From IMG/VR virus record IMGVR_UViG_3300026077_000027, positions 1 through 23,319 of that record: 23,319 nt of DNA. One strand, given 5' to 3'. The notes under the pieces are model-generated. The model saw nothing but the letters and a program-made list of their open reading frames with translations. It made no database searches and was not told the origin of the DNA. This DNA is from a virus. A program made the position numbers and the translations under genes. This document shows, piece after piece, positions 1 through 23,319 of this stretch; position 1 is the stretch's first letter; each line of letters starts with the position of its first letter.

Positions 1-90
1 GTAGATGCTGCATACCTATGATGTAGTGGGTGCTTATGTACCTATGAAAGAGATGGGTGGTGGTAGTGGTCTTAAGTATGCAGCATCTAC
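1..90. repeat. 15-bp exact inverted repeat, 1-15 versus 76-90
   Basis: GTAGATGCTGCATAC (1-15) is the exact reverse complement of GTATGCAGCATCTAC (76-90). The right copy is normal uvsX coding sequence. The left copy lies on the window edge and introduces a stop in the uvsX frame. An inverted chimera joined at the shared CATAC is the simplest reading. Confidence 0.85.
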
Positions 91-424
91 TATCATATAC
101 CTCAGCAAATCCAAAGAGAAAGATGGTAAGGATGTGATTGGTAACATTATTAAATGTGAGACTAAGAAGTCTAGGTTCACTAAGGAGAACATCAAGATAG
201 AATCAAGACTATTCTATGATGAGAGAGGACTGGATAAGTATTATGGTCTCCTTGAGTTAGGAGAGAAACATGGAGTGTTTACAAGAATAGGTAACAGGTA
301 TAAGATGGGAGAATCAAATCTATATCCTAAACAGATCTTGAGTAATCCAGAGAAATATTTTACACCCGAAGTACTACAGGCACTTGATGAAGTTGCTGCT
401 AAGGAGTTCCGATATGGATCTTAA
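5..424 (+). CDS. uvsX: UvsX (RecA-like recombinase), C-terminal part, 5' truncated
   Basis: The 139 residues resemble the C-terminal third of T4-type UvsX, the RecA-family strand-exchange protein used in phage recombination-dependent replication and repair. The HTYDVVGAY segment, the [12 protein letters not shown] stretch (RecA loop 2 region) and [21 protein letters not shown] match how this family reads. The true gene starts outside the window. The apparent ATG at 5 follows an in-frame TAG at 2-4 and is probably artificial, because bases 1-15 are an exact inverted copy of 76-90; genuine uvsX sequence probably begins at about base 11. It is followed with overlap by an oxygenase gene and then by the gp41 helicase, so a recombination and replication module is being entered from the left. 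Confidence 0.9.
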
Positions 425-980
425 AGATTATGTCAGACACTATCCATTGGCATTGGATCCTAGTCTCTGTCGTAACATAATTGAGTTAGGAAAGAAGACA
501 GAACTAGAAAGGTGGGAGCAGAAGGGTAGACCTCAATGGAATATGTTTAACATTACCCATGAGATAGAGAAAGAAGGTGCTAGGGAAGAATGGGTCAAGA
601 TTCATAATCAATTGATCCAATATATCAAACGTCTTTCTGAGATCTATATGGCAGAGGTTGACTGTAAAGACTTCTGGCCAGTAGAGAATTCATTTGAGCA
701 GGTTAAACTTAAGCACTATGAGTGTGAAAGGAATGATAGGTTTGATCTACATGTGGATGTAGGCAACCATGATAGTGCTCGGAGATTCCTTGCACTCTTC
801 TTCTATCTTAATGATGTTGACAAAGGTGGAGAAACATGCTTTCATAATATAGATCACAGCATACAACCAAAGGAGGGTAGTGCCTTAGTCTTCCCTCCCA
901 CATGGATGTTCCCTCACTCAGGCAAAGCACCCCTGTCTAATGACAAGTGGGTGGTCAGTACTTATTTACACTACCTCTAA
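414..980 (+). CDS. 2-oxoglutarate/Fe(II)-dependent oxygenase, prolyl-hydroxylase-like
   Basis: A 188-residue protein with a double-stranded beta-helix dioxygenase pattern. Visible are the HxD iron ligands H113-V-D115, the strand pair [15 protein letters not shown], a distal His at 168 in WMFPHSGK, and K178 ten residues later where 2-oxoglutarate would be bound; Lys here is as in prolyl 4-hydroxylases, while many phage members have Arg. It probably uses O2, Fe(II) and 2-oxoglutarate to hydroxylate a protein or small-molecule substrate, which cannot be told from sequence. ATG 414 is chosen over the longer frame from 384 because AAGGAG (401-406) lies 7 nt upstream. The start overlaps the uvsX stop, and its own stop overlaps the gp41 start (TAATG). 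Confidence 0.85.
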
Positions 981-2350
981 TGCAAAAGATCGAAGAGATC
1001 ACCCTCAGTAAACTCATCCTTGATGAGAATTATTGTAGGCAGGTCATGCCTTTTATTAAGGATGAGTACTTTGACACTATCAACAATAAGGTCTTGTTCA
1101 CTGCTGTACAAGACTATGTGCAAGAGTTCTCGGCATTACCAGAACCTCAAGCACTTAAGATTGAGGTGGAAAAGCGTAGGGATATAAGTGAAGAAATTAT
1201 TAAGGAGATAGAAGAGTTCCTAGATAATAAGATCGACAAAGATCATTACAATAAAGATTGGTTATTAGACACAACAGAGAAGTGGTGTAAGGAACGTGCT
1301 ATCTACCTTGCACTCATGGATAGTATCAAGATTGCTGACGGTCAGGATAAGACTCGTACCAAGGATGCTATTCCACATATCATGTCCGAAGCATTAGGTA
1401 CAAGTTTCGATGACACAGTTGGACACGATTACATCAAAGACGCAGACGAAAGATACGACTTCTACCACAAAACTGAGGAGAAGATTCCGTTCGACTTGGA
1501 ACTCCTCAACAAGATTACAAAGGGTGGTCTTCCTAACAAGACTCTCAACATTGCTCTTGCAGGTACTGGTGTGGGTAAGTCTTTGTTCATGTGCCATTGT
1601 GCTAGTGCTGCTCTCCTCCAAGGTAAAAATGTTCTTTACATTACTCTTGAGATGGCAGAAGAAAAGATCGCTGAAAGAATAGATGCTAACTTACTTAATG
1701 TTCCCATCCAACAACTCAATGATCCTCTCTTCAGTAAGGCACAGTTTAGAACTAAGATTGATAAACTAAATAAGAAGACTCAAGGTCGTCTTGTTATCAA
1801 GGAGTACCCCACAGCATCTGCTCATGTAGGTCACTTTAAGTCACTGCTTAATGAGTTAGCAATGAAGAAGGGGTTCAGTCCTGATATTATATTCATAGAC
1901 TACCTTAATATCTGTTCATCCTCTCGTTATAAAAACTCAATTGTCAATTCATACACATTCGTCAAAGCAATCGCAGAAGAACTTAGGGGTCTCGCAGTTG
2001 AGGCGAACGTTCCGATTGTATCTGCCACTCAAACTACTCGTAGCGGCTACGGTAGTAGCGATGTGGACCTTACTGACACCTCTGAGTCTTTTGGACTCCC
2101 TGCTACTGCTGACCTTATGTTTGCCCTTATTTCTACAGAAGAGTTGGAGAGTGTGAATCAAATAATGGTCAAGCAGTTAAAGAATAGATATAATGATCCT
2201 ACAGTTCACAAGAGATTTGTCATAGGTATTGACAGATCCAAGATGAGGCTGTATGATTGTGAACAGCAGAAACTTACCGACTCTGGTAATGAAGAAGAAG
2301 TCTTAGAGATTGCTAAGACAGTAACCAAATTCGATTCATTTAAGATATGA
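980..2350 (+). CDS. gp41: Replicative DNA helicase, T4 gp41 type (DnaB family)
   Basis: A 456-residue hexameric 5'-3' helicase that drives the phage replication fork with primase gp61. The RecA-like core has Walker A GTGVGKS at about residues 195-201, then NVLYITLEMAEEKIAERI, the Walker B-like IIFIDYLNIC, and downstream VSATQTTRSG as in DnaB/gp41 proteins. The N-terminal ~180 residues are the helical primase-interacting part. ATG 980 overlaps the upstream stop (TAATG); an in-frame upstream start at 947 would extend into the oxygenase gene and is not needed. Its partner primase gene lies about 9.5 kb downstream (11827) under a separate promoter. Confidence 0.95.
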   Translation: MQKIEEITLSKLILDENYCRQVMPFIKDEYFDTINNKVLFTAVQDYVQEFSALPEPQALKIEVEKRRDISEEIIKEIEEFLDNKIDKDHYNKDWLLDTTEKWCKERAIYLALMDSIKIADGQDKTRTKDAIPHIMSEALGTSFDDTVGHDYIKDADERYDFYHKTEEKIPFDLELLNKITKGGLPNKTLNIALAGTGVGKSLFMCHCASAALLQGKNVLYITLEMAEEKIAERIDANLLNVPIQQLNDPLFSKAQFRTKIDKLNKKTQGRLVIKEYPTASAHVGHFKSLLNELAMKKGFSPDIIFIDYLNICSSSRYKNSIVNSYTFVKAIAEELRGLAVEANVPIVSATQTTRSGYGSSDVDLTDTSESFGLPATADLMFALISTEELESVNQIMVKQLKNRYNDPTVHKRFVIGIDRSKMRLYDCEQQKLTDSGNEEEVLEIAKTVTKFDSFKI

Positions 2351-3018
2351 GCAAGCACGACCATGACCATAAGGACTCAGTACCTGGTCCAATTCCATTT
2401 GATCCTGCATCAACTGACAATGCACAGAAAGTAGCAGAGACTATGAATAACTCTGCACAGGATGCTAAAGATGACATGGCAGAAGGTGCAAAGAAGATTG
2501 CTGATGAAACTCCTAAGACACCAGAAGAGTTTATTAAACAGAAAGGTTTTACTGCATGGCAAGCAGCAGAGAAAGTCAGAGCAGAAGAGAACAAGAAAAA
2601 GGACAAGGAGAAGTTCCAGATAGACTTAGATAAGTATATGCATTTTCAGGACAAGACTTGTTCTGATGCTAGTAAAGATAAGATTCAGTACATTGATCGA
2701 CTGAGACAACTATCTGAACAGGGATGTGACATCGCTCGTTTAGATACTGCTTCTCAGGGATTGACTGCTGAAGCAGGTGAGTTCTGTGAGATCGTCAAGA
2801 AGATGAAGTATCAGGGCAAACCATGGAACGATGCTAACAAAGAGCATCTTATCAAAGAGTTGGGTGATGTACTATGGTATGCTGCTTGTGCAGCAAGAGC
2901 ATTAGAAGTCCGTTTGGATGATGTGTTCTATACCAACTCACTTAAACTTGCTGCCAGATATCCTGGTGGTGAGTTCTCTATCGAAGACTCAGAAAATCGC
3001 AAAGAAGGAGACATTTAA
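2347..3018 (+). CDS. mazG: MazG-like nucleoside triphosphate pyrophosphohydrolase
   Basis: A 223-residue protein. The C-terminal half (about 100-215) carries the MazG metal-binding pattern ExxE...ExxD: E145/E148 in GEFCE and E171/D174 in KELGDVLWY, with 22 residues between the pairs. Such enzymes hydrolyse NTPs or dNTPs to the monophosphate, and mazG is a common cyanophage auxiliary gene. The first ~95 residues (HDHDH start, then an Ala/Lys/Asp-rich stretch) look disordered and are an unusual extension compared with single-domain MazG proteins. It overlaps the gp41 end by 4 nt (ATGA), so it is probably translated with the helicase. The link to host ppGpp control is from the literature and is not testable here. 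Confidence 0.85.
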   Translation: MSKHDHDHKDSVPGPIPFDPASTDNAQKVAETMNNSAQDAKDDMAEGAKKIADETPKTPEEFIKQKGFTAWQAAEKVRAEENKKKDKEKFQIDLDKYMHFQDKTCSDASKDKIQYIDRLRQLSEQGCDIARLDTASQGLTAEAGEFCEIVKKMKYQGKPWNDANKEHLIKELGDVLWYAACAARALEVRLDDVFYTNSLKLAARYPGGEFSIEDSENRKEGDI

Positions 3019-3099
3019 TTGCATTTAGTTTATGGAGCGATTGCTATTGCATTGATAGTAGCAATCATCGTGACCCTAGTGTGGTATGATCCACATTAA
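3019..3099 (+). CDS. 26-residue single-span membrane protein, TTG start
   Basis: TTG at 3019 directly follows the mazG stop and opens a 26-codon frame reading MHLVYGAIAIALIVAIIV, then TLVWYDPH. Residues 4-22 are one hydrophobic segment, followed by a short charged tail. AAGGAG at 3005-3010 lies 8 nt upstream, an excellent ribosome-binding site for this codon and no other. The next gene starts inside it at 3086. Function unknown; size and shape suit a small phage membrane protein such as a lysis or membrane-complex modulator, but nothing identifies it. Confidence 0.6.
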   Translation: MHLVYGAIAIALIVAIIVTLVWYDPH

Positions 3100-3322
3100 A
3101 GAGGTCTGGAAAGTCTGGAAGTATACTTTGGGATCCTTCCAAGACGAAACCACGAAGAGGTATGATGATATTATCTGCATCATCAGAACCTTTATCTTTG
3201 TACAGTTGGTTCTAACCAACTGTTTTATTATTGCAGGTAACATTAGACATTGGAATGACAATCATGGCACTATCACAACAGGTAGAGTACAGTTTGAGAG
3301 AAGCACAAGAGTCTCTCCGTAA
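3086..3322 (+). CDS. Small conserved-looking membrane protein
   Basis: A 78-residue protein beginning MIHIKEVWKVWKYTLGSF. It has an amphipathic N-terminus, a basic/acidic stretch and one hydrophobic segment, approximately IICIIRTFIFVQLVLTNC (about 29-48), then IIAGNIRHW. From memory, similar short proteins with this WKVWKYTLGSF start occur near mazG in other cyanophages, which supports it as a real gene, but no function is known. The last ~20 residues overlap the next gene in another frame and read like non-selected sequence. No good Shine-Dalgarno is visible; the start overlaps the 26-residue gene. Confidence 0.6.
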   Translation: MIHIKEVWKVWKYTLGSFQDETTKRYDDIICIIRTFIFVQLVLTNCFIIAGNIRHWNDNHGTITTGRVQFERSTRVSP

Positions 3323-3470
3323 TGCTCTATCCTTCGCAGCAAGATCCGAAAAACCGTACATCTCAAAGCATATTGCTGATATGCTGGCTAATATTGATAA
3401 CCTCTGCCACGTTTCAGAGCTTATCGAATCACTGGAGGATGCACAAGATGCAGTTAAAGATAACGAATGA
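3264..3470 (+). CDS. Small helical protein of unknown function
   Basis: A 68-residue protein starting MALSQQVEYSLREAQ, rich in Ala, Glu, Ser and Leu, and predicted to be all-helical (two helices around ARSEKPYISKHIADM). ATG 3264 is chosen because GGA (3252-3254) lies 9 nt upstream; ATG 3255 and TTG 3231 are in-frame alternatives with no better signal. It overlaps the end of the membrane-protein gene before it and the start of the 42-residue gene after it. No recognised domain. Confidence 0.55.
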   Translation: MALSQQVEYSLREAQESLRNALSFAARSEKPYISKHIADMLANIDNLCHVSELIESLEDAQDAVKDNE

Positions 3471-3576
3471 AGAGTTCGATACTATTATAATGAATCTTTG
3501 GATGCATCGTAAGACCGATAACAAAACCAGAGAATTATATGAAAGACTTAAGGTAGAACAGAAGGACAATAAATAG
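3448..3576 (+). CDS. 42-residue protein of unknown function
   Basis: ATG 3448 opens 42 codons (MQLKITNEEFDTIIMNLWMH..., ending EQKDNK). GGAGG at 3434-3438 lies 9 nt upstream and fixes this start; the longer open frame from 3322 is a shadow of the preceding gene. The product is charged and probably helical. Its TAG stop (3574-3576) lies at the start of the terminator hairpin, making it the last gene of the uvsX-side transcription unit. Confidence 0.55.
   Translation: MQLKITNEEFDTIIMNLWMHRKTDNKTRELYERLKVEQKDNK
3568..3575 (+). promoter_or_regulatory. Late promoter-like box AATAAATA
   Basis: AATAAATA matches the T4-type late -10 pattern (NATAAATA). It ends 23 nt before GTG 3599. A late transcript would start near 3582, inside the terminator hairpin, and so would not carry a complete terminator stem. 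Confidence 0.45.
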
Positions 3577-3598
3577 AGGGGTAACACCCTCTTTTTTT
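3575..3598 (+). terminator. Rho-independent terminator
   Basis: The stem AGAGGG (3575-3580) pairs with CCCTCT (3587-3592) around the 6-nt loop GTAACA, followed by a run of seven T (3592-3598). It closes the uvsX-mazG-small gene unit and overlaps the stop codon of the 42-residue gene. Its architecture matches the second terminator at 17643. Confidence 0.8.
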
Positions 3599-4639
3599 GT
3601 GGCTACACTTAAGTCCAAAACTACTGATAAGACGATGACTGGATACGAAAAGTATGTTCAGTCTAATGCTGCATGGGCAGAGATGGAACTGACTATAGAA
3701 AGGTCAACTCAAATTCATGAGTCTAGGTTCTTTAAATTAAACAAGGAAGAAACTTGGAGTCCATTACCTTCTGGTACATCGTTACGGATAGTGGAAAATC
3801 GCTTAGATATGGTAGGTAGACTGGAAGTTCTTAAGTGTAGAGCAAATGGCCATGTAGGGTATATTCCTATCAATAAAATTAGGAAACCAGAGGCGGGTGC
3901 TGATGTCACCCGTGCTGAGAGAATAGCAATGGGACAACTTGGTGAGTTATTACAGCAATTTGTTAGACAAACTGGTCCGATAACTATATGTCTGAACAAC
4001 GGAGAGAAGTATCCTAATTGTTATGATGTTCAGAATGTAACCCAACGTATCAATAATAGAGAGGCTAAGTCTGACTTTAATATTGTGGATCCTGATGGTA
4101 ATCCAGTTTTATACATATCACATAAGAAGACAGGAACTGCTGGTGACTGGCAGCAGTATGGTGGTGTCTCCAACAGAGCTGGTAGTGCAGCTAATAAGAC
4201 TTTGATTTATGATCATCCAGAGGTGCAAAGATTTATGAGAGAGTTGACTAAAGAAGAGAATCATAATGGTACAAGGCTTGTTGGACCACGCTATGCCAGA
4301 GTACAAGATGTCACATTGGTAGCCCAATCCTGCCTTGGTCCCGACTATAATACTGGTAGGGGTTTTGGTAACGATAATGTACACCTTATTGGACAAGGAG
4401 ATCCAGAACTTACATGGAAGGGGGATGAAATCTGTTACACTCTAACCTTTTCTAGTCACATGTCATACCACAACAACCCTCAAGCACTTATGCAACACCC
4501 AGATTACGCACCATTTCTCTGTGCTACGTTCAGATCAGGACGTGGATGGGAAATAGATGGTGAACGATATAGCGGTGCTCGTCTTGGAATATATCCTTGG
4601 GGTTTCATGAGAGGTCGTGGAGGACAAGAGGAAATCTAA
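3599..4639 (+). CDS. Unknown protein: SH3-like N-terminus and possible nuclease-like core
   Basis: A 346-residue protein. Residues about 50-100 (PSGTSLRIVENRLD..., GHVGYIPINKIRKP) look like a bacterial SH3-like beta-barrel. The central part, with E156, D159 in KSDFNIVDPDG and S174-H175-K176 in LYISHKK followed by GDWQQYGG, resembles the D...(E/S)xK layout of restriction-endonuclease-fold proteins; this is inference from pattern only. The C-terminus (about 270-346) is Trp/Gly/Tyr-rich. GTG 3599 abuts the terminator T-run with no Shine-Dalgarno; ATG 3635 is the alternative. Translational coupling (TAATG) to the ligase-like gene suggests a shared role in nucleic-acid processing or in the virion. 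Confidence 0.6.
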   Translation: MATLKSKTTDKTMTGYEKYVQSNAAWAEMELTIERSTQIHESRFFKLNKEETWSPLPSGTSLRIVENRLDMVGRLEVLKCRANGHVGYIPINKIRKPEAGADVTRAERIAMGQLGELLQQFVRQTGPITICLNNGEKYPNCYDVQNVTQRINNREAKSDFNIVDPDGNPVLYISHKKTGTAGDWQQYGGVSNRAGSAANKTLIYDHPEVQRFMRELTKEENHNGTRLVGPRYARVQDVTLVAQSCLGPDYNTGRGFGNDNVHLIGQGDPELTWKGDEICYTLTFSSHMSYHNNPQALMQHPDYAPFLCATFRSGRGWEIDGERYSGARLGIYPWGFMRGRGGQEEI

Positions 4640-5817
4640 TGGCAAAGAACACACACTTAGAACACTTAGAAGATGAACTCATTAATAATGGGTATGCAGG
4701 TGGTCTAAATGCAATAAAATTTTTAGAGTCCCTTCGTGATATGCTAGGGACACAGACTACAGGTACTAGAATCACAACCAAATGGGATGGTGCACCTGCT
4801 ATCGTATGTGGTACTGATCCAGAGACAGGACTATTCTTTGTAGGAACTAAGTCTGCATTTAATAAGATACCTAAGATAGCATCATCAGATTCTGAAGTTG
4901 ATTACCATTATCCTGGTCCTATCAATGGCATCTTAAAGAAATGTTTGCAATACCTTAAGAAACTACCTATCAATGGTGTCCTGCAAGGTGATTTATTATA
5001 TACATCCACACCAGGTCTGGCCAAGATGGGTGGTATTAATGGATATAAATTCAGACCCAATACTATTACATACTTTGCACAACAGGATAGTCCATTAGGT
5101 GATAAGGTTGCTGCATCTAACTTAGGTATAGTATTTCACACAACATATAGTGGAGCAACGATGGCAGAAATGAGTGCATCATTTGGTGCAGATGTTAGTG
5201 GACTGCAGGGTGTCAAAGACGTTGCAGTATTATCATCAGACTTTCAGACTACAGGTAAGGGAGTTAGTCTAACTGCTATGGAGAAAGCAGCAGTCAATAA
5301 GAATATTAATTCTGCCAAAACTAGCATAACTAAGGGTAGAAACTTCCTTGATCTTCTTGGAGGTAAGAAACCATTTGAGTTTACTGCATTGTTTAAGATG
5401 TATTTTAACCAAGTGGTTCGTGGTGGTGTCATTCCATCATCCTCTTCTGTTATGCTCAAAGGATTTGTATCCTTTGTAATACAGAGGTTTGATATGGAGA
5501 TTGCCAAAAAGAAAACGGAAAAATCTCAGATTGCATGGGATAAAAAGAAAGAGAGTACTATTAAATACCTAAATAGTAACAAAACTGCCATACATAATGC
5601 TATGAATGCCTTTACTGCATTGATGACTGCTAAAAACATCATCATCGGCAGACTACAAAAGGTTAAAGGCATTGGTACGTTCATAGAGGATGAAGATGGG
5701 TATCGAGTAACAAGTCCTGAGGGATTCGTTGCTATTAAAAACGGTACTGCTATGAAACTGGTCGATAGACTAGAGTTCAGTCGTGCTAACTTCACTGTTG
5801 CAAAAAATTGGGGATAA
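4639..5817 (+). CDS. Ligase-like nucleotidyltransferase (KxDG motif), cyanophage unknown family
   Basis: A 392-residue protein with a motif series like that of covalent nucleotidyltransferases (ATP-dependent RNA/DNA ligases, capping enzymes): motif I TKWDGAPA with candidate nucleotide-binding K48 and D50-G51, a motif III-like VLQGDLLY (114-121), a motif IV-like PEGFVAIK (360-367), and a motif V-like MKLVDR (372-377). The short IV-V spacing resembles T4 Rnl1 (EGYVA...FKIK). If active, it would form a lysyl-AMP and join or repair nucleic-acid ends. I recall relatives annotated only as a domain of unknown function (possibly DUF6267; unverified). ATG 4639 overlaps the previous stop, with a GAGG-containing site upstream. 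A nucleotidyltransferase gene follows directly at 5818. Confidence 0.7.
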   Translation: MAKNTHLEHLEDELINNGYAGGLNAIKFLESLRDMLGTQTTGTRITTKWDGAPAIVCGTDPETGLFFVGTKSAFNKIPKIASSDSEVDYHYPGPINGILKKCLQYLKKLPINGVLQGDLLYTSTPGLAKMGGINGYKFRPNTITYFAQQDSPLGDKVAASNLGIVFHTTYSGATMAEMSASFGADVSGLQGVKDVAVLSSDFQTTGKGVSLTAMEKAAVNKNINSAKTSITKGRNFLDLLGGKKPFEFTALFKMYFNQVVRGGVIPSSSSVMLKGFVSFVIQRFDMEIAKKKTEKSQIAWDKKKESTIKYLNSNKTAIHNAMNAFTALMTAKNIIIGRLQKVKGIGTFIEDEDGYRVTSPEGFVAIKNGTAMKLVDRLEFSRANFTVAKNWG

Positions 5818-6909
5818 ATGTTAACATTTCACGTCTTTATAACTGAAGCAGAAGCAACTAAGAAACCAGTTGCTAAGAAGAAGCCTGTGGGTAACACTAA
5901 GGCAGACAAACTTGCTGCAGATAAGCATGTCGCTATAACATTCGGTAGGTTTAACCCACCTCATGCAGGTCATGGTAAACTTATGGATGCTGTTAAGGCA
6001 CATGGTGGTGACTCTGGTAATTACAGGATCTATCCTAGTAGAACACAAGATCATAAGAAGAATCCTTTAAGTGCTGACCAAAAGGTTGAGCACATGCGTA
6101 AGATGTTTAAGGGTCACAAGGATGCGATCCAAAACTCTGAGCAACATAGGAATATATTTGACATCATGCGTGACCTCAATGATGAGGGACATGAGCATGT
6201 TACTATGGTAGTTGGTGATGATAGAGTGAAAGAATTTCAGAAATTAACTGACAAGTATAATGGTGTACACTATGACTTTAAGTCTATCAATATAAAGTCT
6301 GCAGGTAAAAGGAATAAAGATTCCGATGACCCACTGGAGAAACTAAGTGCATCGGGACAGAGAAAACATGCGTCAGGAGATGACCATGATAATTTCCATG
6401 CAGGTATGCCACAGGGATTCAGTAAGGCACATTCCATGAAACTCATGGCAGATGTTAAGGCAGGTATGACACCACCAGAGAAAGCTGCTGCTAAGAAGAA
6501 GAAAGCAAAGGCTAAGAAGGAGAGTTGGTTGTTCGCACCTAAGTTATATCAACAGGAATTAAGGGAGCACTACATCGAAGAAGATCTTTTTGCTGTAGGC
6601 ACACTCGTAGAGTATGATGACACTGGTATCCGTGGACATATTGTTCACCGTGGTAGTAACTATGTAATCCTTAAGGATTCTAATGGCGATGAGTTTCGCA
6701 CATGGTTACATCATGTGACAGAAGTCGCAGATGCTAGTAAGAACAGAGAAGATCAGTCTAACTTCTCTGCTGATGACGGTAGTGGCAATGACTGGAAAGT
6801 CGGCACAGATAAATATCGTCAGGCGGTACAGGCAATGACACCTGGACAAGCAACCACTAAGTTTGGAGTTAAGTTTTCAGACTTTAGAAAGACTGCAACA
6901 CCTAAATAA
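5818..6909 (+). CDS. HIGH-motif nucleotidyltransferase with C-terminal SH3/KOW-like domain
   Basis: A 363-residue protein. After a Lys/Ala-rich leader, residues 41-52 (TFGRFNPPHAGH) form the nucleotide-binding start of the cytidylyltransferase/NadM superfamily, with the HxGH signature. A second motif, SASGQRKHA (177-185), stands where ISSTxxR is expected and keeps R182. Such enzymes transfer NMP from an NTP to a phosphorylated substrate, which cannot be named here. Residues about 210-240 are Lys/Ala-rich. The tail from about 255 (EEDLFAVGTLVEYDDTGIRG, then HIVHRGSNYVILKDSNG) looks like a small beta-barrel found in cyanophage accessory and structural proteins. ATG 5818 directly abuts the ligase-like stop, so the two are co-translated. 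Confidence 0.75.
   Translation: MLTFHVFITEAEATKKPVAKKKPVGNTKADKLAADKHVAITFGRFNPPHAGHGKLMDAVKAHGGDSGNYRIYPSRTQDHKKNPLSADQKVEHMRKMFKGHKDAIQNSEQHRNIFDIMRDLNDEGHEHVTMVVGDDRVKEFQKLTDKYNGVHYDFKSINIKSAGKRNKDSDDPLEKLSASGQRKHASGDDHDNFHAGMPQGFSKAHSMKLMADVKAGMTPPEKAAAKKKKAKAKKESWLFAPKLYQQELREHYIEEDLFAVGTLVEYDDTGIRGHIVHRGSNYVILKDSNGDEFRTWLHHVTEVADASKNREDQSNFSADDGSGNDWKVGTDKYRQAVQAMTPGQATTKFGVKFSDFRKTATPK
6902..6908 (+). promoter_or_regulatory. Late promoter-like box CTAAATA
   Basis: CTAAATA overlaps the stop codon of the nucleotidyltransferase gene and ends 25 nt before ATG 6934, a spacing like that of the boxes before 3599, 10658 and 17907. The motif is low in information, so support comes mainly from position. 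Confidence 0.4.
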
Positions 6910-6933
6910 TAGTTACGGACCTACTTAAAAACA

Positions 6934-8595
6934 ATGGTTGATATTAAAGTATCTGCAGAACTCATGGGTTACACCATGGAAGAACAGATGACAATCCTAA
7001 AGCACGTTGATAGAGAGTCAGCAGCTCCCTCAAAACGTATGCAGGAGACAGTTGATAAGATCACTAAGATCATTGACGAGTCACCTATCCAAGAAGTCTT
7101 CGAAGGGTATGGTGGGTTTCCGATAGAGAAGGAAGCGATCAATAAGAGTAAACGCAAGTCACCTGATGACCGTAACATAGGTAGAGTAATCTCACCTGGT
7201 GGACAGTCTATGGTTATTACTGGTCGTAAAAGTGATGGTCGTTACATTGTAGTAGGTAAGAAAGGAGAGAAGACTGCTAAGTATGCAGAGGATATTGGTG
7301 TCCAAGAGTCTATTGATATTGAGGACTTACATCAGTCTATGTTAGAAGCTATGACTGTTACTAACGCTGATAAGAAGGGCAACACACCTGCATGGCAGAA
7401 CTATAAGAAAGGCATGAAGAACAAGCAAGGCAAGCCAGTATATAAGGCTGCTGATCATGTCAAAGAAGATACCATTAATGAGATTTCTGCTGACCTCGCA
7501 CTGAAAGCATCTAAGAAAGCAGATGTAGAGAGAGGAAAGGCAGCAGCAGCAGGTGATAAAGAGAAGGCAAAGTCTAAAGCAGGACAAGCATCTCGTTTAT
7601 ATGCTGCACAGAAAAAGAAAAGACTTGGTGAAGAGACTATCGATGATCTTATAGAGAGATTCATCGACCTAGATGATGATTACATAGATGAAATTAGTTT
7701 CGAAGACCTCGAAGCGATGTGTATAGAAGCATTAGAAGAGTTAGATGAAGTTTCACTTAATGAAGCACTCGAAGCCATCGATGGTATAGAGTTGTTGACA
7801 GAAGCACCATCAAAGCATTCTGCAATGCCTAATATTGCTGTACAAGCACCCCAGAAAAAACCTCAGAGAGATGCAGGTGCATTAGCTCGTAAGAAATTAC
7901 AGTCTAAGTCAGCTGACTCTGGTCCTTCTCGTTCAGATAAGGTTAAGTCAGCACTTAAGAGTGCTGGTTCTGCTGTCAAGAAGGGGTTAAGTAAGGCAGG
8001 GTCAGCTGCAGGTAATGTTGCTAAGAAGGTACCATACAAAGCAGGTCAAGCCGCAGGTCATGCAAAAAATGTTGCTGATAAGGTAGGTAGTGCTGCTAAG
8101 AAGGTAGGAAGTGCTTTAAGTAAGGCAGGGTCAGACGCTAAGGCAGGGTATGCATCAACTCGCAAGAAGCCAGGCGTATCAGATTCAGCTAGACCTGATA
8201 AGAAACCAGGTGTATCAGATTCAGCTAAACCTAAGTCTAGTGCAGGTGGTGGAAGTTCTACTGGTTCAGGAGGAAGAGGACAAATCAAACAGTCCTTCTC
8301 TAAGAACAATTCATCTTCATCATCAAGTTCATCATCATCATCAAGTCCAACAAGTAGTTCATCATCAAGTAGTTCCTCAGGATCAAAACCAGCAGGATCA
8401 CCAGCAGGAGGATCAAAACCTGCAGGATCACCAGCAGGAGGATCAAAACCATCAGGAGGTGGTATTGGTGGTAAGCTAAAGCGTGGTATCAAAAAGGTAG
8501 TTGGCAAAGTGGCTCGTGGTGTCTCCAGTGGAGCAGACCGTGTTGCAAATCGCATGGGTGAGAGTTATGATTGGCGTAAAGAGTTGGGGATTTAG
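6934..8595 (+). CDS. Long low-complexity basic protein with Lys/Ala and Ser repeats
   Basis: A 553-residue protein of unknown function. In order: an ordered N-terminal part (1-180), a Lys/Ala stretch (about 185-225), an acidic region with many Asp/Glu/Leu (about 228-290), a histone-H1-like Lys/Ala/Gly region with KSAGSAVKKGLSKAGSAAG (about 325-410), two KKPGVSDSA-type 12-residue repeats (411-434), a poly-Ser tract (460-482), two GSKPAGSPAG repeats plus a partial third (483-507), and a basic tail ending SYDWRKELGI. The layout suggests a DNA- or scaffold-associated virion or head-core protein; this is inference. The C-terminal SYDWR signature recalls other cyanophage proteins. No Walker, protease or membrane motifs are visible. 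Confidence 0.65.
   Translation: MVDIKVSAELMGYTMEEQMTILKHVDRESAAPSKRMQETVDKITKIIDESPIQEVFEGYGGFPIEKEAINKSKRKSPDDRNIGRVISPGGQSMVITGRKSDGRYIVVGKKGEKTAKYAEDIGVQESIDIEDLHQSMLEAMTVTNADKKGNTPAWQNYKKGMKNKQGKPVYKAADHVKEDTINEISADLALKASKKADVERGKAAAAGDKEKAKSKAGQASRLYAAQKKKRLGEETIDDLIERFIDLDDDYIDEISFEDLEAMCIEALEELDEVSLNEALEAIDGIELLTEAPSKHSAMPNIAVQAPQKKPQRDAGALARKKLQSKSADSGPSRSDKVKSALKSAGSAVKKGLSKAGSAAGNVAKKVPYKAGQAAGHAKNVADKVGSAAKKVGSALSKAGSDAKAGYASTRKKPGVSDSARPDKKPGVSDSAKPKSSAGGGSSTGSGGRGQIKQSFSKNNSSSSSSSSSSSSPTSSSSSSSSSGSKPAGSPAGGSKPAGSPAGGSKPSGGGIGGKLKRGIKKVVGKVARGVSSGADRVANRMGESYDWRKELGI
8164..8235 (+). repeat. 36-bp tandem repeat, two copies, in coding sequence
   Basis: Two imperfect 36-nt copies (8164-8199 and 8200-8235) encode KKPGVSDSARPD and KKPGVSDSAKPK. 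They differ mostly at third codon positions, so the duplication has diverged under amino-acid constraint. Confidence 0.75.
8311..8457 (+). repeat. Ser-codon tract followed by 30-bp tandem repeats
   Basis: 8311-8379 is almost entirely TCA/AGT serine codons. It is followed by two near-identical 30-nt units (8380-8409 and 8410-8439, encoding GSKPAGSPAG) and a partial third (8440-8457). The high identity points to recent slippage-type expansion. Confidence 0.8.
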
Positions 8596-8597
8596 TA

Positions 8598-9098
8598 ATG
8601 ACATCCAAAGCACAACAAACATTATTACATAAGAATGATAGACGTGACAAAGACAGTCAACATCCCATCATGAAGGGTGGGACCAAAGTAAAGAAAGGTA
8701 TCACGATTAATCCAAAGAAGGAGGATCTTATGTCAGAGAAATTAGATCCCGTCGGTAAAGAGGATTCAGACATCAACAACGACGGTAAAGCAAACCGCAA
8801 AGATGACAAGTACCTAAAGTATAGAAGGAAGGTACGCTCTTCAGTCATCAAGCGAAGAGATCATTTACAAAAAGAAGCACTACAACTAGCAAAGTCTGGT
8901 GTCCCTGATGGGTATGATGCTAGAGTAGATATAGAAATAGAAGAAATAGAAGAGGTAGCCGTAACAGGTGCTGCTCTTCCTGCATCTGTAGGTTCTACTG
9001 CTCACAGTAAGACAGATAAAGCAAAAGAGAATCTCAAGAAGAAGATGCTCCAAGCAACTGCTGAGTATGATAAGAAGAAGAAGGAGGGAAGACGATGA
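8598..9098 (+). CDS. Basic protein with EF-hand/dockerin-like calcium loop
   Basis: A 166-residue protein. Residues 58-69 (DINNDGKANRKD) match the calcium loop DxNxDGxxxxxD, followed by the basic helix KYLKYRRKVRSSVIKRRD. The rest is a Lys-rich N-terminus, an acidic IEIEEIEEV stretch (about 115) and a Lys-rich C-terminus. I recall the same DxNxDGK...YLxxRR unit from other marine T4-like phage proteins, where it has no assigned role. An internal in-frame ATG at 8730 (M45) follows a full AAGGAGG (8718-8724), so a 122-residue short form starting MSEKLDPVGK is likely. It sits 2 nt after the previous gene and overlaps the next by 4 nt. Confidence 0.65.
   Translation: MTSKAQQTLLHKNDRRDKDSQHPIMKGGTKVKKGITINPKKEDLMSEKLDPVGKEDSDINNDGKANRKDDKYLKYRRKVRSSVIKRRDHLQKEALQLAKSGVPDGYDARVDIEIEEIEEVAVTGAALPASVGSTAHSKTDKAKENLKKKMLQATAEYDKKKKEGRR
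8718..8732 (+). promoter_or_regulatory. Strong internal ribosome-binding site and ATG
   Basis: AAGGAGG (8718-8724) lies 5 nt before ATG 8730, in frame with the gene starting at 8598. It is among the strongest Shine-Dalgarno matches in the window, stronger than anything before ATG 8598. Confidence 0.6.
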
Positions 9099-9334
9099 AA
9101 CTCCTGGAGTGGGATAACTCTGAACAAGCAGCCAAACTCAAGCGTTATGATGCAGAGAAGGTCAAGGCTAAAGAAACTTTGTACAAGTCTAAGCATGGAC
9201 CTAAAAGGTACAAGGAATTTATGAAGAAGGATGCTGAGGCTAAGGATAAACCTATCAAGAACCCTAAAGGTGTGAGAGCATTACATAAAGGTAAGTGGGG
9301 TTACATGAAGAATAGGAAGTTTACTTCAGACTAA
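9095..9334 (+). CDS. Small basic protein of unknown function
   Basis: A 79-residue, strongly Lys-rich protein (MKLLEWDNSEQAAKLKRYDA..., ending YMKNRKFTSD), predicted helical at the N-terminus. ATG 9095 overlaps the previous stop (ATGA), and its stop overlaps the next start (TAATG), so it is translated in series with its neighbours. No recognised domain; the charge would suit nucleic-acid binding or head packaging. Confidence 0.6.
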   Translation: MKLLEWDNSEQAAKLKRYDAEKVKAKETLYKSKHGPKRYKEFMKKDAEAKDKPIKNPKGVRALHKGKWGYMKNRKFTSD

Positions 9335-9549
9335 TGCCCAAGAAACCATTACATAGATTGCCACTGGACAGTTGGTTCGATGATGTTCCTCATCCCTATG
9401 ATACATGGCCAGTAGCAAAAGATTTAGACTTGGATGAACATATACCATACCCTTATGATGGGGTTGTAGAAGAAACTATACATGAGAAGATGTATAGATT
9501 GGCAACCAAGAATAATAGAATAGGTGGGTCGGAAGCATATATAGAATAG
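9334..9549 (+). CDS. Small protein of unknown function
   Basis: A 71-residue acidic protein (MPKKPLHRLPLDSWFDDVPH...) with two related segments, DDVPHPYDTWPVAKDLDLDE and HIPYPYDGVVEE, both holding a P-[HY]-PYD core. Its start overlaps the preceding stop (TAATG). No known family recognised. Confidence 0.55.
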   Translation: MPKKPLHRLPLDSWFDDVPHPYDTWPVAKDLDLDEHIPYPYDGVVEETIHEKMYRLATKNNRIGGSEAYIE

Positions 9550-9565
9550 TTAATAATTTTGTATC

Positions 9566-9760
9566 ATGTTATCTTTTTTACTCCCACTAGCATCAAAAAT
9601 CATTTCAGATGCTGTAGATAAGATCCCCGAAGACGCAGAGCTCGGTGAGAAACTTATAGATATATGCCTTAAGATCATTGGTAAAGCAGTCAAACTTACA
9701 AAGACTGATGCTGATGATAAGTTGTTTGCTCAAGTAGAGAAAGCAATCAAGGCTCGTTAA
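9566..9760 (+). CDS. Small helical protein conserved in cyanophages
   Basis: A 64-residue protein with a hydrophobic N-terminal helix (MLSFLLPLASKIISDAV) and a second amphipathic helix KLIDICLKIIGKAVKLTKT. From memory, near-identical short proteins occur in other T4-like cyanophages just ahead of structural genes. The hydrophobic start could insert in a membrane or be buried. No Shine-Dalgarno is seen before ATG 9566. Confidence 0.6.
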   Translation: MLSFLLPLASKIISDAVDKIPEDAELGEKLIDICLKIIGKAVKLTKTDADDKLFAQVEKAIKAR

Positions 9761-9762
9761 AT

Positions 9763-9770
9763 TATAAATA
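9763..9770 (+). promoter_or_regulatory. T4-type late promoter box TATAAATA
   Basis: An exact TATAAATA in the intergenic gap, 37 nt before the start of the probable virion protein gene. It is the full T4 late -10 consensus and the best late promoter candidate in the window. Confidence 0.65.
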
Positions 9771-9807
9771 AATAATAGGATACCAACAACTTTTCAGAGG
9801 AATTACA

Positions 9808-10632
9808 ATGTCTGTCGTAGGAAAAATAGACGCAGCTGCATTCTCTAACACAATTGGAGTCACTAATGGTGATGCTACTGTGTCTAAGAATGCGGGAGAT
9901 GAAGTTACTGTGGGTGACGTGCTAGAGATTAGTAGCGTTGCATATATTGTTAAGCAAGTAACAAGTACAACTGCAATCGAACTGCATAAGAACTATGCAG
10001 GATCAACAGCAACTGTTGCTGCTGCTAGTGTAATTAAAAGGACACCGCCAAAGGCAGTGGCTGAGTACGTTATACTTGGAGGAGACTCTAACTCATATGA
10101 ATTAGTGTTTGTAGATACAACTGAAGATAGCATCGCATCTAACAAGACTCGTGGCATCTCAGGACCAGGTTGGTGGCAGTATCGTACATACCAAACACAC
10201 AATGGTGACACCAAGCATAAAGCTGAGTGCATCGTACCTCTTAAAGTTGCAGTTGGAACTTCTGGTGACCAAGCAGACGAGACAGTCGTTGCTGACGTAC
10301 TTGAGACAATTACTGTTGGTACACAACCTGCTAACTCCACCTCATCTTCTGGTGCTGGAACATTCGTTGCTGCATTTACAGTCGATCAGTCTGGTACTAA
10401 GCAGTACAAGTGGCAGAGACAGACAGCTACCGCTACTACACGTTGGGTTGACATCACTGCTAACCTTGACACTGGTATCACATACGCTGACTTCACTACT
10501 GCAACACTTGCATACAGTAGTCTCGGTGGTACTACACTCAACGGTTACAAGTATCGTTGCGTACTTAACACCAGCAAGGGTGCTGAACAGAAGTACACCA
10601 ATGGTGCTGCTACACTAACATTTGGTAGCTAA
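9808..10632 (+). CDS. Probable virion structural protein with Ig-like C-terminal domain
   Basis: A 274-residue protein. The N-terminal domain (about 1-85: GVTNGDATVSKNAGDEVTVG..., STTAIELHKNYAG) and the central GPGWWQYRTYQTHNGDTKHKAE segment resemble abundant structural proteins of T4-like cyanophages as I remember them. Residues about 165-274 read as an Ig-like beta-sandwich (KQYKWQRQTA, WVDITANLDTGITYADF, LNGYKYRCVLN), a fold often displayed on phage capsids or tails. AGAGG lies about 11 nt before ATG 9808, and a full late promoter box sits 37 nt upstream, fitting late, high expression. Position in the particle is not determinable. Confidence 0.7.
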   Translation: MSVVGKIDAAAFSNTIGVTNGDATVSKNAGDEVTVGDVLEISSVAYIVKQVTSTTAIELHKNYAGSTATVAAASVIKRTPPKAVAEYVILGGDSNSYELVFVDTTEDSIASNKTRGISGPGWWQYRTYQTHNGDTKHKAECIVPLKVAVGTSGDQADETVVADVLETITVGTQPANSTSSSGAGTFVAAFTVDQSGTKQYKWQRQTATATTRWVDITANLDTGITYADFTTATLAYSSLGGTTLNGYKYRCVLNTSKGAEQKYTNGAATLTFGS

Positions 10633-10635
10633 ATA
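10629..10635 (+). promoter_or_regulatory. Late promoter-like box CTAAATA
   Basis: CTAAATA overlaps the stop codon of the virion protein gene and ends 22 nt before ATG 10658. Position-supported candidate only. Confidence 0.4.
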
Positions 10636-10657
10636 AAACTGATCCGTTATTATGTAA

Positions 10658-11029
10658 ATGAGATTTGATCATCTAGATGAAAAGAATCACTTGATGTTCG
10701 CAATAAAATATTATGAGAACCCACAGTCTGTGACTGTGGATGACTTCCTAGAAGATATGAAAAAGTTTAAGTACCTTAAACGGTTACTTAAACGTTATCT
10801 TAAGACAGGAGTATTGCGAACGACTTTGATTCTGAATCACCTTATAGTATTGTTTAATGTTTTTGGTGAAGGTACATTACCCTTGTTGATGTACAAACTT
10901 GAGGAAGAATACTATTCATCCGTCAAGACTTTCTTAATATATCTGAGCAGGTACCCTGAGGATGACCATGGGGTTCTTAAAGATGTACCATTAGACCAAT
11001 CTATTGCAAACACACTAAGAGAACTGTGA
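10658..11029 (+). CDS. Conserved T4-like phage protein of unknown function
   Basis: A 123-residue protein (MRFDHLDEKNHLMFAIKYYE..., VLFNVFGEGTLPLLMYKLEEE), mostly helical. The FAIKYYENPQ start, the KFKYLKRLLKRYLKTG basic stretch and the NHLIVLFNVFG core are features I recall from a widespread small T4-superfamily protein without known function. A late-type box precedes it, and its stop overlaps the next start (GTGA). Confidence 0.7.
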   Translation: MRFDHLDEKNHLMFAIKYYENPQSVTVDDFLEDMKKFKYLKRLLKRYLKTGVLRTTLILNHLIVLFNVFGEGTLPLLMYKLEEEYYSSVKTFLIYLSRYPEDDHGVLKDVPLDQSIANTLREL

Positions 11030-11442
11030 TAAACGAAGATGCCCCAACAATGAGTGCAGGTACTGGAGGATTCAGTGGATCCGCTAATGCCAGTGGTCCT
11101 GTGGCGGGATTTGATCCTATGCTAGGGTCTAACAAGGAAAAGAAACCTAAACTTACGAAGAAGAAACCAAAGAAGCGTAAGTATACATGTGAAGGACTTG
11201 TGGTAGGACATGTCACTCCTAAATCAGAGAAGGAGAATGACAAGTACCTGCCTTTTAAGATATGCTATGATGGTGCACAAGAATATGTACTGTATGGTAA
11301 GTCAGAAGCAGATATTAAGATACAACTCAGAAAGATCTACAGACCTGAGAATCATAAGAAGATATATGTGAAGCGTTTGTATCCCAATCAGGTGATCAAG
11401 TTTTACTATGATGCGAGGATGAGAGCACTGCAAAATCAATGA
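11026..11442 (+). CDS. Conserved phage protein of unknown function, GTG start
   Basis: A 138-residue protein. GTG 11026 overlaps the previous TGA; AAGAG lies upstream. The N-terminus (INEDAPTMSAGTGGFSGS) is a flexible Gly/Ser/Ala leader of a type often seen on T4-like cyanophage proteins, followed by a very basic segment (KPKLTKKKPKKRKYTC) and an ordered C-terminal domain (about 60-138, with FKICYDGAQEYVLYG and IYVKRLYPNQVIKFYYDARM). No catalytic motif is seen. It is coupled to the coiled-coil gene downstream by ATGA. Confidence 0.6.
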   Translation: MINEDAPTMSAGTGGFSGSANASGPVAGFDPMLGSNKEKKPKLTKKKPKKRKYTCEGLVVGHVTPKSEKENDKYLPFKICYDGAQEYVLYGKSEADIKIQLRKIYRPENHKKIYVKRLYPNQVIKFYYDARMRALQNQ

Positions 11443-11840
11443 GTGAGATCAATGGTGCTATATTGGAACGACTGGAACGAGTGGTCGATAAACTCTCAGA
11501 GAACTCATCCAAGATGGGTGAGTTACTTGCTGTTCATAATGAGAAACTAGATAAGCAAGATAGAATTGATGCTGTACTCTTCGAGAAGATAGAGTCAGTA
11601 CATAGAGAGGTCAATAGGAGATCAGATGAGATCAAGAAGGGATGCGAGAGGGACATCAGAAAAGTCGATGACCGTCTTAGAGTCATGGAAAAGAAAATGT
11701 GGACTATTTTTGGTGCTCTGTCTGTTATATCTTTCCTCGTTAGTCCAGTCGGACAGAAAATGATCCGTCCACTCTTGACAAATGGAACAGAAGTAAGTAT
11801 ACTTCCTGTATCCACTAGCACAATGTATGAGCACAGTTGA
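11439..11840 (+). CDS. Coiled-coil protein with C-terminal membrane segment
   Basis: A 133-residue protein. Residues 5-85 form a long charged coiled coil (ILERLERVVDKLSEN..., IRKVDDRLRVMEKK). Residues 87-103 (MWTIFGALSVISFLVSP) are one membrane-spanning segment, followed by a short tail. The coil-then-anchor layout resembles XhlA-type holin-associated proteins, so a lysis or membrane role is possible but unproven. Its 3' end carries a consensus sigma70-type promoter (11775-11803) for the primase-nrd operon, and its stop lies 14 nt inside the primase gene. Confidence 0.6.
   Translation: MSEINGAILERLERVVDKLSENSSKMGELLAVHNEKLDKQDRIDAVLFEKIESVHREVNRRSDEIKKGCERDIRKVDDRLRVMEKKMWTIFGALSVISFLVSPVGQKMIRPLLTNGTEVSILPVSTSTMYEHS
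11775..11803 (+). promoter_or_regulatory. Sigma70-type promoter for the primase-nrdA-ho1-nrdB unit
   Basis: TTGACA (11775-11780), a 17-bp spacer, then TATACT (11798-11803), predicting a start near 11810 and a ~17-nt leader before ATG 11827. It lies inside the end of the preceding gene. Same boxes and spacing as at 22596. Confidence 0.7.
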
Positions 11841-12813
11841 CGACCTCTATATCAATAGGTTGTCCATTAGACTAGAAAAATTTAAGAGAGTAAAACCTCA
11901 CCTTTACAACTTCCGTTGCCCCTTCTGTGGAGATTCCCAGAAGAATAAAAATAAGGCACGGGGGTATTTTTTTCATGTCTCTGGTCGCATGGTATACAAA
12001 TGCCACAACTGTGGTGTTGGGAAGACTACTGCGAACTTTCTGAAAGACTTTGCTCCTGATTTGTATAGTGAATACCAGTTAGAAAAGTATCGTATGAACG
12101 CTACTGGTAAGGGTACAACGGTGGAGAAATTTACTATCCCTGACAGTACACCAAAGTTTAAAAAACCTGACGATCTCAAATGTATTTCTGATCTAAATAA
12201 AGAACACCCTGCTAAGAAATATCTTCTCGATAGGAAGGTTCCAGAGGATAAACTCTCTAGAATATTCTACGTTGAGAAGTTTAAAACGTGGGTCAACACA
12301 AAGAAGAAAACATTTGACAGTCTACAGAATGATCAACCCAGAATTATTATCCCACTCATTCGTGCAGATGGTACATGGTTTGGCATTCAGGGTAGATCTT
12401 TGGCAAAGTATACAACGTTACGATACATTACAGTAATGTTCGAAGAGCATCAAAAGGTCTTCGGTCTTGATTCTATTAACAAAAATGAAACAGTTTATGT
12501 CACAGAAGGACCCCTGGACTCCCTCTTTATGGACAATGCTATTGCCATGTGCGGTGCCGATGTTGACCTTACTAATTGGGACTATGATTTTGTGTATGTT
12601 TACGACAACGAACCAAGAAACAAACAAATCATTGACCGCATGGACAAATCCATTAGTGAGCAGGACAATGTTGTGATTTGGCCAAAAAACGTCAAAGAAA
12701 AAGACATTAATGATATGGTATTGGCAGGACTTGATCCTTCTGCTATAATAAAATCCAATACATTTAATGGTTTGGAAGCAAAACTAAAATTTACCGACTG
12801 GAAACGAGTATGA
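11827..12813 (+). CDS. gp61: DNA primase, T4 gp61 type
   Basis: A 328-residue primase that makes RNA primers for lagging-strand synthesis with helicase gp41. The N-terminal zinc-binding module has C31-P-F-C34 and C59-H-N-C62. The TOPRIM catalytic domain shows the VTEGPLDS motif with E227 and the acidic VYDNE motif at 260-262. Length is close to T4 gp61 (342). ATG 11827 lies ~17 nt after the predicted start site of the promoter at 11798; ATG 11823 is in another frame. It overlaps nrdA by 4 nt, so priming and dNTP production are co-expressed. Confidence 0.92.
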   Translation: MSTVDDLYINRLSIRLEKFKRVKPHLYNFRCPFCGDSQKNKNKARGYFFHVSGRMVYKCHNCGVGKTTANFLKDFAPDLYSEYQLEKYRMNATGKGTTVEKFTIPDSTPKFKKPDDLKCISDLNKEHPAKKYLLDRKVPEDKLSRIFYVEKFKTWVNTKKKTFDSLQNDQPRIIIPLIRADGTWFGIQGRSLAKYTTLRYITVMFEEHQKVFGLDSINKNETVYVTEGPLDSLFMDNAIAMCGADVDLTNWDYDFVYVYDNEPRNKQIIDRMDKSISEQDNVVIWPKNVKEKDINDMVLAGLDPSAIIKSNTFNGLEAKLKFTDWKRV

Positions 12814-15146
12814 TTAGCGTAGTTAAACGTAATGGTGTGGTCGAACCCCTTAACCTCGACAAACTTCACCGCATGGTGGAGTTCGCATGTGATGGACTGG
12901 CAGGAGTATCCGAGTCAGCAGTGGAAATGAATTCTAATTTACAATTCCATGATGGCATTGCCACAAGTGATGTGCAGGAGATCCTTATCAAGTCTGCTAA
13001 CGATTTAATTACATTAGAAGCACCTAACTATCAGTACGTTGCTGCTCGTTTGCTTTTATTCTCTTATAGGAAGTCTGTATATAAAGGACATCCAGACAAC
13101 CCACCTCCATTACATGCCCATATTAAGGAGTGTATTGGTAAGGGTGTATATGATCCTGACCTAATCAAGAAGTATTCAGAAGAAGAGTGGTCAGAACTTC
13201 ACGACTTTATCGACTGGGATCGTGACTATCTCTTCACATATGCAGGTTTACGTCAGGTCGTAGATAAATATCTTGTACAAGATCGCAGCACTGGAGAGGT
13301 TTTTGAGACACCTCAACAGATGTACATGTTAATTGCTGCAACTCTATTCGCACAGTACCCACAAGAAACGAGGTTAGATTATGTCAAACGATACTACAAC
13401 GCAATCTCAAAGCACAGAATCAACATCCCAACCCCCGTCATGGCGGGAGTCAGAACACCCATTCGTCAATTTGCATCTTGTGTTCTGGTTGATATTGATG
13501 ACACCCTCGATAGTATCTTTAGCAGTGATATGGCTATTGGCAAATATGTCGCACAAAGGGCTGGTATCGGTATTAACGCAGGTAGAATCAGGGGAATCAA
13601 TTCTAAAATCAGGGGTGGAGAAGTTCAGCACACAGGTGTGGTCCCCTTCCTTAAAAAATTTGAGTCAACTGTCAGATGCTGTACGCAAAACGGTATTAGA
13701 GGAGGATCAGCTACTGTCCACTTTCCTATCTGGCATCAAGAAATCCAAGACATCATCGTCCTCAAAAACAACAAAGGAACCGAAGACAACAGAGTCAGAA
13801 AGTTAGATTACTCTATTCAGATTAGTAAACTATTTTATGAACGTTTTATCAAAAATCAGGACATCTCGCTTTTTTCCCCTCATGATGTTCCTTCTTTGTA
13901 TGAGAGTTTTGGGACCGACTCTTTTGATAGTTTATACTGCTCATATGAGTCAGACCAATCAGTCCCAAGAACAACAGTCAACGCTAAAGAATTAATACTA
14001 GACATCCTTAAGGAGAGAGCAGAGACTGGTCGTATATACATTATGAATATCGACCACTGCAATACTCATAGTTCATTTAAGGACAAGGTTAACATGAGTA
14101 ACCTATGTCAAGAGATCACACTACCAACAGATCCTATCAATCACATAGATGATGAGGGTGGTGAGATAGCATTGTGTATTCTATCTGCTATCAACGTAGG
14201 TAAGATCACACAGGCAGATCAGATGGAGGAACTATGTGACCTTGCAGTTCGTGGACTGGAAGAACTAATTGACTATCAGAACTATCCAGTCAGAGCAGCA
14301 GAACGTAGTACTTTAGCACGCAGGTCATTAGGTATAGGTTACATTGGACTAGCACATTATCTTGCTAAGAATGGTGTTAATTATTCTGACCCTGCTGCAT
14401 GGCAGATGGTACATGATCTAACAGAATCATTCCAATACTATCTTCTCAAGGCATCTAATCAGTTAGCAATCGAGAGAGGAGCATGTGATGGATTTGTACA
14501 TACTAAGTATGCTGATGGAATACTACCTATCGATACATATAAGAAGGATGTAGATTCTATTGTACCTAATAATCTGAAACATGATTGGGATAGTCTTAGG
14601 TCATCTATCAAGGAGCACGGTCTCAGGAACAGCACTCTGTCCGCACAGATGCCTTCGGAGAGCAGTTCCGTTGTGTCAAATGCAACCAATGGAATCGAAC
14701 CACCTAGAGACTACTTGTCCATTAAGAAATCAAAGAAAGGACCACTTAAGCAGATTGTTCCATCGTATAATACCCTAAAGAATAACTACACGTTACTCTG
14801 GGACATGGAGGACAACACTGGATACATTAACGTGGTAGCAGTGATGCAGAAGTTCTTTGACCAAGCGATCAGTGGTAACTGGTCATACAATCCAGAGAAC
14901 TATCCAGATAATGAAGTACCTATATCACAGATGGCAAGTGACTTACTCACTACCTACAAACTAGGGTGGAAGACATCTTATTATCAGAATACATATGATG
15001 CTAAGAAAGATGTTGATGAACCTGCACATTCTATAGGATGGAAAGATGAACAACCACATGAGGACAATGAAGGCATGTATCTAAATAACTTAGTTGATGA
15101 ATTACTGACTGCAGATGAGTCAGAATGTGAGGCATGTAATGTTTAG
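12810..15146 (+). CDS. nrdA: Ribonucleoside-diphosphate reductase, large subunit (class I)
   Basis: A 778-residue alpha subunit that reduces NDPs to dNDPs. An ATP-cone occupies about residues 1-95 (VVKRNGVVEPLNLDKL). The active site is complete: redox pair C224 (FASCVLVDIDD) and C456 (IALCILSAIN), N431/C433/E435 in SNLCQEI (E. coli N437/C439/E441), and radical-transfer tyrosines Y724-Y725 in KTSYYQNT. The C-terminal CxxC pair (ECEACNV) can be re-reduced by thioredoxin or glutaredoxin. No intron or inserted endonuclease is seen. ATG 12810 overlaps the primase stop. The beta subunit is not adjacent: a heme oxygenase gene sits between nrdA and nrdB. Confidence 0.96.
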   Translation: MISVVKRNGVVEPLNLDKLHRMVEFACDGLAGVSESAVEMNSNLQFHDGIATSDVQEILIKSANDLITLEAPNYQYVAARLLLFSYRKSVYKGHPDNPPPLHAHIKECIGKGVYDPDLIKKYSEEEWSELHDFIDWDRDYLFTYAGLRQVVDKYLVQDRSTGEVFETPQQMYMLIAATLFAQYPQETRLDYVKRYYNAISKHRINIPTPVMAGVRTPIRQFASCVLVDIDDTLDSIFSSDMAIGKYVAQRAGIGINAGRIRGINSKIRGGEVQHTGVVPFLKKFESTVRCCTQNGIRGGSATVHFPIWHQEIQDIIVLKNNKGTEDNRVRKLDYSIQISKLFYERFIKNQDISLFSPHDVPSLYESFGTDSFDSLYCSYESDQSVPRTTVNAKELILDILKERAETGRIYIMNIDHCNTHSSFKDKVNMSNLCQEITLPTDPINHIDDEGGEIALCILSAINVGKITQADQMEELCDLAVRGLEELIDYQNYPVRAAERSTLARRSLGIGYIGLAHYLAKNGVNYSDPAAWQMVHDLTESFQYYLLKASNQLAIERGACDGFVHTKYADGILPIDTYKKDVDSIVPNNLKHDWDSLRSSIKEHGLRNSTLSAQMPSESSSVVSNATNGIEPPRDYLSIKKSKKGPLKQIVPSYNTLKNNYTLLWDMEDNTGYINVVAVMQKFFDQAISGNWSYNPENYPDNEVPISQMASDLLTTYKLGWKTSYYQNTYDAKKDVDEPAHSIGWKDEQPHEDNEGMYLNNLVDELLTADESECEACNV

Positions 15147-15840
15147 TGCAGATTTAAAAGAGGGGACTTCTAAGTCCCACTCAGCAGCAGAGAACACCAA
15201 GTTCGTTGGTGCATTTCTAAGAGGTGTTGTAGATGAAGAGGAGTATAAGAAGTTGTTAACTAACTTCTATTATGTCTACAGTACAATGGAAGATAAGATA
15301 TTACAGACTAAAGATCCTCTTGCGTCTAGTCTTTGTAAATATGCAGTGAGACTGAACCGTACTGCATTCCTTGAGAGGGATCTTAGATACTATTATGGTC
15401 CTATGTGGAGGGAAGCTGTATATAAAGGTGAGTCTGAAGCATGTAAAACATATGTTCATAGACTTAATGAGATAGCAGATAACGATCCGTATCTTCTTAT
15501 AGCACACCATTACACTAGGTACATAGGTGATCTATCAGGAGGACAGATCCTTAGAAAAATTGCAGAGAAGGCATTACAACCACCTAGGGGTGAGGGTTTA
15601 CACTTCTATGATTTTCCTAGGATATCAGATGCTAAGGAGTTTAAGACCAAGTATCGTGCTGATCTAGATGCCTTACCACTTGACGAACAGCAAAAGAATG
15701 CTATTATATCTGAAGCGAACTATGCCTTCAGACTGAACATGTATTTGTTTGACGAGATCAAGTCACAAGATAAGTATCCTTTACTGACATCCATTAAAGG
15801 TCTCTGGAAGGTGGTATTCGGATTCGTTGGGGGTAATTAG
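15139..15840 (+). CDS. ho1: Heme oxygenase, ferredoxin-dependent cyanophage type
   Basis: A 233-residue heme oxygenase, which opens heme to biliverdin IX-alpha, the first step to phycobilin pigments. Visible: proximal heme ligand H14 in SKSHSAAENTKFV, the distal-helix signature GDLSGGQILRK from residue 130, and RYIGDLSG typical of plastid and cyanobacterial enzymes. ATG 15139 is chosen over an in-frame ATG at 15115 because MFSADLKEGTSKSH matches the usual N-terminus and TGAGG lies 7 nt upstream. It overlaps the nrdA stop and abuts nrdB, so it is expressed with ribonucleotide reductase. No bilin reductase (pebS, pcyA) lies in the window. Confidence 0.92.
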   Translation: MFSADLKEGTSKSHSAAENTKFVGAFLRGVVDEEEYKKLLTNFYYVYSTMEDKILQTKDPLASSLCKYAVRLNRTAFLERDLRYYYGPMWREAVYKGESEACKTYVHRLNEIADNDPYLLIAHHYTRYIGDLSGGQILRKIAEKALQPPRGEGLHFYDFPRISDAKEFKTKYRADLDALPLDEQQKNAIISEANYAFRLNMYLFDEIKSQDKYPLLTSIKGLWKVVFGFVGGN

Positions 15841-16977
15841 GTGGGTACTACTGTCTTTAATTCGAGTAAGGTAGATACCACCAAGCAACCTATGTTCTTC
15901 GGAGCACCACTAGGTATGCAACAGTATATTGAGTTTAAGTATCCTGATTTTGATAGACTAACTCAATCACAGTTAGGATATTTCTGGAGACCAGAAGAGG
16001 TTTCACTACAGAAAGACAGAGCAGATTACAAAACATTAAACGAACAACAGAAACACATATATACAAGTAACCTCAAGTATCAGATCCTTCTTGACTCTGT
16101 GCAGGGAAGAGGACCAGGCATGGCATTTAAACCATACTGTTCTTTACCTGAGTTGGAGGGATGCATGAGTGTATGGGAATTCATGGAGGGGATACACTCC
16201 AGATCTTATACCCATATTATTAAAAATGTTTACGCTGATCCAAGCGAAGTGCTTGACACAACGTTGGATGACGCTAAGATAATAACAAGAGCACAGTCTG
16301 TTACCAGAGCCTACGATGATTTCATCGACACAGCACAAGAATGGGCAGTTGGTAACATGTGGAAGGATGGATACAAACAATCCCCCACAGCAACATGGAC
16401 TCTACATGACATTAAAAGGAGACTTTACAGAGCAGTAATCAATGTTAACATTCTCGAAGGTATTAGATTCTACGTCTCGTTCGCTTGCAGTTTTGCGTTT
16501 GGTGAACTCAAACTTATGGAGGGATCCGCTAAGATTATCTCTCTCATCGCACGAGACGAAAGTCAGCATCTTATCCTTACTCAAAAGATAATCCACAAGT
16601 GGAAGAAGGGTGATGACCCTGAGATGATTGAGATAGCAAGAGAAGAAGAGGAAAATGTAAGACAGATGTTCCTCAAGGCAGTTGATGAAGAAAAAGATTG
16701 GGCAAGATACCTTTTCGAAAAAGGATCTATGATTGGACTCAATGACAGACTATTATGTCAGTACATAGAGTGGATTGCTAATCGTAGAATGAAGTCCATA
16801 GGTCTTAAACCAGAGTTTGATATCTCTGCTAAGAACAATCCGTTACCGTGGACAAATCACTGGCTAAATAGCAAAGGTCAGCAGAATGCTCCTCAGGAAA
16901 CTGAGATTGAGTCTTACGTTGTAGGAGGTATCAAACAAGATGTTAGTGAAGATACGTTTGCAGGATTTGAGCTCTAA
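15841..16977 (+). CDS. nrdB: Ribonucleoside-diphosphate reductase, small subunit (class Ia-type)
   Basis: A 378-residue diiron beta subunit. All radical-cofactor residues are visible: the Asp ligand in DRADYKTL, E116 and H119 and the radical Y123 in MEGIHSRSYTHI, a Glu in EGIRFYVSF, and Glu/His in ARDESQHL. The tyrosine marks the tyrosyl-radical class. It supplies the radical to NrdA for dNTP synthesis. GTG 15841 directly follows the heme oxygenase stop; a G-rich stretch (GGGGGT) upstream may act as its ribosome-binding site. Confidence 0.95.
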   Translation: MGTTVFNSSKVDTTKQPMFFGAPLGMQQYIEFKYPDFDRLTQSQLGYFWRPEEVSLQKDRADYKTLNEQQKHIYTSNLKYQILLDSVQGRGPGMAFKPYCSLPELEGCMSVWEFMEGIHSRSYTHIIKNVYADPSEVLDTTLDDAKIITRAQSVTRAYDDFIDTAQEWAVGNMWKDGYKQSPTATWTLHDIKRRLYRAVINVNILEGIRFYVSFACSFAFGELKLMEGSAKIISLIARDESQHLILTQKIIHKWKKGDDPEMIEIAREEEENVRQMFLKAVDEEKDWARYLFEKGSMIGLNDRLLCQYIEWIANRRMKSIGLKPEFDISAKNNPLPWTNHWLNSKGQQNAPQETEIESYVVGGIKQDVSEDTFAGFEL

Positions 16978-17176
16978 CTTAACCAACTGGTTTAGGAGCA
17001 AAGTTTTTGAGAAGAAAACCATGGAAGAAACCCCGATACAGCGAGCACAGGACGATTTCCTCGCTGAGAGACCCTCATCGTGGTATTATGGACCACTTAT
17101 CTTTCCTGAAATCTCTGAAGAGAGACCTACGGAGAACAAAACCGATGAGGTTACCAAACGCAAACAAAAGAAATAA
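16940..17176 (+). CDS. Small protein of unknown function after nrdB
   Basis: A 78-residue reading from ATG 16940, which overlaps the nrdB end by 38 nt and has AGGAGG (16923-16928) 11 nt upstream. The alternative ATG 17021 (50 residues, MEETPIQRAQDDFLAERPSS) lacks a good site. The most ordered-looking part is PSSWYYGPLIFPE; the tail is charged and Lys-rich. Glutaredoxin often follows nrdB in T4-like phages, but there is no CxxC here, so this is not it. Confidence 0.5.
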   Translation: MLVKIRLQDLSSNLTNWFRSKVFEKKTMEETPIQRAQDDFLAERPSSWYYGPLIFPEISEERPTENKTDEVTKRKQKK

Positions 17177-17188
17177 ATCTTAAAGTTG

Positions 17189-17195
17189 CTAAATA
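17189..17195 (+). promoter_or_regulatory. Late promoter-like box CTAAATA
   Basis: CTAAATA lies in the gap after the nrdB-linked gene, just before the leader hairpin. Transcription from it would start near 17201, at the base of the hairpin, giving a ~79-nt leader before ATG 17280. Confidence 0.4.
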
Positions 17196-17279
17196 GATGT
17201 GAGTATGCTAACATACTCATACGTTCATCTCCATAGGGAGACGCAAGTAAGCCGACTCGGAACGGACACGTTCATCACT
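17196..17279 (+). ncRNA. Structured 5' leader of a small gene
   Basis: Contains the hairpin TGAGTATG (17200-17207), loop CTAA, CATACTCA (17212-17219), then GGGAGACGCAAG and a short GAAC...GTTC stem near 17260-17273. The 9-mer ACGTTCATC occurs twice, at 17221 and 17268. The frame is open throughout from GTG 17199, so part could be coding, but that codon would precede the predicted transcript start. The perfect hairpin and repeat suggest a translational control leader; no regulator is identified. Confidence 0.4.
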
Positions 17280-17444
17280 ATGTTCACACCAATCCTACTA
17301 GCTACAGCTCTTGCTTGTTCGGATGCCAACTGGTTAGCAGAGGGTATCAGGATCAACAGGGATATAACATCGGAAGAAAAGACAGAACTCATAGAAGTTC
17401 TATCAAAAGATTGTGTCGAAGATAGTGACGCAAAAGTTGACTGA
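17280..17444 (+). CDS. Small cyanophage protein with hydrophobic N-terminus
   Basis: A 54-residue protein (MFTPILLATALACSDANWLA..., ending SDAKVD). The first ~12 residues are hydrophobic, followed by two Cys (ACSDAN, KDCVED) and helical charged sequence. I recall similar MFTPI-start proteins as common cyanophage genes with no known function. In-frame upstream starts (17199, 17205) would add 25-27 residues over a sequence that instead folds as a leader, so the short form is preferred. Confidence 0.55.
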   Translation: MFTPILLATALACSDANWLAEGIRINRDITSEEKTELIEVLSKDCVEDSDAKVD

Positions 17445-17482
17445 AGGAACGGGGTCTAATCCACCCTACCTAAGGTAAACCA

Positions 17483-17638
17483 ATGACACAAGTCACATAC
17501 AGAGGAGTACCATATGACTCCGAAGAGTACAAAAAGAAAGTACTCTCAGAAGCTACACAAGAACGTAACTTCGAACTCATGTACAGGGGAACAGCATTTA
17601 CGAAAAAGCGTATACCAGTTCCACAACCTGCACAATGA
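17483..17638 (+). CDS. 51-residue protein with paired YRG motifs (DUF4278-like)
   Basis: ATG 17483 opens a frame reading MTQVTYRGVPYDSEEYKK, and ends with FELMYRGTAFTKKR and VPQPAQ. The two TYRG/MYRG motifs resemble the small cyanobacterial/cyanophage DUF4278-type proteins, whose role is unknown. AAGG (17472-17475) lies 7 nt upstream. A longer open frame overlapping it from 17514 is a shadow. It is followed directly by a strong terminator. Confidence 0.65.
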   Translation: MTQVTYRGVPYDSEEYKKKVLSEATQERNFELMYRGTAFTKKRIPVPQPAQ

Positions 17639-17642
17639 TTCT

Positions 17643-17671
17643 AAAGGAGGGGTTGACACCCTCCTTTTTTT
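17643..17671 (+). terminator. Rho-independent terminator with -35 box in its loop
   Basis: AAAGGAGGG (17643-17651) pairs with CCCTCCTTT (17659-17667), a 9-bp stem, with loop GTTGACA and a T-run to 17671. It ends the small-gene unit. The loop holds TTGACA of the overlapping promoter. Confidence 0.85.
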
Positions 17672-17681
17672 ATGCCATAAT
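17653..17681 (+). promoter_or_regulatory. Sigma70-type promoter overlapping the terminator
   Basis: TTGACA (17653-17658) in the terminator loop, a 17-bp spacer made of the right stem arm and T-run, then CATAAT (17676-17681). The predicted start near 17688 coincides with the first base of the GTGC...GCAC hairpin of the RNA region before talC. Confidence 0.55.
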
Positions 17682-17687
17682 AACTTC

Positions 17688-17880
17688 GTGCCTGATCAGC
17701 ACATTGGGAGTGACTGAATAATCTTTCTGGCAAACGCTGGATAAGGTGATGAGACACAGGTGGTGCTGCACCGAGAGGTGAATCGACTTACCAGTCGGGT
17801 CTCAGGCAAGGACGTAAAATTTACTACTGTAGTAATGCCCGTTCTTTGTTGGTATACAGGAATCCAACCTCCCTCCTCAC
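17688..17880 (+). ncRNA. Structured RNA / long leader upstream of talC
   Basis: A stretch of about 190 nt with no convincing gene but dense pairing. GTGC (17688-17691) pairs with GCAC (17699-17702). TGAGAC (17750-17755) pairs with GTCTCA (17799-17804), closing a three-way junction that holds GGTG-CTG-CACC (17762-17772) and CGACT-TACC-AGTCG (17784-17797). Then come TTACTA-CTG-TAGTAA (17821-17835) and GTTGG...CCAAC (17848-17868). It starts at a predicted transcription start and ends at a late-type box, so it may be an independent small RNA or a talC leader. No tRNA cloverleaf fits. Confidence 0.55.
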
Positions 17881-17886
17881 TAAATA
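17880..17886 (+). promoter_or_regulatory. Late promoter-like box CTAAATA before talC
   Basis: CTAAATA ends 20 nt before the talC ATG. With the upstream sigma70-type promoter, talC could be read both early (with the structured RNA) and late (without it). Confidence 0.4.
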
Positions 17887-17906
17887 ATGCAACGACAAAA
17901 AGAGCA

Positions 17907-18578
17907 ATGAAAATCTTCCTAGACAGTAGCAACGTTGATGAGATTACGAAAGCAGTTGGTACAGGTCTGATTGATGGAGTAACTACAAACCCCTCCCTTA
18001 TGCTTAAAGCAGGTGAGGATCCTACAGAGATACTCAAACAAGTTTGTGATTTATTTTCATGGGATGCATCTGTTTCTGCTGAAGTGTCTGGAGACACCTC
18101 TGAAGAGATGCTAGACATGGCAGACGAGTATATTAATATTCATCCAAGCATTACTATTAAGGTACCTTGCAACGTTGCAGGTCTTTTAGCATGTAGGGAT
18201 CTAAAGTCTGATGAGATAGCAGTTAACGTAACTCTTATCTTCTCAGTAGCACAAGCAATACTTGCTTCTAAAGCAGGTGCTAAGTATGTGTCACCGTTTG
18301 TAGGTAGAGTACAAGATAATAATTTTGATGGTGTCCAACTGGTTGGTGATATTGTAAAGACCTTTGAGACACACGAAAGAGATACACAGATCCTTGCAGC
18401 GAGTTTGAGGAATGTATATGATGTGTCGAAATGTTTCCAAGTTGGTGCAGACATCGTTACTATGCCACCTAAATTATTCTGGGGTATGTACAACCATATC
18501 TTAACCGAGAAAGGTTTACAGATCTTTAATAAAGACTGGGAACAGGTCAAACAGATCATAAAAGAACGTGAAATATAA
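17907..18578 (+). CDS. talC: Transaldolase, TalC/fructose-6-phosphate aldolase-like
   Basis: A 223-residue class I aldolase-family enzyme. The start MKIFLDSSNVDEI, the GVTTNPSL motif and the Schiff-base lysine K85 in TIKVPCN are diagnostic, with GAKYVSPFVGR downstream. It acts in the pentose-phosphate pathway, exchanging dihydroxyacetone units between sugar phosphates. Cyanophage TalC is a well-known auxiliary enzyme thought to support NADPH and ribose-5-phosphate supply for dNTPs. ATG 17907 is chosen because upstream residues in the open frame overlap structured non-coding sequence; AAGAG precedes it. Confidence 0.95.
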   Translation: MKIFLDSSNVDEITKAVGTGLIDGVTTNPSLMLKAGEDPTEILKQVCDLFSWDASVSAEVSGDTSEEMLDMADEYINIHPSITIKVPCNVAGLLACRDLKSDEIAVNVTLIFSVAQAILASKAGAKYVSPFVGRVQDNNFDGVQLVGDIVKTFETHERDTQILAASLRNVYDVSKCFQVGADIVTMPPKLFWGMYNHILTEKGLQIFNKDWEQVKQIIKEREI

Positions 18579-18789
18579 AGTACAATTTCATAAAGATATA
18601 AGTAGTCAAGGTGATTTCGGTCAGAGTGTAATTCATGGATTAACTTTCCATGAAGAAGTCATTACTGATAGACGAGAGAATGTGGAAGAGATCATTTACC
18701 TGAGACATGGTAAAGTGAAGATCACTTCTGTCGTGGAAGATCCCATCCAAAACAACTACAAAATCGGTAAAACAGGACATGAACTATGA
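18568..18789 (+). CDS. Small protein of unknown function, GTG start
   Basis: A 73-residue protein (MKYKVQFHKDISSQGDFGQS..., then LRHGKVKITSVVED). GTG 18568 overlaps the talC end by 11 nt; no strong Shine-Dalgarno. Alternating hydrophobic residues suggest a small beta-rich fold. It is not CP12, which often travels with talC. Function unknown. Confidence 0.5.
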   Translation: MKYKVQFHKDISSQGDFGQSVIHGLTFHEEVITDRRENVEEIIYLRHGKVKITSVVEDPIQNNYKIGKTGHEL

Positions 18790-18946
18790 TGCAGTAAAGG
18801 AAATCGCCAGTGAACTGAAGGATCTAACTGAACGATTAAACCATGCACTAAAAGAGAACCCTAATTTATATGTCCATCCTTGGGATGAACACACAAGGAA
18901 AACCACTCTTGGTTATGATACACTAGACAACGATGGAGGGGAATGA
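18779..18946 (+). CDS. 55-residue protein of unknown function
   Basis: ATG 18779 overlaps the previous gene by 11 nt and opens 55 codons (MNYDAVKEIASELKDLTERL, later ENPNLYVHPWDEHTRK, ending NDGGE). The first half is an amphipathic helix, the second half polar. Its TGA is overlapped by the next start (ATGA). It fills the only space between two supported genes, which argues for it being real. Confidence 0.5.
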   Translation: MNYDAVKEIASELKDLTERLNHALKENPNLYVHPWDEHTRKTTLGYDTLDNDGGE

Positions 18947-19053
18947 GTCTATCAACTGACAAACTATTAGCAATTTACCTGAGGGCAAAACGTCCACCTA
19001 AACTCAAGTACAAACCACCCAGAAAAGCACATAATGTAGCACTCTATGGATAA
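18943..19053 (+). CDS. 36-residue basic protein of unknown function
   Basis: ATG 18943 opens 36 codons (MSLSTDKLLAIYLRAKRPPK, then LKYKPPRKAH, ending VALYG). GGAGGGG lies just upstream, and ATG overlaps the preceding TGA. Short N-terminal helix, then a Pro/Lys-rich tail. The next gene starts within its end. Confidence 0.5.
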   Translation: MSLSTDKLLAIYLRAKRPPKLKYKPPRKAHNVALYG

Positions 19054-19591
19054 GATTCCAGTACAAGATTGCATAGCGAAGGATCATTATGATCTGCCAC
19101 CACAGGTAAGAGAAAAGATCTTATCTTTGATAGCAGACTCTGATGATCCTCCTCTTGATGATGGTACATCATTGATATCAAAGTATGACTTTGATTTTTC
19201 ATTTGATTTTGATAGAGATTGGGTGGAAGTAATCAAACCACATCTCTTTAAAGCACTGACCAAGACTCTAGATCAACTAGGGTACTTGGATTTTTCTGTA
19301 GATCAGATATGGTATCAACAATATGAAAAAGGATCTAATCATGTCTGGCATATTCATGGCAGACATTTTACTGGTGTGTATTATTTGGAGTTTCCTAGTG
19401 GTTCTGCTCCCACTCAGGTAGTATCTCCTTACACTATGAAAGCTATGACATTAGATTGTAAGGAGGGAGATCTAATAGTATTCCCATCTCATTGGACACA
19501 TCGTGGCATGAAAAATACATCAGATCGTAAGACAATTATCTCTTACAACATCAACATACATAGATGTATACCTGAGGAACTTATACTATGA
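19046..19591 (+). CDS. 2OG-Fe(II) oxygenase, phage 2OG_Oxy_5-like
   Basis: A 181-residue protein. The core NHVWHIHGRHFTGVYYLEF (H102-x-H104 region), GDLIVFPSHWTHRG with distal H152, and R161 in SDRKTIISYNINIH follow the phage/cyanobacterial family in which the pattern is WHxHxxxxxSGVYYL...FPSxxxH...R. First of four oxygenase genes in this cluster. Substrate unknown. ATG 19046 overlaps the small gene before it, and its stop overlaps the nuclease start (ATGA). Confidence 0.82.
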   Translation: MDKIPVQDCIAKDHYDLPPQVREKILSLIADSDDPPLDDGTSLISKYDFDFSFDFDRDWVEVIKPHLFKALTKTLDQLGYLDFSVDQIWYQQYEKGSNHVWHIHGRHFTGVYYLEFPSGSAPTQVVSPYTMKAMTLDCKEGDLIVFPSHWTHRGMKNTSDRKTIISYNINIHRCIPEELIL

Positions 19592-19926
19592 GACCACAGT
19601 CAGCGAAAGCAAAGGGAAGACTCTTCCAACAGTGGGTGCGAGACCAACTGATAGAACATCGTGAGATACATCCAGAGGACATAGAGTCTAGGAGTATGGG
19701 TGCAGGTGGTGAGGACTTAATAATGGCAAGAGATGCTAGACAAAAGTTCCCCTTTAGTATAGAATGTAAGAACCAAGAGAAACTTAATGTGTATGAAGCA
19801 TACGCACAAGCAGAGGCAAACTCTGGAGACCATGAGCCAGTCTTATTCATGAAAAGGAATAGAAAGAAAGCTCTCGCTGTTGTTGACGCTGAATGGTTTA
19901 TTAAAAATGTTTCTAGTTCCAATTGA
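19588..19926 (+). CDS. PD-(D/E)xK nuclease, resolvase-like
   Basis: A 112-residue protein. MRPQSAKAKGRLFQQWVRD, the SMGAGGEDL motif with E42-D43, and SIECKNQEK with E59-x-K61 give the D...ExK active-site layout of small phage nucleases related to Holliday-junction resolvases. It probably cleaves DNA structures, in repair, recombination or host DNA breakdown; the substrate cannot be assigned. It sits between two oxygenase genes, overlapping both, so it belongs to the same transcript. Confidence 0.7.
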   Translation: MRPQSAKAKGRLFQQWVRDQLIEHREIHPEDIESRSMGAGGEDLIMARDARQKFPFSIECKNQEKLNVYEAYAQAEANSGDHEPVLFMKRNRKKALAVVDAEWFIKNVSSSN

Positions 19927-20509
19927 GAGTTTCCATATCCCCGACTGGGACAAGTGGAAACCAAAAATATTATCTGAATTAAAAGGTGGTAGTACCTTAG
20001 CAACCATATCTTCCAGTGGTAGAACATCTTTTGACGATATGGAGTCAGATTTTTATGATAATAATAAGCGTGGGGTGTTACCAGATTACTATTACCTTGT
20101 TAAACAGGCATTAGAACCCGTCCTGGATGAGTTTCAGGAGGACTATCCAATACCATTGCGTATCATAAATATGTGGTACCAAGCTACTGCTAATGGAAAG
20201 ATGCATGGGGTACATAATCATGGTCCTATAGGTGTGTCAGCAGTATTGTATGTTGACTTTGATCCTCTTATACATAAACCTACTACATTCTATTCACCCT
20301 TCCCAGATTATATTAATGGAGAAGTGATGGAGTTTGTACCTGATGCTAAGGAGGGTGACATAGTATTCTTCCCTAGTTTTGTACACCATTGTCAAGATCC
20401 TAATCAAAGTGATAAGCAAAGGGTTGTTATATCAATGAACTTTGCAGGTAAAGGACAAGGTATTCTTAGAGAACCAGAACCTATGGATATAAGAAGAGGA
20501 CCAGCATGA
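19907..20509 (+). CDS. 2OG-Fe(II) oxygenase, second of the cluster
   Basis: A 200-residue protein from ATG 19907 (MFLVPIESFHIPDWDKW); an in-frame ATG at 19880 lies deeper in the nuclease gene and is not preferred. Signature parts: MHGVHNHGPIGVSAVLYV (H103, H105), GDIVFFPSFVHHCQD (H160/H161) and R172 in DKQRVVISMNF. The His-x-His start and downstream Arg match the same family as the gene at 19046, though overall similarity is low, suggesting old divergence rather than recent duplication. Confidence 0.8.
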   Translation: MFLVPIESFHIPDWDKWKPKILSELKGGSTLATISSSGRTSFDDMESDFYDNNKRGVLPDYYYLVKQALEPVLDEFQEDYPIPLRIINMWYQATANGKMHGVHNHGPIGVSAVLYVDFDPLIHKPTTFYSPFPDYINGEVMEFVPDAKEGDIVFFPSFVHHCQDPNQSDKQRVVISMNFAGKGQGILREPEPMDIRRGPA

Positions 20510-21021
20510 ATTATAGAGATCGTTATGTGACTGTTGACTTAGATGATGAAGAGTTTAAGTTAATCAAAGAAACAATAGGAGAACCAGTATATGAAGAGAC
20601 TGAGATTGATGATGTACGAAAGTCAAAAGTACATTTTATTGAGTCACAGTTACTCAATGATATGGTACTGTCGTACACAGAGAGAGTTAATAAAGCGGCT
20701 AACTGGAATTTCGATGTCGATTTCTTGGAAGCATTACAAGTTACCAAGTACGAAGTCGATGATAGATATGATTGGCACCAAGATGAATCAGAGTGGTGTC
20801 TTAATAAGAGAAAGGGTCAAAGGATTAGAAAGATATCCTTTACGCTTCTATTAAATGAAGAGTTTAAGGGTGGTGAGTTTGTTCTCATCAACCAAGAGGT
20901 ACCATTAAAGGCAGGTCAGATGATCTTCTTTCATTCTGATGACTATCATCAAGTCAATACTGTTACTGAGGGTGTCAGGAATTCTTTAGTCGGATGGGTA
21001 CAAGGACCAGCATGGAAGTAA
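20506..21021 (+). CDS. 2OG-Fe(II) oxygenase, prolyl-hydroxylase/PiuC-like
   Basis: A 171-residue protein with a textbook iron site: H91-Q-D93 in YDWHQDES, distal H148 in SDDYHQVNTV, and 2OG-binding R158 ten residues later in GVRNSLVGWVQGP. The strands RKISFTLLLNE and GGEFVLINQ complete the double-stranded beta-helix. The sequence resembles PKHD/PiuC-type hydroxylases. ATG 20506 overlaps the preceding stop (ATGA). Substrate unknown; protein or nucleotide hydroxylation are both possible. Confidence 0.88.
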   Translation: MNYRDRYVTVDLDDEEFKLIKETIGEPVYEETEIDDVRKSKVHFIESQLLNDMVLSYTERVNKAANWNFDVDFLEALQVTKYEVDDRYDWHQDESEWCLNKRKGQRIRKISFTLLLNEEFKGGEFVLINQEVPLKAGQMIFFHSDDYHQVNTVTEGVRNSLVGWVQGPAWK

Positions 21022-21641
21022 CTAAACTTAATCCACAACCAATATTACATGATGGGATGGTAGCACAACCCCGTACTGATTTCATTTACATGGAGGACAT
21101 GGAAGAGAGTGTGGTGGATGGTCTAATAGATTTTCATAAGACACAAAAGATCTTTAGTACATGGCAAGGTGAGACTATAGGTGAGTCTGGTGATGGATTA
21201 TATAATCCTGAGATCAAAGACTCAATGGACACAGCAGTGTTTGTTGGAACAGATGATGACAGAATATATAATTTTCTAGGACATCTAAACGATGCAGCAG
21301 ACAACTACGTTAGTAGGTTCCCTCTTGCTGCTAAGACTACAGTGTGGAAAGTAGAAGAGTTTTTTAACTTACAATATTATAAACCTGGTGGTGGGTATCA
21401 CCTCTGGCATTGCGAACGTCAATCATCTTCACGATCAAGTACATACAGACACCTTGTATGGATGATCTATCTTAATGATGTTCCTGATGGTGGTACTGAG
21501 TGGTTCCATCAAGATCTTTATGTTCCTGCTAAGAAAGGTAGAGTAGTTATTTGGCCAGCAGACTGGACACACCACCATAGAGGCAGGAAGTCTAACACCT
21601 CCGAGAAACTTATTGCAACAGGATGGTTCCACTTCATATAA
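21012..21641 (+). CDS. 2OG-Fe(II) oxygenase with HxE iron motif
   Basis: A 209-residue protein from ATG 21012 (AAGGA at 21003-21007); ATG 20994 in frame is the alternative. The core reads YYKPGGGYHLWHCERQ, with H133-x-E135 in place of HxD, then VWMIYLNDVPDGGTEWF, and the distal WTHHHRGRKS (H187-H189) with a downstream EKLIATGWFHF. The Glu variant is unusual but seen in some family members. Last of the four-oxygenase run; a promoter gap follows. Confidence 0.82.
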   Translation: MEVTKLNPQPILHDGMVAQPRTDFIYMEDMEESVVDGLIDFHKTQKIFSTWQGETIGESGDGLYNPEIKDSMDTAVFVGTDDDRIYNFLGHLNDAADNYVSRFPLAAKTTVWKVEEFFNLQYYKPGGGYHLWHCERQSSSRSSTYRHLVWMIYLNDVPDGGTEWFHQDLYVPAKKGRVVIWPADWTHHHRGRKSNTSEKLIATGWFHFI

Positions 21642-21656
21642 TAGGCACTTATACTT

Positions 21657-21707
21657 ATGATAGTCATTCCTTATGGAGATTCGGTAACCACCACAACTAG
21701 GGCTTGA
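21657..21707 (+). CDS. Possible 16-codon ORF ending in a -35 box
   Basis: ATG 21657 reads MIVIPYGDSVTTTTRA and stops at TGA 21705-21707, which lies inside TTGACA of the hli promoter. The same stop/-35 overlap occurs at 22599 and 22977. No good ribosome-binding site; it may be chance. Confidence 0.2.
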   Translation: MIVIPYGDSVTTTTRA

Positions 21708-21733
21708 CAGAAACTTTATCTTTCCTATATAAT
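21704..21733 (+). promoter_or_regulatory. Sigma70-type promoter for the hli cluster
   Basis: TTGACA (21704-21709), an 18-bp spacer, TATAAT (21728-21733); predicted start near 21740, giving a leader of about 22 nt before the first hli gene. Both hexamers are perfect. Confidence 0.75.
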
Positions 21734-21761
21734 TATGTAACGTTTCTTAACAGAACTTAAC

Positions 21762-21971
21762 ATGACTTCCGCAACTGCCAAAAGGTATACAACTACTGAG
21801 TACGGCAAGCAAAACATGTTCGCATCGGAACCTCCTATGGAGTACGTTGAGAACTATGATGGTTACTGGAAGAATGCTGAGAGAACTAATGGTCGTCTTG
21901 CGATGATCGGTTTGTTCGCAGCAGTCCATAACTATGCCATCTTCGGATGGATAATACCAGGTTTCGCATAG
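21762..21971 (+). CDS. hli: High-light-inducible protein (HLIP), first copy
   Basis: A 69-residue single-helix chlorophyll-binding protein of the LHC superfamily. After a polar 35-residue N-terminus (MTSATAKRYTTTEYGKQN) comes the complete motif AERTNGRLAMIGLFAAV and the helix end FGWIIPGFA. E, N and R of ExxNGRxAM are all present. HLIPs bind chlorophyll/carotenoid and quench excess energy around photosystem II and chlorophyll synthesis; phage copies are thought to protect photosynthesis during infection. It lies directly behind the 21704 promoter, with no Shine-Dalgarno. Confidence 0.9.
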   Translation: MTSATAKRYTTTEYGKQNMFASEPPMEYVENYDGYWKNAERTNGRLAMIGLFAAVHNYAIFGWIIPGFA

Positions 21972-21991
21972 AAATCGAGGTCTCTTACACC

Positions 21992-22004
21992 CCTGCAAGG
22001 CAGG
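21992..22004 (+). other. Small hairpin between the first and second hli genes
   Basis: CCTGC (21992-21996), loop AAG, GCAGG (22000-22004), with no T-run. Could be an RNA-processing or stability element separating the first hli message from the rest. Confidence 0.35.
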
Positions 22005-22047
22005 AACTTTCTAACCCTATTACAAATCAAAGAAAAGGAGTAACAAA

Positions 22048-22155
22048 ATGACACCAGAAGCAGAAAAGTTTAATGGATGGATGGCTATGATTGGTTTCGT
22101 AGCAGCAACAGGTGCTTACATCACCACAGGACAAATCATTCCAGGTATATTCTAA
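22048..22155 (+). CDS. hli: Short HLIP, second copy, motif Arg replaced
   Basis: A 35-residue protein that is almost only the membrane helix: MTPEAEKFNGWMAMIGFVAA, then TTGQIIPGIF. ExxNG is kept, but W stands where R of ExxNGRxAM is expected. AAGGAG (22035-22040) lies 7 nt upstream, a clear start. Its stop overlaps the next ATG. Confidence 0.85.
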   Translation: MTPEAEKFNGWMAMIGFVAATGAYITTGQIIPGIF

Positions 22156-22268
22156 TGAACAACGAAAACATTTTCCTCAGAGCACAAGGACGTGCAGCAA
22201 TGATGGGAGTATGGTTCTTAGGACTATCCTATGCATTTACAGGCAATCTCATTCCAGGTATCTACTAA
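22155..22268 (+). CDS. hli: Short HLIP-like protein, third copy, motif Glu/Asn replaced
   Basis: A 37-residue protein: MNNENIFLRAQGRAAMMG, then WFLGLSYAFTGNLIPGIY. The core aligns with ExxNGRxAM as LxxQGRAAM, so the Arg is kept while Glu and Asn are lost. The end (FTGNLIPGIY) is the usual HLIP end. ATG 22155 overlaps the previous stop (TAATG), and its own stop overlaps the next start. Confidence 0.8.
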   Translation: MNNENIFLRAQGRAAMMGVWFLGLSYAFTGNLIPGIY

Positions 22269-22411
22269 TGGCACAAAACAATGACAAAACTACAGACAAG
22301 GTTGATTTCTCCATCGCTGAAAAGTGGAATGGTATTGCTGCTATCGTTGGTTGCGTTGCAGCCTTTGCTAGCTACAGCTTCACAGGTCAACTCATACCTG
22401 GTATAGTATGA
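22268..22411 (+). CDS. hli: HLIP-like protein, fourth copy, motif Arg replaced
   Basis: A 47-residue protein: MAQNNDKTTDKVDFS, then IAEKWNGIAAIVGCVAAF and YSFTGQLIPGIV. ExxNG is kept, but I replaces Arg. Coupled on both sides (TAATG upstream, ATGA downstream). Together with copies two and three it forms a tightly coupled trio of one-helix proteins. Confidence 0.8.
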   Translation: MAQNNDKTTDKVDFSIAEKWNGIAAIVGCVAAFASYSFTGQLIPGIV

Positions 22412-22599
22412 CCGACCTCGTAGCAGGTAGCAGTAATATTTCACCATTTTTTGCAGTCCTCTGGGTGTTCTATCCCATGGCTGCATTAGTGATGATTGAG
22501 TTGATACTGCGTGCTATTAGGAATGACGATGACGATGATCAAGGTGGGGGTAAAGGTATCCGTATCCCACAATTACAGACGGTACCATCAGGTGCTTGA
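22408..22599 (+). CDS. Small single-span membrane protein after hli
   Basis: A 63-residue protein. Residues about 12-36 (SPFFAVLWVFYPMAALVMIE) are one membrane segment, followed by LRAIRNDDDDDQGGGKGIRI and PQLQTVPSGA. I recall a closely similar small gene beside hli/psbA in other cyanophages, with no assigned role. A thylakoid or photosystem association is inferred from position. ATG overlaps the preceding stop (ATGA); its TGA forms part of the next TTGACA. Confidence 0.65.
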   Translation: MTDLVAGSSNISPFFAVLWVFYPMAALVMIELILRAIRNDDDDDQGGGKGIRIPQLQTVPSGA

Positions 22600-22643
22600 C
22601 ACAGAGTAGAAATACCTATATACTTTGTTAAGTATTTCTACTC
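22596..22643 (+). promoter_or_regulatory. Sigma70-type promoter within a 12-bp inverted repeat
   Basis: TTGACA (22596-22601), a 17-bp spacer, TATACT (22619-22624). Arms GAGTAGAAATAC (22604-22615) and GTATTTCTACTC (22632-22643) are perfect inverted repeats: the left arm fills the spacer, the -10 lies in the 16-nt loop, and the right arm covers the predicted start near 22631. There is no T-run. It may be an operator, and in read-through RNA from hli a stable hairpin. Confidence 0.65.
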
Positions 22644-22648
22644 CAGTC

Positions 22649-22723
22649 ATGCAACATTTAATTTTTATTGGTATAATAGGAGCGTACATGTATTTTAATG
22701 TAGGTTCCTTTTTCTTTGCTTAA
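22649..22723 (+). CDS. 24-residue hydrophobic peptide
   Basis: ATG 22649, about 18 nt after the predicted transcript start, opens 24 codons: MQHLIFIGIIGAYMYFNV, then GSFFFA. It is one membrane helix end to end, like photosystem small subunits or phage microproteins. No Shine-Dalgarno. An extended -10-like TGgTATAAT (22669-22677) lies inside it and could serve the next gene. Confidence 0.35.
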   Translation: MQHLIFIGIIGAYMYFNVGSFFFA

Positions 22724-22725
22724 TT

Positions 22726-22977
22726 ATGATTGACTCTTACAGATATGATTCTTCTGACCTGTTACAGCAGAGACAGTTTGCTCTTGCTGCAGTAGCAACA
22801 CATAATAAGTCAGGAGTATGTACAGAATCGTATCACTTTTGTGACAAGGTAATCCAGACAGGTAAGATAGCAGAAATAATAGAGAGACACGCTGAAGGTG
22901 GTGATATGATGGCAGCATTTGCAGAGGTAAATGAACTGTACGAGGAGCACTTAAAGAAGTGGCCACCTAAAAGTTGA
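22726..22977 (+). CDS. Small protein of unknown function before psbA
   Basis: An 83-residue protein (MIDSYRYDSSDLLQQRQFAL..., ending EEHLKKWPPKS), mostly helical, with two Cys (GVCTESYHFCD) and His residues between (HAEGGDMMAAFAEVNELYEE). ATG 22726 lies 2 nt after the 24-residue frame. Its TGA stop (22975-22977) lies within TTGACA of the psbA promoter. No family recognised. Confidence 0.6.
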   Translation: MIDSYRYDSSDLLQQRQFALAAVATHNKSGVCTESYHFCDKVIQTGKIAEIIERHAEGGDMMAAFAEVNELYEEHLKKWPPKS

Positions 22978-23002
22978 CAAAACTTAACAAAGCATATATA
23001 AT
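22974..23002 (+). promoter_or_regulatory. Consensus sigma70-type promoter of psbA
   Basis: TTGACA (22974-22979), exactly 17 bp, TATAAT (22997-23002). Perfect match in both boxes; predicted start near 23007-23009, giving a ~87-nt leader before psbA. Confidence 0.85.
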
Positions 23003-23005
23003 ATT

Positions 23006-23095
23006 AGTGTCTTCGGACATTCATCTTCCCCCTAACCAAGACCATGGGGTTACAATGTCTTTATCATACCGCACACAAATGTTCTTTTAATCTCA
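23006..23095 (+). promoter_or_regulatory. psbA 5' leader with UUCG hairpin
   Basis: The predicted transcript begins at or within a 6-bp hairpin (AGTGTC 23006-23011, loop TTCG, GACATT 23016-23021), a cUUCGg tetraloop able to protect the 5' end. A second possible pairing is TAACC (23034-23038) with GGTTA (23048-23052). Structured psbA leaders (PhotoRC motifs) are known from cyanobacteria and phages; whether this is one needs a covariance search. Confidence 0.5.
23055..23090 (+). CDS. 11-codon upstream ORF in the psbA leader
   Basis: ATG 23055, preceded by GGGG about 6 nt upstream, reads [11 protein letters not shown] and stops at TAA 23088-23090, five nt before the psbA ATG. psbA itself has no Shine-Dalgarno, so ribosomes finishing this ORF could re-initiate on psbA. 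It may also be chance. Confidence 0.35.
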
Positions 23096-23319
23096 ATGAC
23101 TACTCTTTCTAAGAGAGAGCAAGGTTTATTGTCAGGATGGAGCGAGTTTTGTGAGTGGGTTACGAGTACAAACAACCGCATTTATGTTGGTTGGTTTGGA
23201 GTTCTAATGATTCCATGCTTGTTAGCTGCTGCTACTTGCTTTATCGTGGCGTTTATCGCTGCTCCTCCCGTAGATATCGACGGGATCCGTGAACCTGTTG
23301 CAGGTTCATTCATGTATGG
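23096..23319 (+). CDS. psbA: Photosystem II D1 protein, N-terminal part (runs off window)
   Basis: The first 74 residues of D1: [18 protein letters not shown], then [20 protein letters not shown], the first membrane helix ([19 protein letters not shown]) and [15 protein letters not shown]1 holds the water-splitting reaction centre core and turns over fast under light; phage copies keep photosystem II working while host synthesis is shut off. ATG 23096 starts the usual MTT N-terminus. It has its own consensus promoter and structured leader but no Shine-Dalgarno. The gene continues past 23319, so catalytic residues and any intron cannot be judged. Confidence 0.97.

Follow-up and report, generated by a model that had tools for sequence, protein, structure and literature searches.

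The manA RNA family (RF01745) was described by Weinberg et al. (2010, PMC2864571), who graded it 'certainly RNA, certainly cis-regulatory, probably switch', that is, an unproven riboswitch candidate, and whose published downstream genes follow mannose/fructose, nucleotide and photosynthesis themes. The literature that we found on the family, listed since 2010, reports no ligand. A further report describes a manA structure that covariation supports better than it does the database model (PMC7657543). The wcaG RNA (RF01761) is likewise an orphan structured RNA of marine metagenomes and T4-like cyanophages (PMC2864571), but it forms a separate family with its own model. The glutamine riboswitch (RF01739), in contrast, is a proven riboswitch class; it also occurs near manA in one cyanophage contig (L020), and the Rfam scan gives no relation between the two. 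HK022 put RNA and the EAR antiterminators of Bacillus are phage or operon RNAs that start early transcripts independently of gene identity, and neither is, to our knowledge, homologous to manA.

The window analysed here, a virus record of 23,319 nucleotides (23.3 kb), is of T4-like cyanophage type and carries nrdA, nrdB and talC; among annotated relatives cyanophage P-RSM6 comes nearest, matching 90% of a 1-kb query at 85.7% identity. It has no wcaG match. A glutamine riboswitch aptamer, just over its cut-off, lies in a separate transcript region about 420 nt upstream of manA, and a small open reading frame of phrog_504 (MFTPILLATALACSDANW...) stands behind it; a member of that protein family lies directly downstream of manA instead in P-SSM3 and P-SSM4. 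Downstream of talC lie several clustered 2OG-Fe(II) oxygenase-like genes.

Identity and fold of the RNA

An earlier note, made from the sequence alone, had marked positions 17688-17906 as a structured RNA ahead of talC that contains no credible gene and was not recognised as any described class. The structure is confirmed by the family match and by covariation, and the boundaries are correct to within about one base, but the RNA does belong to a described class. The Rfam search that the note itself proposed aligns the region with the full length of RF01745 (model positions 1-192) at 173.2 bits, against a gathering cut-off of 55.2 (E 7e-47). The stretch is, to all practical certainty, a manA RNA. 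Nothing in the window copy differs from this already catalogued family: it has the full length, all the main stems and the cyanophage host range, and it precedes a fructose/transaldolase-type gene, as published. When all of Rfam was scanned with cmscan (E up to 1), the only other family overlapping the region was snoR35, at chance level (E 0.6). The idea that the RNA mimics a host RNA, also raised in the note, thus finds no support in Rfam.

The region does not code for protein. Among homologues, the spacing of two conserved motifs falls into all three classes modulo 3, and a coding role is rejected because no reading frame is kept. For the same reason the deposited hypothetical protein genes that overlap manA (PHM2_011, PHM2_012, PHM1_121, PSSM4_169.1 and SSSM5_127) are probably not genes; in P-HM2 the stretch at 4771-4969 is where PHM2_011 and PHM2_012 overlie the RNA. 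Database annotation is used here as deposited, and in contigs each gene is taken to begin at its first start codon.

Covariation was assessed with the Rfam-type structure on a plain MAFFT alignment of 46 manA homologues less than 90% identical. Two-sided (compensatory) changes occur in 32 of 53 base pairs, compared with 15 in shuffles, none of 500 of which reached 32. The structure pairs 93-94% of cells, a figure that falls to 32-46% when partners are slid by one to three columns. On this comparative evidence the fold is real. Folding energy is rejected as evidence for it, being no better than that of shuffled sequence (z 0.14 for 17688-17906; z -0.68 for 17688-17878). Good stems in a single sequence, of which the earlier note read at least five, thus prove nothing, because the minimum free energy is at chance; the proof is comparative.

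The fold also departs in part from the one first drawn (Table 1). The stem TGAGAC/GTCTCA was well chosen, all six of its pairs covarying, but in the Rfam model it encloses three small hairpins, one of only 3 bp, rather than two. Nor is the RNA a three-way junction: it is larger and multi-branched, and GGGAG/CTCCC closes the whole of it after hairpin P1. Stem P3 departs from the Rfam model, in whose register the outermost pair is broken in 11 of the 46 homologues; judged by the alignment, it is better drawn in a shifted register as AUCU/GGAU. A loop-loop pseudoknot, UGGU/ACCA, is possible; this pairing is conserved, not proven, since it is conserved without variation.

Table 1. Features of the manA locus, in window coordinates unless a phage or contig is named
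Feature	Position	Strand	Basis or remark
Glutamine riboswitch aptamer (RF01739)	17220-17268	+	35.2 bits
Upstream intrinsic terminator	17643-17667	+	terminator scan; 9-bp stem and U-run; -14.4 kcal/mol, z -2.7
Predicted sigma-70 promoter of manA	17653-17681	+	TTGACA 17653-17658, 17-nt spacer, extended TGc-CATAAT 17676-17681
manA RNA (RF01745)	17687-17878	+	Rfam covariance-model scan
5' hairpin P1	17688-17691/17699-17702	+	Rfam consensus; poorly aligned among homologues, 63% of cells paired
Closing stem GGGAG/CUCCC	17706-17710/17869-17873	+	99% of cells paired, 2 pairs with two-sided changes
Stem P3 revised, outer AUCU/GGAU	17721-17724/17739-17742	+	kept in 46/46; one pair with 19 two-sided changes
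Stem P3 revised, inner GGC/GCU	17729-17731/17736-17738	+	part of revised P3
Junction stem UGAGAC/GUCUCA	17750-17755/17799-17804	+	two-sided changes in 6/6 pairs, 98% of cells paired
Hairpins inside junction stem	17757-17768, 17769-17780, 17783-17798	+	Rfam model
Possible pseudoknot UGGU/ACCA	17761-17764/17790-17793	+	95% of cells paired, 0 two-sided changes
Stem AAGGACG/CGUUCUU	17808-17814/17840-17846	+	two-sided changes in 7/7 outer pairs, 99% paired
Inner hairpin of that stem	17821-17824/17832-17835	+	within 17808-17846
3' hairpin GUUGG/CCAAC	17848-17852/17864-17868	+	100% paired, 3 pairs with two-sided changes
Late-type promoter motif CTAAATA	17880-17886	+	read from sequence; two bases after manA
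talC, transaldolase, 223 aa	17907-18578	+	phrog_440, E 2e-100; ATG at 17907
2OG-Fe(II) oxygenase-like genes	19046-21641		phrog_81, phrog_61
tRNA behind manA	L016:5685-5755; L165:1564-1634		also in L002, L011, L025, L041, L077
39-nt hairpin behind manA	L004:3491-3529		also in L016, L080, L117 and about 85 further contigs
Deposited genes over manA	P-HM2 4849-5023; P-HM1 112705-112881; P-SSM4 164884-165057; S-SSM5 116417-116623		

Promoter, copy number and genomic sites

The predicted promoter of manA scores 11 of 12 against the consensus and places +1 near 17688, in agreement with the transcription start proposed in the earlier note. A sigma-70 promoter scoring at least 10/12 ends at the first base of manA in 128 of 133 loci among the matches listed, compared with 23 of 665 places drawn at random from these loci; promoters and terminators at these loci are predictions throughout. 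Promoters of the sigma-70 type are used by the host RNA polymerase, early in infection by T4-like phages. The upstream terminator hairpin carries the -35 box TTGACA in its loop, implying that transcripts of the upstream gene should stop where manA begins. Such a fusion is found at 40 of 138 manA loci among the matches listed, the window included. As a separate observation, a fused terminator and promoter of this kind (17643-17681) may be a general means by which cyanophages insulate early promoters.

manA is present in marine cyanophage genomes and in IMG/VR contigs, many of the latter short and related. A single motif scan of GTDB genomes gave two real matches, both in phage-like contigs; two others (L123 and L124) were set aside as chance motif matches. 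Copies in the collections were sought by exact motif, so the divergent copies of P-RSM1 and S-SSM7 were reached only by the covariance model, and the IMG/VR figures are of matches listed. Among the complete phage genomes tested, each of the 16 that have manA has exactly one copy. Seven Synechococcus phages gave no match over the covariance-model cut-off, although presence rates mean little, because most isolate genomes were chosen after blastn had found manA in them.

The single copy occupies many sites. It adjoins talC in P-RSM6 and P-TIM40, lies between regA and a gene annotated purL in P-SSM2, follows pstS in P-SSM3 and P-SSM4, ferredoxin in P-SSM7 and a capsid gene in P-HM1, MED4-213, S-SSM5 and P-RSM4, and precedes gp32 in P-HM2. 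P-HM1 and P-HM2, which the NCBI taxonomy places in a single species, have reciprocal empty sites: in P-HM1 manA lies between gp23 and the GC432 gene and is missing between pebS and gp32, and in P-HM2 the arrangement is reversed.

The next gene and the junction with manA

Does manA sense a metabolite on behalf of the gene that follows it? Among the matches listed, 36 next-gene families follow manA in 128 loci. The commonest is talC (29 loci, 23%), with a phosphomannomutase in 6 and a mannose-6-phosphate isomerase domain in 3; these three are over-represented, and the remaining families, which include gp32, baseplate gp25 and ferredoxin, are unrelated. Most cyanophage talC genes have no manA in front. 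The earlier note had offered a leader that senses a metabolite for a pentose-phosphate gene, but a sensor specific to that pathway is unlikely: no more than 29 of the 128 copies stand before talC, and talC is mostly found without manA. A talC-specific sensor is rejected, talC being one of 36 neighbour families. Mapped on the manA tree, the next-gene families (29 states) require 56 changes, and shuffled labels at least 57 (mean 61); the association is thus nearly random, on a tree that is built on fewer than 200 nt and may be poorly resolved. The strand of the neighbour was set aside as a test of cis against trans action: the next gene is co-directional in 128 of 128 loci, but this is uninformative, since 97% of neighbours in general are co-directional.

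The junction itself looks like an ordinary gene boundary rather than the link between an aptamer and its expression platform. A terminator lies in the gap behind manA in 25 of 108 distinct flanks, compared with 60 of 288 other co-directional gene-gene gaps, and these terminators comprise about ten unrelated sequences. P-HM1 and MED4-213 have a terminator behind manA. Of 111 flanks, 25 have the motif TAAATA in the 40 nt behind manA (4.7 in shuffled sequence); before other genes it is found in 33 of 199, so that the rate is about the usual one. Shine-Dalgarno-like motifs are less frequent in genes after manA than elsewhere (7/56 against 50/179), and no platform for a translational switch is therefore visible. 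Across manA copies no conserved expression platform was found, neither a shared terminator overlapping the aptamer nor sequestration of a Shine-Dalgarno sequence. A tRNA starts within about 15 nt of manA in 10 of 108 flanks. In several phages tRNA genes for Gly, Asn and Asp lie within about 15 nt of the manA end or just behind its 3' hairpin, and where a tRNA directly follows, its 5' processing would free the manA RNA.

Could manA nevertheless be a metabolite-sensing riboswitch in the 5' untranslated region of the next gene, here tuning talC, perhaps in response to hexose phosphate? This is the published candidate view, and the recurrence of talC and the two other hexose-phosphate genes, the leader-like position of many copies, which begin 10-50 nt ahead of a start codon, and the multi-branched fold with its conserved loops are all in its favour. 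In the window, moreover, manA occupies what could be the 5' untranslated region of talC, and the terminator scan found none between manA and talC (17879-17906), so that the two are probably co-transcribed, as far as the sequence tells, and a cis role is possible there. Against it stand the 36 downstream families, the tRNAs directly behind manA, the reciprocal empty sites within one species and the lack of a constant platform. We consider a riboswitch rather unlikely, its claim resting on the recurrence of these genes and on nothing separating manA from talC here.

A second kind of evidence concerns what moves with manA. A 39-nt hairpin, AGACCUAAGAUGCAACU..AGU.GGGCAGAUGGUCU, recurs directly behind manA ahead of different genes. 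The IMG/VR scan gave at least 90 copies, and all 89 with a readable upstream sequence lie directly behind manA (a core motif recognised 78, and the other 11, truncated or variant, were assigned by eye). The hairpin has a near-invariant internal loop, UAA/GAU, and in some copies GNRA-like loops. It precedes at least eight unrelated genes: gp32 (32 copies), a 120-aa protein (23), talC (14), phosphomannomutase (6), PurS, tRNA-Gly and others. A U-run follows it in 14 of 14 copies before talC and 6 of 6 before phosphomannomutase, but in none of 32 before gp32; before the 120-aa protein 15 of 23 copies are without a U-run, many with tRNA-Gly between. The hairpin, GACCTAAGATGCAACT..GGGCAGATGGTC, had at first the look of a terminator, but it is rejected as a shared riboswitch terminator and is not simply a terminator, because all 32 gp32 loci retain it and none has the U-run. 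It has no Rfam family and is absent from the window, and a covariance model built on it detected no convincing weaker copy at other places in the loci and no copy in 23 isolate genomes. Its varied neighbours show that manA is able to move together with a 3' part of its own, free of any fixed neighbour.

Mode of action

These observations lead us to favour, by a little, a reading that departs from the 'Cis-reg' label of the family: manA would be a gene for a free-standing non-coding RNA that T4-like cyanophages have transcribed early, and not a riboswitch of the next gene. Among the three options in the earlier note, the free small RNA is the one that best fits the comparative evidence. Its own promoter at the first base, the covarying fold, the single copy and the many unrelated sites speak for it; the leader-like spacing, the co-directional next genes, the talC and hexose-phosphate neighbours and the missing terminator before talC speak against it. 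Action in trans is, in our slightly inclined judgement, the simplest account of the family. The fuller proposal, of a mobile, single-copy, immediate-early trans-acting RNA gene of Prochlorococcus and Synechococcus T4-like phages, often with the unrecorded 39-nt hairpin as a 3' domain, we hold to be evenly poised.

Under the free-standing RNA reading, the host RNA polymerase would make manA early in infection. Its 3' end would be set by a terminator where one is present and by processing where a tRNA follows; otherwise manA would stay joined to the message of the next gene, as is probably the case with talC in the window. The RNA would then act in trans, its binding partner probably being a protein or RNA of the host or the phage. 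In the window the early transcript would comprise manA and talC, and a later talC message without manA could start at CTAAATA, the late-type promoter that the earlier note had assigned to talC and whose motif is indeed present. The main text on the strand-specific transcriptome of Prochlorococcus MED4 infected with P-HM2, a phage that has manA, carries no value for the manA RNA (PMC5082946).

Two other accounts retain some role in cis. The position of manA exactly at +1 behind a strong predicted promoter, its indifference to the next gene, with which it is always co-directional, and its occasional place directly before a terminator would suit a gene-independent element at the 5' end of early transcripts, either an antiterminator like put or EAR or a stabiliser of the message. 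Such an element might be expected once per early operon, but manA is found once per genome, and terminators follow it no more often than they follow other genes; manA is also much larger than put RNA, which counts against a put-like antiterminator. We regard this account as clearly improbable. Alternatively, manA may have both roles, a trans-acting RNA that some phages, this one included, have captured as a leader for talC or other sugar-phosphate genes. At talC loci with manA a terminator follows the RNA in some and not in others, and here a late promoter motif lies between the two, as a dual role would suggest; it nevertheless seems to us very improbable.

Finally, the window copy is in itself one more catalogued manA, and what matters is the reading of the family. 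If manA is a free-standing early phage RNA, the search for a ligand is misdirected; a trans-acting RNA conserved in viruses that are among the commonest in the ocean would add a new means of taking over the host.
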